Positions 1 to 64,000 of a DNA stretch of 64,000 nt are shown one piece after another. The translations under genes were made by a program, and so were the position numbers. How positions within the stretch are numbered: the stretch's first letter is position 1; each line of letters opens with the position of its first letter. Origin of the DNA: Croceivirga radicis (lineage in GTDB: Bacteria; Bacteroidota; Bacteroidia; Flavobacteriales; Flavobacteriaceae); NCBI RefSeq assembly GCF_002072105.2, contig NZ_MTBC01000001.1:124001-188000 (forward strand), in the 5' to 3' direction. The notes below the pieces were generated by a model. It was not told where the DNA came from and did not search any database. It saw only the letters and a program-made list of their open reading frames with translations.

Positions 1-260
1 AGATTATAGCTTTCGCCATTCCGTTCTTTAGGCGGGTAAAATACCATAGCACCATCTTCTATCTTCCAAGGCTCCGTAACCGCTCCGCCATTGTAATAAT
101 GCCACTCATCAAAAGAGCTACCATCAAACAACACCTCCCAATTTGGCGCTGCCACTTCTTGGGATACTTCCTCAACCGCTTCTTTTACCGGGTCTTCTTT
201 CTTTTCTTGCTTACACGCTACCACAGCTAAAAAAGCTGCTCCAATTAACCAATTTCTCAT
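1..260 (-). CDS. DUF1080 (3-keto-disaccharide hydrolase domain) lipoprotein, C-terminus outside window
   Basis: The reading frame runs off the left edge, so only about 86 N-terminal residues are visible. It begins with a short hydrophobic lipoprotein signal ending in VVACKQ, so the mature protein is probably lipid-anchored in the cell envelope. After an acidic linker comes LFDGSSFDEWHYYNGG, the usual opening of the DUF1080 jelly-roll domain, whose members cleave 3-keto-glycosides. Its ATG overlaps the stop of the upstream isomerase gene as ATGA, which implies translational coupling. The neighbouring oxidoreductase and isomerase genes support a role in sugar processing. Family assignment is from the opening motif only. 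Confidence 0.75.
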   Translation of the reverse strand, partial: MRNWLIGAAFLAVVACKQEKKEDPVKEAVEEVSQEVAAPNWEVLFDGSSFDEWHYYNGGAVTEPWKIEDGAMVFYPPKERNGESYN

Positions 261-1309
261 AACCCTAGAATACTATTTAAATAGGCATCATCTACGTCTC
301 CGCCAGCAAAATCGTCAAACGTTTTCTCCGTAGCTTCAATAATATGTTTTTGTATAAACGGTGCCCCTTCCCTTGCTCCTTGCTCAGGACTTTTCATACA
401 ACATTCCCATTCCATAACCGCCCAAACATCACAACCATATTGGGTAAGTTTGGAGAATATTGCGCTAAAATCTACCTGACCGTCACCTAAAGAACGGAAC
501 CTACCTGCGCGGTCTATCCAATCTGAATACCCACCGTACACTCCTTGTTTTCCGGTTGGATTGAATTCTGCATCTTTAACATGGAATGCCTTTATAAATT
601 CATGGTAATAATCTATAAAGGTGATGTAGTCTAAGTGTTGTAACACATAATGACTTGGATCGTACAACATATTTACACGCTTATGGTTACCCGTTGCTTT
701 TAAAAAGCGCTCAAAGCTTACCCCATCATGTAAATCTTCTCCCGGGTGAATTTCATAACAAACATCTACCCCATTTTCATCAAAATGATTAAGAATAGGC
801 AGCCAACGTTTTGCCAATTCATCAAAACCTTTCTCTACCAAGCCGGCCGGGCGTTGTGGCCAAGGATAAACTGTGTGCCAAAGTAAGGCTCCAGAAAATG
901 TAGCATGAGAACTTAAACCTAACCTTTTACTAGCCGTACCGGCCTTTTTAAGCGTATCTATTGCCCACTCTGTTCTAGCTTTTGGATTATTACGTACTGC
1001 CTCTGGCGCAAAACCATCAAACATGCTATCATACGCAGGGTTTACGGCAACCAACTGGCCTTGCAAGTGGGTAGACAATTCCGTAATCTCCAAGCCATAA
1101 GAATTAATTTTTCCTTTTAAGTCATCACAGTAAGCTTGGCTTTCTGCGGCTTTGTCCAAATCAATCAAAAAGTTTTCCCAAGTAGGAATCTGGATGCCCT
1201 TGTACCCTAATCCAGAAGCCCATTCACATAGACCGTCCAAAGAATTAAACGGCGCCTTACTATCTACAAACTGTGCCAGAAATACTGCTGGCCCTTTTAT
1301 TGTTTTCAT
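257..1309 (-). CDS. sugar phosphate isomerase/epimerase (xylose-isomerase-like TIM barrel)
   Basis: A 350-residue cytoplasmic protein without a signal peptide. Features of the AP-endonuclease-2/xylose-isomerase-like barrel include YEIHPGEDLHDG, MLYDPSHYVLQ, AFHVKDAEF, SLGDGQVDF and VMEWECC, which carry the Glu, Asp, His and Glu ligands expected for the metal site. Members isomerise or epimerise sugars or keto-sugars; the substrate here cannot be read. It ends in an ATGA overlap with the DUF1080 lipoprotein gene and lies 116 bp downstream of a Gfo/Idh/MocA oxidoreductase, so it is probably part of one minus-strand operon for keto-sugar metabolism. The ATG start is preceded by an A/T-rich stretch and no Shine-Dalgarno, which is normal in this phylum. 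Confidence 0.85.
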   Translation of the reverse strand: MKTIKGPAVFLAQFVDSKAPFNSLDGLCEWASGLGYKGIQIPTWENFLIDLDKAAESQAYCDDLKGKINSYGLEITELSTHLQGQLVAVNPAYDSMFDGFAPEAVRNNPKARTEWAIDTLKKAGTASKRLGLSSHATFSGALLWHTVYPWPQRPAGLVEKGFDELAKRWLPILNHFDENGVDVCYEIHPGEDLHDGVSFERFLKATGNHKRVNMLYDPSHYVLQHLDYITFIDYYHEFIKAFHVKDAEFNPTGKQGVYGGYSDWIDRAGRFRSLGDGQVDFSAIFSKLTQYGCDVWAVMEWECCMKSPEQGAREGAPFIQKHIIEATEKTFDDFAGGDVDDAYLNSILGL

Positions 1310-1425
1310 CTGTTTTTCTTTAAATGCTTAATTACTGTTTTACCTTTAAATAAACTTACACCGCCCTTGGGTTATGTAAAAAAGGACCGCAAAAGCAGTC
1401 CTTAAAAATATAATCCTATAAAATT

Positions 1426-2565
1426 TTAACCTTCTACTTTTACCCAAACGTTTCCGTTCTTGTGTGAGGCTACGGTACCTTCTATAAAACTCATACCCCT
1501 AACTCCGTCTCTCATAGTTGGGTAGGCACCGTCGTTTTGGCTCTCTCCTCTAATGGCCCTTGCCACACCAAGATAAATGTTCGCCATGGAGTCAAAAATA
1601 CCTTCTGGGTGCCCTGCTGGCAGCTTGGTTCCGTCTAAGGAAAATTCGCTATTGTACGCATGACCCGGTTTATAAATCTTAGTAGGTTCTGTATCGCTCA
1701 TCATATACAAGAAATTAGGCTTTTCTTGTTCCCATCTAAATGAAGCTTTTTCTCCGTAAATAGCAATAGCTAAACCATTTTCCTCACCAGTTGCTACCTG
1801 GCTACCTCTAATTACGCCCTTAACATGGTCTCCCATTCTAATTAGAACCGTACCATCCACATCCATCTTGTTATCCTCGTATAAATAATTAAAGTCGCAC
1901 AACAAAGATTCAACTTCTAGGCCAGTGGTGTATTCTACCATATTAAACGCGTGCACCCCAATGTCTCCCATACAAGAGCTTATACCTGCTTTCTCAGGAT
2001 CTAAGCGCCAAACGCTATTTCTTTTCTCTTTGTCATGTATAATTGGATTGATCCACCCTTGGTAATAGCGCGCATCTACCTTGTGTATTTTTCCTAAAGC
2101 ACCTGCTTTAATCATTTCACGCATTTGACGAACCATTGGATAACCCGTATAGGTGTGCGTTAAAGCGAATATAGTACCAGCTTTCTTATGGGTTTCTGCC
2201 AATATTTTGGCCTCCTCTAATGATGTAGTCATTGGTTTTTCACAAATAACATGAAAACCGTTCTCCAACAACTTTTTAGCCATTGGAAAATGCAAAAAGT
2301 TAGGGGTAAGAATAGAGAAAACCTGAATTCTTTCGGATTCTGGTAACTTAAGTTCCTCCGCTACCATAGTATCAAAATCAGTATAGATTCTATCTAGAGG
2401 AACATCTATCTCTTCTGCAAACTCTTTATTCTTTTCAAAGTCTGGATTAAAAACTGCACCTGTAATCTGGTAGTTGTCATTTATATGAGAAGCTACACGG
2501 TGCAAAACACCAATTAGCGAATCTCCACCACCGCCAACAATTCCTAATCTTATTTTCTTTGGCAT
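1426..2565 (-). CDS. Gfo/Idh/MocA family NAD(P)-dependent oxidoreductase
   Basis: A 379-residue cytoplasmic protein. The N-terminal Rossmann fold has a glycine-rich GIVGGGGDS loop (residues 8-16). The family's catalytic lysine is in CEKP (109-111), and GDIGVH supplies the Asp199 and His203 pair of the active site. The C-terminal half is the usual beta-sheet substrate domain. Such enzymes oxidise or reduce a sugar hydroxyl, often at C3. The gene is 27 bp downstream of an MFS transporter and is followed by an isomerase and a DUF1080 protein. That combination resembles keto-glycoside pathways known in Bacteroidota; this pathway role is inferred. Confidence 0.88.
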   Translation of the reverse strand: MPKKIRLGIVGGGGDSLIGVLHRVASHINDNYQITGAVFNPDFEKNKEFAEEIDVPLDRIYTDFDTMVAEELKLPESERIQVFSILTPNFLHFPMAKKLLENGFHVICEKPMTTSLEEAKILAETHKKAGTIFALTHTYTGYPMVRQMREMIKAGALGKIHKVDARYYQGWINPIIHDKEKRNSVWRLDPEKAGISSCMGDIGVHAFNMVEYTTGLEVESLLCDFNYLYEDNKMDVDGTVLIRMGDHVKGVIRGSQVATGEENGLAIAIYGEKASFRWEQEKPNFLYMMSDTEPTKIYKPGHAYNSEFSLDGTKLPAGHPEGIFDSMANIYLGVARAIRGESQNDGAYPTMRDGVRGMSFIEGTVASHKNGNVWVKVEG

Positions 2566-2592
2566 TCTCTTTTAAATTTTAAGATTTATTAA

Positions 2593-3822
2593 TTAAGCTG
2601 TTTCAACGTGAGAATTTAATCTTCTCTTTTCAATTTTTTGTCTTAGGGCGAACAAAATTCCAAATAAAAGTACTAGTGCCAACGGAAAGAACACCATAAA
2701 ACCTAATACCGCCCTACCGGCTGCAATATCTGCCACTTCGCCCACTAAACCAGAAGCTAGAGCAGTTGCTTTTTCGGTATCTAACCTTGAACCAATAATT
2801 GGGTTCCAAATAGAAACCGCGAACATACCCGCGCCTCCCATTAAAGACATACCTAAGGCACCCGTTTTATGGGTATACTCTGAAGTAAAACCAATCATAG
2901 TTGGCCAGAAATAACAAACCCCTAACGCAAATAGTGCCGCGGCCACGTAAATCATACTTCCTTCTGCTACGCTCATAAAATAAATAGCGGACGCAGTGAT
3001 AATGGCAGACATGAACAACACGCCAATTGGATTTAATCTATGTACCAATGGGCCTGCAAAAAACCTACCCAGTGCCATTATACCGGTGACCAAGGCCAGC
3101 ACCAACATTGGACTTGCCCCAGAGCTACCCAATATGGTTTCTACCCATTGCTGGGGAATGAACTCTGATGTAGCAGTCAACGTCATACACAATATCATAA
3201 ATAAAAACAATGGGTCTGCAAGAGCCTTTATGTTCAAAGAAGTATCGGATTCTATATTTTCTGATTTTGGGAACTTTTGTGTAAAAATCAAGAAACCATA
3301 AATGGCCGTAGGTATTAACATGGTAGCAATTTGCAATTGCCAGCCCATACCTGCATCTGTCATAAACTTAGAGACAAGCGAGCCAATTACCAATCCACCA
3401 GGAAACCAAACATGAAATTTATTTAACATGGCCGTTCTGTTGTTGGTATACATATCTGCTATCATAGGATTACAAGCTGCTTCTACAGAACCGTTAGCCA
3501 CCCCTATGAAGAAGGTAGAAATAATCAAAGACCAAAAACCACCTGCAAAAATGGTAAGTAAAAGACCAAGTATATGCCCAATAAAAGCTATAATCAATAG
3601 GTTTTTTGGCCCTATGGAATTATACAAAAAGCCACCTACTAGCATGGCTATTGGAAACCCTAGAAAAGCCATACTGTTAATATAGCCCAGTTGGGTATTA
3701 TTAATTTCAAAATCTACGCCTAGCTGGGTAAGTATTCCCGCCCTTATGGCAAAAGTCATGGAAGTAACGATCAGGGAGATACACGCGGCTACAAATAATT
3801 TATTCTTATTTATCTGTTCCAT
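2593..3822 (-). CDS. MFS transporter, probable sugar or nucleoside importer
   Basis: A 409-residue polytopic inner-membrane protein with about 12 hydrophobic segments. The first is near residues 9-28 and the last near 375-395, with a longer polar stretch near residue 190 between the two six-helix halves. The NNTQLGYINSMAFLGFPIAMLVGG region resembles bacteroidete MFS transporters annotated as sugar or nucleoside permeases. It is the first gene of a close minus-strand series with the oxidoreductase (27-bp gap), so it probably brings in the substrate of that pathway. The substrate is not determinable from sequence. ORFs of 85-101 codons on the other strand here are shadows. Confidence 0.85.
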   Translation of the reverse strand: MEQINKNKLFVAACISLIVTSMTFAIRAGILTQLGVDFEINNTQLGYINSMAFLGFPIAMLVGGFLYNSIGPKNLLIIAFIGHILGLLLTIFAGGFWSLIISTFFIGVANGSVEAACNPMIADMYTNNRTAMLNKFHVWFPGGLVIGSLVSKFMTDAGMGWQLQIATMLIPTAIYGFLIFTQKFPKSENIESDTSLNIKALADPLFLFMILCMTLTATSEFIPQQWVETILGSSGASPMLVLALVTGIMALGRFFAGPLVHRLNPIGVLFMSAIITASAIYFMSVAEGSMIYVAAALFALGVCYFWPTMIGFTSEYTHKTGALGMSLMGGAGMFAVSIWNPIIGSRLDTEKATALASGLVGEVADIAAGRAVLGFMVFFPLALVLLFGILFALRQKIEKRRLNSHVETA

Positions 3823-3854
3823 TAAATTTGAGTTTATTTAGTTAATTGTGGTTA

Positions 3855-4298
3855 TTATCGTTTAAAATAAATATAATCCAGTTCTTTAGGTGCAATGTTG
3901 TTTTTTCTTAATTCTGTAGCTATCTGGCCTCTATGATGTGTAGAATGGTTTACAATGTGAAACAGTATATCTTTTACCTCATTGGAATAACTCTTGCCTT
4001 CGCTTGAGGTATACGAAACCCTTTTCGTAAAATCGTCCACATTTCTAAGTATCTCAAATGTTTCCCTTTGATTCTCGTAGTGCAAGTCTTCCCAATCTGT
4101 TTTTTTATGTAATTGCCAAACAGTATAACTAGCTTCCTCTTCTACAATTCTTTTATTCCATATATGGTGTGCATTTAATATATGACTTAACCACTCTACA
4201 CATTTAGCAGGATAGTTAGAATTTTCTAAAGCTTGTGTAATCAAAGTTTTATTAGCCTGATAATTATAATCAAAAAGAGGATTAAATAAATTCTCCAT
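3855..4298 (-). CDS. DinB family protein (putative metal-dependent four-helix bundle)
   Basis: A 147-residue cytoplasmic protein with the DinB/YfiT signature. ILNAHHIWN near the N-terminus and NHSTHHRGQI near the C-terminus (around residue 118) supply the three histidines that bind a divalent metal. Family members are poorly characterised; some are thiol S-transferases. It lies 32 bp upstream of the MFS gene and 21 bp downstream of an exported isomerase, so it is probably co-transcribed with the sugar locus, but a direct role there is not evident. Confidence 0.82.
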   Translation of the reverse strand: MENLFNPLFDYNYQANKTLITQALENSNYPAKCVEWLSHILNAHHIWNKRIVEEEASYTVWQLHKKTDWEDLHYENQRETFEILRNVDDFTKRVSYTSSEGKSYSNEVKDILFHIVNHSTHHRGQIATELRKNNIAPKELDYIYFKR

Positions 4299-4319
4299 AC
4301 AACACTCTTATTTTAAGCA

Positions 4320-5342
4320 TTAGCTTACTTGTCTACCCGCTCTCTCTAAAAGTTCTTTAGTTGCTATAATCCCGGCTTCTTCTCCTAGTTCATTTCCTTC
4401 ATATTCCACACCAATAAATCCGGTATAACCCGCATCTTTTACAATTTGAAGCATTTTTTCATAATCTGTTCCGGTATCGTTACCCTGAGCATCAAAATCA
4501 TGAGATTTAGCACTTACTGCTTTTGCAAAAGGCATTAACTCTTTTACCCCTTTGTAACGGTCGTATTCTTCTGCACAACCGGCACTCCAATCTTTAGGAT
4601 CCTTTCTTATGATACAGAAGTTTCCAAAATCTGGTAAGGTACCGCAATTGTCCATATTAACTTTAGTCATTACTTCTGCCAACAACGCCCCATTAGAAGA
4701 GAGGCCACCATGGTTTTCTACAATAATATTTATGCCCTTTACCTTTCCATAAGTACTTAAACCCGTTAGCCCGGCAACAGCAGCTGGCACCCATTCCTTA
4801 GGGTCATTACTACCTGCTAGATTTACCCTAATACTATGGCAGCCCATTGCTTTGGCCGCATCTACCCATTTGTAATGGTTTTCTATGGCTGCTTTACGTT
4901 CCGCTTCATCTGCGGTAGCCAAATTTCCTTGACCATCTACCATAATCAACAAATTCTTTAGCCCATACTTTTCTGCCTCTGCATTAGATTTATCGACAAA
5001 ATTTTTCATTGCAGCATCCGAAAAATTTTCCTTCTCCAATTCTGGGTAATAAAGACCACTCACATATTCTAATCCTGTAAAACCCCAGTTTTTTGCTTTT
5101 TCCGCAAAACTATATGGATCAAGACCGTCTTGTCTTATCATTCTATTGATTGACCATTGTGCCAAAGACAACTCAAAAAACAAGGCATCACTTTCAACCT
5201 CATCAATGGTTTCTTCTACCATTGTTTCGTCCATTTCATTTTCCTTCTTTGTCTGTTTGCAAGCATAAGTTCCTAATAGTGCAACTCCTAGTCCTACTTT
5301 TGCGGAATTACCTATAAAAATTCGTCTTTTCATGGTGGTCAT
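4320..5342 (-). CDS. exported sugar isomerase/epimerase-like TIM-barrel lipoprotein
   Basis: A 340-residue protein. Its N-terminus MKRRIFIGNS with a hydrophobic stretch ending in GTYACKQ combines a Tat-like twin-Arg start and a lipobox-like Cys, so it is probably exported and lipid-anchored. An acidic linker follows. The barrel shows the hydroxypyruvate-isomerase-like pattern: VENHGG, LPDFGNF, AKSHDFD and GVEYEG hold the metal ligands. It is the first gene of the minus-strand arm, facing the GMC oxidoreductase across a 136-bp divergent promoter region. The track start carries an extra MTT; the twin-Arg start three codons later is equally possible. Substrate unknown, presumably a periplasmic keto-sugar or sugar acid. 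Confidence 0.8.
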   Translation of the reverse strand: MTTMKRRIFIGNSAKVGLGVALLGTYACKQTKKENEMDETMVEETIDEVESDALFFELSLAQWSINRMIRQDGLDPYSFAEKAKNWGFTGLEYVSGLYYPELEKENFSDAAMKNFVDKSNAEAEKYGLKNLLIMVDGQGNLATADEAERKAAIENHYKWVDAAKAMGCHSIRVNLAGSNDPKEWVPAAVAGLTGLSTYGKVKGINIIVENHGGLSSNGALLAEVMTKVNMDNCGTLPDFGNFCIIRKDPKDWSAGCAEEYDRYKGVKELMPFAKAVSAKSHDFDAQGNDTGTDYEKMLQIVKDAGYTGFIGVEYEGNELGEEAGIIATKELLERAGRQVS

Positions 5343-5376
5343 TTCGTATTTATTGATTTTGTAAAAAATACCGCCA

Positions 5377-5392
5377 ACTATAACGTTATAGT
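5377..5392. promoter_or_regulatory. 16-bp perfect palindrome in divergent promoter region
   Basis: ACTATAACGTTATAGT is an exact inverted repeat about 35 bp upstream of the exported isomerase start and about 85 bp upstream of the GMC oxidoreductase start. It is the only obvious dyad between these divergent genes, so it is a plausible operator controlling both arms. No regulator gene is encoded next to it. Confidence 0.5.
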
Positions 5393-5478
5393 ACGATATT
5401 CTTAATATACATAGGGAATAAATGTAGAAAATTAATTTAATATTTAATACATTTAGAGAATAAACAATTGAAAACTAA

Positions 5479-7197
5479 ATGAGCAAATTCTATTACAACG
5501 AAGAGCAGGATTCTTATGATGCCATCGTGGTTGGAACGGGTATCAGCGGCGGTTGGGCCGCAAAAGAGCTCTGCGAGAACGGTTTAAAGACCTTGGTGTT
5601 GGAAAGAGGTAGAATGGTTAAGCATAGAGAAGACTATGTAACCGCCAACAAAGATCCATGGGACTTTAAACACGCAGGGAATCCTACAGCGGAAGATTTA
5701 AAGAAACAGGAAAAACAAGCCAGAACTGGTTATACCGTAAAGGAAGAATCTAGACATTGGTTTGTTAATGATTTGGAGCATCCTTACAATGAAGTTAAAC
5801 GTTTTGATTGGATGCGTGGTTACCACGTTGGAGGTAGATCCATAATGTGGGGTAGACATAGCTATAGATGGAGCGATTTGGATTTTGCAGCCAACAAAAA
5901 CGAGGGTATTGCAGTAGATTGGCCCGTACGTTACAAAGACATTGCACCCTGGTATGACAAGGTTGAATCTTATATTGGTGTTTCTGGTGAACTATTAAAC
6001 TTACCCCAATTACCAGACGGTAAGTTTGAGCCTATGATGGAGCTTAACTGTGTGGAACAACATGTTAGAGAACAGGTAGCAGAACACTTTGATGGTAGAA
6101 TTATTACCTCAGGTAGGGTTGCACATATAAATAGTGATAAAAAGTTTGAAGGAGACGGCCGTGTACGCTGTCAATTTAGAAATCGTTGTGTTAGAGGATG
6201 TCCTTTTGGCGCTTATTTCAGTAGTTTATCTTCTACTTTACCAGCTGCCGAAGCTACGGGCAACCTAACTCTAAGGCCAGATTCTATAGTACATGAAATT
6301 ATGTACGATCCAGATACCAAAAAAGCAACAGGTGTTAAAGTAATCGATAGAGAAACAAAAGAAACTTTTGAGTTTAAGGCAAAAGTAATTTTCTTGTGTG
6401 CTTCTGCAGTTGCCTCTACCTCTATATTGATGCAATCCAAATCGGATAGATTTCCTAATGGTTTAGGTAATGATTCTGGTGAATTGGGGCATAATATAAT
6501 GGACCATCATTTTCTAGTAGGTGCTAGAGGTAAAATGGATGGGTTTGACGACAAGTATTATAAAGGTAGAAAACCCAATGGTATATACATTCCAAGATTT
6601 AGAAATCTAGGTGGTGCCTCAGACATGAAAGACTTTACGCGTGGCTATGGATACCAAGGTGGTGCTGGTAGAGGAGATTATGAAGAATTGGTGGCAGAAG
6701 CAACGTTTGGTAAAGCCTATAAAGATGCCGTATTATCTCCAGGTGGTTGGAATATGAACATGCTGGCATTTGGTGAGATTTTACCCTACCATGACAACAA
6801 AATGACTTTGGACTATGACAAGTTAGATCAGTGGGGCTTACCAACGGTTACCTTTGATGCAGAAATAAGACAAAATGAGCTTAACATGCGTAAGGATATG
6901 CAAGATCAGGCCGTACAAATGTTAGAAAAAGCTGGTGCAAGAGATATTGTGCCGTATGATAATACCTATGCAATTGGTTTGGGTATTCATGAAATGGGTA
7001 CCGCACGTATGGGCAATGACCCTAAAACCTCTGTAGTAAATGCAAATAACCAAGTGCATGGATGTGAAAATGTTTATGTTACAGATGGCGCATTTATGAC
7101 CTCGGCATCTTGTGTAAACCCATCTTTAACCTATATGGCATTTACGGCAAGAGCAGCAAACCATGCAGCACAAGAACTAAAAAAAGGTAATTTATAA
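5479..7197 (+). CDS. GMC-family FAD oxidoreductase (sugar/glycoside dehydrogenase type)
   Basis: A 572-residue flavoprotein. The ADP-binding loop is GTGISGG at residues 19-25, with E42 closing the second strand. VGGRSIMWGRHSYRW is the FAD-contacting segment typical of the glucose-methanol-choline family. FRNRCVRGCPFGAY is a Cys-rich insertion seen in bacterial gluconate, sorbitol or glycoside dehydrogenases. The C-terminal GIHEMGTARMG and CVNPSLTYMA carry the catalytic His and Asn. No signal peptide is visible; export is probably by hitch-hiking with the small Tat-signal partner, whose ATG overlaps this stop by one base (TAATG). It probably oxidises a sugar C3 or C2 hydroxyl and feeds electrons to the respiratory chain. 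Confidence 0.9.
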   Translation: MSKFYYNEEQDSYDAIVVGTGISGGWAAKELCENGLKTLVLERGRMVKHREDYVTANKDPWDFKHAGNPTAEDLKKQEKQARTGYTVKEESRHWFVNDLEHPYNEVKRFDWMRGYHVGGRSIMWGRHSYRWSDLDFAANKNEGIAVDWPVRYKDIAPWYDKVESYIGVSGELLNLPQLPDGKFEPMMELNCVEQHVREQVAEHFDGRIITSGRVAHINSDKKFEGDGRVRCQFRNRCVRGCPFGAYFSSLSSTLPAAEATGNLTLRPDSIVHEIMYDPDTKKATGVKVIDRETKETFEFKAKVIFLCASAVASTSILMQSKSDRFPNGLGNDSGELGHNIMDHHFLVGARGKMDGFDDKYYKGRKPNGIYIPRFRNLGGASDMKDFTRGYGYQGGAGRGDYEELVAEATFGKAYKDAVLSPGGWNMNMLAFGEILPYHDNKMTLDYDKLDQWGLPTVTFDAEIRQNELNMRKDMQDQAVQMLEKAGARDIVPYDNTYAIGLGIHEMGTARMGNDPKTSVVNANNQVHGCENVYVTDGAFMTSASCVNPSLTYMAFTARAANHAAQELKKGNL

Positions 7198-7850
7198 TGG
7201 AAAGAAGATCGGCACTTAAAAACATGGGATTGGCTTTTGGCTATGCTGTTGCCACCCCTACTTTATTGAGCGTACTACAAAGTTGTAAGGGCAAGCCTTC
7301 TTATGCAGAATGGGTTCCTACATTTTTAGATAAGGATAAAGGTTATGCCTTGGCTCAAACCTTAGACATTATCTTACCAAAAACGGAAACACCATCTGCA
7401 ACGGAAATGAACGTACATGTGTTCATAGATTCTTTTTTAAATGAAGTACTTCCAAAAGAACAACAAGATTTTGTTCGTTTAAAGATGGATACGTTTTACA
7501 ATAAAATCCTAAAAACATCTGGGAAGGAGAGTTTGCAAGATTTAACGGTAGAAGATATTGAACCGGCCCTAAAGCAATATTTAACCAAGCGCACAGACGA
7601 AGAGGAAGAATTGCATGCCAAAGCCATTAACAACTACATGGAGTCTATAATGCAAGGTGGCCAAGCTACTCTAGAAGAAGACATAGCCAACTTCTCGTTT
7701 GCCAATGATATTAGGGATATGGCTACTTTTGCCTATAAAAATTCAGAATATGTTGGAGAAGAGGTACTTGCGTACCTTCCAATTCCGGGAGAATACGTAC
7801 CTTGTGGAGATGTTACAGAATTGACCAACAATAAAGCGTGGTCACTTTAA
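7197..7850 (+). CDS. gluconate 2-dehydrogenase subunit 3 family protein, Tat-exported
   Basis: A 217-residue protein starting MERRSALKNMG, a twin-Arg signal, followed by a hydrophobic segment and SVLQSCKG, which also resembles a lipobox. The remainder matches the small third subunit of membrane gluconate/sorbitol/fructose dehydrogenases (AQTLDIILPKTETPSATEMNVHVFID is characteristic: the acidic PxTxTPGA-like segment after a helical start). In such complexes this subunit carries the catalytic GMC subunit through the Tat system. Translational coupling with the GMC gene is strong (1-bp overlap). No cytochrome c subunit follows, unlike proteobacterial complexes, so the electron acceptor must be encoded elsewhere. 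Confidence 0.85.
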   Translation: MERRSALKNMGLAFGYAVATPTLLSVLQSCKGKPSYAEWVPTFLDKDKGYALAQTLDIILPKTETPSATEMNVHVFIDSFLNEVLPKEQQDFVRLKMDTFYNKILKTSGKESLQDLTVEDIEPALKQYLTKRTDEEEELHAKAINNYMESIMQGGQATLEEDIANFSFANDIRDMATFAYKNSEYVGEEVLAYLPIPGEYVPCGDVTELTNNKAWSL

Positions 7851-7875
7851 AACTAAACTTAAATTATTAGTTAGA

Positions 7876-7902
7876 AGGCCCTCTTTACGGAGGGCTTTTT
7901 TA
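7876..7902 (+). terminator. intrinsic terminator after the GMC operon
   Basis: GCCCTC and GAGGGC form a stem (7878-7883 with 7890-7895) around a 6-nt loop, followed by a run of six T. It lies 26 bp after the subunit-3 stop. Confidence 0.85.
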
Positions 7903-7920
7903 ATGGTGTAGTAAAAGAAA

Positions 7921-7947
7921 AACGCCCTAGAAATTTTCTAGGGCGTT
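7921..7947 (-). terminator. 13-bp perfect hairpin, probable minus-strand terminator
   Basis: AACGCCCTAGAAA is repeated inverted with a 1-base centre. On the minus strand the stem is followed by TTTCTTTTAC, so it can end transcripts arriving from the right; on the plus strand no T-run follows. The only minus-strand gene nearby is the 39-codon ORF at 8320-8439, which has a closer terminator of its own. Confidence 0.5.
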
Positions 7948-8131
7948 AAATCTAATAAACACTATCACTCAATTGTTGCAATATCCATTGCAAATTTAAG
8001 AAACACAATAGATAATAAATAGCTGTAGAACATGTTTTTACAGATTATTTATCGATAAACTGCATTTTTTTTTAACAGAGGTTGCATTTGGTTTATCCTA
8101 TCGAGGCTTAGGTTCAACAAATCGCAAAAAA

Positions 8132-8155
8132 AAGACCAAGAAAATTCTTGATCTT
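8132..8155 (-). terminator. minus-strand intrinsic terminator downstream of small ORF
   Basis: AAGATCAAGAA and its nearly perfect inverse (one mismatch) form an 11-bp stem. Reading the minus strand, the stem runs directly into eight T residues (8126-8133). It lies about 165 bp beyond the 39-codon ORF at 8320-8439. Between them, 8170-8300 holds further partial dyads (CCGTACGGCCAATG against a near-inverse at about 8283-8297, and CTAGGT/ACCTAG near 8210-8232), possibly a structured 3' UTR. The stretch 8440-8719 has only the dyad at 8646. Confidence 0.6.
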
Positions 8156-8319
8156 AAAGTTTCATTACCAAACCGTACGGCCAATGCGGTGTAGTGATAA
8201 ATAAAAGCCTAGGTAGTTCCCCCGAAACCTAGCACTTTAAACGTATCTAGCGCATTATATTTTAAATTCATATGCTTATGCACATTGGTCGGCCGTACGT
8301 TGGTTGGCAATAATGTATC

Positions 8320-8439
8320 TTACTCATTGATGGCCAATAATTCTTTACTGTCCGTGCCAGTACTAGAATCAGTATCTGTCACCACAGCAAAAACCAAGGA
8401 TATCAATAATACGATGAACAAAATGATACACTTTCTCAT
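8320..8439 (-). CDS. small secreted or membrane peptide, 39 codons, unknown
   Basis: ATG at 8437-8439 opens a 39-residue frame ending at TAA. The product begins MRKCIILFIVLLISLVFA, a convincing signal peptide or single membrane helix with a VFA-type cleavage site. A Ser/Thr/Asp/Glu-rich tail of about 20 residues (TDTDSSTGTDSKELLAINE) follows. It has a matching downstream intrinsic terminator on the same strand, which argues for a real transcript. It faces away from the LytTR regulator gene. No family recognised. The 63-codon plus-strand ORF here is its shadow. Confidence 0.5.
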   Translation of the reverse strand: MRKCIILFIVLLISLVFAVVTDTDSSTGTDSKELLAINE

Positions 8440-8645
8440 TTTAGTTTGGTTTAATGGTAAAGTAATCTGGCTCTAATGTAGCTTCATAAGTAACGGTAAA
8501 TACTCTAGTTTGTATAACTGGTACCAAAATATGTGCAAATGACATGGAGCATTTTTGCTTTCTGACAGAATAATTTTAACATTTAACCAAAATGTAATCT
8601 TTTTCTTTCATTTAGTTGATATTGAATATCTTACCATTTATAACC

Positions 8646-8668
8646 AATTGTTATCCATGGATACAATT
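8646..8668. promoter_or_regulatory. near-perfect 23-nt inverted repeat upstream of LytTR regulator
   Basis: The arms pair around the centre ATCCATGGAT, extending to AATTG/CAATT with a single bulged T. It ends 51 bp before the regulator's ATG, next to a plausible TATATTTA minus-7 element at about 8695-8702. It could be an operator, for example for autoregulation. Confidence 0.4.
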
Positions 8669-8719
8669 ATTTAAGCTAAATCCATCTAGTATTCTATATT
8701 TATAATAAATAATCGTTGT

Positions 8720-9454
8720 ATGTTACAAGCCGTACTCGTAGATGACGAAGCAAAAGCGCTAGAAAGTCTAAGTTGGGAATTAAGCAATTTAAGTAATGAA
8801 GTTAACATTGTAGCATCGTTTACAGATGCACATGAAGCTCTTAATTACCTAGAACTAAACACACCAGATTGTCTTTTTCTAGATATAGAAATGCCCTTGA
8901 TGGATGGCTTTCAATTTATAAAAAGTTTAAAAAACAAGAATTTTCCGGTAGTTATTACAACAGCCTATAACCAATACGCGTTAAAAGCACTTAAAAATGA
9001 AGCGATAGATTACCTTTTAAAGCCTATTGACACAGATGATTTAAACGACACTATTGTTAAAATCAAAAAATATAACGATAAGCATCAAACTTCCGAAAAG
9101 TTAGAACAGATATTATTAAATTTCAATTCTAGGTCTTTAGATAAAAAGATTACCATTAACACAGACGGCAAGTTATTATTTTTAGAAAGTGATGAAATTA
9201 TGTATGCCGAATCTGATGGTAACTACAGTACGTTATATCTACAAGATGGTCAAAAATTGGTACTGACCAAAAAACTGAAAGAAGTTAATGCTATATTACC
9301 AGAAAATTCATTCTTTAGAATACACAATTCGTTTATTGTTAATTTAGGTAAAATTAAAGAGTACCTTAAAACAGACGGTTACGTTATCTTGAAGTCTGGC
9401 CATAAAATTCCGGTTTCTAGGCAAAAAAAATCAGACTTCCTAGACTTATTATAA
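8720..9454 (+). CDS. LytR/AlgR family response regulator (REC-LytTR)
   Basis: A 244-residue cytoplasmic regulator. The N-terminal receiver domain has acidic residues in VDDE (8-10), phospho-acceptor Asp55 in LFLDIEMP, Thr in ITTAYNQYA and the conserved Lys in LLKPID. The C-terminal LytTR DNA-binding domain (about 140-244) is marked by YAESDGNYSTLYL, FFRIHNSFIVNL and ILKSGHKIPVSRQ. It is followed after 9 bp by a LytS-type kinase, its obvious partner. Target genes cannot be read from sequence; LytTR proteins usually bind paired direct repeats. Confidence 0.93.
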   Translation: MLQAVLVDDEAKALESLSWELSNLSNEVNIVASFTDAHEALNYLELNTPDCLFLDIEMPLMDGFQFIKSLKNKNFPVVITTAYNQYALKALKNEAIDYLLKPIDTDDLNDTIVKIKKYNDKHQTSEKLEQILLNFNSRSLDKKITINTDGKLLFLESDEIMYAESDGNYSTLYLQDGQKLVLTKKLKEVNAILPENSFFRIHNSFIVNLGKIKEYLKTDGYVILKSGHKIPVSRQKKSDFLDLL

Positions 9455-9463
9455 TGCAATTGC

Positions 9464-11434
9464 ATGAGGCAACCTACTACCAAACGCTTACCATTTTATC
9501 CAAAATACTTTGTTGTTCTTCAACTTGCAATGCTATTTGTTCTATTTGTTGGTAAGGCACAAGATGGTTTAAAACTAGAGAAACCCTTTGAAGTTACCCT
9601 AAATCAACTTTTAAAAGAAAAACCACTTAACTATGAGGATATAGATGGTTATTTCTATAAATACAAAAAAGACACGCTGTTAATTAAAAGCTTTCTAGAG
9701 CAGGCTATTAAAAAAAAATACCCGGCCGGACAGATTTATGCACTTAATATGATGGGTACTTATTTTAGAAATAAGTCTAACTACCCCAAAGCGGTGGAGG
9801 CCCATGAAGCAGCTCTTGAACTAGCCCAAAAAGTAGAAAATAAAGAGTTAGAGATTAGTAGCCTCAACATGCTTGGAGTTGTTTATAGAAGAACCGATGC
9901 GGTGAGGACCGCTCTAGACTACCATCAACAAGCATTAGAAAAAGCAGAAGCCGTAGCATCTAATTCCAAGGACGTAAAAAAAAGTATCAACATTGCTTTA
10001 AATTCTATTGGTAACATTTACCAAGCCCTAGGACAATATGATTTGGCCATTGGTAATTTTAAAAGGGCATTGGCTTCAGAAATTGAACTTGGCAACAATT
10101 TGGGCTTGGCTATAAACAACCAAAATATAGGAGACTGCCTAGAACAACAAGGCAAGCTAGATGAGGCTCTGGATTACTATAGAAAATCATTAGCCATTAA
10201 TGATGAAATGGATAATGAATACGGCAGGGTTATTTGCAAAAACAGCATTGCACAAATCTATTTAAAGCAGAATATGCCAAATGCAGCCTTGGTGCTATTG
10301 GAACAACTGGTAGAACCTATTTCTAACATTGGTGACAAATTTATATGGACCAGCGTATTGCACAATCTAGGTTGGGCACAAATGAATACAGGAGATTTAA
10401 CTGCTGCAGAAAAAAATATGCGCACCGGATTAAAAATGGCAAGAGACAATGACATTTTGGGACAAGTAATCTATGGCAACAAACTATTGTCCGATCTAGA
10501 AATCAAGAAAAACAATTATCAGCAAGCGTTGGTCTACTTTAAAGAAGCAGAGCGCTATGAAAACGAAATTAAAAGTGATCAGAACAACCGTTATATTAAC
10601 GATTTAATTCTACGGTACGAGGCAGAGAAGCAAACCACCGAAATAAAGGAATTGGCACAGAAAAACGAGTTGATCAACCTTAAATTAAGAAAACACCAAA
10701 CCACAATCCTAGTTAGTGCTTTGCTAACCGGTTTGGTAATTACCATTTTGTTCATCATGTATAGGCAACATCAATCCAATTACGAAAAAAGGGTAATAGG
10801 GTTGGAACAAAATATGTTACGTAGCCAAATGAACCCGCATTTCCTGTTCAACTCTTTAAACTCGATAAAGCTATACATCATCAATAACGATAAAAAGAAC
10901 GCCGTTCATTACTTAAATAAGTTCTCCAAGCTGGTAAGGCGTATTTTAGATGGATCTACCTTAAAAGAAACCACACTGGCAGAAGAACTAGAAACCGCAG
11001 AACTTTACTTGAACATTGAAAACATTCGATTTTCCAATACCATAGATTATAAAATAGAAATTACGGAAGGCCTAGATCCAGAGACTTTAAAATTACCGTC
11101 TTTAATACTTCAGCCTTTTTTAGAGAATGCCATATGGCATGGCCTAAGCTCTAAAGAAGGTGAAAAAAAATTACGGGTTACCATTACACCAAAAAACGAT
11201 TACCACATACATATTAATATTATTGACAATGGTGTAGGTAGGGCAACATCAGAAAAAATAAAGGAAAAACGTGTAATTAAAAGAAAATCTGTTGGTATAG
11301 ATATCACAAAAGAGCGCTTGGCCAACTTCGCAAAAGACTACCAGAATGATTACAGCGTGGATATTATTGACCTTTTTGACGAAAAAGGAAAACCCAACGG
11401 CACCAAAGTAGTTATAGAAATACCTACTATTTAA
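9464..11434 (+). CDS. TPR-containing LytS-type sensor histidine kinase
   Basis: A 656-residue inner-membrane kinase. An N-terminal signal-like segment (about residues 10-30, ending FVGKAQ) is followed by an exported sensor of about six tetratricopeptide repeats (residues about 60-370; ALNMMGTYFRNKSNYPKAVE, ALNSIGNIYQALGQYDLAI). After a coiled coil comes one membrane helix (about 412-435). The cytoplasmic His_kinase domain has RSQMNPHFLFNSLNSI with the phospho-accepting His. An ATPase domain follows with LQPFLENAIWHG and DNGVG. This is the standard bacteroidete partner of LytTR regulators. Its end overlaps the convergent DUF3109 gene by 8 bp. Confidence 0.93.
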   Translation: MRQPTTKRLPFYPKYFVVLQLAMLFVLFVGKAQDGLKLEKPFEVTLNQLLKEKPLNYEDIDGYFYKYKKDTLLIKSFLEQAIKKKYPAGQIYALNMMGTYFRNKSNYPKAVEAHEAALELAQKVENKELEISSLNMLGVVYRRTDAVRTALDYHQQALEKAEAVASNSKDVKKSINIALNSIGNIYQALGQYDLAIGNFKRALASEIELGNNLGLAINNQNIGDCLEQQGKLDEALDYYRKSLAINDEMDNEYGRVICKNSIAQIYLKQNMPNAALVLLEQLVEPISNIGDKFIWTSVLHNLGWAQMNTGDLTAAEKNMRTGLKMARDNDILGQVIYGNKLLSDLEIKKNNYQQALVYFKEAERYENEIKSDQNNRYINDLILRYEAEKQTTEIKELAQKNELINLKLRKHQTTILVSALLTGLVITILFIMYRQHQSNYEKRVIGLEQNMLRSQMNPHFLFNSLNSIKLYIINNDKKNAVHYLNKFSKLVRRILDGSTLKETTLAEELETAELYLNIENIRFSNTIDYKIEITEGLDPETLKLPSLILQPFLENAIWHGLSSKEGEKKLRVTITPKNDYHIHINIIDNGVGRATSEKIKEKRVIKRKSVGIDITKERLANFAKDYQNDYSVDIIDLFDEKGKPNGTKVVIEIPTI

Positions 11435-11996
11435 GGTGCTGTGCAGCTACTTCTTCCAATTCTTGGTACCAATCCGCACCAAACTTTCTTACCAAAGCCT
11501 CTTTCACAAATTTGTAGATAGGCACTTTAAGTTCTGCCCCCAGCGTACAAGCATCATCACAAATAGCCCATTTATGGTAATTTACAGCCGTAAAAGCTGA
11601 ATATTCCCTAGTCCTAACCGGATAGAGATGACAAGAGACCGGTTTTTTCCAATCGGTTAAACCATCATTATATGCTTCTTCTAACGCACATTTGGCCATA
11701 CCATCCTTGGCAAAAACAACGTAGGCACACTCTTCATGGTTTACCAAAGGTGTTTCCCATTCTCCATCCCAACCCTTTACGAAGGTACCCTGCTCCTCTA
11801 TTGCTTTAATACCTTCTTTTCTTAGATAGGGCTTAACGGTCTTATACACCTTTTCTAAAATAGGTAGTTCTTGGTCTGTTAAGGGTGCACCAGACTCACC
11901 CTCCACACAACAAGCCCCTTTGCATGCGTTTAAATTGCACACAAAATCCTTTTCTATAATTTCCTCAGAGATGAGTGTTTTACCAATTTGAAACAT
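11427..11996 (-). CDS. DUF3109 family Cys-rich protein
   Basis: A 189-residue cytoplasmic protein with clustered cysteines that could bind zinc or an Fe-S cluster: FVCNLNACKGACCVEGE near residue 21-33, ECAYVVF, MAKCALEEAY, VSCHLYPVR and AICDDACTLG. The pattern is that of DUF3109, a family widespread in Bacteroidota with no established function, related to YkgJ-type CxxxCxxCC proteins. The gene converges with and overlaps the TPR kinase gene by 8 bp and is divergent from marC, each with its own promoter element. Confidence 0.85.
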   Translation of the reverse strand: MFQIGKTLISEEIIEKDFVCNLNACKGACCVEGESGAPLTDQELPILEKVYKTVKPYLRKEGIKAIEEQGTFVKGWDGEWETPLVNHEECAYVVFAKDGMAKCALEEAYNDGLTDWKKPVSCHLYPVRTREYSAFTAVNYHKWAICDDACTLGAELKVPIYKFVKEALVRKFGADWYQELEEVAAQHLK

Positions 11997-12014
11997 ACCT
12001 AAAATTTAGTTGCA

Positions 12015-12022
12015 CAAATTTA
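12015..12022 (-). promoter_or_regulatory. Bacteroidota minus-7 element for the DUF3109 gene
   Basis: The minus strand reads TAAATTTG, an exact TAnnTTTG match 19 nt upstream of the ATG at 11996. A TTG lies 23 nt further upstream. Confidence 0.6.
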
Positions 12023-12058
12023 ATAGGGTTTTAGTAAAACAGCCGCAATAAATAACTG

Positions 12059-12066
12059 TAGATTTG
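12059..12066 (+). promoter_or_regulatory. Bacteroidota minus-7 element for marC-like gene
   Basis: TAGATTTG matches TAnnTTTG exactly and lies 21 nt upstream of the ATG at 12088. This supports 12088 as the start rather than the upstream TTG at 12064, which would be inside the promoter. Confidence 0.65.
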
Positions 12067-12087
12067 CACCGTAAAATTAATAGCACC

Positions 12088-12666
12088 ATGAATTTTAATT
12101 TTAAGGAAATAGTTACGGCCACTATGGTACTCTTTGCTGTAATAGATATTTTAGGTAGTATACCCATTATTATCTCTTTACGTAAGAAGGTGGGGCATAT
12201 ACAATCTGAAAAAGCCGCTTTAGTAGCCATTGGTATAATGGTTGCCTTTTTATTTGTTGGAGAAAGCATCTTAAACCTTATTGGTATAGATATAAATTCT
12301 TTTGCCGTAGCTGGTGCATTTGTAATTTTCTTCTTGGCATTGGAAATGATTTTGGGCATACCGTTGTTTAGGGACGATGAACCCAAAACGGCTTCTGTGG
12401 TACCCATAGCTTTTCCCTTAATTGCTGGTGCAGGTACCATGACTTCTATCCTATCTTTACGAGCAGAATTTCATGTAGAAAACATTATTGTTGCCATTGT
12501 AGTAAACATGGCATTTGTATACCTAGTCTTAAAATCATCCAAAAAAATTGAAAAACTACTTGGCCCTAATGGATTAGAGGTTATAAGAAAAGTTTTTGGC
12601 GTAATTTTGTTGGCAATAGCGGTTAAGCTATTTGCAGCGAATATTAATGAATTAATGGGACGATGA
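12088..12666 (+). CDS. MarC family integral membrane protein
   Basis: A 192-residue protein with six hydrophobic segments, starting MNFNFKEIVTATMVLFAVIDILGS. The conserved DILGSIPI segment and the IPLIAGAGTMTS-like segment (AFPLIAGAGTMTSIL) identify the MarC/SNARE-associated family. Despite its name MarC is not a proven drug exporter; the function is unknown. The start at 12088 is chosen because a TAnnTTTG promoter element sits just upstream. The stop overlaps the next gene's start as ATGA. Confidence 0.9.
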   Translation: MNFNFKEIVTATMVLFAVIDILGSIPIIISLRKKVGHIQSEKAALVAIGIMVAFLFVGESILNLIGIDINSFAVAGAFVIFFLALEMILGIPLFRDDEPKTASVVPIAFPLIAGAGTMTSILSLRAEFHVENIIVAIVVNMAFVYLVLKSSKKIEKLLGPNGLEVIRKVFGVILLAIAVKLFAANINELMGR

Positions 12667-12863
12667 ACAAGACACTGTACATAATACTTTCTGTTTTAGC
12701 ATTAGCACTTATAATTTACAACATAACCCTTTTAGACTTTGACAACCTTTTTGCCGGAGATAGTCTAATTGCGTGTATTGGTATAATGGCCTCTTTATGT
12801 GCCATTGTATTGATATTAATTTTTGCCACCTCTAAAAAAATAGAGAACAAGTTAAAGCAGTAA
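12663..12863 (+). CDS. small two-helix membrane protein, unknown
   Basis: A 66-residue protein with two hydrophobic segments (about residues 4-23 and 35-56) and a lysine-rich tail (KKIENKLKQ), so it should sit in the inner membrane with a cytoplasmic C-terminus. It starts inside the marC-like stop codon (ATGA overlap), implying coupled translation. It may be an accessory subunit of the MarC protein, but no function is known. It ends 5 bp before the convergent protease gene. Confidence 0.8.
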   Translation: MNKTLYIILSVLALALIIYNITLLDFDNLFAGDSLIACIGIMASLCAIVLILIFATSKKIENKLKQ

Positions 12864-12868
12864 GCTCA

Positions 12869-14473
12869 CTAATTTTCTTGGGGTTCCGCTACCTTTTGGT
12901 CTAAAGCTATAACTTTGGCCAACATTTTGTCTTGGCTAGATTTTATTTTGGCAGCAGCATTAGGCGAGTAAAGTTGTTCGGCAATATTGGCTTTTAGATA
13001 GGTTTTGATCAACTGTTCGTTGGCATAAAAATCCATACGGATGTTTCGGTTTAACAAGAAATCTATAAACCGCTCAAAGATGATATCATCTATATGGTAT
13101 TCCTCTAAAAACTCTTTTTCTGGATAATTGGCAAACCTACTGCGATCTAACTCTAAGAAAGAGAATGCATAGTTAGAAAAATAACCAGCAGCATCTAAAC
13201 CTAAAACACGTTCATGGTCTAGAGATTCTATAGGCACAAATGCATCTGGTATTATACCACCACCGCCGTATACCACCTTTCCTTTAGGCGTAGTAAACTT
13301 AAGGGAATCTGCCACTTTAATACTATCTACGGAAACCATTTCTCCGCTATGGTAACGCTCCATAAATTGCTGGTAATAATCGTCATGACCCTTGTTATAT
13401 GGTTTTTGAATGGAACGTCCGGTTGGTGTGTAGTATCTAGACACTGTTAGACGTACGGCAGAACCATCTCCCAGATCCATCTCACGCTGCACCAAACCTT
13501 TACCAAAAGAACGCCTGCCAACAATGGTACCTAAATCGTTATCCTGTAAAGCCCCCGCAATAATCTCACTAGCAGAAGCAGAACGTTCGTTGATCAATAC
13601 ATACACTGGTTTGTTTTCAAAGCTACCTTTATCAGTTGCAAATACCTTGTCTATATTGCCTTTCTTGTTTTTGGTAAATAAAATAAGTTTTCCATCGGTT
13701 AAAAACTCATCCGCCATTTTTTCGGCAATTCCCAAATAGCCACCAGGATTATCCCGTAAATCCAACACCAATTTCTGGGCCCCATTTCGCTGTAAATTCA
13801 ACAAGGCAGCCTTAAATTCTTTAAATGTAGATTCCGCAAAACGGTTAATTTTTAGGTACCCCATATCATCGTTAACCATAAATTGGGCATCTACACTACG
13901 TATGGGCACTACTCCCCTTTTTAAGGTTACATCAAATATCCTGTCTTCAGATTTTCTATAGACCGTTAGATCAACTTTGCTCCCTTTTTCTCCTTTAAGC
14001 CGGGTTACCAAATCGGCGTTTGGTATACGTTTCCCAAAAATAGTATCGCCGTTGGCAATGAGAATTTTATCTCCTGCAAGCAAACCCTTTTGGTCACTTG
14101 GCCCGTCTTTAATGGTCCTAACTATGGTAACGGTATCCTTTACTTTGTTAAAACTTATGCCAATACCTACAAAATCGCCCTTCATGTTCTCGGCAACGGA
14201 TTCCATTTCTTCTTTTGGAATGTAAACCGAGTGTGGATCTAGTTTACCCAGAATATTATTTACGGTAACATCCACAATACTATCCGTATCTATATCGTCT
14301 ACGTATTCGTAATCTATATAATCTATTAATCTATTGAGCTTGTCTTTTTTGGAATTGGTAGAAAAAAGCCTTTCTGGCGAATCGTCAAAATGAAGCTTGC
14401 CACCAATAAAAATACCCAATGCCAAAGCAAGGGCTAGAACAGTTGGCAATATGTACCTGTATTTTTTGTTCAT
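12869..14473 (-). CDS. S41 family carboxy-terminal processing peptidase
   Basis: A 534-residue exported protease. An N-terminal membrane anchor or signal (about residues 7-24) leads to a tail-specific-protease N-domain. A PDZ domain follows (about 85-170; GDFVGIGISF, IVRTIKDGPSDQKGLLAGDKI). The catalytic S41 core has ERSASASEIIAGALQDN with the nucleophile Ser and RRSFGKGLVQ with the Lys general base. Enzymes of this type cut periplasmic proteins at their C-terminal tails. The gene is followed upstream at 3 bp by dCMP deaminase, a common flavobacterial gene pair, so the two are probably co-transcribed. Confidence 0.93.
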   Translation of the reverse strand: MNKKYRYILPTVLALALALGIFIGGKLHFDDSPERLFSTNSKKDKLNRLIDYIDYEYVDDIDTDSIVDVTVNNILGKLDPHSVYIPKEEMESVAENMKGDFVGIGISFNKVKDTVTIVRTIKDGPSDQKGLLAGDKILIANGDTIFGKRIPNADLVTRLKGEKGSKVDLTVYRKSEDRIFDVTLKRGVVPIRSVDAQFMVNDDMGYLKINRFAESTFKEFKAALLNLQRNGAQKLVLDLRDNPGGYLGIAEKMADEFLTDGKLILFTKNKKGNIDKVFATDKGSFENKPVYVLINERSASASEIIAGALQDNDLGTIVGRRSFGKGLVQREMDLGDGSAVRLTVSRYYTPTGRSIQKPYNKGHDDYYQQFMERYHSGEMVSVDSIKVADSLKFTTPKGKVVYGGGGIIPDAFVPIESLDHERVLGLDAAGYFSNYAFSFLELDRSRFANYPEKEFLEEYHIDDIIFERFIDFLLNRNIRMDFYANEQLIKTYLKANIAEQLYSPNAAAKIKSSQDKMLAKVIALDQKVAEPQEN

Positions 14474-14476
14474 TTT

Positions 14477-14914
14477 TTAAACGGTTTCTTCTACTACCGG
14501 CATATGTACAATTTCCACGCCAGCTTTTTCTAGAAATCTTAAACCAGAATCGTCCTTATAGGCATTTTGGTATACAATACGCTTAATCCCTGATTGGTGT
14601 ATTAATTTACTACACTCTTTACAGGGCGATAAGGTAATATACAAGGTAGCTCCATTACAAGATTGTGTAGAGGCGGCAACTTTTGAAATGGCATTGGCCT
14701 CTGCGTGCAGCACATACCATTTTGTATACCCCGCTTCATCTTCACAAAAGTTCTCAAACCCTGTTGGCGTACCATTATACCCATCAGAAATAATCATCCT
14801 ATCTTTTACGATAATGGCACCAACCTGTTTTCTTTTACAGTAAGACAGCTTACCCCATTCCTTGGCCATTCTTAAATAGGCACGGTCGTATTTCTCTTGT
14901 TTGGAGATTTTCAT
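14477..14914 (-). CDS. dCMP deaminase family protein
   Basis: A 145-residue cytoplasmic deaminase. The zinc-binding motifs are VLHAEANAI (about residue 70), with His ligand and catalytic Glu, and LSPCKECSKLI with two Cys ligands. KRKQVGAIIVKD and DGYNGTPTGFEN are specific to the dCMP/ComEB branch, which converts dCMP to dUMP for thymidylate synthesis. It lies 3 bp upstream of the S41 protease gene. Length is typical for the family. Confidence 0.92.
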   Translation of the reverse strand: MKISKQEKYDRAYLRMAKEWGKLSYCKRKQVGAIIVKDRMIISDGYNGTPTGFENFCEDEAGYTKWYVLHAEANAISKVAASTQSCNGATLYITLSPCKECSKLIHQSGIKRIVYQNAYKDDSGLRFLEKAGVEIVHMPVVEETV

Positions 14915-14977
14915 TTTCTAAAGATATCGGCTTTACAAGGCAACATCAATTATTTTGCCATAATATTAACGCTTCTA

Positions 14978-15562
14978 CTATAATGGAAACGTAGCTATTA
15001 GCATTGGTATTGTTATGATCAATATTAAAATTGATAATGCGATTATAAACCAATTTTGCTTCTGTTTTAGTAAGTTAAGCCATATGTAAGAAAGCAACAG
15101 TATAATTGCAATGATAGTTACTTGAGATAGTTCTATACCCGCCGCAAAACCTAATAGCGGCACTATCTTTTCGGTTTCTTCTGCCATCATCATATTAAAA
15201 TAATTAGAGAAACCAAAGCCGTGTATAAAACCAAAAAAAGCGGTTGCCAAAGCGGTAAAATACCAGCCCGTGTTGTTACTTGGTCTAGAAACCCGGTATA
15301 GGTTAAAAATAGCGGTTAATGCTATGGTTACAGGTATTAAAAATTCTATCCAACTTACATCTACCCGTAAAATATCATAAGCAGATAGCGCCAACGATGT
15401 ACAATGGGTAATGGTAAAAACAGTTGCCAATAACAAAACCCAACGCCATTTTTTAAAGCTAAAAGGCAAGGCCAAAGCAGATAAAAATAAGATATGATCG
15501 TATGCGTTTAGGTCTAACACATGTTCTATTCCCAATTTTAGATATAACCAAAAATTCTCCAT
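14978..15562 (-). CDS. HupE/UreJ family membrane protein
   Basis: A 194-residue polytopic protein with six hydrophobic helices. FWLYLKLGIEHVLDLNAYDHILFL, TITHCTSLALS and GFIHGFGFS contain the conserved His residues of the HupE/UreJ family, which is linked to nickel or cobalt handling in other bacteria. Flavobacterial members usually stand alone without urease or hydrogenase, as here, so the metal role is only a family inference. Confidence 0.87.
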   Translation of the reverse strand: MENFWLYLKLGIEHVLDLNAYDHILFLSALALPFSFKKWRWVLLLATVFTITHCTSLALSAYDILRVDVSWIEFLIPVTIALTAIFNLYRVSRPSNNTGWYFTALATAFFGFIHGFGFSNYFNMMMAEETEKIVPLLGFAAGIELSQVTIIAIILLLSYIWLNLLKQKQNWFIIALSILILIITIPMLIATFPL

Positions 15563-15747
15563 TAGTTGTTTATGAGTTGTGGTACGAAAATAAGTAAATA
15601 CAGCTGTAGCTGTTTCAAAAATCTACTTAACATATCCATTATTTTTATTTAAAACAAATCTAAACTAGTCTTGTTCAAACTAAAAAGCCATTGTATTTTA
15701 GCGCACCTGTTAAAACAGCTTACTTGCTCAATTAGTACTTGATAAAC

Positions 15748-16902
15748 ATGACCAAAAAAAAGACCTACGGCCTAAGGGCACTTTTAAATGATATTCATCT
15801 TTGGTTGGGCCTAATTAGTGGCCTAATTATATTTCTTGTATGCCTAAGTGGCACCATCTTAACCTTTGAAAAAGAAATTGAAGGGTGGTTTCAAAAAGAA
15901 TTGGTAGTTAAACCTAAGGGCAATAAGCAACCTTTAAATAAACTGGTACAACTTCCAACCTTAAAGGAAAAAGGCACACTTACTGCCGTAACATTACCTA
16001 CAAATGGAAAACAACCATATGTTTTCTCTATTAAAGAAGACCCAAAACAACGTAGGGGCACCCAATATGAAGTAAATCCCTACACTGGCGAAATTTTAAA
16101 ACCTGAAAAATCTAGCGCGGAAGGCTTTATGCGTTTTATGTTCCGGTTACATAGATGGTTATTGTTAGATACTAGTATTGGAAGGCCTATTGTTGGTGTT
16201 GCAACCATTGTATTCCTCATCCTATCGTTAACCGGAATTGTACTTTGGTTTCCGAAAAAAATAAAGTGGAAGTACGTTAAAGCGGGCCTTAAAATTAAGA
16301 CCGATGCCAATTGGAAGCGAATAAATCATGATTTACACAATACACTTGGTTTTTACGCTTGTATATTAATCCTAATTATGGGGTTAACCGGGCTCTGCTG
16401 GTCTTTTGAAGGATACCGGGATGGTTTAAGCCGTGTTTTGGGCACTCCTGTTTTTAATAGAGGAGGTGCGCCTAAAATTTCTGCCGGCAACACAAATGGT
16501 AAACAACTTACCTTAGAAGAGGCAGTGGCCTTGGCAAACAAAGAACTTTCCTATGCTGGGGAGTTAACTATAAGTTTACCCAATAAAAAGAACCCATTTT
16601 ACAACTTTAGGAAATTGGCAGACGCAAGCTTTTCTACCGTTGCACATGACCAATTAACCCTTACGACCACAGGAACTATACTAAACAAAGAAATTTATGC
16701 GGATAAGCCCTTAAATGTAAAAATAGCCGGTGCCATAAAATCTTTGCATACGGGTACCATTTACGGCACTTTTAGTAAAATACTCTATTTTTTTGCCTGT
16801 CTAGTGGGTACTAGTTTGCCAATTACCGGCACCTTTATTTACATTAACAAATTAAAGAAGAAACGCAAAAGAAACCGTGTTCCCAAAGAGGCAATGGCTT
16901 AA
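15748..16902 (+). CDS. PepSY-associated TM-helix (PiuB-type) membrane protein
   Basis: A 384-residue inner-membrane protein. After a basic start (MTKKKTYGLRALLNDIHLWLGL) the first helix contains the conserved HLWLGLISG. Two further helix pairs surround FMFRLHRWLLLD and RINHDLHNTLGFYA, with His residues that could bind haem. The last helix is followed by a basic tail. PepSY-TM proteins are often ferric reductases or siderophore-utilisation proteins in Bacteroidota. I place the start at ATG 15748 rather than TTG 15739. The 3' end overlaps the convergent TerB-DnaJ gene by 4 bp. Confidence 0.87.
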   Translation: MTKKKTYGLRALLNDIHLWLGLISGLIIFLVCLSGTILTFEKEIEGWFQKELVVKPKGNKQPLNKLVQLPTLKEKGTLTAVTLPTNGKQPYVFSIKEDPKQRRGTQYEVNPYTGEILKPEKSSAEGFMRFMFRLHRWLLLDTSIGRPIVGVATIVFLILSLTGIVLWFPKKIKWKYVKAGLKIKTDANWKRINHDLHNTLGFYACILILIMGLTGLCWSFEGYRDGLSRVLGTPVFNRGGAPKISAGNTNGKQLTLEEAVALANKELSYAGELTISLPNKKNPFYNFRKLADASFSTVAHDQLTLTTTGTILNKEIYADKPLNVKIAGAIKSLHTGTIYGTFSKILYFFACLVGTSLPITGTFIYINKLKKKRKRNRVPKEAMA

Positions 16903-17636
16903 ACCATTCCTCTTTCTTTCTGAATGGTTTCGTAGGCTTTTTGAACTTGTTTAAATTTTTCTTCGGCACCCTTTTTAATGGCTTCATCTTCTGTAACCAC
17001 GCGATCCGGATGGTATTTTTTTGCCATATTCCTATATGCTTTTTTTACGGCATCGTCCGTTGCCGTACGGTCTATTTCCAAGATTTTGTAGGCATTGTCC
17101 GCTTGCTGTATAAACATGGCCTTTATGCTTTCAAAATCGTAGTTACCAATGCGCAAGTAGGCAGCAATTTCTTTTAATTTAGCTACTTCCGCTTGGCTTA
17201 CCTGCCCGTCGGACTGGGCAATACCAAAAAGAAAATGAATCAATTGCAAACGTACTTCGTGCCGGGTACGTTGGTTTAAGTAGGCACATATCTTAGCTGC
17301 GGAAATTTCCCTTTTCTTAATTACATCGTTAAACGTCCTAAAAATAGCATTGGCCTTTTCCTTACCATAGGTACTTATAAAATATTGTCTAACATAATCT
17401 AGCTCTCGCTGGCTAACATGCCCATCTGCCTTAATAACAATAGAACATAAAGAGAGTAAGTTAAGTTCAAAATCTGCAGGCGAAACGGTTTGTTTGGTAA
17501 AATCCCTAAACACCGTATTACCAGATTTACTGCCAGAATTTAGGTTATCTAAAAAGCTACCCACAATAAATCCCAAGATAGCCCCTGGAAATCGTAAAAA
17601 AGTATAGCCTAAAACCGCGGCCACCCATTTAATCAT
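16899..17636 (-). CDS. TerB-like and DnaJ domain protein (DjlA-like)
   Basis: A 245-residue protein. A short N-terminal membrane segment (MIKWVAAVLGYTFLRFPGAI; glycine-rich) is followed by a TerB/DjlA-type helical domain (about 50-165; LNLLSLCSIVIKADGHVSQRELDYV, GIAQSDGQVSQAEV). It ends in a J domain with the diagnostic HPD in KKYHPDR. It probably acts as a membrane-linked DnaK co-chaperone. I chose ATG 17636 because a TATCTTTG promoter element at 17655-17662 would lie inside the longer TTG-initiated frame. Confidence 0.87.
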   Translation of the reverse strand: MIKWVAAVLGYTFLRFPGAILGFIVGSFLDNLNSGSKSGNTVFRDFTKQTVSPADFELNLLSLCSIVIKADGHVSQRELDYVRQYFISTYGKEKANAIFRTFNDVIKKREISAAKICAYLNQRTRHEVRLQLIHFLFGIAQSDGQVSQAEVAKLKEIAAYLRIGNYDFESIKAMFIQQADNAYKILEIDRTATDDAVKKAYRNMAKKYHPDRVVTEDEAIKKGAEEKFKQVQKAYETIQKERGMV

Positions 17637-17654
17637 CTTAAACAAATTTAGCCG

Positions 17655-17662
17655 CAAAGATA
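17655..17662 (-). promoter_or_regulatory. minus-7 element for the TerB-DnaJ gene
   Basis: The minus strand reads TATCTTTG, an exact TAnnTTTG match 19 nt before the ATG at 17636. It decides the start codon. Confidence 0.65.
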
Positions 17663-17790
17663 GTGTTTAGAGTTGGTAACCGCTGTTGTACGTATGCTAG
17701 TCCTGGTTTTGCATGACCCTAAAACCTTAAGACAACAAGACCCTTGTAAATCTTAAAATATATTTAGCAAACAAAAAGGTATCAATTTGG

Positions 17791-17798
17791 TATCTTTG
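17791..17798 (+). promoter_or_regulatory. minus-7 element for the bacilliredoxin gene
   Basis: TATCTTTG matches TAnnTTTG exactly, 22 nt before the ATG at 17821. No clean TTG lies at the usual upstream distance. Confidence 0.65.
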
Positions 17799-17820
17799 AC
17801 CTTAGAAAAAATTTGATTCT

Positions 17821-18231
17821 ATGTATCCAGAAGAATTAGTAAAACCGATGAGAGAAGACCTTGCCGTAGCAGGTTTTCAAGAACTATATACCAGTGAAGC
17901 TGTAGAGGCCGCCTTAAAACAAGAAGGCACTACCTTAGTAGTAGTAAATTCTGTTTGTGGTTGTGCTGCTGCCAATGCTAGACCGGCTGCTAAATTAAGC
18001 CTTGCCAACAGTAAAAAACCAGATAACTTGGTAACTGTATTTGCTGGTGTAGACAGAGAGGCCGTAGATACGGCAAGGGCCGCCATGGTACCTTTTCCAC
18101 CCTCTTCTCCAAGTATGGCATTGTTTAAAGATGGAGAGTTGGTACACATGATAGAAAGACACCACATTGAAGGCAGACCTGCAGAAATGATTGCAGAAAA
18201 CTTAATGGAGGCCTATAACGAGCATTGTTAA
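17821..18231 (+). CDS. BrxA/BrxB family bacilliredoxin
   Basis: A 136-residue thioredoxin-fold protein beginning MYPEELVKPMREDL, the family's conserved opening. The CGC active-site motif is at residues 46-48 (VNSVCGCAAANARPA). In Bacillus these enzymes remove bacillithiol from protein cysteines; in Bacteroidota, many of which make bacillithiol, the same role is likely. A monocistronic gene with its own promoter element and a strong intrinsic terminator. Confidence 0.93.
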   Translation: MYPEELVKPMREDLAVAGFQELYTSEAVEAALKQEGTTLVVVNSVCGCAAANARPAAKLSLANSKKPDNLVTVFAGVDREAVDTARAAMVPFPPSSPSMALFKDGELVHMIERHHIEGRPAEMIAENLMEAYNEHC

Positions 18232-18252
18232 GCCTTTGCTATAGAAAAGCTT

Positions 18253-18282
18253 AAAAACCACTCCGTTTCGGGTGGTTTTTTT
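18253..18282 (+). terminator. intrinsic terminator after bacilliredoxin
   Basis: AACCACTC pairs with GGGTGGTT (one G-T) around a 6-nt loop, followed by a run of T. Confidence 0.85.
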
Positions 18283-18332
18283 AGTTCTATTGATTCTGAA
18301 TTACCTTACCACCATAATTTGTGTATACCACC

Positions 18333-19064
18333 ATGCTTAAATTACTTTCTTACCCCCTAACGGCTCTTTATTTTCTCTGCTTTGGGTTGTCCTTGCTTAT
18401 ATTTCACCCCATACAGTGGGTTTGTTTTAATGTTTTTGGCTACGAGGCGCATAAACGAAGTGTTTCTATACTTAATTGGTTTTTAATACGCTGCACCAAT
18501 GTGTTGGGTACGCGGTATACTTTTACTAACAAACAAGATATACCCACAGATAAACCATTGATAATTGTTACCAACCACCAAAGCATGAACGATATACCTG
18601 CTATTATCTGGTATATGCGCAAATACCATCCTAAATTTGTAAGTAAAAAAGAATTAGGAAAGGGCATCCCCAGTGTATCCTACAACCTAAGACACGGTGG
18701 GTCTGTATTAATTGATCGTAAAGACCCCAAACAAGCCCTAATGGCTATCGCCTCATTGGGTAAATATATTGAACAGCACAACCGTTCTGCCGTTATTTTT
18801 CCAGAGGGTACAAGAAGTAGAGATGGAAAACCCAAGCCATTTAAACCTATGGGATTAAAAACGCTACTTAAAAAAGCACCCAACGCATTGGTGGTCCCCA
18901 TAAGCATTAATAACTCTTGGAAACTATTAAAATACGGTAAATTTCCAATGGGATTGGGCGCCCATGTTACTTTTGAGGTACACCCGCTTATTGCCAATGA
19001 AGGTGATTTGGACCTTCTTATGGAAAAAATAGAAACTGTAGTAAAATCTGGGATTAAAAGTTAG
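18333..19064 (+). CDS. 1-acyl-sn-glycerol-3-phosphate acyltransferase (PlsC family)
   Basis: A 243-residue membrane-associated acyltransferase. One or two N-terminal helices (about 5-35) are followed by the catalytic NHQSMND (H-x4-D) and the substrate motif FPEGTRSRDGK, with PISINN later. It transfers an acyl chain to lysophosphatidate in phospholipid synthesis. The start is set at ATG 18333; a GTG 12 nt upstream is possible. It is followed after 2 bp by an HD phosphohydrolase gene, suggesting one operon. Confidence 0.9.
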   Translation: MLKLLSYPLTALYFLCFGLSLLIFHPIQWVCFNVFGYEAHKRSVSILNWFLIRCTNVLGTRYTFTNKQDIPTDKPLIIVTNHQSMNDIPAIIWYMRKYHPKFVSKKELGKGIPSVSYNLRHGGSVLIDRKDPKQALMAIASLGKYIEQHNRSAVIFPEGTRSRDGKPKPFKPMGLKTLLKKAPNALVVPISINNSWKLLKYGKFPMGLGAHVTFEVHPLIANEGDLDLLMEKIETVVKSGIKS

Positions 19065-19066
19065 CC

Positions 19067-19741
19067 ATGACAGACGACGCTATTATTGAAGAGACCATAC
19101 AATTTGTAAAAGAGACGTTAAAGGGTGCCGAAGGTGGCCACGATTGGTTTCACATTCAAAGGGTTTTTAGAAACACACTATTTATTGCAAAAGATGAGAA
19201 AGTAGACGTTTTAGTAGCTAGTCTAGGTGCCTTGTTGCATGATATTGCCGATGCCAAATTTTATAATGGGGACGAAACCATAGGGCCTAAAATGGCGGCG
19301 ACCTTTTTAACTTCTTTGAATGTAGACCAAAAGGTAATAGATCATGTGGTAAAAATTATTGAAAACATATCCTACAAAAATAGCTTGGACCCCAACGCAA
19401 GTACGTTTACCTCTCCAGAATTACAGGTAGTGCAAGATGCAGACCGTTTAGACGCTATTGGGGCAATTGGTATTGCACGTACATTTAATTACGGCGGATT
19501 TAAAAACCGGGAACTGTATAACCCCGCCATACCGCCCAACTTTAACCAAAGTAAAGAAGCCTATAAGAAAAGTGCCGCACCTACCATTAACCATTTTTAT
19601 GAAAAATTGCTGTTGTTAAAAGATAAAATGAATACCCAAACCGGTAAAGAAATGGCTGCGCAACGGCATCAATTTATGCTTAATTACTTAGAACAATTTT
19701 ATGCGGAATGGAATCCTATTGGCGTAAAAGAAGATATATAA
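19067..19741 (+). CDS. HD-domain phosphohydrolase
   Basis: A 224-residue cytoplasmic protein. The HD metal-site residues are GGHDWFHIQRV (first His), LLHDIADAKF (His-Asp pair) and VVQDADRLDAIGAIG (second Asp). The arrangement is that of YedJ/YpgQ-like HD hydrolases, some of which act on nucleotides. It is 2 bp downstream of the plsC-like gene. It is the last core-looking gene before the accessory array at 19742-25140. Confidence 0.9.
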   Translation: MTDDAIIEETIQFVKETLKGAEGGHDWFHIQRVFRNTLFIAKDEKVDVLVASLGALLHDIADAKFYNGDETIGPKMAATFLTSLNVDQKVIDHVVKIIENISYKNSLDPNASTFTSPELQVVQDADRLDAIGAIGIARTFNYGGFKNRELYNPAIPPNFNQSKEAYKKSAAPTINHFYEKLLLLKDKMNTQTGKEMAAQRHQFMLNYLEQFYAEWNPIGVKEDI

Positions 19742-19826
19742 AAAAAGGATTTTCTGCCCGGCTAAGATTTAGTAGTTTTATACAAAAGAGATAGCTGTTA
19801 GTACGGATATCCCCAAATAATAGTAT

Positions 19827-19848
19827 ATATCCGTCATATGACGGATAT
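19827..19848. repeat. 22-bp perfect palindrome with a second copy near 61602
   Basis: The dyad is exact and centred on CCGTCATATGACGG, extended by ATAT on each side. It lies 24 bp upstream of the next ATG, so it could be an operator. A copy matching 22 of 24 positions lies at 61602-61625, just after a PIN toxin gene. The stretch 19742-19871 otherwise holds nothing recognisable. Confidence 0.6.
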
Positions 19849-19871
19849 TCAATGTTGGCTCAATTAAGAAA

Positions 19872-20516
19872 ATGGAAACAAATACGGAATATTATTCATC
19901 AGAATTTAATGCTTCAATTCAGAAGTTCTTAGCATTAAAGGACTTACACCCCATTTTGGATGAATTCCGAACATTAGTAACCAACGTAGATATTGAATCC
20001 TGTTCTGCTAAAATTGTTGCAGAGTTGGAAGAAAACGTTAATAAATTCTGGACAAATCCTGCGTTTCGTAAAGAGAATTTTGACACTAGTTTAGATGCCA
20101 TTCTACTCGAGTACAGTTGCATGGATGAAATTGACTCCAAAGTATATGCTTATGGTCTCATCGACATGAAGACTCAATTTGAAGAATTTGAAAAATCAAT
20201 TCAACTTGAGGATTATGACTTCTGTGATGACTTCCAGTCACTGCCTGCGTTTAGTTTAAGTATCTCAAACGACCTTTACAAAACTCATTGGGAATCACTT
20301 GAGGATAACTACCCGAATCTAGAAATATACTTTGAAAAAGGGTGGAATGAATTAATGAGTGTTTACCAAAATGCTCTCTATGCATCATTAACTAAAGCGC
20401 TAAAATTATTGACTAGTAAAGGCTCACTGAATACACTGAAAATGAATAATAACTTCAGTGTGTTGATTCAAGAACACGATTGTAATGCAAGACTAATAAT
20501 GAAAAAAAGAGCCTAA
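19872..20516 (+). CDS. hypothetical acidic protein, first gene of accessory array
   Basis: A 214-residue protein with no signal peptide or membrane helix. It is strongly acidic in its first two thirds (EEFEKSIQLEDYDFCDDF) and ends basic (MKKRA). Scattered cysteines show no obvious metal motif. I do not recognise the family. It follows a 22-bp palindrome and its stop codon opens TAACAA, after which a repeat element ends at CCGTTGTAGG (20697-20706). That layout is shared with the neighbouring units of the array. Confidence 0.7.
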   Translation: METNTEYYSSEFNASIQKFLALKDLHPILDEFRTLVTNVDIESCSAKIVAELEENVNKFWTNPAFRKENFDTSLDAILLEYSCMDEIDSKVYAYGLIDMKTQFEEFEKSIQLEDYDFCDDFQSLPAFSLSISNDLYKTHWESLEDNYPNLEIYFEKGWNELMSVYQNALYASLTKALKLLTSKGSLNTLKMNNNFSVLIQEHDCNARLIMKKRA

Positions 20517-20642
20517 CAAAGTGTAAAAACATAGCTAATAAAGGCTTTTAAAGAGGCTTGTGTATATTAAAAAAGACCGCCAAATTTTTAAATTTGGCTT
20601 TTAAGATTGATAAGTTAAAAACAAAATATAAAAATTCGGCTC

Positions 20643-20706
20643 TGTGTTAAACAGAAAAGTTAGTGTCTTTTTGCATGCTACGTTTCATACACAAGTCCGT
20701 TGTAGG
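20643..20706 (+). repeat. attC-like palindromic repeat, array site 1
   Basis: TGTGTTAAACAGAAAAGTTAGTG at the left and TACACAAGTCCGTTGTAGG at the right. The outer and inner blocks are near-inverses. It aligns closely with the element at 23004-23069 and more loosely with 25078-25140. The surrounding 20517-20914 is non-coding: it also contains the hairpin CCAAATTT/AAATTTGG at about 20580-20598 and A/T-rich sequence before the methyltransferase gene. Confidence 0.6.
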
Positions 20707-20914
20707 TAATGCGGAAACCAGCCGCATTTTTTAGCACTTTTGGTTTTTTCCGGAGCTTAAATCCAACACTGAAAAACCAAAAGAGTTAAAAATTTTCTAA
20801 CCTAATTTCGGTTTTGAAATTGTTCAAAAGAGTTGGAAAAACACTTTGGAATCAATTAAAAATTAGCGAAAGACTTCTTATCTTGCAGACAACAAATCTT
20901 GAATTAAAAATTAA

Positions 20915-22177
20915 ATGTTGAACGAGAAAACAGTATTAGAAAATATTGACGGACAATTGTTTGAAATTAACATTATCGAACCTGAAAATCCCAAACAAGC
21001 TTCGTATTCTCATTACTTACACAACCATAAAAATGGTGTTTCTCAATTTTTTAAAAAAGATGCGCTGAATTTTGTAAAAGAGATTTTATCTGAAAATTCA
21101 GATAACAAAATCTCTACAAAAGCTGCAGAAGAGGCATTACAATATTTGATTTTCAACAATAAAAATTCTGTTCCATTTCCAGCACCAGAGAAACCAAATT
21201 TTAAATTTATTGACCTATTCGCAGGAATTGGCGGATTTCGATTAGCACTTCAAAATTTGGGTGGGAAATGTGTTTTTACAAGTGAATGGGACAGATATTC
21301 AAAAAAGACCTATAGAGCCAATTTTGGAGAAATTCCGTTTGGCGACATCACAAAACCTCAAACTAAAAGCTATATTCCTGACAACTTCGATGTGCTTTGT
21401 GCGGGTTTTCCTTGTCAAGCATTTTCAATTGCAGGAAGACGTGGTGGATTTGAAGACACAAGGGGAACGCTATTTTTTGACGTAGCGGAAATCATAAAGA
21501 AAAAACAACCAAAAGCAATTTTCCTCGAAAATGTAAAAGGTTTAAGAAATCACGACAAAGGAAAAACTTTGGCAACCATTTTAAATGTGCTTCGTGAAGA
21601 TTTAGGTTACTATGTTCCAGAGCCACAAATTATAAATGCCAAAGAATTTGGAGTGCCTCAAAACCGTGAACGAATTTTTATAGTTGGGTTCCACAAGGAC
21701 ACCAAAATTACAGACTTTGAATATCCAGAACCAACCAATAAAGATGCTGTTTTGGAAGATATTTTGGAAGAAAAAGAAGTTTCAGTAAAATATTATCTTT
21801 CAACAACCTACATAGATACTTTAAGAAATCACAAAGCAAGACACGAAAGCAAAGGAAATGGATTTGGCTATGAAATCATTCCAAATGATGGAACTGCAAA
21901 TGCAGTAGTTTGCGGTGGTATGGGCAGAGAACGAAATTTAGTTTATGATGATAGGCTAACCAACTTCAAACCGATAACCAACATTTCTGGAGAGGTAAAT
22001 CGAGAAGGAATTAGGAAAATGACACCTCGTGAGTGGGCAAGATTACAAGGCTTTCCAGACAATTTTAAAATAGTAGTTTCAGACGCACAAGCATACAAAC
22101 AATTCGGAAATTCAGTTGCAGTTCCAGCTATTCAAGCAACAGCGGAAAAAATTATTGAAAAACTACAAAATATATAA
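20915..22177 (+). CDS. DNA (cytosine-5) methyltransferase
   Basis: A 420-residue type II modification enzyme. C5 motifs appear in order: I, FIDLFAGIGGFRLAL (from residue 98); IV, AGFPCQAFS with catalytic Cys167; VI, FLENVKGL (205-207 ENV); VIII, QNRERIFIVGF; IX, MTPREWARLQGFP; X, KQFGNSVAVPAI. About 97 extra residues precede motif I, including HNHKNGVSQFFKKDA. The variable recognition region lies between VIII and IX, so the target sequence cannot be read. The stop overlaps the next ATG by one base (TAATG), pairing it with a restriction endonuclease. Confidence 0.95.
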   Translation: MLNEKTVLENIDGQLFEINIIEPENPKQASYSHYLHNHKNGVSQFFKKDALNFVKEILSENSDNKISTKAAEEALQYLIFNNKNSVPFPAPEKPNFKFIDLFAGIGGFRLALQNLGGKCVFTSEWDRYSKKTYRANFGEIPFGDITKPQTKSYIPDNFDVLCAGFPCQAFSIAGRRGGFEDTRGTLFFDVAEIIKKKQPKAIFLENVKGLRNHDKGKTLATILNVLREDLGYYVPEPQIINAKEFGVPQNRERIFIVGFHKDTKITDFEYPEPTNKDAVLEDILEEKEVSVKYYLSTTYIDTLRNHKARHESKGNGFGYEIIPNDGTANAVVCGGMGRERNLVYDDRLTNFKPITNISGEVNREGIRKMTPREWARLQGFPDNFKIVVSDAQAYKQFGNSVAVPAIQATAEKIIEKLQNI

Positions 22178-22830
22178 TGGGATTATTACAAGATTTAGAC
22201 ATAGTAAAAGGCAATGAAACTCTTGCTGGAGGAATTTTTGAAGAGTTGTTTCCGTCTTTTATGGAAGTTAAGTATAATAAACCAAGTGAATATATTTCGA
22301 CTTACTGGAATGGGTATTTGGAAAAGAGAGACGTCCTTCTGGACAATGAGCAACAAAAACGTGGCGTAAACGGAAAAATTTTTGAAATTATAATAGCAAC
22401 GCTTTTGATAAGAGAGAAAATCTATCCGATATATATGAACGCAAAAGTGGCTTTCGTTCCAAACATAAATTACGATTTACTTTTATATTCAACTGATAGA
22501 GGTCCAATATGCTTAAGTGCCAAAACATCATTCAGAGAAAGATATAAGCAAGCGGATTTAGAAGCTATCGCAATGAAATATGTTCATCGTAGGTCTAACT
22601 GTTATTTGATAACCTTATCAGAGGACGATGCGAATATGGTTAATGCAAAACAGAAAATTGGCGATGTAATAGGTTTGGATAGTGCTGTTTGTGCAACTAG
22701 CTCGGATTTTGACGATGTAATTGAAGAAATAAAAGAATTAAACTTGGTTGAATCACCAGAAATCAAAGTTATTACAACAAATCAAGTCGTTACTGAAAAT
22801 AAGATTAAAGCTATTTTCCCAGACGCTTAA
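22177..22830 (+). CDS. probable type II restriction endonuclease
   Basis: A 217-residue protein coupled to the C5 methyltransferase by a 1-bp overlap. It has a PD-(D/E)xK-like layout: E70 in GKIFEIIIATLL, D100 in NINYDLLLY and K116 in LSAKTSFRERYKQADLEA. The spacing (D-x15-K) is typical of type II nucleases. Size, position and this core support an endonuclease cutting the sequence protected by its partner. The specificity is unknown. About 170 bp of repeat-like non-coding sequence (22831-23003) follow before the next array element. Confidence 0.8.
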   Translation: MGLLQDLDIVKGNETLAGGIFEELFPSFMEVKYNKPSEYISTYWNGYLEKRDVLLDNEQQKRGVNGKIFEIIIATLLIREKIYPIYMNAKVAFVPNINYDLLLYSTDRGPICLSAKTSFRERYKQADLEAIAMKYVHRRSNCYLITLSEDDANMVNAKQKIGDVIGLDSAVCATSSDFDDVIEEIKELNLVESPEIKVITTNQVVTENKIKAIFPDA

Positions 22831-23003
22831 GCCATACACATTTGCAAGCCGCACAATACCAAGCTCAAACCCAAGCTTGCAAAAGAGTATGTCTTGCCAA
22901 CGCTGAAAACCAAGCTGAACGAAAAAAGCCAGCTTACAACAATGTATAAAAATGATAGCGGTTTAATCACTAAAACAACATTAAGTAAATTAAAGAAGAG
23001 GTA

Positions 23004-23069
23004 TGTGTTTAACTGAAAAGTTAGTGCTTAAAAATCCGCTACCATTCTTACACTAGACCGTTATACACC
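23004..23069 (+). repeat. attC-like palindromic repeat, array site 2
   Basis: GTGTTTAACTGAAAAGTTAGTG at the left is a near-inverse of TACACTAGACCGTTATACAC at the right, spaced by about 25 nt. The left end GTTTAAC fits the integron R-box RYYYAAC. The right end GTTATAC is one base off GTTRRRY. It closely matches the element at 20643-20706. Confidence 0.6.
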
Positions 23070-23080
23070 ATTAAAATCCT

Positions 23081-23776
23081 GTGGAAATAGTCCTTTATTT
23101 TTTTGTTGTTATTTTTTTCCTACTGCTAGTCGGACTCGCCTATACTTTAGTAAAAGATTTTAAGGAAATAGTACTCGGTTTGATAAATATGTGTGAACCA
23201 GAGCTCTTTCGACCAATTACATGGATTATAAGTCCGATTTGGTTTATTGTATACGGACTGGAAAAAGCTTTTGGTTGGGATATTATTGAAAAGTATGAAG
23301 ATAGCGATGGACTTGAAAAATATCCCTCGACTGAGAATATAAAATTGAACTTTTCGGATGGAGATAAAATTATTATTTCCAATACTTCTAAAAGAAAAGC
23401 GGAATCTTTGATAAGGGACTTTTTGGAATTCTGTGATGGTGATTTAAAATTTGAAAGTTTCAAAATAAATAGTGGACAAAACTTGAAAATTGATTGTCCG
23501 AACCAAATAACTTTTTACGATTTCAGTATACTTACCCAACACTTTTGCAACGAAGTGACAAAAAGCTGGGGAATCTTCAAAGCTAGTTGGCTGACATATT
23601 ACTCTTATTCTAATAAAAAGACGTTCCACAATATTATCGGACAGACAGCTGACGGACAGAAGTTTTCCATTTATACTTTGGACGACTTGTATAAAGACCA
23701 ATATTTAAGGTTAAATCAGGATTTAGAAGTAAAAACTTTTGATTGGAAACTAATAAATAACAAGAATCAAACTTAA
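23081..23776 (+). CDS. hypothetical membrane-anchored protein
   Basis: A 231-residue protein starting at GTG, 12 bp beyond an attC-like element. A long hydrophobic N-terminus (residues 3-24) and a second weaker segment (about 43-62, RPITWIISPIWFIVYGLEKAFGW) anchor a soluble domain of about 160 residues rich in Asp, Lys and aromatic residues. I do not recognise the domain. Its A/T-rich composition and isolated position between two array sites suggest a mobile cassette gene. Confidence 0.65.
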   Translation: MEIVLYFFVVIFFLLLVGLAYTLVKDFKEIVLGLINMCEPELFRPITWIISPIWFIVYGLEKAFGWDIIEKYEDSDGLEKYPSTENIKLNFSDGDKIIISNTSKRKAESLIRDFLEFCDGDLKFESFKINSGQNLKIDCPNQITFYDFSILTQHFCNEVTKSWGIFKASWLTYYSYSNKKTFHNIIGQTADGQKFSIYTLDDLYKDQYLRLNQDLEVKTFDWKLINNKNQT

Positions 23777-23904
23777 GCGGTGTATAATTAATTGCGGTCG
23801 GAATTTCCACTTGGAAATTCCTGCAATCAATTATCTTTAGGTCAGCTGGACAATTTCCTGCCGGAAATCGTCGCAACGAAATCATAGTCCAACCGTTAGT
23901 GTAA
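23777..23904 (+). repeat. palindrome-rich repeat, array site 3
   Basis: GGAATTTCC and GGAAATTCC (23800-23808, 23813-23821) form a perfect stem, flanked by the longer near-inverse TAATTAATTGC/GCAATCAATTA. A second stem ATTTCC/GGAAAT lies at about 23850-23868. It ends in CCAACCGTTAGTGT, sharing the CCGTT end with the other sites. Confidence 0.55.
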
Positions 23905-23905
23905 A

Positions 23906-24751
23906 TTACTCCAAACTAACACTCTTATTGGTATTAGATTTAACATCTTCATCATCAAAATCAAATACTTCTTCAAATTTATAATTATCATCTAAATCAT
24001 CAATAGATATCTCTTCAAGATTAATATATCTGATGTTTATATTGATAATATTCTTCATAGGTATTATTAAAAATCTACTTGATATTTCTTTTTGTCTAGT
24101 ATCTGTACCATTCAGAACCGAATTTTTATCAAACTCTTTTCTAACTGGATATCTGATATGAATAGCTTCAAGGTCACCATTTCCATCTATGTAATAATCA
24201 AACATTTCTCCCATATAAATAACTCTACGACCTTCTATGGAACATAGAACATCTACAATTTGGAAAGAAATATCTTCGTATGTATCAGGGACATATGGGA
24301 AATCTAAACACTCTCCTCTTAATATATAAAACCACTTATTAGAAAATCTTAAGAAACGATATTTTCTATCCCATTTAAAATACCTAACAATTCCTCTAGC
24401 AGAATGACCCAATAAGTATGCTAATGAAAATAACCCTATGTTATAATAAAAAATGGGAGCTAAATTTAATCTAATGTTTTGAAAACTTTCTGTAATTATT
24501 TTTCCATCATCATTTCCAAGTATTAGATTTCCTAACACCTGAAAATCTATATAATAATTGGAAAGTTTCTCAATTAAAAAGAGAAAAATTACCTGAAATA
24601 TAATTGAAGGAATAATTGAACTTGTAAGTTCATTAATTAAAGTTACGTCCTTTTTCTTAACACTTAATCTAGTGGAATTATAACTTATTCTAAAAACAAA
24701 ACCAGGAGCTAGAATAAGAAATATTAAAATTGTAGAAAAAGCTAAATTCAT
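23906..24751 (-). CDS. hypothetical membrane protein, DUF6338-like architecture
   Basis: A 281-residue protein with three N-terminal hydrophobic segments (about residues 4-20, 46-65, 96-115; LAPGFVFRISYNS is the first loop). A basic cytoplasmic segment and a C-terminal beta-rich domain (FQIVDVLCSIEGRRVIYMGEMFDYYID) follow. The layout resembles DUF6338-type proteins (short membrane anchor plus SH3-like tail), but I could not confirm the family. It is inverted relative to the rest of the array and lies 4 bp downstream of a small basic gene, so they form a two-gene unit. Confidence 0.65.
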   Translation of the reverse strand: MNLAFSTILIFLILAPGFVFRISYNSTRLSVKKKDVTLINELTSSIIPSIIFQVIFLFLIEKLSNYYIDFQVLGNLILGNDDGKIITESFQNIRLNLAPIFYYNIGLFSLAYLLGHSARGIVRYFKWDRKYRFLRFSNKWFYILRGECLDFPYVPDTYEDISFQIVDVLCSIEGRRVIYMGEMFDYYIDGNGDLEAIHIRYPVRKEFDKNSVLNGTDTRQKEISSRFLIIPMKNIININIRYINLEEISIDDLDDNYKFEEVFDFDDEDVKSNTNKSVSLE

Positions 24752-24755
24752 TACA

Positions 24756-24980
24756 TTAGCCTAATTCCTTGATTCTAAATATTTTACCTCCAATCTTCAC
24801 TACTTTAGAATCTTGTGATTTAGGGCTTAGACTATGTGCAGATTTAACCATTGCAAATCCCATATTGGGTTGGTTCATGACTTTAATTCCTAATTTTCTA
24901 GATTGAGAAACTTTATTTGAGAATTGATTATCTGAAGTTCTATAATGTCCAATAATACCTTTGCTTTTTTTCATGCCCAT
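24756..24980 (-). CDS. small basic protein, unknown
   Basis: A 74-residue very basic protein (KKSKG, KVSQSRKLGIK) without membrane segments. It could bind nucleic acid. The start could be codon 1 or codon 3 (MGMKK). It is upstream of and 4 bp from the three-helix membrane protein, so they are probably co-transcribed. Small basic partner plus membrane protein is a layout seen in defence and toxin units, but no homologue is recognised. Confidence 0.6.
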   Translation of the reverse strand: MGMKKSKGIIGHYRTSDNQFSNKVSQSRKLGIKVMNQPNMGFAMVKSAHSLSPKSQDSKVVKIGGKIFRIKELG

Positions 24981-25077
24981 AAATCAAATGTATATAAATT
25001 CAATAAACTTGCACTAATAATATATATAAAAAATAGCTTATTATGTACCAAACTTAGGTTAAATACAATTTTAAATC

Positions 25078-25140
25078 GTTAAATTAGTCGGAAAAGTATG
25101 CGTTTGCTTGCACGCTACTTTTCATACACGGACCGTTAAA
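25078..25140 (+). repeat. attC-like repeat, array site 4, right boundary
   Basis: GTTAAATTAGTCGGAAAAGTATGCG at the left and GCTACTTTTCATACACGGACCGTT at the right. It shares GAAAAGT, GCTAC, TTTCATACAC and GACCGTT with sites 1 and 2. An inner perfect hairpin, GCGTTTGCTTGCACGC-type, is present. Core genes resume immediately after it. Confidence 0.55.
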
Positions 25141-25147
25141 AATTCAA

Positions 25148-25181
25148 AAAAAGGATCTGAATTACATTCAGACCCTTTTTT
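25148..25181 (-). terminator. bidirectional terminator after glycosyltransferase gene
   Basis: AAAAAGGATCTGAAT pairs with ATTCAGACCCTTTTT (one mismatch). T-runs occur on both strands. On the minus strand it follows the glycosyltransferase stop by about 30 bp. Confidence 0.8.
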
Positions 25182-25212
25182 ACTAACTAACCAACTAACT
25201 CAAAAACTAATT

Positions 25213-26598
25213 TTATCGGCTACCCAATCCTCGGGTTAACCATCCTCCCTTGGCTACGGTTGCAATGGAGTACGGCGTAATCCAAAACAGGCCAAAGGTG
25301 AAAAAAATACTATAAGAATAGGCCCAGAAAGATTCTACCCAATTGTAACGCTTTGCATAGAACAAAACCGAAAAACTAGATAATAGTAGAATACTCACCA
25401 TAGACGACCCTAGAAATAACAAGGGTTGGGTTACTATAAAGAATACCATAAAAATAAATAACGGGTAACTCATAAGAATTTTTAGCACCTGGCTGGTAAA
25501 CAATAAGCGGGCACCAGATTTACTAAAGTTCCTAAAATTGGTAAAGATGAATTTAGACATCTCTAATACCTCTCTTACATTGCTCCTATCCCATCTAATA
25601 AACATCTTGTACAACCCCTTATACCGTTCTGGCACATTGGTGTAACAATACGCGTTACTCTGGAACAAAACACTTTTTCCTTGTTTTAACACCATGTTGG
25701 TCAAGGCTTGGTCTTCTCCAATATCTGAGGGCTTACCCATAAATTGCTGGTGTATCCAATCTTCCTTGCAAGCCATAATGGCCTCCCTTTTATAGGCAGC
25801 CAAAGCTCCTGGGGTACACAATACGGTATTTACGTTGCTTTCTGCAGAGCGAATAAACTCAAAACTCAACACAAAACTTACATCTAACATTTTGGGCAAC
25901 AAGGCTTTCTTATTATTAAGTACCCGGATGTTCCCTGCTACTGCACCACAATTTTTGTTTACCACAAATGGGCTAACCAAATTGCGTAGGGTATCCTTGT
26001 CTACCACACTATCACTATCTACCGTAACAAACACTTCGCCCGTAGCCAAATCAAACGCACGGTATAGTGCATGGCGTTTGCCCATATTCTTAGGTTGTTG
26101 GTAAATTTCTACACGGTTACCCAATTCTGCTTTTGCTTTTTGCATCCACTGCCAGGTATCGTCCTTACTCCCATCATCTATAGAAACAATTTGTAATTTT
26201 TCCTCGGGAAAATCGCTCGCAACCAAACTCACCAAAGTATCGTAAACCTGTTTACCCTCGTTATATGCTGGTACAATTACCGTACTAGTGGGCAGTTCAT
26301 CATTGGTTACCCCTGCCACAGGTTTATATTTAATGTAATTATACAAAGTGTAAATAAAGAAGAAACCACGGAATAACAACAACCCAAAAGCAACCAACAA
26401 AAAATAATAGCCAAGGGTAGAGTTGCGTTGTTCTTGATTAAACTGTGTAAAATCTTCCTGTAAAACGTACACCAAATAAATAGACCCCAACATTAGGGCA
26501 AAAGAACTTCCCTTGATAAAAACAGACCAAGCATCTGCAGTAGTAAAAAAAGTATTGACCCAATTTCTAACAGATCGTTTATTGTAGTTTTGAACCAT
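25213..26598 (-). CDS. family 2 glycosyltransferase, processive membrane type
   Basis: A 461-residue inner-membrane enzyme. Two N-terminal helices (about residues 27-46, 64-85) precede a GT-A catalytic domain with VPAYNEGKQ, SIDDGSKDDTW, TVDSDSVVDKDT (metal-binding DxD) and GEDQALTNM. A QxxRW-like IRWDRSNVRE motif follows, and then three or four C-terminal helices. The architecture resembles PgaC/NodC N-acetylglucosaminyltransferases and hyaluronan-type synthases. It has no obvious operon partner; the next gene is divergent across 286 bp. The product polysaccharide is unknown. Confidence 0.88.
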   Translation of the reverse strand: MVQNYNKRSVRNWVNTFFTTADAWSVFIKGSSFALMLGSIYLVYVLQEDFTQFNQEQRNSTLGYYFLLVAFGLLLFRGFFFIYTLYNYIKYKPVAGVTNDELPTSTVIVPAYNEGKQVYDTLVSLVASDFPEEKLQIVSIDDGSKDDTWQWMQKAKAELGNRVEIYQQPKNMGKRHALYRAFDLATGEVFVTVDSDSVVDKDTLRNLVSPFVVNKNCGAVAGNIRVLNNKKALLPKMLDVSFVLSFEFIRSAESNVNTVLCTPGALAAYKREAIMACKEDWIHQQFMGKPSDIGEDQALTNMVLKQGKSVLFQSNAYCYTNVPERYKGLYKMFIRWDRSNVREVLEMSKFIFTNFRNFSKSGARLLFTSQVLKILMSYPLFIFMVFFIVTQPLLFLGSSMVSILLLSSFSVLFYAKRYNWVESFWAYSYSIFFTFGLFWITPYSIATVAKGGWLTRGLGSR

Positions 26599-26884
26599 TT
26601 TGTTACTTAGTAATAGTTATAATTAGTGTTCCCTTGTGGGTGCTCGTTCTGTTTTACGAGCCATTGGGTTCATTGGATTATTTCTTGGCAATCTTTAACA
26701 CTAGTTCACGTTTTATTAAGCAATCATATTCGCAACGTTAGCTTAGACAAATTACCATTAGTATAAATTTTTATGCTCCTTATTATCAAATAGATAAGAC
26801 TTACGCCAAAAATTGACATGTTTTCTATTTTTTACAGCCTAGCCTTTTTAGTATCTTTCTCTAGACAACTTTAAACTAAACCAA

Positions 26885-28309
26885 ATGCAAAGACGAAATT
26901 TTATTAAAAACGCGGCTGCGGGTACTGCAGCCTTCTCCATTGTACCCAGTTTTGTGCTAGGCAAAAACCATGTTCCCCCAAGTGATACCTTGTACGTGAG
27001 CGCATTTGGCGTAGGTGGGCGTGGTAGCGGTGTCATAGAAGGCCTACAGAACACTGGCAAAGTAAAATTTGTTTCTTTCTGTGATGTAGATGACCGCCGT
27101 GCGGCAGATACCTATGCCAAATATCCAGATGTAAAGCGTTATAAAGATTTTAGAAAGGTTTATGACCAGCACCTTTCTGAGATAGATGCCATTATGGTAG
27201 CCACCCCAGACCATACCCATGCCACTATTGCACTGCCTTTTATGAAAGCTAAAAAGCATGCGTATGTAGAAAAGCCTTTGGCGCATAACATACATGAGGC
27301 CCGCTTAATGACCCAAATAGCAAAAGAAAACGGTATTGTTACCCAAATGGGCAACCAAGGCGCCAGTAGCGATGATAGTAGAATTGCTAGAGAATGGGTA
27401 GAATCTGGTGTAATTGGTAAAATACATACCATAGATTGTTGGACCAACAGACCTGTATGGCCTCAAGGGGTTGCCCTACCGTCTAAAAAAGATAGGATTC
27501 CTAAAGGCTTGGATTGGGACCTTTGGCTAGGCCCTGCAGCCATGCGAGATTATAACGATAGGTACTTACCATTTAAATGGCGTGGCTTTTGGGACTTTGG
27601 AACCGGAGCTCTGGGCGATATGGGGTGTCACATTATGGAAACGCCCTTTAGCGTGCTAGACCTAGGTTATCCCAAAGAAGCCGAAGCAAGTTGTACAACC
27701 GTTTGGGTGGGCGATTTTGTAGAGGGAGATTATAGCCATTCTTGCCCACCTTCTTCTAAAATACATTTAAAGTTTGAACACGATTACCACGGCGCCATTC
27801 AACTAAACTGGTTTGATGGTGGTATTAAACCAGACCTACCAGATGAACTTAAAGATGGTGAAACTATTGGCAATGGCGATGGCGGCACTGTTATGTATGG
27901 TGAAAAAGGCATAATTGTTACGGATACCTACTCACAAAACGCACGATTGTTACCTTCTAATTTAAACGAACTGTACCAACAACCCAAAGCCAAATATGCA
28001 CGGATACCTGGCGGGATGAACGGACACATCCAAAACTTTGTAGAAGGATGCCTAACCGGAAGTGAAACGTCTTCTAATTTTGAAAAAGCAGGCAAACTTA
28101 CCGAGACGGTACTTATGGGTAACCTTGCGGTACGTGCGTACCAATACAAAAAATTAAAACCTGGCAAAAAAGTAGGCGATTGGGACCCGTATATGTACGA
28201 GGGCCGAAGAAAACTACATTGGGATGGTGATAATATGCGCATAACCAATTACGAAAAGGCCAACGAATGGGTAGGCCGTAAGTATAGAACTGGTTGGGAA
28301 CTTTCTTAA
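26885..28309 (+). CDS. Tat-exported Gfo/Idh/MocA family oxidoreductase
   Basis: A 474-residue protein with a twin-Arg-type signal (MQRRNFIKNAAAGTAAFSIV). FGVGGRGSG is the Rossmann loop, ATPDHTHA a typical strand, VEKPLAHN (EKP 129-131) the catalytic lysine site, and GDMGCH the Asp/His pair. The long C-terminal region (LDWDLWLGPA, YHGAIQLNWFDGG) is typical of exported bacteroidete members that use tightly bound NAD on carbohydrate substrates. A single-gene unit with a good intrinsic terminator. It is a paralogue of the protein at 42870-44291. Confidence 0.9.
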   Translation: MQRRNFIKNAAAGTAAFSIVPSFVLGKNHVPPSDTLYVSAFGVGGRGSGVIEGLQNTGKVKFVSFCDVDDRRAADTYAKYPDVKRYKDFRKVYDQHLSEIDAIMVATPDHTHATIALPFMKAKKHAYVEKPLAHNIHEARLMTQIAKENGIVTQMGNQGASSDDSRIAREWVESGVIGKIHTIDCWTNRPVWPQGVALPSKKDRIPKGLDWDLWLGPAAMRDYNDRYLPFKWRGFWDFGTGALGDMGCHIMETPFSVLDLGYPKEAEASCTTVWVGDFVEGDYSHSCPPSSKIHLKFEHDYHGAIQLNWFDGGIKPDLPDELKDGETIGNGDGGTVMYGEKGIIVTDTYSQNARLLPSNLNELYQQPKAKYARIPGGMNGHIQNFVEGCLTGSETSSNFEKAGKLTETVLMGNLAVRAYQYKKLKPGKKVGDWDPYMYEGRRKLHWDGDNMRITNYEKANEWVGRKYRTGWELS

Positions 28310-28326
28310 AACTGTTTTTAATTTGG

Positions 28327-28354
28327 AAAACCGGGAGCCAAGCTCTCGGTTTTT
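28327..28354 (+). terminator. intrinsic terminator after exported oxidoreductase
   Basis: AAAACCGGGAGC pairs with GCTCTCGGTTTT around CAA, ending in a run of T. The rest of the 28310-28629 gap is A/T-rich and I see nothing else definite in it. Confidence 0.85.
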
Positions 28355-28629
28355 ACTTTATTGTTTCTCAAGTTTCTTTTAAGTGGTAAATGCTCTTTGT
28401 TTGGTTTGAAAAAGATTATTTAATCCTCAGAACAATCTTTCTTTCTACCGGGATGCAATACGCTTTTTAAAGTGTTAAGGTTCATAAACAACTTCAGCAT
28501 ACGGTCTAAAGAGAAACAACCTTATTTTTAACGTTAATAACTTAAATAAATTGATGGTTTATAAACTTCTGTTTTACAATCATTTGGTGTTACTTTATGG
28601 CTTCTTATAACTAATTAAAAAATTATACT

Positions 28630-29052
28630 ATGTACTTTAAAATTGGTCTACTAGCTCTTTTATTAAGTAACATAGCCCCTAAAATCAATAACATGGATGC
28701 TACACCACCAAGCCATAAAGCCACTTGTATAGCTTACCTAGAGAAATATGCGGCTAAAGACCTAAAAGGCGTTGCGGACCTATTTGCGGACGATATTGTT
28801 TTGCGCGACTGGAAAATTAGAGTTGTAGGTAAAGAACTAGCCGTTAGCGAAACCAAAAAGAACTTTAAAAACGCCGAATCTTTATCCATAGACATACTGC
28901 ATCTACATGAAAGTGAAAATACGGTAGCAGCAGAATTAAAAATAGTGGTAAACAACACAGAGGTATTGTACGTAGTAGACATTATTACGTTTAATGATTC
29001 CGGAAAAATTACCTCCATCCGTGCCTATTTAGGACGAGGCGACGAAGAGTAA
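28630..29052 (+). CDS. SnoaL-like/NTF2-fold protein, probably exported
   Basis: A 140-residue protein. The first 15 residues are hydrophobic (IGLLALLLSNIAP) and may be a signal peptide. The remainder, beginning CIAYLEKYAAKDLKGVADLFADDIVLRDW, is the classic opening of the SnoaL/NTF2-like fold, and it ends FNDSGKITSIRAYLGRGDEE. Members are polyketide cyclases, ester hydrolases or ligand-binding proteins; the function here is open. The next gene, a GNAT enzyme, starts 40 bp later. Confidence 0.82.
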   Translation: MYFKIGLLALLLSNIAPKINNMDATPPSHKATCIAYLEKYAAKDLKGVADLFADDIVLRDWKIRVVGKELAVSETKKNFKNAESLSIDILHLHESENTVAAELKIVVNNTEVLYVVDIITFNDSGKITSIRAYLGRGDEE

Positions 29053-29092
29053 ACTATCATAAAACTGGTATACAAACCCTTAAGGCTTACAC

Positions 29093-29662
29093 GTGATAGA
29101 TTTTAATAAAACCATAGTTACAGAAAAAATTGTTCTAAGGCCTATGCAATTAGAAGATTTTGAAGCTATGAAAACACTTACTTTGGATACCCAAATGTGG
29201 TATTATTTCACGGCCGATTTATCCAACGAAGCTACCTTAAAAAACTGGATTACCACCGCAATCAAAAACCGTGAGCAACAAAAAGAATTGCCTTTTACAC
29301 TTGTAGACCCAATTAACGGCGCAGTTATAGGCACTACCCGTATTGGAAATATTTCTGTCAAGGATTGCCGTGTAGAAATTGGTTGGACGTGGATTGCCAA
29401 GGCATACCAAGGTACTGGGATTAACAGCTTGGTAAAAAGACTACTTTTCAACTACCTCTTCACAGAAACAGGAACCCTACGCATAGAATTTAAAACAGAT
29501 GTGCTTAACATTGCTGCCCGTAAAGGCATGGAAAAAGTAGGTCTGATAAAAGAAGGAGTATTACGTAGCCATACCCTAATGACCAACAACCGTAGAAGGG
29601 ATACCGTGTATTATAGCATTCTTAAAGAAGAGTGGGAAAGTATGCTCCCCAACTACGCTTAA
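29093..29662 (+). CDS. GNAT family N-acetyltransferase (RimJ/RimL type)
   Basis: A 189-residue cytoplasmic protein starting at GTG. ITEKIVLRPM-like opening (VTEKIVLRPMQLEDFEAM), GTTRIGNI and VEIGWTWIAKAYQGTGI form the acetyl-CoA-binding region of the RimJ/RimL branch, with RKGMEKVGLIKEGVLR near the end. It probably acetylates a protein N-terminus or small amine. No closer partner is visible than the SnoaL-like gene upstream. Confidence 0.88.
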   Translation: MIDFNKTIVTEKIVLRPMQLEDFEAMKTLTLDTQMWYYFTADLSNEATLKNWITTAIKNREQQKELPFTLVDPINGAVIGTTRIGNISVKDCRVEIGWTWIAKAYQGTGINSLVKRLLFNYLFTETGTLRIEFKTDVLNIAARKGMEKVGLIKEGVLRSHTLMTNNRRRDTVYYSILKEEWESMLPNYA

Positions 29663-29745
29663 GCAGCCAGCACAATAACGTTATTAAAAAAGAACTCTTT
29701 AACCAACAGTTTACAGCAGCACAAGATGCTTAAAATACTTAGCTA

Positions 29746-30369
29746 TTAAATCCATGCAAGGCCCTTGGGTTGATAGGTAAGCCAACCCGTTAAGCTATAC
29801 CGATCCTTGTGAGATTTTAATACCGCATGGGGTACTACTCCACTTTTAAATAGTACACATCTGTTGCCAAGCGGCTGTATCAAACTCAAAGATTTATCAG
29901 GTTCAAAAATTTCCAATTCACCCCCATCACCAGTTTTCCACCCATCGTTTAAATAAACAATCATGGTAATCATGCGGTTACTTCGTTCTTCAAACTGATC
30001 TAAATGGCGTGCGTAATGCCCACCCGGAGGATAATGCGCTAAATGAAACTCGTGCCCAGACAAACTTAAATAACAGTAGCGGTTTAGCACATTTTTAGTC
30101 TCTTGTACTAAATGCCAAAAAGAATTTAAGTCAACATCTCTATTGGCATCTAACCAGTACGTTTTATCTCCCCTAATTTTTGTGCGTACTTGGTGGTTAT
30201 CCAAACTACCAATACCAGCCTGTGTAAATAGTTCTTGATGTTCTACAAAGTAATTTTTTAAGGTAGTATAAAGTGGTTGGCTCAAAAAATGGTCTACCAC
30301 TACGTAATGCTTATCAGAAAGCTCGTCTATCCATTCGAGCCAATCTTCAAGGTTATGAAAGTCTGTCAC
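29746..30369 (-). CDS. 2-oxoglutarate/Fe(II)-dependent oxygenase (prolyl 4-hydroxylase-like)
   Basis: A 207-residue cytoplasmic enzyme. The iron ligands are His and Asp in YARHLDQFEE and His in VVPHAVLKSHKDRYSLTGWL, with an Arg in that last motif binding 2-oxoglutarate. ITMIVYLNDGWKTGDGGELEIF is the typical double-stranded beta-helix core of the P4Hc family. It hydroxylates a protein or small-molecule side chain; the substrate is unknown. Confidence 0.9.
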   Translation of the reverse strand: MTDFHNLEDWLEWIDELSDKHYVVVDHFLSQPLYTTLKNYFVEHQELFTQAGIGSLDNHQVRTKIRGDKTYWLDANRDVDLNSFWHLVQETKNVLNRYCYLSLSGHEFHLAHYPPGGHYARHLDQFEERSNRMITMIVYLNDGWKTGDGGELEIFEPDKSLSLIQPLGNRCVLFKSGVVPHAVLKSHKDRYSLTGWLTYQPKGLAWI

Positions 30370-30549
30370 TTACATTTATAAAAAATAGCGCGCAAAAGTA
30401 AACTTATTTAGTATATGGCAGTGGTTTTTATTTTAATTTTTATAGCTAAACACCAATTTGCCAAACTACTAAATGAAAGCCTAGACAAACTTAGCATAGC
30501 AAAGAACAAGGTTACTTTGTGTTAATTCATTAAATGGAATTATACGGCG

Positions 30550-31623
30550 TTAAAACAGCTTTAATTGACCATCTTTATAGGCCTCATGCAAATCTGTACG
30601 TAGCCTAGGAAATTGTCTTCCCTTAAAATATTTTGCCTTGGCCAAATGTGCCATTTGCTGTATTTGCTGGGCAACGGCGCCATCACCTTTCATTCTACTT
30701 CCAAAACGGCTATCATTTAACTGTCCGCCATGGCATTGTGCTATTAAACTTAACACTTTCTCTGCCCGGTCTGGCATCGTTTTGTAGAGCCAGTCTTTAA
30801 AAATAGTGCCAATTACTCCATTGAGCCGCACAACGGTATAACCAAATGAACGTGCGCCACAAGCAGCCACTGCTTTGGCCAAATCTAGTACTTCATGACT
30901 ATTTATTCCCGGTATAATTGGTGCCAGCATGGCATTTACAGGAATGCCCTCTTTAGACAATTGTTCTATAGCTTGCAAACGCTTTTTTATAGTGGTTGTC
31001 CTTGGTTCTAATAACCTACGGGTATGTTCATCTAAAGAAGTTATAGAAAGATTTACACCTACCAAACCCAAGGCATTAAGTTCTTTTAATACATCCAAGT
31101 CTCGCAAGACCAAAGCATTCTTGGTAATAATTCCCACGGGCTGCCTGTACTTTAAAAATACTTTTAAACAGGCACGTGTAAGTTCAAAATCTTTCTCTAC
31201 CGGTTGGTAGCAATCCGTATTACCAGAGAGCACTATGGTATTGGCTTGCCAACTCTTTTTACTTAAATGGGCCTCTAACAGCTTAGGCGCATCTTTTTTT
31301 ACTAAGATTTGCTGTTCAAAATCCTTACCGGCGCTATACCCCCAATACTCATGACTGTTACGGGCATAGCAATAAATACATCCATGCTCGCAGCCCTGAT
31401 ACGGATTTAGACTGTACTCCATACCTACGTCCGGACTAGCAACCCTATTCACTATGGTCTTAGGAAAAATAGGGGTTATTTTGGTTTTATTAGAAACCGC
31501 ATCTTCACCAGATAAACGGCAATATTCTAAAAAATCGTCTCGTTGTTCGTGAACGTCTTTTAAAAATTTGTTGTGCACGTTTAGTTGTGCTCCACGGCCT
31601 TTTTGATAGGAAGTATGTGACAA
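30550..31623 (-). CDS. PA0069-family radical SAM protein
   Basis: A 357-residue cytoplasmic enzyme. The 4Fe-4S cluster motif is CEHGCIYCYAR (CxxxCxxC) within NPYQGCEHGCIYCYARNSHEYWG. VLSGNTDCYQPVEKDFELTR and LRDLDVLKELNALGLVGVNLSITSLDE follow, as in spore-photoproduct-lyase-like and PA0069-type proteins. The opening YQKGRGAQLN is the family N-terminus. The start codon is TTG (31621-31623), and it is formed by the end of the T-run of an intrinsic terminator; no in-frame ATG lies nearby. The reaction is unknown. Confidence 0.88.
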   Translation of the reverse strand: MSHTSYQKGRGAQLNVHNKFLKDVHEQRDDFLEYCRLSGEDAVSNKTKITPIFPKTIVNRVASPDVGMEYSLNPYQGCEHGCIYCYARNSHEYWGYSAGKDFEQQILVKKDAPKLLEAHLSKKSWQANTIVLSGNTDCYQPVEKDFELTRACLKVFLKYRQPVGIITKNALVLRDLDVLKELNALGLVGVNLSITSLDEHTRRLLEPRTTTIKKRLQAIEQLSKEGIPVNAMLAPIIPGINSHEVLDLAKAVAACGARSFGYTVVRLNGVIGTIFKDWLYKTMPDRAEKVLSLIAQCHGGQLNDSRFGSRMKGDGAVAQQIQQMAHLAKAKYFKGRQFPRLRTDLHEAYKDGQLKLF

Positions 31624-31660
31624 AAAAAAGGATTTATTCCAAATTTATGGAATAAATCCT
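31621..31660 (-). terminator. terminator of the 31685-33229 gene, abutting the next start codon
   Basis: AGGATTTATTCCA (31629-31641) has its exact inverse at 31648-31660. The minus strand then reads eight T followed by G, and the last TTG of this run is the start of the radical SAM gene. Confidence 0.75.
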
Positions 31661-31684
31661 ATAGTTAATTATTTTTAACGTTTA

Positions 31685-33229
31685 CTAGAAGGCAACTTTG
31701 ACCAACTGTTTTTTGCTACCGCGTTTGGCATAAAACAACATGGTATCGTCTTTTTTACTAGTAAAAGGCATAGAAACCATTAAAGGTAATCTCGCTTCTT
31801 TACCATCTATAATTTTTTTGTAGGTCATTTTACCTTGTGCATCTAATGATATGGTAAACACGTTCCTATTTTGGGTTAGCCCTTGTTTAAAGATCATTCT
31901 TTCGTTATTGATCAACTGCGGATTTTCAGCAGCAGTACAAATAAAGAAATACGTATTACCATCCTTACTAAAAGAGCTGTAAGAAGCATAAGCCTCATCT
32001 CCTTGCGTAACTTCTGATTTGTTTACGTTACGTACCCATATTAAATCGCCATTGGCTTTTAATTTGGCGCTCATAATATCATTATAATGAAAACGCTCTA
32101 CCTGCATACGTTGCCCAGCACCGGTTCTGTACATACTATTGGTTACAAAATACTCTTCTGCATTAAAAAGAATGTTACCCTCTTCTGTAATGTCTACCCC
32201 TTTAAACACTAGATTTTTAATAACCCGGTTATCTTCCCTACCAAACTTATCAAACATAAAATCTTCTGTAAACGGATGGTGCTTTTGGTTGGTTAAAGCC
32301 AATGCGTTTTTGTCTACCTCATAAAAAGATATCCCGTTATACCGATTATCTTTACGATCCGCATAGAACCCAACACATTTAACAACGTTACCTTCTAAAA
32401 TGGGATACAAAGCTTCTGGATAAATACCGGGTTGTGTAAAATCTTGGGTTTGTATACCTGTAGGGCCTACTTTCATTAATTCATATTGGTACTTGCGCTC
32501 GTCTACTTTAAACCTACGCTTTTTAAAATATGCTTTCCCAATTAAAAAAGCTTCGCTCAAATCATCTGAAAGCGCCAACTGCTCAAAGGCATAATTTTTC
32601 TCTTCGGCCTCGGTATTAAAATCTACCTCCCAACGTTTTTTAAAGCTGGTATCGAACATGTGTAGCGTATGGTTCTCTTCTTTACCCTTGGCATGATCCG
32701 TACTTATTACAAAACCTGATCTATCCCTATTGAACAGTAAAGTGGTAGAAAAACCGTTATTAAAATTTCTATTGTAGTAGTTTTTACCATAAGCACCCTC
32801 TACAACTTTGGTTTCTATGCTATAAAAACGTTCTGTTGTAAAATTCATATTGGTAGTTGCCGTTTTGTGCACCCAATACTCATATTGGCCTTTATTGTAA
32901 TCGTAATTAAAAAAGATTAGGTTAAGGGTGCCATTTTTTACAAAGCCATCAATAAATTGCATATCCCTGAACTTGTAATTGTATTCAGAAATTAGGTTTA
33001 AATCTTTATCATAACGCTCTATTAAATAGCCTTTTGGCTTTAAGATTAGTCCTTGAAAATAAGAACGCACCAAGATGTAACCGTTATCGCCATCTTCAGC
33101 TATGGTAACCAAATTAGAATAGCGGTGGCGATCATTGTACTTTTCGCCAAAGCTATATGTTATCGGCATTTCTTGCGCCGTTACCATGACGGCCAAAAAA
33201 AGTGTTAGGTAAACTATAAGATTTTTCAT
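31685..33229 (-). CDS. hypothetical secreted protein
   Basis: A 514-residue protein with a signal peptide (MKNLIVYLTLFLAVMVTAQ). The rest is beta-rich with recurring blade-like segments (YLIERYDKDLNLISEYNYKF, HTLHMFDTSFKKRWEVDF, FYEVDKNALALTNQKHH). This suggests a beta-propeller in the periplasm or outer envelope, but no named repeat can be assigned. It lies 25 bp downstream of an enoyl-CoA hydratase gene on the same strand and ends at a strong terminator. I do not recognise the family. Confidence 0.75.
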   Translation of the reverse strand: MKNLIVYLTLFLAVMVTAQEMPITYSFGEKYNDRHRYSNLVTIAEDGDNGYILVRSYFQGLILKPKGYLIERYDKDLNLISEYNYKFRDMQFIDGFVKNGTLNLIFFNYDYNKGQYEYWVHKTATTNMNFTTERFYSIETKVVEGAYGKNYYNRNFNNGFSTTLLFNRDRSGFVISTDHAKGKEENHTLHMFDTSFKKRWEVDFNTEAEEKNYAFEQLALSDDLSEAFLIGKAYFKKRRFKVDERKYQYELMKVGPTGIQTQDFTQPGIYPEALYPILEGNVVKCVGFYADRKDNRYNGISFYEVDKNALALTNQKHHPFTEDFMFDKFGREDNRVIKNLVFKGVDITEEGNILFNAEEYFVTNSMYRTGAGQRMQVERFHYNDIMSAKLKANGDLIWVRNVNKSEVTQGDEAYASYSSFSKDGNTYFFICTAAENPQLINNERMIFKQGLTQNRNVFTISLDAQGKMTYKKIIDGKEARLPLMVSMPFTSKKDDTMLFYAKRGSKKQLVKVAF

Positions 33230-33254
33230 GTGGGACGTTTGTTTCTTTTAGTTA

Positions 33255-34037
33255 TTATGATCCTGGAAAATTGGCTTTTCGCTTTTCTAAAAAGGCGGTT
33301 GTGCCTTCTTTAAAGTCATCTGTACCAAAACAAGTACCAAAGGCTTCTACTTCAACGGCAAAACCATCTTTTTCAGGATTATAACCCGCATTTACGGCTT
33401 TTATTGCTTGCGCGATGGCTACAGAGGAATTATTCATGATTTTTCCGGCCAATTTTGTACAAAGGGGCATTAATTCTTCTTGAGGCACTACATAATTGAC
33501 CAATCCGTTTTGCAACGCTTTTTGAGCATCTATCATACCCGCGGTCATAATCATTTCCATGGCCAATCCCTTACCTACCAGTTGTGGCAAACGTTGGGTA
33601 CCCCCATAGCCAGGTATTACCCCCAGAGAGACTTCTGGTAAGCCCATTTTGGCATTGTCGCTGGCTACTCTAAAATGGCAGGCCATTGCCAACTCCAAAC
33701 CGCCTCCTAAAGCAAAACCGTTTACGGCCGCTATTACGGGCTTGGACAAGTTTTGAACAAAATCGAATAAAATCTTTTGACCTTTAGAAGCTAGTTGAGC
33801 GCCTTGTTTTACCGCAAAATCGGCAAATTCAGATATATCTGCACCAGCAACAAAAGCCTTTTCGCCACTACCGGTAATAATTATAACCTTTGTACTAGCA
33901 TCTTCTTCTAACTCTTTAAAGGCATTGTGCAGTTCCTCAATGGTTTCTTTGTTAAGCGCATTTAATTTTTTAGGGCGATCTATGGTTATTGTAGCCAGAC
34001 CATTTTCTTCTTCTATGTAGATGTTATTGTAATCCAT
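33255..34037 (-). CDS. enoyl-CoA hydratase/isomerase family protein
   Basis: A 260-residue cytoplasmic crotonase. FVAGADISEFA and NGFALGGGLELAMACHFRVAS form the CoA-binding and oxyanion-hole region. Glu residues in LGGGLELA and MGLPEVSLGVIPGYGGTQRL correspond to the two catalytic acids of true hydratases. It hydrates 2-enoyl-CoA in fatty-acid or amino-acid breakdown. It is 78 bp downstream of a histidine kinase gene and is followed by the secreted 514-residue protein. Confidence 0.92.
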   Translation of the reverse strand: MDYNNIYIEEENGLATITIDRPKKLNALNKETIEELHNAFKELEEDASTKVIIITGSGEKAFVAGADISEFADFAVKQGAQLASKGQKILFDFVQNLSKPVIAAVNGFALGGGLELAMACHFRVASDNAKMGLPEVSLGVIPGYGGTQRLPQLVGKGLAMEMIMTAGMIDAQKALQNGLVNYVVPQEELMPLCTKLAGKIMNNSSVAIAQAIKAVNAGYNPEKDGFAVEVEAFGTCFGTDDFKEGTTAFLEKRKANFPGS

Positions 34038-34115
34038 GTAGCTTAATTTTAGTTGTTGTTATTATCAGCTAGGATAAAGTTAAGCATTGAAGCACAAAAC
34101 AAGGCAAGGTTTAGC

Positions 34116-35609
34116 CTAAGATTGTTTTGGAAAACGCACGGTAAACACCGTTCCTTTACCCTCTTGCGAAGTAAATTCTATTTTGCCATTGTAGTTTTCT
34201 ACAATGTTCTTTACCATACCCAACCCCAGCCCCATTCCGCTGGATTTAGTAGTAAACTTGGGTTCAAAAATTTTATCTTTTACCGTATCTGAAATACCCA
34301 CCCCATTATCTGCTACGCAAATTTTAATCCAATCTGCTTCTTCTGCAACCGTGACCAAAATACGGGGAGAACTTACCTCTGGTAAGGCCTGTATGGCATT
34401 CTTTACCAGATTGGTTATAACGCGTATTAATTGTGTACGGTCTAGTTTGGCAATTAATTCTTCTTTGTCCGATATAAAGTGAATGTAGGGCTCTTGGAAA
34501 ATATCTAATGCCAATTTGGTTACTTTAACCACGTTCAAAGTTTCCTTTTGTTGGGCGGGCATATCGGCAAAATTGGAAAAAGCAGAAGCAATATTGCTCA
34601 TAATATCTATCTGCTGAACCATTGTTTTAGAAAACTCACTCAATTTGGCAAGTGCTTCAGGGTCTTTTGGGTTAAACTTGCGTTCAAAGCTTTGCACACT
34701 TAGACGCATTGGCGTTAGCGGATTTTTAATCTCATGGGCTACTTGCTTGGCCATTTCCCGCCAGGCTTGCTCTCTTTCGCTTTTGGCTAATTTAGCGGCA
34801 CTTTGCTCTAACTCATCAATCATATTATTGTAAGAGTCTATAAGGCTACCTATTTCCTCACTTGGGTTTTTAATGTAAATTTTTTCGTTGCGTTTGGTTA
34901 AATTGGTATGGTGCAACTTATCTGCCACGGTTTGCAAAGAGCGGGTTATGTATTTAGAAATGAAGTATGCCAAAATAATGGCCGCCAATAGCATTAAAAG
35001 ATAAACCCCTGCTAAACGAAACAGAAATTCCTTTAATTCTTTATCATTAAAAGAATTGTCTTCAAAGTAGGGCAGGTTCATAATACCTATAGGCTTGAAC
35101 CTAGGGTCTAAAATATATACGTAAGAAGCTTTGTAATTATCGCCAGCAGTACGTTTTTCTTCTACATAACGTTTGGCAACACTCCATTCTAAATGGTTCA
35201 ACACCTCAGGGTCTAAACAGTTGGAAACAGCATCGGCCTCAAAGGCGGGTTTGGAGCTTTTGATTAGTTGCCCCTCCAAATCATAAATATTAAAATTTAC
35301 GTTTTGCACATCGGCAATCTTATAAATCTCGTCCCTAAAAATATATTTAAGATTTTCCGTTTTGGCCTCATAAGTGGTTTCTTGGAGCACGTAATTTATA
35401 CTTTGAAGAATTTGTTCCTCTTTGCGCTCCAAACGATTTTCATGGTAATCTTGTGATTGCTCCCGATATTGGTATATTGTAACCCCTGCAATTAAAACAG
35501 ACGCAATAACCACCAATAAAATCATGGTTATAAAGATGCGCGACCTAAGAGATAGTTTTTTTATCAAAGACAAGCTGTTTGCACTTAAAGTTAACAATAA
35601 TCGCACCAA
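34116..35609 (-). CDS. two-component sensor histidine kinase (HAMP-HisKA-HATPase)
   Basis: A 497-residue inner-membrane kinase. The first helix (about residues 27-48) and the second (about 200-222) bracket a periplasmic sensor of about 150 residues. A HAMP-like linker, the phospho-acceptor region VAHEIKNPLTPMRLSVQSFER and ATPase boxes LVKNAIQALPE, DNGVGISD and GMGLGLGMVKN follow. It resembles NtrY-like kinases. No response regulator is adjacent. The annotated GTG start is uncertain; a downstream TTG before the first helix is also possible. Confidence 0.9.
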   Translation of the reverse strand: MVRLLLTLSANSLSLIKKLSLRSRIFITMILLVVIASVLIAGVTIYQYREQSQDYHENRLERKEEQILQSINYVLQETTYEAKTENLKYIFRDEIYKIADVQNVNFNIYDLEGQLIKSSKPAFEADAVSNCLDPEVLNHLEWSVAKRYVEEKRTAGDNYKASYVYILDPRFKPIGIMNLPYFEDNSFNDKELKEFLFRLAGVYLLMLLAAIILAYFISKYITRSLQTVADKLHHTNLTKRNEKIYIKNPSEEIGSLIDSYNNMIDELEQSAAKLAKSEREQAWREMAKQVAHEIKNPLTPMRLSVQSFERKFNPKDPEALAKLSEFSKTMVQQIDIMSNIASAFSNFADMPAQQKETLNVVKVTKLALDIFQEPYIHFISDKEELIAKLDRTQLIRVITNLVKNAIQALPEVSSPRILVTVAEEADWIKICVADNGVGISDTVKDKIFEPKFTTKSSGMGLGLGMVKNIVENYNGKIEFTSQEGKGTVFTVRFPKQS

Positions 35610-35655
35610 AGGCTAAAATACCAAAGTCAAATCCAAAAATTGAACGCAACTCTAG

Positions 35656-36201
35656 TTAGGCATTGGGATTTTTTTCTCGTATGCGTTTATATAGCTTTAT
35701 GCCTAGCATTAACAAAATACCCAAAACAAAAATACCCACTACGCCATAAATCCAATTCACGGCACTTTTTAGAATGACCAGAAAGATAACCGCAAATAGG
35801 ATTAGGGTGGTTACCTCGTTAAAAATACGCATAAACCGAGAGGTATATTTTATCTCATCGCGTTGTAGTTCTTTTACAATTAAGTGGCATTTTATGTGGT
35901 ACGCCCATAACAAGGCTACAAAAACTAATTTTACCTGCATCCAGGGTAGGGCCACCAATCCAGGATTTAGATGCAATAAAGTTAATGCAAATAGCGTACA
36001 TAAAATAGCAGATGGCCACGTAATAATATTCCACAACCGCTTGGTCATCAACTTAAATTGTGCTGTCAAAATTTCTTTTTCTGGGGATGCTTTTTCAGCT
36101 GCTTCAATATGGTAAATAAATAGCCGGGGAATATAAAAAAGCCCTGCAAACCAGGTTACTACAAATATGAGGTGCAGGGCTTTAATATAGAAATAGGTCA
36201 T
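35656..36201 (-). CDS. hemJ: CopD/HemJ family membrane protein
   Basis: A 181-residue protein with four to five hydrophobic helices. The opening KALHLIFVVTWFAGLFYIPRLFIYH, with conserved His and the FAGLFYIPRLF motif, is characteristic of HemJ, the oxygen-independent protoporphyrinogen oxidase. LWNIITWPSAI and MQVKLVFVALLWAYHIKCH continue the pattern. It acts in haem synthesis at the inner membrane. The HemJ call is from motif similarity. Confidence 0.85.
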   Translation of the reverse strand: MTYFYIKALHLIFVVTWFAGLFYIPRLFIYHIEAAEKASPEKEILTAQFKLMTKRLWNIITWPSAILCTLFALTLLHLNPGLVALPWMQVKLVFVALLWAYHIKCHLIVKELQRDEIKYTSRFMRIFNEVTTLILFAVIFLVILKSAVNWIYGVVGIFVLGILLMLGIKLYKRIREKNPNA

Positions 36202-36239
36202 TTTGCTAAAATCTATTTCAAAGATACAATATTAAGTAC

Positions 36240-39200
36240 TCAGAACGTCAACGCACCAATACCTGCATCCCATAATAATTTATTATAGGAAGGTATTGCG
36301 TTTTGTTCCAAATCTGTTGCTGTTGCCTTAAGGGTTTGCCACTGTTTATCCAATTCCGCTTTACGTTCCTTGTTAGCGGTATTTACCCTCGGCAAATCAC
36401 TATTGGTTTGGTTAATTAGAAACAGATACTCTGCAGTAAACTTATTGGGGAAATTCTCCACGTCATCATAAGCTTTCGATTTACGTTGTACCATCTCCCC
36501 ATCCCAAGATTTCAATTTTCCTAACAACTCCTTTCCCTTCTTCTTTAATTCCTCGTCCTTAATTTTAGATAAAATACCATTCAGTTTATTCTGGATTTTA
36601 TACAATCTATTCACCTGTTGATGCATGGCGGTTAATTCCTGCTCCATAGCACTCATGAAAGCATCAAACTCCTGATAGTCTTCTGCAGAAACATTGTAGG
36701 TGGGTATCTTTTTAATTACCGCCTTGGTCGTAACCGTTTTTCCATCTGCTTTAAGGGTGATGTTATAAGTACCTGGAATCACTTTATGTCCCTTAAAACC
36801 TGCTTCAATATACACGCCCGGCACACCTGGCATAATGGGATGCTTCATATCCCACACAAAACGATTTAACCCTTCTTTTTTAGGCAATCTAGGTGCTGGC
36901 GGGGCACTTCCTCCGTTGTGGGGCACATAGGTTGAATCTTTCTCCGAAGTAAAGGAACGAATCAATTTGTTGTTATTGTCTGTTATTTCTAAAGTGATGT
37001 TTGCAGCATCATCCAACTTTGGCAACTCGTAATACAACACCACTCCATTTGCTGGATTTATACCTTCAAAAGGATGCGTACCTGTAAACTTATCTGTATT
37101 TCCACTCATGGGGCTGCCCCACGACCCTAAGTAAGCATCGTCTGGCTGATAGATTTTTACTTCTCTACTACTCGATTTCTCATAAGTAGTAAGCACATCC
37201 AAATCGTCTAAAATCCAAAAAGACCTACCGGAAGTTGCCACGATTAAATCACGCTCGTGCACTTTTAAATCCAAAATAGGCGTGGTGGGTAAATTCAATT
37301 GAAAAGGTTCCCAATTAGCACCGCCGTTGAAGGAAATGTACATGCCCAGCTCGGTACCCGCATACAGCAAATCTTTACGTTTGGTGTCTTCCCGAACTAC
37401 ACGGGTAAAGGCTCCGTAGGGAATTCCCGTGTTGATTTTCTCCCAAGATGTGCCGTAATTGGTGCTTTTGTAAATGGCAGGTGTATAATCGTTAAACTTA
37501 TATTTAGTGCTAGCTATATAAATGGTAGCAGGGTCATGTGGCGACACTTCAATGGCGTTAATTAACGCTTCTCCTATTCCTTTGGGTGTAATATTTTCCC
37601 AAGATTCACCTCCGTTTTTAGTAATGTGTACCAAGCCATCATCACTCCCCGTTATAAGCACCCCTTTTTGGTGTGGCGATTCTATCATATACGCCAAAGT
37701 GCCATAATTTTCAGCCCCTACTGCTTCATTGGTGTACGGCCCACCACCATTGCCTTGCTTTTCGTCAATATCACGCGTTAAATCAGGAGAGATTTCTTCC
37801 CAGTTCTTGCCCATATCGCGTGTACGCAGTACCAACTGTGCACCATGGTAATAGGTGCCTGGTTCGTGTTTGGAACCTATTATAGGCGCGTTCCAATTGT
37901 AAAGGTATTTCATGTTACGGGCTTCCCGACCTAGATACTGAATGGGTGCTGCCATAATCTGGGTAGAAGCCTTGCTTTCCATATCTAACACTTCAATAGT
38001 TCCCAAATAACTTCCCCCTAAAACATATTTAGGATTGTCCGGGTCAAACGCCAAAAAGGCACTTTCACCACCCGCTGCATACGTCCAATCTTGTTCACCA
38101 ATGCTAGAACGTCCCAAAGACCTGCTGGCAATACGTACCGAGGTATTGTCTTGCTGCCCTCCATAAATATTGTATGGGAAAAGATTGTCTACACTGATGC
38201 GATAAAACTGAGCCGTTGGCATATTATCTTGTGTAGACCAAGTTTTGGCAAAATCAAAACTTACGGCAGCACCACCATCATTGGCAATAACCATGTTATT
38301 GGAATTGGCGGGATTAATCCACAAATCATGATAATCGCCATGTGTTCCCGATAAGGTTTCCCATGTTTTACCACCATCTGTAGAACGTAAGGCTGGAGCA
38401 CTTAGTACATACACCGTATCAGCATCGTTTGGGTCTGCAAAAACTTCAATATAATACCAGGCGCGTTGTACCAACCGATTATCACCACTCACCATTTTCC
38501 AAGAAGCACCAGCATCATTCGATACAAACAATCCACCCTTATCTTGATTAGAATCGCTCTCAATCAACGCATAAACTCTATTGGAATCGGCACCACTAAC
38601 CGCAATGGCCATTTTACCTTTTTCTTCTGGTAAACCTTTATGAATTTTGGTCCAAGTTTCCCCAGCATCCGTAGACTTGTACAAACCACTACCTACACCA
38701 CCACTTACTACCATATTTGGCTTACGTTGGTGCTCCCACATAGCGGCATACATAATTTCTGGGTAGTTGGCATCTATAGACAACTCTGATGCTCCGGTAA
38801 GTTCATTGACGAACAAAGTGTTTTTCCATGTTTTGCCGCCGTCTACCGATTTATAAATACCACGTTCTGGATTCCCTTGGTGTAAAGCCCCTTGTGCGGC
38901 AACATAAACAATATCTGGATTTGTAGGATGAATAACGATGCGTGATATATGTTGGGTTTTGGTAAGTCCAAGATGTGTCCAGGTTTTACCGGCATCGGTA
39001 GATTTGTAAACCCCATCACCGTAAGAAGTCATTACCCCTCGCGGCGCATGTTCTCCCATTCCGCAATAAATTATGTTGGGATTGGAAGGTGCCACGGCAA
39101 CTGCACCTACAGAGCCAGTTTTAAAATAACCATCAGAAACATTCTCCCAGCGTTGGCCAGCAGTTGTAGTTTTCCACAAACCGCCACCCGTAGTACCCAT

Positions 39201-39371
39201 GTAATAAGTCAGGGGGTCACCTATAACACCCGTTGCGGTTACGGAACGCCCACCTCTAAACGGGCCTATGTTTCGGTATTTAAGTGGCTTAAAATAATCG
39301 TTAGCAGATTGGGCAATAGTAACTGTAATTGCCATGTATGCTAGTAGTAAAACAGCTTTTTTAATATTCAC
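36240..39371 (-). CDS. VPS10/sortilin-like BNR-repeat exported glycosidase-type protein
   Basis: A 1043-residue secreted protein with a signal peptide (first about 20 residues, ending TIAQSA). The N-terminal 700 residues form two beta-propellers with many Asp-box-like repeats ([45 protein letters not shown]). [13 protein letters not shown] near residue 36 is the usual opening of this group. The C-terminal third has an immunoglobulin-like segment and a helical end. Proteins of this class are annotated as sortilin-like glycosyl hydrolases, but no activity is established. It is a tandem paralogue of the gene at 39623-42763. Confidence 0.88.
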
Positions 39372-39429
39372 TTTGTCTAAAATTATCTTACTAATTAATT
39401 GTTTTTCCAGTTAATACATGCCTGATTCA

Positions 39430-39474
39430 ACAGACCCCTCCGCCCTGTGGGCACCTCCCCTAACTTAGGGGAGG
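39430..39474. repeat. flavobacterial intergenic repeat, copy 1
   Basis: ACAGACCCCTCCGCCCTG leads to the hairpin CCTCCCCTAAC/TTAGGGGAGG. A related copy is at 47159-47203. A second short element, AAGGAGGGGTGGCGCTAGCC, follows at about 39538-39558. The 251-bp gap between the two VPS10-like genes contains nothing else. Confidence 0.6.
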
Positions 39475-39622
39475 ACCTTGAACTAAATGCCTATATCTTT
39501 TAAGTACCAAGTCATCATAAACTTGTTCCCTCCTTCTTCAAGGAGGGGTGGCGCTAGCCGGGGTAAGTATGTACTTTCTTCCTGTTTGGTACTGCACTTA
39601 ACTGAAAGGATAAATCTTACGA

Positions 39623-42600
39623 CTATTCCTCAATGGATAAATAATTTAAACCAAGTTGATTGAACTCCGCATTAAAAGCCTTCATTTCTTCATCTACCAA
39701 GGTATCAAAAGCCTTTAATTGGGCTTCAATTTTAGCTGTCATCTCGTTTTTTACCGCTATATCTTGTGCCGTTGGTGGAAAATCATCTATACTGACAAGG
39801 CTGTTCAGGTGACCAAGCTTGTTGGTCAGGCGAATTGGGAAGTTCAACGGATCTTGATTACTTCTATTCTTGGTTTGGTATAGGGTTTTCTCTATTTCAC
39901 CAAACTTCTCCTTCATACCCTTAGCCTTCTCTACCAAGCTTTTTGTGGCCGAATTATCGTTGTACTGCTTTACAAAGGCATCTAGCTTGGTATTTATAGC
40001 GCGAATCTTTTTTATAGATTGATGCGCTCTATCTATAGTCTCATTTATGCTCGTAATAAAATCATATTGCTTTTGCATATCAGCAACAGAAACCTCTGCT
40101 CTAGGGTCCCGTAAAATTTTAAAGTTTTCCGTTTGTGTGTTACCATTTACACTAAGACTTACTTTATACTCCCCTGGAACTGCTTTTGCTCCTTCTAATG
40201 AAGCCCACCAAAGAATCATACCTTTTAATTTTTCCGCACCTTTACCGCGGGTATCCCAAACATGGGTATTGCCACCGGCTTTAAGGTCTTTTAAGGCCTG
40301 TTTTTTATCTTTTGCCATGCTGCTGTACATTGCCAAAGTATCTCCAGACTTACTTAGATACGTTAGTTGAACGGTATCTTTTTCTTTATCAAAAGCTTTT
40401 AAATAAAAATGAGTAACTACTCCATTGGGGTGGTTTTGTCCTTGCAACAAACTTGGCTTGGAGGCCGCCCTACCTTTGGTACGGTAACTATCTTTTGGCG
40501 CAAAAAGTTTGGCCGCAACAGTATTATCAGCACTTGCTAACTGGTGTAGTACAGTTAAATCGTCTATTATCCAAAGGCTACGACCTTGTGTGGCCACAAT
40601 TAGATTGTTGTCTTTGATAGCCAAATCCGTGATAGGCACAATAGGCAAATTCAACTGAAAAGGTTTCCAAGAAGCACCATCATTAAAAGAAATGTACATG
40701 CCTGTTTCTGTACCGGCATACAATAAACCCTTTTGTTTTGGGTCCTCACGAACCACTCTAGTAAAATGCTCATCTTCTATACCGTTCGTTATTTTTGTCC
40801 AGGTAGCCCCATAATCCGTGGTTTTATACAAATAGGGTGCAAAATCGCCCAACTTATAGCGTGTACCTGCCACGTAGCACGTACCTTCATCAAAAGCGGA
40901 AGGTTCTATGCTATTGATCATCATCCACTCTGGCATCCCTGTTGGAGTTACATTTTTCCATGTTTTACCACCATCTTGGGTTACATGTACCAAACCATCA
41001 TCACTACCCACCCAAAGGAGACCTTCTTTTAACGGACTCTCATTTGCCGCAAAAATGGTACAATAATACTCCACACTGGTATTGTCTTGGGTAATGGGAC
41101 CTCCACTAGAACCTAATTTGGTGGGATCATTACGTGTTAAATCATCACTCAACAATTCCCAACTTTGTCCTTCATTGGTACTCAGATGTACGTGGTTAGA
41201 AAATGTATATAATTTTTTAGGGTCGTGCTTGCTAAAAATGATAGGAAAATTCCATTGAAAGCGATACTTCATCGCCTCTGCACCCGCACCCATAGGGTTA
41301 TCTGGCCACACGTTAATACCTCTAGTAGTACCCTTATCGTGATTAACTCGAGTTAAAAATCCGTCATAACTACCCCCATACACAATATCGTTGTTCAAAG
41401 GATCTACCGCTATATGGGCACTTTCGCCACCTGCCGTTGGCTCCCAATCTGCTTCGCCAATGTAGCTACCAGCTGAGCGGTGTTTAATACGCAGCGTACT
41501 GTTATCTTGCTGCGCCACATAAATACGATATGGGAAAGCATTGTCTGTAGTAACTCTATAAAATTGTGCTGTTGGTTGGTTGTAGTAAGTACTCCACGTT
41601 TCACCACCATCATAACTAACTTGAGCTCCACCATCATCCCCAATAATCATTCGTTTAGAATCTTCTGGAGAAATCCATAAATCATGATGGTCTCCGTGAG
41701 GCGCATTAAAGGTTTTAAATGATTTACCGCCATCGGTAGACTTGTGGTATCTTACGTTAAGCACATACACCACATCTTCATCTTCCGTATCTGCATACAC
41801 ACGGGTGTAATACCAGGCACGTTGTCGCAGTTTACGCTCACTATTTACTTGGTTCCAAGTTTTACCACCATCGTCTGAACGGTATAAACCACCTTTATCC
41901 TTATTCTCTACAATGGCCCAGACACGCTCACTATTTTTTGGCGATACGGTAACCCCTATAATGCCTAAAGTATCCGTAGGGAAACCTTCATTCTTGGAAA
42001 TTTCTGTCCATGTTTCGCCACTGTCCGTACTTTTCCACAAGGCAGAGCCCTCGCCACCACTACTTAAGGAATAAGGTGTGCGCTGCGCCCGCCATGTAGA
42101 CGCATATAAAATTCTAGGGTTGTTGGGGTCAAAAGTTAAATCTACCGCACCTGCTTGGTCATTCACAAACAAAACCTGTTTCCAATTTTTACCACCATCG
42201 GTACTTTTGTAAACACCACGTTCTTTGGTGGGTTTATAAATATTACCCAACACTGCAGCATATACGGTATTGTAATCCGTAGGATGCACCCGTAACCTTG
42301 GTACATGCCTGCTTTTCTCTAAACCGGCTTTTTCCCAAGTTTTACCGCCGTTTTCTGTTTTCCAAATACCGTAACCACTAGATACATTACCACGTAGGGT
42401 TTTTTCCCCACCTCCAACATAAATAACGTTAGGGTCGCTTTTGGCAACCTCAACAGCGCCAATACTACCGCCAAAATAGCCGTCAGATATATTTTTCCAA
42501 GACCTACCCCCATCTAGGGTTTTCCAAACGCCACCACCGGTAGCACCAAAATAATAAAGGTTAGGTTCTCCGGGCACACCCGTTACCGCGGCAGAACGCC

Positions 42601-42763
42601 CACCACGAAAAGGACCTACCAGGCGGTATTCCAAACTAGAATACAGCTCTTCTTTAGGTGCTGTGTCTTGATTTTGTTTTTTTCTGCGTTGCGCTTGGGC
42701 TGTAGGAATAGCCAAAGCAAGGGCACATAGTAGAATGCCCATTTTTTGAAGCGTGGTTCTCAT
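39623..42763 (-). CDS. VPS10/sortilin-like BNR-repeat exported protein, paralogue
   Basis: A 1046-residue secreted protein, colinear with the neighbour at 36240-39371. It has a signal peptide (ALALAIPTAQAQRRKK), [17 protein letters not shown] near residue 52, and the same series of Asp-box repeats ([58 protein letters not shown]). The C-terminal helical region also matches. Conserved order and length point to an old tandem duplication. The two proteins may act on the same polymer or form a pair; the activity is not established. A divergent exported oxidoreductase starts 106 bp away. Confidence 0.88.
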   Translation of the reverse strand: MRTTLQKMGILLCALALAIPTAQAQRRKKQNQDTAPKEELYSSLEYRLVGPFRGGRSAAVTGVPGEPNLYYFGATGGGVWKTLDGGRSWKNISDGYFGGSIGAVEVAKSDPNVIYVGGGEKTLRGNVSSGYGIWKTENGGKTWEKAGLEKSRHVPRLRVHPTDYNTVYAAVLGNIYKPTKERGVYKSTDGGKNWKQVLFVNDQAGAVDLTFDPNNPRILYASTWRAQRTPYSLSSGGEGSALWKSTDSGETWTEISKNEGFPTDTLGIIGVTVSPKNSERVWAIVENKDKGGLYRSDDGGKTWNQVNSERKLRQRAWYYTRVYADTEDEDVVYVLNVRYHKSTDGGKSFKTFNAPHGDHHDLWISPEDSKRMIIGDDGGAQVSYDGGETWSTYYNQPTAQFYRVTTDNAFPYRIYVAQQDNSTLRIKHRSAGSYIGEADWEPTAGGESAHIAVDPLNNDIVYGGSYDGFLTRVNHDKGTTRGINVWPDNPMGAGAEAMKYRFQWNFPIIFSKHDPKKLYTFSNHVHLSTNEGQSWELLSDDLTRNDPTKLGSSGGPITQDNTSVEYYCTIFAANESPLKEGLLWVGSDDGLVHVTQDGGKTWKNVTPTGMPEWMMINSIEPSAFDEGTCYVAGTRYKLGDFAPYLYKTTDYGATWTKITNGIEDEHFTRVVREDPKQKGLLYAGTETGMYISFNDGASWKPFQLNLPIVPITDLAIKDNNLIVATQGRSLWIIDDLTVLHQLASADNTVAAKLFAPKDSYRTKGRAASKPSLLQGQNHPNGVVTHFYLKAFDKEKDTVQLTYLSKSGDTLAMYSSMAKDKKQALKDLKAGGNTHVWDTRGKGAEKLKGMILWWASLEGAKAVPGEYKVSLSVNGNTQTENFKILRDPRAEVSVADMQKQYDFITSINETIDRAHQSIKKIRAINTKLDAFVKQYNDNSATKSLVEKAKGMKEKFGEIEKTLYQTKNRSNQDPLNFPIRLTNKLGHLNSLVSIDDFPPTAQDIAVKNEMTAKIEAQLKAFDTLVDEEMKAFNAEFNQLGLNYLSIEE

Positions 42764-42869
42764 TTTTTAAGCAAGTTGAATTAGTCAGTCCTAAAAGTAA
42801 TGAAAAACAAGTACAATTCTATTGTGCCATATTTTGTAAATTAAGCTACTTATAACTTAAACCAGACCA

Positions 42870-44291
42870 ATGAATAAACGAGAATTTATTAAAACCACCG
42901 GAGCTGGCGCGCTGGGTGTTGCCCTTGCACCTTCTTTATTACATGCACAACAGCCAAACAAAAAGCTTAGAACTGCACATATTGGCGTGGGCAATATGGG
43001 TTGGGAAGATTTAATTGCCATTTCTTCACATAAAAACGTAGAAGTGGTTGCCCTTTGTGATGTAGATGCACTTTACTTGTCCAAAGCCCACAAAATGCAC
43101 AGAAAGGCTAAAATCTTTTTTGATTATAGGGTAATGTTGGAACAAATGAAAGACGAGATTGATGCTGTTATCATTTCAACACCAGACCATACCCATGCTC
43201 CTGCATCCTTAATGGCCATGGAGATGGACAAGGCCGTTTATTGCCAAAAACCATTGACACACTATGTAGACGAGTCTAGAAAAATGATGCAATTGGCCAA
43301 TGATAAAAACCTCATTACCCAGATGGGTATACAGGTACATTCTTTTTACGATTATAAATTAGCCACATTATTAATTCAGTCTGGGATTATAGGCAAGGTA
43401 CACACGGTGCATGCTTGGAGCCCAAAAAATTGGGGATTTGATGGCGAAGCACCAAGTGGGGAAGATGCCGTACCCGACCAATTGGATTGGAATTTGTGGC
43501 TTGGCACTTCTCCTTACCGTGCTTTTAAAGATAACCTGTACCATCCTGGTAATTGGCGAAAAGTTATGGACTATGGCTGTGGCACTTTGGGCGATATGGG
43601 CGTTCATATTTTTGACACCCCATACAACGCCTTACAATTAGACGTTCCTATGACCATTAAAAACGAATGCAGGCCCAGTACCGGATTTGGTTTCCCAGAA
43701 AATAATAGGGTCACCTATGAGTTTCCTGGCACGCCATACACCGATAAAACCCTGAAATGGATTTGGTATGACGGACCCGGTATGCCAACACTTCATGAAG
43801 ATTTAGTACTGCCTGGCATGGCCGATAAAAAAAATGGAACCCCTAAAACCAGTATGAAGGATAAAATGTCCTTGGATGCCAAAGAAGCTGCATTAAACGA
43901 ATTGCCAGAACAAGGTGCCATGTTTGTTGGCAGCAAAGGGCGGTTATTGCTACCCCATTTTATGCAATTACCTAGAAAAATAGTTCGTGGGAAATATGTG
44001 GATATTACAAAGGAGATTGAAGCATTGGACCAGCAATACCAATTGGGAAGCCCTGTACGGAATTATGAAACCCAAGGCCCTAAACATTACCATCAGTTTG
44101 TAGATGCTTGTTTGGGAACAGATACGTGCTCGGCGCCATTTTCTTATGCCGGACGATTAACAGAAACCATACTTCTAGGGGTAATTGCTGGCCGATTTTC
44201 AAACCAAACCTTACATTGGGACGCAAAAGCAGCACGTTTTAAGGAAGAAGAAGCAAACATGTATTTGTCCGGTGAATATCGAAGTTTTTAA
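42870..44291 (+). CDS. Tat-exported Gfo/Idh/MocA family oxidoreductase
   Basis: A 473-residue protein with a twin-basic Tat-like signal (MNKREFIKTTGAGALGVALA, then SLLHAQ). IGVGNMGWED is the Rossmann loop and ISTPDHTHA a typical strand. The catalytic-lysine motif is CQKPLTHY (Lys127), with Gln in place of the usual Glu of EKP. GDMGVH gives the Asp/His pair. It is a paralogue of the protein at 26885-28309 with the same LDWNLWLG segment. It is divergent from the VPS10-like genes, which suggests periplasmic carbohydrate work. Confidence 0.88.
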   Translation: MNKREFIKTTGAGALGVALAPSLLHAQQPNKKLRTAHIGVGNMGWEDLIAISSHKNVEVVALCDVDALYLSKAHKMHRKAKIFFDYRVMLEQMKDEIDAVIISTPDHTHAPASLMAMEMDKAVYCQKPLTHYVDESRKMMQLANDKNLITQMGIQVHSFYDYKLATLLIQSGIIGKVHTVHAWSPKNWGFDGEAPSGEDAVPDQLDWNLWLGTSPYRAFKDNLYHPGNWRKVMDYGCGTLGDMGVHIFDTPYNALQLDVPMTIKNECRPSTGFGFPENNRVTYEFPGTPYTDKTLKWIWYDGPGMPTLHEDLVLPGMADKKNGTPKTSMKDKMSLDAKEAALNELPEQGAMFVGSKGRLLLPHFMQLPRKIVRGKYVDITKEIEALDQQYQLGSPVRNYETQGPKHYHQFVDACLGTDTCSAPFSYAGRLTETILLGVIAGRFSNQTLHWDAKAARFKEEEANMYLSGEYRSF

Positions 44292-44302
44292 TTAGCATTA
44301 GA

Positions 44303-44349
44303 AAATCATAGTTATACCTAAGTTATATTTAACTATATAGCTATGATTT
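44303..44349. terminator. long hairpin after exported oxidoreductase
   Basis: AAATCATAG and CTATGATTT (44303-44311, 44341-44349) pair exactly, and five further inner pairs extend the stem. It lies 11 bp after the stop. The T-run is short (ATTTC), so termination is likely but not certain. Confidence 0.55.
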
Positions 44350-44360
44350 CACAGAAATAA

Positions 44361-44392
44361 CCTCGCCGGCGCTAGTTTGTAACTAGTGCCGT
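44361..44392 (+). repeat. islet-flanking repeat, left copy
   Basis: Core GCGCTAGTTTGTAACTAGTGC, itself an imperfect palindrome, preceded by CCTCG. The copy at 46961-46992 matches at 29 of 32 positions in the same orientation, exactly 2600 bp away. The pair brackets the peptide cluster and the recombinase stump. Confidence 0.7.
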
Positions 44393-44443
44393 ACCGAGTA
44401 AGAAGTATAAAGTACTGAGTAAAAAGTATTGTCTGTATTCGTC

Positions 44444-44464
44444 ATGCTGAACTTGTTTCAGCAT
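44444..44464. repeat. 21-nt palindromic repeat, first of three copies
   Basis: ATGCTGAACTTG followed by TTTCAGCAT is a near-palindrome. Inverted relatives are at about 47073-47096 and 47250-47270. These are typical dispersed flavobacterial repeats. Confidence 0.55.
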
Positions 44465-44610
44465 CTTAATGTTGTAGTAATCAGAATTACTATTTCATAA
44501 ATTGCTATTGCTGTCCAGTGTTTTGCATGCCTCAATGTAAAAAATTGTTACGAAGTAACTAAGCTGTTTCGTTTTATATTACCTCTGATTACTTACTTTT
44601 ATGTTTTCTG

Positions 44611-44638
44611 CCGCAGCAGCACAGCTACTGCGGAGCGG
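44611..44638. repeat. 28-nt inverted repeat, left copy
   Basis: Contains CCGCAGCAGC and GCTACTGCGG, an imperfect hairpin. The inverted copy at 46913-46940 matches at 27 of 28 positions. It lies inside the repeat bracket of the islet. Confidence 0.65.
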
Positions 44639-44699
44639 GGGGGCTTTGGTTTTAATAATGTTAGACGGTTATTTAAATTTTAACATATTTAGAGGTTTA

Positions 44700-44753
44700 A
44701 CTCTCAAAAAATGAGAGTGCTGTTTAGCATCTTTACCATGTAATCAAAACAGC
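44700..44753 (+). promoter_or_regulatory. two successive hairpins in the leader of the peptide cluster
   Basis: ACTCTCA/TGAGAGT (44700-44706 with 44712-44718) is followed directly by GCTGTTT/AAACAGC (44719-44725 with 44747-44753). They lie 59-112 bp before the first peptide ATG. No clear TAnnTTTG element is visible between them and the gene, so they may lie in a transcribed leader or mark an upstream end. The stretch 44393-44699 has only dispersed repeats. Confidence 0.35.
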
Positions 44754-44811
44754 GCGCAACAGAAATTTTGGTTTTGGTTTAATAGTAAATTGTTTAATTA
44801 AAATTTTTAAA

Positions 44812-44961
44812 ATGGAACAAATAGAATTTTTAAAGTCGGATGAGTTAATCGAAATTAATGGAGGGCTTTTAAATCCGGCACCAGGGGCAAATCTAACAGG
44901 TATTGTAAAATTGGGGGTTGCTTTTGTAAAAGGAATTTTTTCTGGAACAGATATTTTTTAA
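44812..44961 (+). CDS. double-glycine leader peptide 1 (bacteriocin-like or signal peptide)
   Basis: A 49-codon ORF below usual gene-finding cut-offs. The leader ends in LKSDELIEINGG (GG at residues 17-18), the consensus for C39-peptidase-cleaved leaders: hydrophobic residues at -4, -7 and -12 relative to the cut and Glu at -8. The predicted mature peptide has 31 residues, begins LLNPAPGANL and is hydrophobic, with glycines at regular spacing (GIVKLGVAFVKG) as in helix-packing class II bacteriocins. It is the first of three related genes in a row. Bacteriocin versus pheromone cannot be decided. Confidence 0.75.
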   Translation: MEQIEFLKSDELIEINGGLLNPAPGANLTGIVKLGVAFVKGIFSGTDIF

Positions 44962-44975
44962 AAGAAGAGACAAAA

Positions 44976-45116
44976 ATGGAGAATTTATCACAACAAGAAT
45001 TAATAGAAATCCAAGGTGGTAACGATATAGAAGTTTTTTTCTTCTTTATGGGATATACCGCTGCCAGAAATTTTGACTATGCGGTTGGTATAATTGATGG
45101 ATTTGTAAGAGGATAA
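44976..45116 (+). CDS. double-glycine leader peptide 2
   Basis: A 46-codon ORF starting 14 bp after peptide 1. The leader MENLSQQELIEIQGG (GG at 14-15) is clearly homologous to those of peptides 1 and 3. The predicted mature peptide of 31 residues begins NDIEVFFFFMGY and contains Ala/Gly-rich helical sequence with a C-terminal FVRG. The mature part is unlike those of its neighbours, so leaders are conserved while cargo diverges, as in bacteriocin and pheromone arrays. Confidence 0.75.
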   Translation: MENLSQQELIEIQGGNDIEVFFFFMGYTAARNFDYAVGIIDGFVRG

Positions 45117-45140
45117 TAGATAAACTTTAAAAAGAAAATT

Positions 45141-45293
45141 ATGAATTTGACAGATTTAACACAGAGTGAGTTGATAAACATCGAGGGTGGCCTAGATGAA
45201 GATTATAATGCTGGTTACGCCGTAGGGGCATGGCTAAGAAAGGCAGTTGACGCTTTTGGGGACGTGGTTGATGCTTTCAGTCCTTTTTCTTGA
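45141..45293 (+). CDS. double-glycine leader peptide 3
   Basis: A 50-codon ORF, 24 bp after peptide 2. The leader MNLTDLTQSELINIEGG (GG at 16-17) matches the shared pattern L-x-x-E-L-I-x-I-x-G-G. The predicted mature peptide of 33 residues begins LDEDYNAGYAVG and forms an amphipathic, acidic helix (WLRKAVDAFGDVVDAF). A good intrinsic terminator follows 24 bp after the stop. Together the three ORFs look like one transcript. Confidence 0.75.
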   Translation: MNLTDLTQSELINIEGGLDEDYNAGYAVGAWLRKAVDAFGDVVDAFSPFS

Positions 45294-45317
45294 AATTTAT
45301 TTAAATTTAAACGAATA

Positions 45318-45346
45318 ATGGAACACCTTTCCGGGTGTTCCATTTT
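45318..45346 (+). terminator. intrinsic terminator after the peptide genes
   Basis: ATGGAACACC (45318-45327) pairs perfectly with GGTGTTCCAT (45334-45343) around TTTCCG, followed by TTT. It separates the peptide genes from the protease gene 32 bp further on, so the latter may be expressed by readthrough or its own promoter. Confidence 0.75.
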
Positions 45347-45377
45347 CGTGTTTAATATAAAAATTAGAATATTCTAA

Positions 45378-46076
45378 ATGTTGCAATTAGTAAGGAATAT
45401 ATACGGAGGCACTATAAAACCAAAAAATATAGAAACGGCAATTTATAGTAAACCTGGCAATAAAATTATTCTACTACTAAAGATATTTTTTGTCAAAATT
45501 ATTTTATCATATAGCTTAGTATTCTTCCTAAGTTTTTTTAAAAATTTTGAAAACAATACTGTACAAAGTATTGAAGAAGATTTTGGTCTTCAGTTGTCAT
45601 TTCTAATAGTTGTTATCATTGTTCCAATTTATGAAGAAATCATTTTCAGACTACCTTTAGTATATAGGCCAATTAATTTAGCGCTATCTGTTTTTGGTTT
45701 ATGCTACTTTTTTTTGTCCTCTTTCATTTTTGGCTCTAATTTTTTGACCTTAGACATTAACTTGTTTTATAAACTAGTATTTTCTCTTGTAGTTGCTTTA
45801 TCTGTGTATTTTGGCGGAAAAAGATTTTCCAGATTGGGCTCTTTTTGGAATGGTAATTTTCAAGTAATATATTATTCCTCAATTCTTTTATTTGGATTTG
45901 CCCATATCTTAAATTTTAAAATCAATTTTGAGAATTATTATTTGTTGCCATTAGTAATTTCGCCTCATTTACTTGCTGGCATAATTCTTAACTATATAAG
46001 AATAAAATTGGGTTTTCTGTTTTGTTGTTTATTTCACATTTTTAATAATTTATTTGTTTTTATTCTCACTATCTAG
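45378..46076 (+). CDS. CPBP family intramembrane metalloprotease
   Basis: A 232-residue polytopic protein with six or more helices. The CPBP/Rce1 active-site motifs are present in order: EEIIFR (E86, E87, R91), FGFAH (H176) and FHIFNN (H220). Bacterial members are often encoded beside class II bacteriocins, where they give self-immunity or help maturation. That fits its place directly after three double-glycine leader peptides. Very A/T-rich, like the peptide genes. No export ATPase or C39 peptidase is encoded in the window, so that function would have to come from elsewhere. Confidence 0.85.
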   Translation: MLQLVRNIYGGTIKPKNIETAIYSKPGNKIILLLKIFFVKIILSYSLVFFLSFFKNFENNTVQSIEEDFGLQLSFLIVVIIVPIYEEIIFRLPLVYRPINLALSVFGLCYFFLSSFIFGSNFLTLDINLFYKLVFSLVVALSVYFGGKRFSRLGSFWNGNFQVIYYSSILLFGFAHILNFKINFENYYLLPLVISPHLLAGIILNYIRIKLGFLFCCLFHIFNNLFVFILTI

Positions 46077-46265
46077 ATTTTAAGTCGAGCAATTTTTCCT
46101 TAATAAGACCAACTAAGAATTTGAAAATAAAATGATTATGGAACAAATTTATCATTAGTCCTCTTTTAAAAACTCTGCATTGATCTTTCTTATGCTTTTT
46201 GGTCCATAAATATTTCATCAGCTATTCTCTGAGCTACAAAAAATTTGAAATTGGAGGAGGTAAAT

Positions 46266-46456
46266 TCATTTTGCCTCTAAAACTTTAAAAGGAATTAGCA
46301 TTCTTTTACCAACTAAATAGGCATTTTGAAACGGACCTCTCTCAATTCTTCCAAAATCGGAAGCTGAAATTTCTTTAGAATTTACTTAGGTTCCAACACC
46401 ACAAAAGGTATAATCATTTCTTCAAGGCTTACCCCGCCATGTTGATAAAGTCCTCC
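46266..46456 (-). pseudogene. gene debris with PglZ-like C-terminal end
   Basis: The minus strand encodes GGLYQHGGVSLEEMIIPF...LEPK and a stop at 46382. This resembles the extreme C-terminus of PglZ/alkaline-phosphatase-type domains (as in PorX and defence proteins). It is cut at its upstream side by a repeat (CCCTCCAAAGGAGGG at about 46460-46474). Overlapping it downstream is a second start-less frame, DFGRIERGPFQNAYLVGKR to a stop at 46266, of unknown family. I see no intact gene in 46077-46517, so these are probably relics. Confidence 0.4.
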
Positions 46457-46517
46457 CTCAATCCCTCCAAAGGAGGGAAGCCAAAAATTTCTAAGCGAAT
46501 CATTATTTGGGTAGAAC

Positions 46518-46915
46518 TTAAGAATTGCTAGTTTTTTTTCTAAGCAGACTCACGTCAGCACTTATTTTATTGTCCAAAACTCTTGCATAAATCTGTGTCG
46601 TGGCCAATTTGGTATGGCCTAATAATTTTGATACGGTTTCAATTGGCACTCCATTGGATAGCGTAACAGTTGTTGCAAAGGTATGTCTGGCCATATGAAA
46701 AGTGAGATTCTTTTTAATCCCTACAGCATCAGCAATTTCCTTCAAGTACAAATTGATTTTTTCATTTGTCAGTACTGGGAGTAATGTTTCAGAAATAATT
46801 GTAATTGGATTTTCGACATACTTTTCAATAATGGATTCCGCTTTGTCCAATAAAGGGATTTTAACAGGTGTTTTGGTTTTTTGCCTTTTGGTATAAATCC
46901 ATCTACTGCCACCCG
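46518..46915 (-). pseudogene. C-terminal fragment of a tyrosine recombinase (phage-type integrase)
   Basis: Only about 130 residues remain. HMARHTFATT carries the His and Arg (HxxR) of the active site and LLGHTKLATTQIYARV the second His and the nucleophile Tyr. The first catalytic Arg and the whole N-terminal half are missing. The open frame continues upstream of the first Met (WIYTKRQKTKTPVKIPLLD) until about 46912, where it stops abruptly at the 28-nt inverted repeat. This is a truncated bacteroidete mobile-element integrase, not a functional gene. Confidence 0.85.
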
Positions 46916-46940
46916 CTCCGCAGTAGCTGAGCTGCTGCGG
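46913..46940. repeat. 28-nt inverted repeat, right copy
   Basis: Inverse of 44611-44638 with one mismatch (CCGCTCCGCAGTAGC at its left end). It forms the truncation point of the recombinase fragment. Confidence 0.65.
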
Positions 46941-46960
46941 TAAAAAATCCGCCGCTAGCC

Positions 46961-46992
46961 CCTCGATGGCGCTAGTTTGTAGCTAGTGCCGT
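46961..46992 (+). repeat. islet-flanking repeat, right copy
   Basis: Direct copy of 44361-44392 (29 of 32 identical), core GCGCTAGTTTGTAGCTAGTGC. The copies bracket 2.57 kb of accessory DNA. Confidence 0.7.
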
Positions 46993-47019
46993 GTTTGAGT
47001 AAGCAATAAAATATTAGAG

Positions 47020-47046
47020 ACCACAGTTTAATACCGTGGTTTTTTA
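47020..47046 (+). terminator. hairpin with T-run beyond the islet
   Basis: ACCAC pairs with GTGGT, followed by six T. No complete plus-strand gene precedes it directly. Confidence 0.5.
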
Positions 47047-47072
47047 TTAGGCAGTACATATATACTTAAAAA

Positions 47073-47305
47073 GATGTTGTAACAAGTTCAACATAATATA
47101 GAAAAACGACACTTAATACTTGTTACTTGTTACTTTTAACCTAGTACTTCAATAAAAAACAGACCCCTCAGTCCTGCAGACAGCTCCCCTTACTAAGGGG
47201 AGCAACTACTATTATTCAAAGAAGATAATCTTATAACTTTAAAAACCAGATACTGAAACAAGTTCAGCATAACGTAGAAAAACCACACTTAATACTTTTT
47301 ACTTT
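47073..47305. repeat. non-coding dispersed-repeat region
   Basis: Two direct copies of a unit, about 47073-47125 and 47250-47300, share AAGTTCARCATAA and GAAAAAC-ACACTTAATAC. Between them is copy 2 of the CAGACCCCTC repeat with its CTCCCCTTA/TAAGGGGAG hairpin (47159-47203). The gap 46993-47499 contains no gene. Confidence 0.6.
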
Positions 47306-47452
47306 CAAAGAGATTTCTCAGTCGTAGCCATGCTACTCCTATCGAAATGACGATTATAAGCTGATTCACCCTTCTTTCTTACTTTTTACCGTTAGCCTTG
47401 TACTTTAAAACAGCTTTTCTTATCAAAATGAAAATCGGGTAATACCAATAAA

Positions 47453-47476
47453 AAAAGAGGGCTAATAGCCCTCTTT
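47453..47476 (-). terminator. terminator of the aldehyde dehydrogenase gene
   Basis: AAAAGAGGGC pairs with GCCCTCTTTT around TAATA. A/T runs on both sides allow termination in either direction; it follows the minus-strand stop by 24 bp. Confidence 0.8.
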
Positions 47477-47499
47477 TCACCATCACAATACATATCCTT

Positions 47500-48900
47500 C
47501 TACTCAGAAAGGATAACCGATTTTACGTTTACAAATTCGCGCATACCAAAACCGCCGTGTTCTCTTCCGTAACCCGAATTTTTAATTCCACCAAATGGCA
47601 TTTCTGGATTTGCCAATCCAAAGGAATTGATAAACACCATTCCGGTATCAAAATAATTTTGCGCCAATTCTATTGCTTTTTCTTTGTCTTTGGTGAAGAT
47701 TCCCCCACCTAACCCAAACTGACTATCATTAGCTATGCGCAAGGCATCTTCTGTATCTTCTGCCTTAATTAGTGAAGCTACAGGGCCAAACAATTCGTCA
47801 TCAAACGCAGGCATTCCTGGCTCTAGATTTTCTAAGACTGTAGCGGGATAGTAGTATCCATCCGTTTGTGGCATTTGTCCACCGCATAATACATCGGCTC
47901 CTTTTTCCACACTCTCTATTACTTGTTGGTGTAATTCTTCTCTTAAGTCTTTACGGGCCATTGGGCCCAATTCAGTTTCCTCCATGTTTGGGTCGCCCAT
48001 TTTTAACGCCTTCATTTTGCTGACAAACGCTTTTTTAAATTCGTCATAAACGGCATCTACCACAATAAAACGCTTAGCCGCGATGCAGGTTTCCCCGTTA
48101 TTGTAGATTCTACCCTTTACACAAGCTTCGGCAGCAGCTTCTACATCCGCATCTGCCAAAACCAAGTACGCATCATTACTACCCAGCTCCATTACTGTTT
48201 TCTTCAACACTTTGGCTGCCTTTGCCGCTATGATTCTACCTGCACTTGAGCTACCCGTTAAGGTAACACCTTGTACCAAGTTGTTATTGATGATAGCATC
48301 GGACTGGTCATGATTTATAATTAGGGCTTGAAAAACGTGCTCTGGCAATCCTGCCTCATTAAAAATTTTCTCTAACAACTTACCTGTTCCGGTAACATTG
48401 CTGGCATGCTTTAATAGTACCGTATTCCCTGCCATTAGATTAACAATGGCATAACGGATTACTTGATAAGACGGGTAATTCCACGGCTGTATACCGTAGA
48501 TTACGCCCATTGGAGAATAGGTGATTATGCCTTCGCCCCCATTCATCAGTTCTCTTTTTTCTGATGCTAGCTGCTCTGGTGCTTTTTTTACCGTGTAGTC
48601 ACAAATTGCAGCGCATAACTCCACTTCGTGCTTACTTTGAGATAAAAGTTTGCCCATTTCGTCCGTCATTAACTGTGCAAGCTCATCGGTATGTTCCAAA
48701 AGCTTTTTACCAATATTCTTGATAATTTCTCCTCGCTCCTCTAACGATTTGTGTCGCCATGAGGTAAACGCTTTATGACTATTGCGCACGGCATTGGCCA
48801 CCTCAACATCCGTCATTTGTGGATAGCTGCTTAGCGGTTTACCTGTTGCTGGGTTTGTAGTTTCTATTTGTTGTGTTTCTATTGTTATCGTCTCCATCAT
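47500..48900 (-). CDS. NAD(P)-dependent succinate-semialdehyde-type aldehyde dehydrogenase
   Basis: A 466-residue cytoplasmic enzyme of the ALDH superfamily. The opening ETTNPATGKPL is typical of succinate-semialdehyde dehydrogenases. QPWNYPSYQVIRY is the NAD-site entry, GSSSAGRIIA the cofactor loop, MELGSNDAYLV holds the catalytic Glu and NNGETCIAAKRF the catalytic Cys. It oxidises an aldehyde, probably succinate semialdehyde, to the acid. It lies 16 bp downstream of an SDR gene on the same strand, presumably in one operon. The start could be either of two adjacent Met codons. Confidence 0.9.
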   Translation of the reverse strand: MMETITIETQQIETTNPATGKPLSSYPQMTDVEVANAVRNSHKAFTSWRHKSLEERGEIIKNIGKKLLEHTDELAQLMTDEMGKLLSQSKHEVELCAAICDYTVKKAPEQLASEKRELMNGGEGIITYSPMGVIYGIQPWNYPSYQVIRYAIVNLMAGNTVLLKHASNVTGTGKLLEKIFNEAGLPEHVFQALIINHDQSDAIINNNLVQGVTLTGSSSAGRIIAAKAAKVLKKTVMELGSNDAYLVLADADVEAAAEACVKGRIYNNGETCIAAKRFIVVDAVYDEFKKAFVSKMKALKMGDPNMEETELGPMARKDLREELHQQVIESVEKGADVLCGGQMPQTDGYYYPATVLENLEPGMPAFDDELFGPVASLIKAEDTEDALRIANDSQFGLGGGIFTKDKEKAIELAQNYFDTGMVFINSFGLANPEMPFGGIKNSGYGREHGGFGMREFVNVKSVILSE

Positions 48901-48916
48901 TCTTCTTTTATTAATT

Positions 48917-49657
48917 CTAATGTTGTTCTGTTGGCATTACGTAAACATCATTTACATTGGCTCTTTGTGGTTGTGCCATGGCGTAATAAATAGCTTCTGC
49001 AATATCCTCTGCTTGTAGTGGAGTCATTTCTTGCATATCCTTCATCATATCCAAAATATCATCGTCTGTAATGGTATCCGTTAGTTCTGTAGAGGTAAAT
49101 CCAGGTTCTATAGACGTAACATTGATACCGTATTTAGGTGCCAATTCTTTACGCAGTCCTTCAGAATACATTTTTATTGCCGCTTTTGTAGCGCAGTATA
49201 CCGCACCACCCGGGAAGTAACTATGTGCCGCACTGGAAGATATGTTTATAATATGGCCGCCTTTGTTATCCATTAACGTAGGCAGTACCGCAGCAACACC
49301 GTTAAGAACCCCGTTAATATTTACAGAAACCATTTGGTCCCATTCCTCCGTTTTTAATTTATCGATATAAGACAATGGCATTACACCGGCATTATTAATA
49401 ATTCCGTTGATTGTACCAAAGGTACTTTTTGCTTTTGCCGCAACTTGGCGCATATCGTCCTTGTTGGTCACATCTGCAACTACCACAAGGGCTTCACCAT
49501 CATTCGCTTTAATTTCTTCTTGTAAATCTTGCAACTGCTCCTCTCTTCTAGCGGTTAAAACAACTTTTGCACCTGCTTTGGCCAAACGTTTTGCAGTTGC
49601 GGCACCTATACCACTAGAGGCACCTGTAATCACGATTACTTTATTCTCTAAATTCAT
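48917..49657 (-). CDS. short-chain dehydrogenase/reductase
   Basis: A 246-residue classical SDR. The cofactor loop is TGASSGIGAATA (residues about 10-21), with NNAGV, the catalytic Ser in ISSSAAHS and YCATKAAIK with the Tyr and Lys. An Arg after the second strand (TARREEQ) suggests NADPH. It is first in a probable two-gene operon with the aldehyde dehydrogenase, so the pair may oxidise an alcohol to an acid or detoxify aldehydes. Confidence 0.92.
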   Translation of the reverse strand: MNLENKVIVITGASSGIGAATAKRLAKAGAKVVLTARREEQLQDLQEEIKANDGEALVVVADVTNKDDMRQVAAKAKSTFGTINGIINNAGVMPLSYIDKLKTEEWDQMVSVNINGVLNGVAAVLPTLMDNKGGHIINISSSAAHSYFPGGAVYCATKAAIKMYSEGLRKELAPKYGINVTSIEPGFTSTELTDTITDDDILDMMKDMQEMTPLQAEDIAEAIYYAMAQPQRANVNDVYVMPTEQH

Positions 49658-49831
49658 AGCAATTTTCTTTTTCTACAAAGTTGCCACGAATTGAGCATGC
49701 CCTTTAGTGCGATTACCGTTTTCCTTGACGGATATGCTGAAAACACAAATGTTACGGCCATTGAATCTTTGATATCGCAAACAAGTTTATCTTTTAGTTA
49801 TGTATCTTACAGAAACTAAAACTGAACACAA

Positions 49832-51136
49832 ATGAAACGAACTGCTTTATCCAATGCTCACCATTGGATGTTACTACTGCTCGCATTTAACTTTGGTCTA
49901 TTGACCGTTGCAGCACAAGAATTTGTATACGGGGACCCTTTACCAGACGCGCCAGAATTGGCGTTTAGAGGCCCATATTCTGTAGGAGTAAAAACCATGC
50001 AATTTGAAAACCCTAATCAGGTAGATATTTTAAACTCCACAGGAGAAAAAACAGTAACCTATAACAGACCCTTGACCACAGAAGTATGGTATCCTGTAAA
50101 TAAACAAGGTAACCGTACCATTACGGAATACCAAGATTATATGGGCACTGCCAACGACAGTTTAAGACCGCTTATCCCGTTTACGTTTAAAGGAAGAGCT
50201 TTGAGAGATGCCATACCCGAAAAACCAATGGAAAAATACCCCTTGGTCATTGTTTCCCATGGTTATGTTGGGTCTCGTTACCTAATGACGTATTTGACCG
50301 AGAATTTGGCCTCTAAAGGCTATGTAGTAGTAGCTATTGCGCATACAGACAGCACTTTTGAAGATGCCAATGCTTTTTACAGCACTTTATTAAACCGGCC
50401 GCTAGACATTAAGTTTGTATTGAATGCTATTGAGGCTATTTCTAAAAATGGTTCCAATACGGTTCTGGAAAATTTGGTAGATACCAATAACACCGCCCTA
50501 ATTGGGTATTCTATGGGCGGTTATGGCGTATTAAACGTTGCAGGTGGTGGTTATAGCGATGGTTTGGGCGCGTTTTTTAAGACGATGACTAAAGGAAATG
50601 ATGCAATTGCGGTAAACTTGGCGAGCAATGCCACCTATCAAAACAAGAAAGATACTCGAATTAAAGCTGTGGTTGCTTTGGCGCCTTGGGGAAAGGAAAG
50701 AGGCGTTTGGACGGCAGATAATTTAAAAGGAATTAAAGTACCTACCTTTTTTATAGCTGGGGATAAAGACGATATTTCAGGATATGAGAATGGTATCAAA
50801 GCCATTTACGAGGAGGCTATTTATAGCGACAGGTACTTGCTCACCTATGCCAATGCCAGACACAATGTAGCGCCCAACCCTGCGCCAAAAGAGGCTTTAA
50901 ATTTAGCTTTACATTTTGATGAATACTACCGCTATGCAGAACCTGCATGGGATTCTAGACGAATCAACAATATCAATCAACACTTTATAACAGCTTTTTT
51001 AGGCCTTCATCTCAAAGGTGAAGACAATAATGCTTTCTTAGATTTAGAGACAACAGGAAACAAAACCAATTGGAAGGGTTTTAAACCGCGGTCGGTTACT
51101 GGTTTAGAATTGCTACACCAAAAACCAGCGGAATAG
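49832..51136 (+). CDS. exported alpha/beta hydrolase (dienelactone hydrolase/PAF-AH-like)
   Basis: A 434-residue protein with a signal peptide (hydrophobic residues 13-30, ending TVAAQE). VIVSHGYVGSRY is the oxyanion strand and GYSMGGYG carries the nucleophile Ser. IAGDKDDISGYE supplies the Asp and ARHNVAP the His. The N-terminal GPYSVGVKTMQF and VWYPV segments resemble platelet-activating-factor acetylhydrolase-like enzymes. Substrate unknown, probably an ester in the envelope. It ends at a bidirectional terminator. Confidence 0.87.
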   Translation: MKRTALSNAHHWMLLLLAFNFGLLTVAAQEFVYGDPLPDAPELAFRGPYSVGVKTMQFENPNQVDILNSTGEKTVTYNRPLTTEVWYPVNKQGNRTITEYQDYMGTANDSLRPLIPFTFKGRALRDAIPEKPMEKYPLVIVSHGYVGSRYLMTYLTENLASKGYVVVAIAHTDSTFEDANAFYSTLLNRPLDIKFVLNAIEAISKNGSNTVLENLVDTNNTALIGYSMGGYGVLNVAGGGYSDGLGAFFKTMTKGNDAIAVNLASNATYQNKKDTRIKAVVALAPWGKERGVWTADNLKGIKVPTFFIAGDKDDISGYENGIKAIYEEAIYSDRYLLTYANARHNVAPNPAPKEALNLALHFDEYYRYAEPAWDSRRINNINQHFITAFLGLHLKGEDNNAFLDLETTGNKTNWKGFKPRSVTGLELLHQKPAE

Positions 51137-51168
51137 CTTTTTACTAGTAGTTGTTGTACAAAATAGCA

Positions 51169-51200
51169 AACCCCATACTTGAGCATTTAAGTATGGGGTT
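51169..51200. terminator. bidirectional terminator between convergent genes
   Basis: AACCCCATACTT pairs perfectly with AAGTATGGGGTT over 12 bp around an 8-nt loop. T-rich sequence follows on the plus strand. It serves the hydrolase (plus) and probably the NTF2-like gene (minus). Confidence 0.85.
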
Positions 51201-51223
51201 AATTTTTACCGCTGTATTAGGTT

Positions 51224-51673
51224 TTAATGCTGTTTAGAATCGTTAAATTGCCATAATACATTAACTAGTTGCCACTTGCCATTTAGTTTTACAATATGTA
51301 AGTAATCTATCCAATCGTCCGCAATTAGTTTAACCGATGCTACTTTATCATATGCATCTAAAATTACAACCTCTTTTTTGGGCGTTTCTGGAAACTTATC
51401 TTGATTTTGATTATAAGTCTCTGCCAGTAGAATCATGGCGTCTGTAAACGTTTCCCTCAAATATTCTTTACCTGTTTTTTTATCTTGCCAAAAGGTTCTT
51501 TTTACCATTCTTGGATGCGCGGCCCTTTCAAACTGTGCCGGATTAACATTATGCTGAGATTCTATATAATCTAGGGCCACTTGTTTAATCTCTAAAGAAT
51601 CTTTCTTGGTTTGTCCTTTTAGATGCACGCTAATTAGGAACAGTAAAAGCATAAAAATTTTAGTTGTTCTCAT
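51224..51673 (-). CDS. NTF2-fold, lumazine-binding-like exported protein
   Basis: A 149-residue protein with a signal peptide (residues 1-20, ending LKGQ). IKQVALDYIESQHNVNPAQFERAAHPRMVKRTF and DYLHIVKLNGKWQLVNVLWQ are hallmarks of the putative lumazine-binding/NTF2-like family common in Bacteroidota. It is probably a small periplasmic binding protein or enzyme of unknown ligand. Confidence 0.85.
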   Translation of the reverse strand: MRTTKIFMLLLFLISVHLKGQTKKDSLEIKQVALDYIESQHNVNPAQFERAAHPRMVKRTFWQDKKTGKEYLRETFTDAMILLAETYNQNQDKFPETPKKEVVILDAYDKVASVKLIADDWIDYLHIVKLNGKWQLVNVLWQFNDSKQH

Positions 51674-51821
51674 TTCTGTTATTCGTTTTTTAGGATTGAA
51701 TTTTTTCCAATTTAGAAATGATTGGGTATAAAATATGCCGTGTTTTACTTTTTTTAAGAATTAGCTTGCGTTTACAGATTTTTAAGTTTCCTATATATTT
51801 ACCAACTGAAGATTATATATT

Positions 51822-52382
51822 TTAATGAATTATACTGAGTTTTCCGTTATACTCTCCTTTAACAACAGTACCCTCTTTTTCTAACGTAAAGGTTAATGTA
51901 TATTCATCACTATCTTTTTTAATAAGTAAAGAACCATTATCCCAATTGAAATTACGATACGTATAGCTCCAATCTTTATCGTCTTTTTCAGAAGGAGTTA
52001 TTCCTAATACAGCTTCTGAGTTCAAAACTAAAGGTTCTGCTGTAGAAATAGTCAACATATTATTATTTGTGCTAAGGGGATAATTATCTACAATTTCTAA
52101 ATCCGTATTAGGCCTATTTAGCACAAAAAAGAGGTAGCTATCTCTAGGCTCTGAAAACTCCCTTATGTTTTCTGTATCGAATGAAATTGGTTTATCTGAC
52201 AAATGTATTCTAAGCTGATAATTACTATTGCTAATTTCTACAGATTCAATGTAAGCGTAATTTAATTCGTATTTATTCTTTCCATATTGCACATGATTAT
52301 CTTGGAAAACATCATCGTCCTGTGTACAGGAAAATAGAAATGAAATGAAGAAAATCACAGTTAATAATTTGTTTAGTCGCAT
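51822..52382 (-). CDS. hypothetical lipoprotein
   Basis: A 186-residue protein with a lipoprotein signal (MRLNKLLTVIFFISFLFSC, Cys19) and an acidic TQDDD start to the mature part, a flavobacterial surface-export-like signature. The rest is beta-rich (YELNYAYIESVEI, LLIKKDSDEYTLTFTLE, VVKGEYNGKL). I do not recognise the family. It is a single-gene unit. The 289 bp between it and the S9 peptidase gene are A/T-rich with nothing definite. Confidence 0.75.
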   Translation of the reverse strand: MRLNKLLTVIFFISFLFSCTQDDDVFQDNHVQYGKNKYELNYAYIESVEISNSNYQLRIHLSDKPISFDTENIREFSEPRDSYLFFVLNRPNTDLEIVDNYPLSTNNNMLTISTAEPLVLNSEAVLGITPSEKDDKDWSYTYRNFNWDNGSLLIKKDSDEYTLTFTLEKEGTVVKGEYNGKLSIIH

Positions 52383-52671
52383 TGTTCTCGTATTTATATT
52401 TCAATTAAAGTTATGCAGATTATCAAACTAAAATAACAGCCTTATATTAATTTTAAATTAATTTAAAGTTATTGTCTAGTAGCATTTAATGAATAACGGT
52501 AGTAAATAAGAACATTAGTTTAAAACAAAGACTTTTTGAATAAATATTAGAGATTAAATCTACAATTGTTTAGTATGATACTAACAAATTATAAACTCTA
52601 TTCTTCTTAAGCTTGGATTTACACCACTTATCAATTCAATTGCTCGACCAGTAGTAAAACAAAAAAAAGAT

Positions 52672-54831
52672 TTACTCAGATGGCTCGGCCAAGTATCGGT
52701 CAAAATATTCGATGAGTTTTCCAAAAAGATAGCGGTCGTAATTTGGTTCACGACTCCATCCGTGCGTTGCACCCGGTGCAAAAGCAAAATCGAAGTTTTT
52801 ACCCTGTTTAATCAGTTCTTCAGCTAAAACGGCCGTAGTCTTAAATGGAACCACATGATCTTGCATGCCGTGGATAAACAAGAGCTTATCTTGCAAATTG
52901 GCTGCGTACTTGACTGCCTTTCTTTCAAAAACCTCTGGGTGTGTTTGTGGCGTGCGCACGATAGCAACATCGTCTGTACCAAAAAACACTGGGTCCACAG
53001 CCGCAGCTGCAGCAACGCCAACTTGGAATAAACCAGGCTTTTTTAATAGTGAATACACAGATAAGGTACCACCATAACTACTGCCCCAAATCCCCATACG
53101 GTTAGGGTCAACGTAATCTAAGGACTCAAGGTAGGCAACCGCACTTGCATAATCTTCTATGTCTTGGTCCGCAAAACCCAATAAAAACTCTTCCCGAAAT
53201 GCTCTACCATAACCGTTACTGCCACGTGAATCTACCTGCACCACGATATATCCTTTCTTAACTAACAGTTGCTGTACAAGACTGTAATTACCAGCCCAGC
53301 GGTTCCTAGCGGTATTGGAATATACGGGACCGAAAACTACGGGATACTTTTTACCAGGCTTCATATTATCAGGTTTAAGCATCCGGGCATGCAGCGTGTA
53401 GTCGTCTACAAGACTAGGGAAAGTTACGTAGGTTGCACTTGTCCACGTTTGCTCTGTAAACGCTGGCAATGGCGAATGGGTAACTCGTTTGGCTTTACCA
53501 CCCTTGCCAGGTATTACATAGAGCTCATGAGGTGCTGTGTCGTTACTATGCAAGACTACCAAATTTTGACCATCTGGTGAAGGATAACCTGTGTTTTGAC
53601 CTGCTAATTGCGTAATCCGCTCAGGTTTGCCACCTGATGCATCCAAGCGATACACGTGTTGTTCGTACGGGTTGACACCGTTCCCAGTATAAAACAGCCT
53701 ATTTGCCGCATTCATTGGGGCAGACAGTACATCATAAGAAGGGTCTGTAAGTAATTTTGGATTATTCTTAGCAGTTGATGGGTCTAAGGCATAAAGCCCA
53801 TAACGGTCTCCCCTATCGCTTAAAAAAACAACCTGCTGCCCATCTGGATGCCAGCAAGACCCAAACGTGGTGTACATGCGGCTCTCACGAACGCCTTTCC
53901 AAATTTCACGAGTTTTGGATTCATTAGGAGCAACAACAAATAGTTTACGCTCCACGGCCGTATCCGAAGCTACATCAATTAGTAATGAACCGCTTGAAGA
54001 CCAGTTGAAATCTATAATCTGATTGGCACTTGGTTCTGGTAAATCTAAATAGGTTATCGCTTGGTTATCCAACTGGAGTAGGCCCACCCTACGTATCTCG
54101 TTGGGGTCTCCCGGGTAACTTCTGCGTACTTCGTTAGGGGTGGTTTCGGTAGCAAGGTAATTTGGAAAGGGCACCTTTTGCATCTCACGTCTATCCACGG
54201 AATGAAAAACAATATGTTTCCCATCCGGAGCCCATTTGTAAGTTGGCCCACTCCAAATACCCGGACCAATTTCACGTTCAGGTCTGCTATAACGCCCCTT
54301 TCCTAAGTTAGATAGGCTTGCAATACCAATTTTGGTAAGCTGTTGATTTTGTTTGGTGGTTAGGTCCGCCAGCCATAAATCGCCCTTACTTATATACGCC
54401 AATTGCTTACCGTTTGGTGACATAGACAGATTATGCGCGCCTTTCGTTACCGCCATTAATTCTGAGTCTTCCCCTTTGCGCAACGTTGTCTGCCATAGAT
54501 GGTTGCCACGTAGACTAATGATGGTATTTTTATTGACCCAGACCATATCGCGCACTGGCGCAGATTCCGCGTTGGATAAAAGGCGAACCTCGTTCCCATC
54601 CTTTGAAGATATCCAAAGACCACGCCCAGAAATACCTGGTTTACTCCAAGAGAAAGCAAAATGTTCGCTGTTGGGTGCCCAAACAGGTTTTGACGGTGTT
54701 ATCCCTGTAAGTTTTGGTGATGCAAAAATGGCATCTAGGGTAAGCGCTGTTTCCTGTGCTGTAACAATTCTGGTTAGGACTGTTAAAACGACCGTTAAAG
54801 CCCATTTTTGCCAAAAAGAAATATAGTTCAT
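52672..54831 (-). CDS. S9 family serine peptidase (DPP-IV/prolyl-oligopeptidase type)
   Basis: A 719-residue exported peptidase with a signal peptide (ending RIVTAQ). An N-terminal WD40-like beta-propeller (about 30-450; LSMSPNGKQLAYIS, WAPDGKHIVFHS, WHPDGQQVVFLSDRGDRYG) is followed by the alpha/beta hydrolase domain. The catalytic triad is Ser in WGSSYGG, Asp in HGMQDHVVP and His in PGATHGWSRE. It removes N-terminal dipeptides or acts on small peptides in the periplasm. It lies 35 bp downstream of a DUF885-like gene on the same strand, probably one operon. Confidence 0.93.
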   Translation of the reverse strand: MNYISFWQKWALTVVLTVLTRIVTAQETALTLDAIFASPKLTGITPSKPVWAPNSEHFAFSWSKPGISGRGLWISSKDGNEVRLLSNAESAPVRDMVWVNKNTIISLRGNHLWQTTLRKGEDSELMAVTKGAHNLSMSPNGKQLAYISKGDLWLADLTTKQNQQLTKIGIASLSNLGKGRYSRPEREIGPGIWSGPTYKWAPDGKHIVFHSVDRREMQKVPFPNYLATETTPNEVRRSYPGDPNEIRRVGLLQLDNQAITYLDLPEPSANQIIDFNWSSSGSLLIDVASDTAVERKLFVVAPNESKTREIWKGVRESRMYTTFGSCWHPDGQQVVFLSDRGDRYGLYALDPSTAKNNPKLLTDPSYDVLSAPMNAANRLFYTGNGVNPYEQHVYRLDASGGKPERITQLAGQNTGYPSPDGQNLVVLHSNDTAPHELYVIPGKGGKAKRVTHSPLPAFTEQTWTSATYVTFPSLVDDYTLHARMLKPDNMKPGKKYPVVFGPVYSNTARNRWAGNYSLVQQLLVKKGYIVVQVDSRGSNGYGRAFREEFLLGFADQDIEDYASAVAYLESLDYVDPNRMGIWGSSYGGTLSVYSLLKKPGLFQVGVAAAAAVDPVFFGTDDVAIVRTPQTHPEVFERKAVKYAANLQDKLLFIHGMQDHVVPFKTTAVLAEELIKQGKNFDFAFAPGATHGWSREPNYDRYLFGKLIEYFDRYLAEPSE

Positions 54832-54866
54832 TCGTTTATTTCAATATAAATTTTCTAAAAATCGAC

Positions 54867-56534
54867 TTACTTCATCATTACCATATGGTCAGCATTACCG
54901 GTCATTTCCCACTGCGTTAATACCACAGGAATATTACCTATGCTATTAATACTATCAAAAAAATCACTGAGCACAAATGGCGCGCCCTCTAGTTCTTTAC
55001 CACGCGCATATGCGGCCATAGCGGCTTCTAGTAAATATTTCCCGGTAATATAGCTGGTACCGTAACCCGGTTGTCTTAAATACAAGTGCTGCTCAAATAT
55101 CAAAAGTTCTTTTTCCGTTTTCATCCACCCTCTAGGGGTATATTCTGAGTGTATACTTCCAGCTTCTTCCATGGTCATTTCATTGGCATGTGCATAAAGC
55201 GAACCCAGTCCTCTTGCTGCCCGTTGCGCAATCATAATGTAAACAATCTCCCGTACCCTAGGGTCGTCATCATACAAACCGGCATCCATAAACATTTCTT
55301 CCACGGCCGTGGCTGTGCCCTCGTTTCTAGAATCGAAGATATTGTACAACAGTGGCCCTTTTCTAATTTCACTGGGGTTGGGCTCATTTTCCATTCTAGC
55401 CAACTCAAACCAATGGTAAAAGTGAGAAAACAGTGGGCGAGGGTCGTAGTGCGAAGTGATATAAAAAAAGTTTCTTGTTTCCTCTGGAACAAAGGTGCCC
55501 AAATGTTCCCGTAAAGCGGGCTCAAAATAATCTTTGACCGTTAAAATAGCTTCTTTCTCTAGAAAGTTGAGGAAGCTGTTGGCTGCTCGATTGGCTAAGG
55601 CATCATAACTTTTAGGAGAGTCTGCGGCGATTAATTGGGGGAGCTTGCGATTGCGGTGTTCTTCTAATTTTAATGCCGACCATGCACGTGCCAATTCTCT
55701 TTTTAAAATCATTACCTCATCTTCCCAAGTAAGTGGAACCAAATGTACATTTTGCATATACCAAGTATAATTCTCCTTACCTATACCTGAAGGGCCTGTT
55801 TTCTTATCGGATTGCGCTTCTAGCCATGCTACCAGTTGATTTGTGGCCGTTTGGGCTTTTTCAATGGCGGCCATCAGGGCTTCATCGGTACGTACACCTG
55901 CTGCACTTTTCATATTCTCAAGTACTTCGGATTGTGTTTTAATATCTCTGATACCCGTAACCCATAAATCTCTAGCATTGCCTGAAAGGTTGGTTTTAGC
56001 TTGTGCGTTCAAGGATGGAATCACGGCCAGCTCCTTGAGCATTTTTGTTCGTGCAGCATCGCTCAACGGAAAAGTATACGTCCATAGTTCCAAGGTACCA
56101 TGATGGGTAGGGCCCTCGTGTGCTGGAACATCACTTTTGGCGGTCCAAATGGTTTTGTAGAATGCAGGGTCTCGCTCCCATGGTTTTAGTACACGATGGT
56201 TAAAATCAAAACCATTCATCTCTGCCCAAACAACCATCCAATCCACCTTGTTGGGGATAGACCAGCCTGTAGTGTCAATAGCCGCATGGCGCGCTCTTAA
56301 TTGCTTAAAGGCAGGCATACGCTCCGTAAACGTAGCTTTACGATAATCCGGAGCACCTTTATGCATAGGCGGCGTTTCAAAACGCCGCCATTCTTTGAAC
56401 AAGGTTACTAAATCTTGATAATCATTAGTTGTAGTTTGTACCGGTGTTGTTTTCTTGCTCTTTTCTTTTGCATCTATTGTACAAGTAAACAATAGCATTA
56501 CTAAGACAGGGAGCAAGATAGTAGTGGTTTTCAT
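54867..56534 (-). CDS. DUF885-like exported protein
   Basis: A 555-residue protein with a signal or lipoprotein-like start ([18 protein letters not shown]). The helical body, with [25 protein letters not shown] and [21 protein letters not shown], corresponds to the G-x-G-K-x-x-Y-x-W and EGWALY-like regions of DUF885, a family of putative metallopeptidases. The usual zinc-site motif before EGWALY is not recognisable in its normal place ([14 protein letters not shown] is there instead), so activity is doubtful. First gene of a probable operon with an S9 peptidase. Confidence 0.72.
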
Positions 56535-56639
56535 ATGTGGTTGGTGGTTTTTCTTAATTGGCCGAAATGGTGGGGTTATCGTTGAATTCCTAAAAATACA
56601 GGATTTTGGTCTAGATAAAAAGACCTTAAACGTAATGGG

Positions 56640-56684
56640 GTAATGGGGTGGTTTTCACCTCAGTTCTTTGTTGTATGCGTTTTT
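56640..56684 (-). repeat. partial copy of minus-strand array repeat
   Basis: TTTTCACCTCAGTTCTTTGTTGTATGCG matches the gene-proximal end of the elements at 57195-57388 and 57948-58229 (compare TTTTTACCTCAGTTCTTTGTTTGCAT at 58200). It directly follows the 56685-57140 gene, and the remainder of the element is missing toward the DUF885 gene. Confidence 0.5.
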
Positions 56685-57140
56685 TTATTTAACTAATGAT
56701 TTCTTGAATACTTCAAATAGGCTTTTTTCCTGAAGTCTAAAAACAAAACCAAAATATAAGGTTATAAGTGGAAAAAAAATTAGCACCCAACTTTTAATAT
56801 TTGTATTTCCAACAATAATTTCTGGGATTAGAAATATTAATGGAACAAATACTAGGATTAATTCCCAACGGAATTTTGTCTTTAATGCCAAATGTTGCTC
56901 CTTTTGATTTTTCGATGTTACGGTGGCGTATCCTTTAATTCCTTCGGTGATAGGTCTGCCTATGCTCATAAAAATTCCAGCAGGCCGGTTCGCGACGAAT
57001 TTCAGCTCATTTTCATTAATCCATTTGGTCCGAAAATATTTATTCTCTCCCAGTTTTAATCTTTCATCCAATTCGGACAAAGTGCCATAAAATGAAATTT
57101 CATCTTGCAGGGTAAAAATGTTTAGTAAGTCCCTCATCAC
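56685..57140 (-). CDS. hypothetical two-helix membrane protein, minus-strand array
   Basis: A 151-residue protein. The N-terminal 90 residues are soluble (SFYGTLSELDERLKLGENKYF) and two helices follow (about 93-112 and 119-137), with a short basic tail. The start could be either of two adjacent Met codons. I do not recognise the family. It is followed by a partial array repeat and preceded by a full one, the layout of a gene cassette. Confidence 0.65.
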   Translation of the reverse strand: MMRDLLNIFTLQDEISFYGTLSELDERLKLGENKYFRTKWINENELKFVANRPAGIFMSIGRPITEGIKGYATVTSKNQKEQHLALKTKFRWELILVFVPLIFLIPEIIVGNTNIKSWVLIFFPLITLYFGFVFRLQEKSLFEVFKKSLVK

Positions 57141-57194
57141 AAAGTGGATTAAAATGCTCTACAACTTTAAATTTATGGCCATTTTCGCCACGAA

Positions 57195-57388
57195 AAAAGC
57201 GCATACCATACGGTTGGAAATAAATATAGGCAATTACGGTTGAATACCGTTTAGATAATTTTGGCTCAATGAATTAGAGCTAAATTTTTATCTAGTTCTT
57301 TTTTGTTTAAAAGCGGTTACCTTTCCAAATAAGCAAACTAGTGATAGCGGGGGGGATTAGGTCAGGTTTTTGTTGTACGCTGGCTTCT
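57195..57388 (-). repeat. array repeat, copy A
   Basis: Shares long near-identical blocks with 57948-58229: ACGGTTGGRAATAAATATAGG, CAATTACGGTTGAA-ACCG, CTCAATGAA-TAGAGC, AAAAGCGGTT and GCAAACTAG-GATAGCGG. On the minus strand it follows the 57389-57892 gene and ends in CCAACCGTATGG. Confidence 0.7.
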
Positions 57389-57892
57389 TTATTTAAAGAT
57401 TCCGTTAAATGTTTTTGATTCGTTATAAACAGTGATTCCGAAAAGATTCCATTTCAAAACACCGTTAGCAGAAAATTTCGCATTTTCAGATGGTTTGTAA
57501 TTTTCAGTTTCAATCGACGTAAATTCCCATTCGTAACCGCTAACAAATCCAGTCAAGAAACTATTACTTTCTATAGCAATCAATTCGGTTTGTTCAATCG
57601 AATATTTAACGTGCATATTTATATCAAAAGTCAAATTCTTTTCAAGCGTTACTTTTTCTACTTTTGAAAAATTCTTTTTGTTGTAGTTGTTTGATATTGT
57701 AATTCGATTCGTTTTTCCCTCCAAACTAACAGCAGAAATTACTTGAACAACTCCGATTACCATTACAAATATTGAAACAACTTTGAATTTAGGACTAAAA
57801 ATCCGTTTACCTTTTCTAATAAATCCAACAATCAGATATAGAAAGTAGAGAACAGTAATTAAATTAATTATGGACCAAAGTAAATGTATCAT
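57389..57892 (-). CDS. hypothetical two-helix membrane protein, minus-strand array
   Basis: A 167-residue protein with two N-terminal helices (about 4-24 and 38-58), then a beta-rich soluble domain (VEKVTLEKNLTFDINMHVKYSIEQTELIAIE). No family recognised. It is bracketed by copies A and B of the array repeat, with no visible promoter of its own. Very A/T-rich. Confidence 0.65.
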   Translation of the reverse strand: MIHLLWSIINLITVLYFLYLIVGFIRKGKRIFSPKFKVVSIFVMVIGVVQVISAVSLEGKTNRITISNNYNKKNFSKVEKVTLEKNLTFDINMHVKYSIEQTELIAIESNSFLTGFVSGYEWEFTSIETENYKPSENAKFSANGVLKWNLFGITVYNESKTFNGIFK

Positions 57893-57947
57893 CGTTTTCG
57901 TTTTTCAGCTTGTTTACAACGTTGAATGTATGACGAGTTGCGCATAA

Positions 57948-58229
57948 AAAAACGCAGACCACACGGTTGGGAATAAATATAGGCAATTACGGTTGAAAAC
58001 CGATTAGGAAATTACGACTCAATGAACTAGAGCCATTTTGTGCATTTACTTTCAATTCAGTTCGCATTTGGCTAAATTTTCACCAAGTTCTTCTTTGTTC
58101 AAAAGCGGTTTCCTTTACCCATGAGCAAACTAGCGATAGCGGAGGCAGAAGTTTGGCCAAAATTTATATATCTCAAATTTAAAGTAGAAAAAAGTAGGTT
58201 TTTACCTCAGTTCTTTGTTTGCATTAGTT
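57948..58229 (-). repeat. array repeat, copy B
   Basis: The longest copy, with all blocks of copy A plus ACCTCAGTTCTTTG at its gene-proximal end. On the minus strand it begins after the 58230-58919 stop and ends in CCAACCGTGTGG. Beyond it, 57893-57947 includes TTACAACGTTGAATGTA just upstream of the next gene. The 337-bp gap contains no gene. Confidence 0.7.
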
Positions 58230-58919
58230 TTAATCAGTCGTCGAAGCACTAATCACAGTAATTATTCCTTCATCACTATTTAGTACTGTCCAAAAAAATG
58301 TTCCCCACCATTCTTTTCCTGCATCAAAATAATAAGACCAATTATTATCCCATTCGTAGATTACAAGTTGATTTTCGTCAGTAACATCTAGTTCAATCTC
58401 TTCTAAAAAATAATTGAAAAATTTTGTTTGAACTAGTTTGATTCTCTCCCAATTATTTAGTTTTTTTCTTCCTAATTCTCTTGCTTGTTGACGAATAAAT
58501 TCGGTATATCTTAATGGATATGGTGGTTCTAAAAGCGCATAACTTAAACCGCTATTGGCTCGATGCGTTAATTCTTTGAACTTTTTACTGTAAGATTCTC
58601 CTAAAAACGTGCCTAATTCTATTTTCTTTCCTTTTGGTTCAACACCTTCAATATCATTACTAATCTCAGCACCATTTAAACCTGAGTTAAAATAGTACTG
58701 ACTTTGATATTGTTTATGTGGTTTCTCATAAAATTTGGCTTTTCTCTTTTTTAAAGACTTAAGTGCTTCTTTAGCTACAAATGCAGAAAAATCATAATTA
58801 TTCTCAGGCAGTTCACTAAAAAAGAATTGGACTAGATTGAGCACACTCCCAAACTGCGAGAAATATTTTTCTTTCTCATAAAAGTCACTGTTTTCAAATA
58901 AGACAGGTGTTTTCATCAA
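58230..58919 (-). CDS. hypothetical soluble protein, minus-strand array
   Basis: A 229-residue protein without signal or membrane segments. It is lysine- and aromatic-rich (FEKPHKQYQSQYYFNSG-like; LNNWERIKLVQTKFFNYFLEEIELDV) and ends with WYEWDNNWSYYFDAGKEWWGTFFWTVLN-type sequence reminiscent of immunity or effector-associated proteins. I do not recognise the family. It is followed by repeat copy B. Upstream, 58920-59073 contains another CCAACCGTTAAG end in inverse. Confidence 0.65.
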   Translation of the reverse strand: MMKTPVLFENSDFYEKEKYFSQFGSVLNLVQFFFSELPENNYDFSAFVAKEALKSLKKRKAKFYEKPHKQYQSQYYFNSGLNGAEISNDIEGVEPKGKKIELGTFLGESYSKKFKELTHRANSGLSYALLEPPYPLRYTEFIRQQARELGRKKLNNWERIKLVQTKFFNYFLEEIELDVTDENQLVIYEWDNNWSYYFDAGKEWWGTFFWTVLNSDEGIITVISASTTD

Positions 58920-59073
58920 ATTATTCTTAACGGTTGGCTATATGGTTAGTAGGTGATTACGGGCTTTTTACCCATCAAGGTACAACATATTTGTAGCGGA
59001 TTATTACTCTCCGAAAACCACTAAACCCTTTTTAACTACACCGCGTGTTGAGCCGACGTTAATTTCAAAATAA

Positions 59074-60258
59074 CTATTTTAATTGTTCACTATCCATCCC
59101 TGTTTCTTCGTTTTCGTTACTCTTAATCCATGGCATTTTATCTTTCGGCCATTGTCCGTTAACAATCGGATAGGTTTCTAACTTTTTCGGGTCTATAACT
59201 ACATGTTTGATTAGTTTGCGGTGCCAGGAATATGTCACGTGGACTAAACCGTCATTAGTTTGAATCACAGCAGGATAGGAATACTGCACTGTTCCTGTCC
59301 GATATTCAAGTACAGCAGCTGCATCCCAATTGATTCCATCTTTAGAAACAGCCACTGTTAGAATACCCCGTCCTTTGCGGCCCCCGATAGAATCTTCACG
59401 CGTTGAATGATTATAAACCAGAAGGTGACGACCATCATCAAGTGTTACCGCATCGATGGCCGAATTGTTGTTTGGCAGAGTAATATCAGTCACCGGCGAC
59501 CAGGTTATACCTCCATCTTCTGACCATGATTGAGCAATTTTAGTATTTTCATCTTTTTCATTACTTCTTGCAAGAATCTGTAAGCGTTTTTGAGAATGGA
59601 CAAGTATGGTGGGTTGAATAATTTGGTACTTTGTGTTTACCGGATCACTAATCGGTCCTACCTTAAACCATGTTTCAGCATTGTCTTTGCTGATTTCCAC
59701 ATGGATGCGTTTACCTGGATCGCCCTGCAGGCTGGCACCTGCAATAATTGTCCCGTCTTCCAAATAAACCGGCTTGTTTACAATTGGGCCGACGAATCCT
59801 TCAGGAAGCTTTTTTGGACTGCTCCAAGTATAGCCATTGTCCCTTGATGTAATAACATGACCATCATCAATACCAGGGCTGACGTAATATATCTGGATGT
59901 CGCCGCCACGGAGCTTAACAAGCACGGGATTGAATACGGTTTGCCCATCGTCACCGGCAATACGTACAGGTGGTTGCCACTGTCCACCCTTTGGTTTTCG
60001 TGCCAACCAGATTTTAACGTCCGGAGCACCTTCTTTCAATCCGCCAAACCATGTACACAGCAAATCTCCATTGTCCAATTCCAATAAGGAAGAAGCATGA
60101 CAGTCACGTGTTGGGCTCTGTGTAAAAACGAATTCCTCCAAAACAATAGCTTTTTTAGATGGTGATTCGCCCTCTATTAAATCAATAGAAAGTTGCTGAC
60201 TCCATGAACTGAAGATAATTGAAATTGAAATCAGCCTTGTTAAGAATATTTTTTTCAT
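59074..60258 (-). CDS. secreted sialidase-like BNR-repeat protein
   Basis: A 394-residue protein with a signal peptide (IFLTRLISISIIFSSWSQQ). Asp-box repeats SRDNGYTWSSP, SKDNAETWF, SEDGGITWSP and a six-bladed propeller layout belong to the exo-sialidase/BNR superfamily. The opening RDCHASSLLELDNGDLLCTWFGG is typical of environmental members annotated as sialidases. The sugar bond cut is not certain and some relatives are not sialidases. It has its own flanking A/T-rich DNA between the minus-strand array and the toxin-antitoxin pair, and may have been acquired with them. Confidence 0.83.
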   Translation of the reverse strand: MKKIFLTRLISISIIFSSWSQQLSIDLIEGESPSKKAIVLEEFVFTQSPTRDCHASSLLELDNGDLLCTWFGGLKEGAPDVKIWLARKPKGGQWQPPVRIAGDDGQTVFNPVLVKLRGGDIQIYYVSPGIDDGHVITSRDNGYTWSSPKKLPEGFVGPIVNKPVYLEDGTIIAGASLQGDPGKRIHVEISKDNAETWFKVGPISDPVNTKYQIIQPTILVHSQKRLQILARSNEKDENTKIAQSWSEDGGITWSPVTDITLPNNNSAIDAVTLDDGRHLLVYNHSTREDSIGGRKGRGILTVAVSKDGINWDAAAVLEYRTGTVQYSYPAVIQTNDGLVHVTYSWHRKLIKHVVIDPKKLETYPIVNGQWPKDKMPWIKSNENEETGMDSEQLK

Positions 60259-60570
60259 TTTTTTTCCTGTTGAATTTCTTTCTTAAATTCAGTATAACGG
60301 TTTAGCTATGAACAGTACGGGAGCAAACTAGCGTTTGCTTTCCGCCACGCACATAGCGCAATCTTTTGGTTTTGTTTTTTCTTTTTTTGTTCAAAAGCGA
60401 AATCCCAAAGATTTCGCGAATTCATAAAAATACGCAAACCATTCGATTAAGTCCTAAGCCCTTATTGTTTATAGGTTTTGTTGTCATTAGTTTTTAATTT
60501 TAACATTTCAAATGTAAGCTTGTTTCGTTTATTTCGTTTAATATTGTAAAGGCGAAACTTAATAAACCAA
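60259..60570. other. intergenic region with array-like repeat sequence
   Basis: GTATAACGGTTTAGC (60291-60305) is the inverse of the CCGTTATAC end seen at 23058-23066. GAGCAAACTAGCG and TTTTTGTTCAAAAGCG also occur in repeat copy B. It thus seems to be another, rearranged member of the array repeats. The last 70 bp serve as the 5' region of the antitoxin gene. Confidence 0.5.
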
Positions 60571-61026
60571 ATGGAAACTTATAATAATGTTAATAAAGCC
60601 TCAAAAGAGGAGCAAAAGATTGCGATACAATCTTATGATGCCCTTTCTTCTGTGATTAAGGAATTAAAGTCCAATAATCCTGAAATAGAGATAGATGAAA
60701 CTCAAGAAAGGATAAAAATACCATTAAGCGCATTGAAACTTTTAGGAGAGATTTTAGAAGCAATGAGCAAGGGTAAACCATTTTCTTTGGTGCCAATTGC
60801 CACAGAAGTAACAACGCAAAAGGCAGCTGAAATTTTAGGTTGTTCTAGACCTCATTTTGTTAAACTTTTGGAAGAAGGAAAAATTGATTTCACTAAAGTT
60901 GGAAAACATCGTAGAGTTAAGTTTGAAGATGTAATGAATTATAAGAGAAAAATGAAAGAGACTCAGAAAAAGCATATTATTGAAATTATGCAATCTGACG
61001 AGGAAATCGGACTATATGATACATAG
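60571..61026 (+). CDS. excisionase-type HTH antitoxin
   Basis: A 151-residue protein. The N-terminal half is helical and acidic. Residues about 88-135 form a MerR/excisionase-type helix-turn-helix: TTQKAAEILGCSRPHFVKLLEEGKI, then FTKVGKHRRVKFEDVMNYK. It overlaps the downstream PIN-domain gene by 11 bp. This is the layout of HTH/PIN toxin-antitoxin modules, in which the HTH protein represses the operon and neutralises the ribonuclease. Confidence 0.85.
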   Translation: METYNNVNKASKEEQKIAIQSYDALSSVIKELKSNNPEIEIDETQERIKIPLSALKLLGEILEAMSKGKPFSLVPIATEVTTQKAAEILGCSRPHFVKLLEEGKIDFTKVGKHRRVKFEDVMNYKRKMKETQKKHIIEIMQSDEEIGLYDT

Positions 61027-61579
61027 TGTTCGTTTTATTTGTGTTTTAGATACAAATGTTATTTATCCGATTGAGATTAGAGATTTACTTTTTTGGTTTG
61101 CTCATTATGATTTATATACTCCTAAATGGAGTGAACATATTTTCGATGAATGGGCAGATGTTATGAAAAGAAAAGGAGTTTCTGAAGAAGAAATTTCTAA
61201 GCGTATGTCAAAAGCAAATTTGGCATTTCCAGATGCTTTTGTACCTAACTATTCAGGGTTGATTTCTGGATTGGAATTATCTGACCCAAATGATTGTCAT
61301 GTGCTAGCCGCAGCAATTAAGACCAACGCTAACGTAATTGTTACAAATAATATTAAAGATTTTCCGAAAGAGTATTTATCATCGTTTGGCCTTTCCGCCA
61401 AGACCGCAGATGATTTCTTAACTGATATTATCGACTTAAATCCAGAAGAAGCTGTAAAAGCGTTTAAAGAAATGGTGTTATATCGTCGAAATCCTGATTT
61501 AGATGAGTTTGAAGTCTTAGATATACTTAGAAATAGAGGATTAAAAGATACTGCTGACTTCTTGCATTCGCAACTTTGA
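61016..61579 (+). CDS. PIN-domain ribonuclease toxin
   Basis: A 187-residue protein starting at ATG 61016 inside the antitoxin gene. The PIN fold opens with RFICVLDTNVIYP (first catalytic Asp) and has acidic residues in HIFDEWADVM, LELSDPNDCHVLAAAI and VIVTNNIKDFP. The C-terminal 60 residues are helical. It probably cleaves RNA when freed from the antitoxin. The frame is open 12 codons further upstream, but the ATG fits the domain start. A partial copy of the 19827 palindrome follows 22 bp after the stop. Confidence 0.87.
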   Translation: MIHSVRFICVLDTNVIYPIEIRDLLFWFAHYDLYTPKWSEHIFDEWADVMKRKGVSEEEISKRMSKANLAFPDAFVPNYSGLISGLELSDPNDCHVLAAAIKTNANVIVTNNIKDFPKEYLSSFGLSAKTADDFLTDIIDLNPEEAVKAFKEMVLYRRNPDLDEFEVLDILRNRGLKDTADFLHSQL

Positions 61580-61601
61580 GTGAATTAATGACAACAATTC
61601 A

Positions 61602-61625
61602 ATATCCGTCATATTACTGATATTC
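61602..61625 (+). repeat. imperfect copy of the 19827 palindrome
   Basis: Begins ATATCCGTCATAT and ends GATATTC, matching 19827-19850 at 22 of 24 positions. The two changes break the dyad. Confidence 0.6.
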
Positions 61626-61704
61626 CACTTTTAGCATAAAGATAAACCAATTCTTATACACTACTGTTTTAAATAGTGCAACCGCTCCAACCCATATTGT
61701 AAGT

Positions 61705-62352
61705 CTACTGTAATTCGCTAAAAGCAATCTCTTTAAAAGAAGTAATTACCTTATCAGCTAGAGCATAATCTTGGTTTTTAGAATGTGGACTATCAAACGC
61801 TACCGCATAAATACCTGCGCTGTGTGCAGCTTTTATGCCATTGGTAGAATCTTCTATTACCATACAATGCGCTTTCTCATGACCAGAAGCTTCCGCAGCT
61901 TTTATAAAAATCTCTGGATGCGGTTTAGATGCTTTTAGGTCTGCCCCACTTAATTTTGCCACAAAATACTGGTCCAAATTAAAACGTTTAAACACATTAT
62001 TTATGCTAGGCATACTGGCAGAACTTGCCAAAACTAAGGTAAGTCCGTTAGCATGGTAGTCCTTAATCAGGTCTAGAACGCCAGGTATAAGTTCTAAATC
62101 CGTATCTAGGGCAAAAAGCGACTTAAAATGTTTGCGCTTGCTGGCTACCAAATCTTTGGGCTGCGCATCTAGGTTAAATTCGGCCACCAGTTCTTCGCAA
62201 ATAGCCAAGGTGGCCTTTCCGGTAAAACTTTCGTACAAAGCAGCAGATACATCCATACCAAATTCTTGAAACATGGCGTGGTAGGCTTTTGTATGCAGGG
62301 GTTCAGAATCTATGATTACCCCATCCATATCAAACAAAACTGCTTTTATCAT
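61705..62352 (-). CDS. HAD-superfamily phosphatase/phosphomutase (beta-phosphoglucomutase-like)
   Basis: A 215-residue cytoplasmic enzyme. Motif I is FDMDGVIIDSEP with both catalytic Asp, motif II is LASSAS, motif III the Lys of GADLKASKPHPEIF, and motif IV VIEDSTNGIKAA. A helical cap lies between motifs I and II. The subgroup contains beta-phosphoglucomutase and sugar-phosphate phosphatases. I start at ATG 62352, directly before the motif-I strand; the longer frame adds 17 unlikely residues. Confidence 0.88.
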   Translation of the reverse strand: MIKAVLFDMDGVIIDSEPLHTKAYHAMFQEFGMDVSAALYESFTGKATLAICEELVAEFNLDAQPKDLVASKRKHFKSLFALDTDLELIPGVLDLIKDYHANGLTLVLASSASMPSINNVFKRFNLDQYFVAKLSGADLKASKPHPEIFIKAAEASGHEKAHCMVIEDSTNGIKAAHSAGIYAVAFDSPHSKNQDYALADKVITSFKEIAFSELQ

Positions 62353-62472
62353 CTTACAACTATTTGGTGTAAAAATAATAGGAATACTAGAGGAAACCCT
62401 CATTTAAGCTACATTATAAAAAGCGCGCCTTAATTTGTGAATATTCACACTAATTCTGTTTAATTTTATGGC

Positions 62473-62775
62473 GTGAATAATTCAACAATAAAAGAAGTCT
62501 ATGAAAACCTACCCAATAGGTTGGTAGCGCAATATCCTGAATTGCCTTTTGAAAACCATTGCTATCTGCGTATTGCTTTAGATTGGCTGTTTAAGGCGAA
62601 ATGGGATACAAAAATTAACAGACCTGCCTATAAACACCTAACCAACCAACAAAAGCTGCAATTACGGCAACTATTAAGGAGTTATTTATCCAATAAAAAA
62701 TTGCTTTTAGCACATCATAAAGCGTCTCTAACATATAGAAAATCATGGAAAAAACAGCTAACATTACCATTATAG
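62473..62775 (+). CDS. small basic protein, unknown, overlapping the next gene
   Basis: A 100-residue protein with GTG start and a strongly basic C-terminal half (LLRSYLSNKKLLLAHHKASLTYRKSWKKQ). LPNRLVAQYPELPFENHCYLRIALDWLFKAKWDTKI suggests a compact helical fold. I do not recognise the family. Its end overlaps the start of the FAD oxidoreductase gene by 31 bp, so the two are probably translated from one mRNA. Confidence 0.75.
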   Translation: MNNSTIKEVYENLPNRLVAQYPELPFENHCYLRIALDWLFKAKWDTKINRPAYKHLTNQQKLQLRQLLRSYLSNKKLLLAHHKASLTYRKSWKKQLTLPL

Positions 62776-63941
62776 GCGCTGGAGTAAGCGGACTGCTCGC
62801 TGCCAAAACTTTGGAAGAAAAAGGCTATAGCCCAACCGTTGTGGAGGCTACGGAAGCAGTTGGCGGTAGAGTTAAAACTGATTTTATTGATAGTGTGCCT
62901 TTAGACCACGGTTTTCAAGTACTACTTACGGCCTATCCTATGGTGCAAAAACACTTGAATTTAGAAGCGCTTAACCTCAACTATTTTAAACCTGGAGCCC
63001 TTTTGTTTTCTAACGGTAAAAGAGAACGTATTGGCGACCCACTGCGGGATTTTAGCGCTTTGTGGCCCACCTTGGTTTCTAAAGCGGGTACCTTTAAGGA
63101 CAAATGGAAAATATTTAAACTTTCACAGCAATTAAAACGTACTTCACTAAACGACATTTTTGCATCTAAAGAAACCACTACACTAGCTTTTTTACAAGAC
63201 TATGGTTTTACGGATAGCATAATCAATAACTTTTTTAAACCTTTTTTCACAGGCATTTTTTTAGAAGAAGAATTACGGACCTCATCCAGAATGTTTCAGT
63301 TTGTATTTAAGATGTTTGGCGAAGGCTATGCGGCTGTTCCTCAAAATGGTATTGGCGCTGTGGCCGAACAATTAAAAAACAGTTTAAAACAGACCACCTT
63401 CCAGTTTAATACCACAGTAAATTTTTCCGCAACGGGAAAAATCGCAACTGAAAAGGGCGAAACGATTACTACCGATGCAGTCCTCTGTAGCGCTCCGTTG
63501 CAAAGCGAAGTAGCCTGGAAAAGTTGCCATAATTTTTATTTTGAAACTGCAGAATGGGCTATTGAACCCGGTATCATAGGATTGCTTACGGCCCCAGAGA
63601 CCTATGCCAACAACATTAATTACTTGTTCCAAACCAAAACACCCATACTATCGGTTACCGTGGTGAAAGAAAGTACCCATGCTGTAACTGATTTAGAGCA
63701 ATTGGTTCGTAAAGAATTAAAACTACATTGTGCCATAGAAACGGGTAGGCTAGTGAAACACTACCACATTAAAAAAGCATTGCCCGATTTAGAAAACATA
63801 CGACAAGATTTTACACAGAAAGGGAACTCATCCAATAGCATTTCTATTGGGGATTATACTTTAAACGGCTCCTTAAATGCTGCCATGCAATCCGGAGAAG
63901 CAGGCGCCTGTGCAGTAATGAATCAACTACAACACACCTAA
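62745..63941 (+). CDS. FAD-dependent oxidoreductase (amine-oxidase/phytoene-desaturase-like)
   Basis: A 398-residue flavoprotein. IIGAGVSGLLAAKTLEEKG is the dinucleotide-binding loop and VVEATEAVGGRVKTD the second conserved region, ending in the GG motif of the protoporphyrinogen-oxidase/desaturase superfamily. A C-terminal SIGDYTLNGSLNAAMQSGEAGA binds FAD again. Length fits plant-type or bacterial desaturase-like proteins. The substrate cannot be read. It is preceded by an overlapping small basic protein gene. Confidence 0.88.
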   Translation: MEKTANITIIGAGVSGLLAAKTLEEKGYSPTVVEATEAVGGRVKTDFIDSVPLDHGFQVLLTAYPMVQKHLNLEALNLNYFKPGALLFSNGKRERIGDPLRDFSALWPTLVSKAGTFKDKWKIFKLSQQLKRTSLNDIFASKETTTLAFLQDYGFTDSIINNFFKPFFTGIFLEEELRTSSRMFQFVFKMFGEGYAAVPQNGIGAVAEQLKNSLKQTTFQFNTTVNFSATGKIATEKGETITTDAVLCSAPLQSEVAWKSCHNFYFETAEWAIEPGIIGLLTAPETYANNINYLFQTKTPILSVTVVKESTHAVTDLEQLVRKELKLHCAIETGRLVKHYHIKKALPDLENIRQDFTQKGNSSNSISIGDYTLNGSLNAAMQSGEAGACAVMNQLQHT

Positions 63942-64000
63942 TGGGTATGCTTGTGTTCTAGCAACATATCAAAAGAAACTGTTTTTAAGGCTTTTTCATG
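63938..64000 (-). CDS. C-terminal end of a convergent gene, cut by window edge
   Basis: The minus strand is open from the right edge for 20 codons, ending in EHKHTH and a stop that overlaps the oxidoreductase stop by 4 bp. Convergent overlaps of this kind are common here. Too short to identify. Confidence 0.35.
   Translation of the reverse strand, partial: HEKALKTVSFDMLLEHKHTH

Follow-up and report, generated by a model that had tools for sequence, protein, structure and literature searches.

The central finding of this analysis is a short insert, within a stretch of DNA of 64,000 nucleotides (the window), that carries genes for three double-glycine (GG) leader peptides followed by a gene for a CPBP intramembrane protein. 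We read this insert, with confidence a little above even, as a class II-like bacteriocin-immunity module that has been stranded without its exporter. The evidence comes from the letters of the window, from the rest of the host genome (G000; 3.6 Mb, 20 contigs, 99.97% complete) and from a comparison set of 198 relatives, in which the genus comprises G000 and ten genus-mates. Features of the insert and its surroundings are collected in Table 1.

Table 1 Features of the insert and its edges, in window coordinates
Feature	Position	Strand	Details
Direct repeat, left copy	44361..44392	+	91% over 32 nt vs right copy
39-nt inverted repeat, left arm	44604..44642	.	Bounds insert
HTH-like gene (HTH103), 3'-end remnant	44639..44683	+	blastn L129 11900-12042; end coordinate inferred
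Conserved inverted repeat ACTCTCA-5-TGAGAGT	44700..44718	+	Upstream of peptides
Conserved 5' element AATCAAAAC / AGCGCGCAA / CAG-5-TTG / GTTTTGGTT	44742..44779	+	Two-part stem with conserved bulge possible
GG-leader peptide 1	44812..44961	+	49 aa; leader 18 aa, mature part 31 aa
GG-leader peptide 2	44976..45116	+	46 aa; leader 15 aa, mature part 31 aa
GG-leader peptide 3	45141..45293	+	50 aa; leader 17 aa, mature part 33 aa
Terminator-like hairpin	45317..45344	+	12 pairs; separates peptide 3 from CPBP
CPBP (Rce1-like) intramembrane protease, proposed immunity protein	45378..46076	+	232 aa, intact
porX-like gene, 3'-end remnant, copy 2	46262..46316	-	78% to G003 porX end
porX-like gene, 3'-end remnant, copy 1	46391..46447	-	75-86% to congener porX ends
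Truncated tyrosine recombinase, catalytic C-terminal part alone	46518..46850	-	PF00589 56.8 bits; NF040815 74.7 bits
39-nt inverted repeat, right arm	46909..46947	.	Bounds insert
Direct repeat, right copy	46961..46992	+	91% over 32 nt vs left copy

Results

Three peptides with a common leader

All three peptide ORFs are open and undamaged, and the coordinates and strand that a first-pass annotation had given for them, as ORFs of 49, 46 and 50 codons with a common leader, are confirmed. Its leader formula is right in the shared E-L-I-x-I-x-G-G and one residue short at the start, where three positions rather than two follow the first leucine; the leader common to the three peptides is L-x-x-x-E-L-I-x-I-x-G-G, which has the L(-12), E(-8), L(-7), I(-4) and GG of class II double-glycine leaders. 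When ATG-started ORFs of 25-110 aa were counted, this strict leader was found three times in the window, always at 44812-45293, and 60 dinucleotide-shuffled windows contained not one; for a looser version of the motif the shuffled windows gave a mean of 0.28 and a maximum of 2 (n=60). A 14-column leader model built from eight congener leaders, applied to 271 ORFs, places the window peptides at ranks 1-3 with scores of 21.2, 20.4 and 15.1, the next ORF reaching 5.6; congener peptides left out of the model score 10.7-24.4.

The mature parts of GG peptides diverge strongly between species. Cysteine is absent from all three mature parts in the window, and each contains GxxxG, which four of eight congener peptides lack. 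Against family models the window peptides stay below the cut-offs: with PF10439 (Bacteriocin_IIc), peptide 1 scores 20.3 bits (cut-off 27.1) and peptides 2 and 3 have no match; with TIGR03949 (class IIb), peptides 1 and 3 score 14.9 and 10.2 bits (cut-off 21.5) and peptide 2 has no match; and none of the three is among the TIGR04149 matches at E up to 1. The mature part of peptide 3 clearly resembles a peptide adjoining the exporter of G035 (L147 10836-11012; shuffle z 8.8; 47% over 36 aa, leader included). Peptides 1 and 2 each show one weak likeness, with a p of 0.005 among 48 comparisons, which is about the level of chance.

The CPBP gene

The protease gene had also been identified correctly. 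Its product passes PF02517 (32 bits, cut-off 22.4) and keeps the three motifs EExxxR, FxxxH and HxxxN as EEIIFR, FGFAH and HIFNN; it scores 40.6 vs 220 on NF052640. The terminator annotated before this gene corresponds to the hairpin in Table 1. In a CPBP tree of 39 rows, 36 of them different (G005a and two G046 rows stand twice) and with long branches, the CPBPs of GG-peptide loci cluster, requiring 5 changes vs a shuffled mean of 9.8, a contrast that the duplicate rows inflate. With CPBPs from G112, G026 and G001, all located away from GG peptides, the window CPBP forms a group (94/82). The one from G001 is broken by a stop, which shows that a CPBP standing alone need not be preserved.

A larger cassette in genus-mates

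A CPBP search of the 198 relatives, a peptide profile and the pattern of the 5' element led to G005 and G008. The cassette of these genus-mates encodes HlyD, a 725-aa C39-ABC exporter, an HTH-like protein of ~103 aa, two GG peptides and CPBP, with one CPBP gene in G008 and two in G005. It adjoins a gene whose product is a PglZ-domain response regulator and which we call porX-like. Leader and GG are thus kept in relatives with CPBP, a form of conservation that the first-pass annotation had singled out for checking. Two family cut-offs are exceeded: that of TIGR01193 by the G005 exporter (545.3 > 523.85), and that of the class IIb model TIGR03949 by a peptide of G001 (25.3 > 21.5). The HTH-like protein falls short of PF08279 (22.8 bits, cut-off 25), and the G008 CPBP, with no Pfam match at E 0.01, owes its assignment to its motifs and to its similarity with other CPBPs. 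Extra copies of the porX-like 3' end were also noticed beside cassette remnants, at L134 10924-11705 (G003) and L129 11664-11742 (G002), which suggests that this end of the gene is a hotspot of recombination.

The state of the cassette varies across the genus. At the porX-like gene an intact exporter is present, accompanied by HlyD, in four of the 11 genomes (G001, G004, G005 and G008), with the element, GG peptides and exporter occurring together in G001 and G004 without a cassette CPBP. The G006 exporter is cut to a 225-aa frame; G002 still has the element, its GG peptides and a small ORF, along with an HTH-like gene that is broken; and a remnant of ~700 bp lies between two porX-end copies in G003. 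Neither element nor exporter was seen at the porX-like locus of G007. The porX-like gene of G000, G009 and G010 directly abuts a gene that is presumably TsaE-like.

CPBP is not a fixed partner of the cassette, as it is present at only four of 16 exporter loci (stretches of 7-18 kb, some ending at contig ends). In its stead, G001, G002 and G004 have a tiny ORF 3' of the peptides that is hydrophobic by eye. Leaderless small ORFs of this look lie 3' of GG peptides at L129 12442-12582, L131 1780-1920 and L133 5024-5134, a similar one lies in the G003 remnant (L134 about 11418-11547), and their ends resemble those of GG peptides ([LI]-G-[KR]-D). It is possible that such ORFs encode immunity proteins that mimic the toxin.

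A conserved element upstream of the peptides

Sequence conservation with G005 extends for ~110 bp ahead of peptide 1 (blastn 82% over 133 bp). The inverted repeat in this region is kept in G005, G002 and G004 and is imperfect in G008 and G001. The 5' element downstream of it is almost restricted to this genus: a shorter core stands at the window or porX locus of six of the 11 genus genomes (G000, G001, G002, G004, G005 and G008; 23 loci scanned), and a wider contig scan returned six loci, in G001, G004, G005, G008, Ignavibacterium and Zhongshania. With no mismatch, the core TAATCAAAACAGCGCGC is found in three of 198 genomes, each time at a GG-peptide/CPBP locus; with two mismatches it is found in 51 of 198, mostly at other genomic places.

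The arms of the element allow 9-11 outer pairs in all six genomes around an invariant AGCGCGCA. One two-sided change, in which C-G replaces A-T, is seen in G002 and its near-copy G004; several pairs are G-T. Folded as a single sequence, the window element does no better than its shuffles (z 0.48), and the proposed stem is not what its minimum-energy fold shows. Rfam gave five matches at E up to 1 across 44200-47500, none at its gathering score; a known riboswitch or sRNA at the element was rejected, the best match (whalefall-1, 22.9 vs 37, at 46450-46481) being taken as chance. The element is possibly an RNA switch or an operator.

Cassette remnants at the edges of the insert

The HTH remnant on the left matches L129 (77%, E 5e-24) and also L131. 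The corresponding ORF ends at 11944 in L129, and the HTH-like gene precedes the peptides in relatives. Because scraps of the HTH-like and porX-like 3' ends form its edges, the insert most likely derives from a porX-type cassette, via movement within the genome or transfer. The first-pass idea of a 'split set of three cargoes' gives way to that of a dislodged piece of a larger cassette.

Around these scraps lie nested repeats, placed as if they were the bounds of a mobile unit. The inverted-repeat arms are 90% complementary and 2266 nt apart, and their core occurs twice in the window; the 24-nt core of the direct repeat has four matches within two mismatches in G000, the other two forming an inverted pair on contig C14. 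In the tyrosine recombinase region (46518-46912, minus strand), the part upstream of the C-terminal remainder is apparently frameshifted and truncated at the repeat arm. An oxidoreductase gene served as the landmark for an empty insert site; it is present in nine relatives, and in all six of those examined, none of nine queried window stretches from its downstream side was found within ~9-11 kb downstream of it. Elsewhere in the window (36240-42763, minus strand), two large adjoining proteins of 1043 and 1046 aa are alike by eye.

Exporters and a second locus in the host genome

The window contains no C39 domain, as had been annotated. Defined by at least 56% identity to the G005 exporter (E 1e-100; truncated G006 copy excluded, G092 partial), the cassette-type exporter subfamily is present in 16 of 198 relatives. 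It was not found in G000, where the sole match among the five of 40 candidates scored is 33% identical; a search of G000 for HTH103 at E 0.01 was likewise negative. The first-pass annotation had proposed that a shared exporter elsewhere in the genome might serve the peptides. A C39-type exporter does exist: an independent C39 search of G000, with all seven candidates scored, gave two matches, both on contig C16 (L033 5201-12010), which there encodes HlyD, a C39-ABC protein, a TlpA-like protein, a 62-aa Cys-rich GG peptide with six cysteines in its mature part and a 527-aa C39-domain protein. The name TlpA and the VKOR/DsbA look of the 527-aa protein are our presumptions from the sequence. Sharing itself fares poorly, as the C16 exporter belongs to another subfamily, at 33% identity to the cassette exporter, and its neighboring peptide has a different leader. 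The exporter scores 441.6 on TIGR01193 (cut-off 523.85) and does best on an NHLM model, passing no cut-off among the models listed; the Cys-rich peptide scores 5.7 on the leader model, vs 15.1-21.2 for the window peptides, and matches TIGR04149 weakly (18.2 vs 25). By these leader-model scores, the window leaders resemble the type that goes with the missing exporter.

Peptide and exporter are also linked across genomes. A profile of 11 genus peptides matches 17 of 198 genomes at E 0.01; with six genus genomes left out (five contributors to the profile and G004, a near-copy of one), a match is present in 9/12 genomes with the exporter subfamily vs 2/180 without it (Fisher p 1.5e-11, uncorrected for relatedness). 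The peptide is on the exporter's contig and within 7 kb in six of those nine genomes, and one of the two exporter-less matches, in G009, lies inside a 225-aa frame.

Contig C12 of G000 carries a second locus of this kind (L034 5042-6012), 420 bp after tRNA-Asp (4548-4622), in which two in-frame TAG codons break a GG peptide and an intact CPBP follows. The broken peptide is related to G008 peptide B (z 8.4), and the CPBP shares a clade (99/96) with its G008 and G046 counterparts and is 32% identical to the G008 protein. Loss of the toxin with retention of the CPBP fits, in this one case, the prediction of CPBP immunity.

Discussion

In our proposal, the window insert represents the cargo end of a bacteriocin cassette that is class II-like: its peptides have double-glycine leaders, lack cysteine and are probably of the multi-peptide kind. 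Congeners would produce such peptides under control of that 5' element, remove the leaders after GG and export the mature parts through the adjoining C39-ABC exporter with its HlyD partner; once outside, the peptides could act, perhaps jointly, on the membranes of close relatives, with the CPBP membrane protein shielding the producer. In G000, the piece that runs from the HTH-like 3' end to the porX-like 3' end lies at another place and lacks the exporter, HlyD and the HTH gene. As the ORFs are intact, the window module may still be expressed, and three intact peptides argue against a long-dead relic. Secretion of the peptides is probably lost or poor, and the part that is most likely still useful to G000 is CPBP-based immunity. 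Several observations count against this stranded-module reading: window peptides that score below the cut-offs of bacteriocin models, the absence of GxxxG from half of the eight congener peptides, the presence of CPBP at no more than four of 16 exporter loci, CPBPs that stand alone away from GG peptides, with the G001 copy itself broken, and the hairpin between CPBP and the peptides. The earlier call of a bacteriocin or peptide-signal locus is partly supported overall, with the relatives favoring the bacteriocin type and CPBP as a possible immunity factor.

The same genes would have a different meaning if the C16 exporter matured and exported the three peptides in trans, leaving the bacteriocin active. 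G000 does have a C39-ABC gene with adjoining HlyD, the peptide ORFs are open, and there is precedent in pneumococcus: intact blpAB is reported in only 23.5% of strains, ComAB exports BlpC, and little decay is seen in the bacteriocin genes (PMC4860687), and the BlpI cargo is exported by both ComAB and BlpAB (PMC7018657). Yet the distance of the C16 exporter from the cassette type and the different leader of its own peptide speak against trans export, as does the rejection of foreign GG leaders that has been reported for RtgAB vs ComAB/BlpAB (PMC7018657), and we regard an active bacteriocin as rather unlikely. Still less probable is that CPBP processes or regulates peptide production. The active-site motifs of the window CPBP are intact, and SilX, a CAAX protease of Streptococcus anginosus, is needed for production, with no sensitivity after its deletion (PMC9298176); but an intact CPBP beside the broken C12 peptide, together with solitary CPBPs in relatives, makes more sense under immunity than under maturation.

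Slightly further down in our estimation stands the possibility that the window peptides are not toxins but pheromones, secreted as signals. Firmicutes use GG peptides such as BlpC in this way (PMC4860687), and small HTH-like genes adjoin the exporter in relatives. However, inspection by eye of the larger ORFs in the genus cassettes showed no sensor kinase, and several peptides per locus with divergent cargo under a conserved element fit an arms race better. Chance ORFs adjoining an unrelated CPBP gene have a single point in their favor, the small size of the ORFs; the absence of the strict leader from the shuffled windows, the congener-trained leader model, the conserved element and the exporter linkage leave this explanation next to no credence. 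The stranded module is the reading that we retain.

More broadly, but more tentatively, the genus cassettes could stand for a bacteriocin family of marine flavobacteria that has yet to be described, in which two or three Cys-free peptides form the toxin and immunity comes from CPBP or from tiny membrane proteins, carried on exchangeable cassettes at the porX 3' end whose cargo is swapped under one 5' element and whose pieces can leave without the exporter; we would give this wider proposal distinctly less than an even chance. A literature search of titles and abstract openings found no description of the cassette, and the main text of a Flavobacteriaceae gene-cluster survey uses neither 'bacteriocin' nor 'double-glycine' (PMC10734526). 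If the proposal is true, cassette pieces leaving the site without the exporter would give rise to immune-only or exporter-borrowing strains. The C12 locus, with its decayed peptide beside an intact CPBP, offers a natural test case for CPBP immunity, and the conserved 5' element could serve as a handle for locating small genes that are easily missed.

Several known systems share parts of this plan. Bacteroidetocins are Bacteroidetes GG-leader bacteriocins with a C39-ABC exporter, but bacteroidetocin-like peptides are described with at least two cysteines, a gene for a transmembrane protein and mostly a thiol oxidoreductase gene (PMC6671954); the absence of cysteine from the three window mature peptides rules out membership. 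With the class IIb lactobin A/cerein 7B family (TIGR03949) there is common ground in that one congener peptide passes its model and the window peptides carry GxxxG, a motif that half of the congener peptides lack; the window peptides fall below its cut-off. SilX likewise is a CAAX/CPBP protease within a bacteriocin locus, whereas its probable role is reported to be processing of a signal peptide rather than immunity (PMC9298176). The stranded module resembles pneumococcal blp loci in which blpAB is broken. The blp locus encodes type IIb pneumocins together with immunity proteins of the CAAX-protease and small membrane kinds; here too there are several GG peptides with variable cargo, CAAX/CPBP genes counted as immunity genes, and a C39 exporter that is often broken beside peptides with little decay (PMC4860687). 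In contrast to blp, the window host is a Gram-negative flavobacterium in which no peptide-sensing kinase was noticed, the exporter is not found rather than broken, and the cargo lies at another genomic place. Our reading would extend the blp-like plan of variable GG peptides, CPBP immunity and an easily lost exporter to Gram-negative marine flavobacteria, and what is new is this plan in a marine flavobacterium, Cys-free unlike the bacteroidetocins, with a piece of cargo parted from its exporter.
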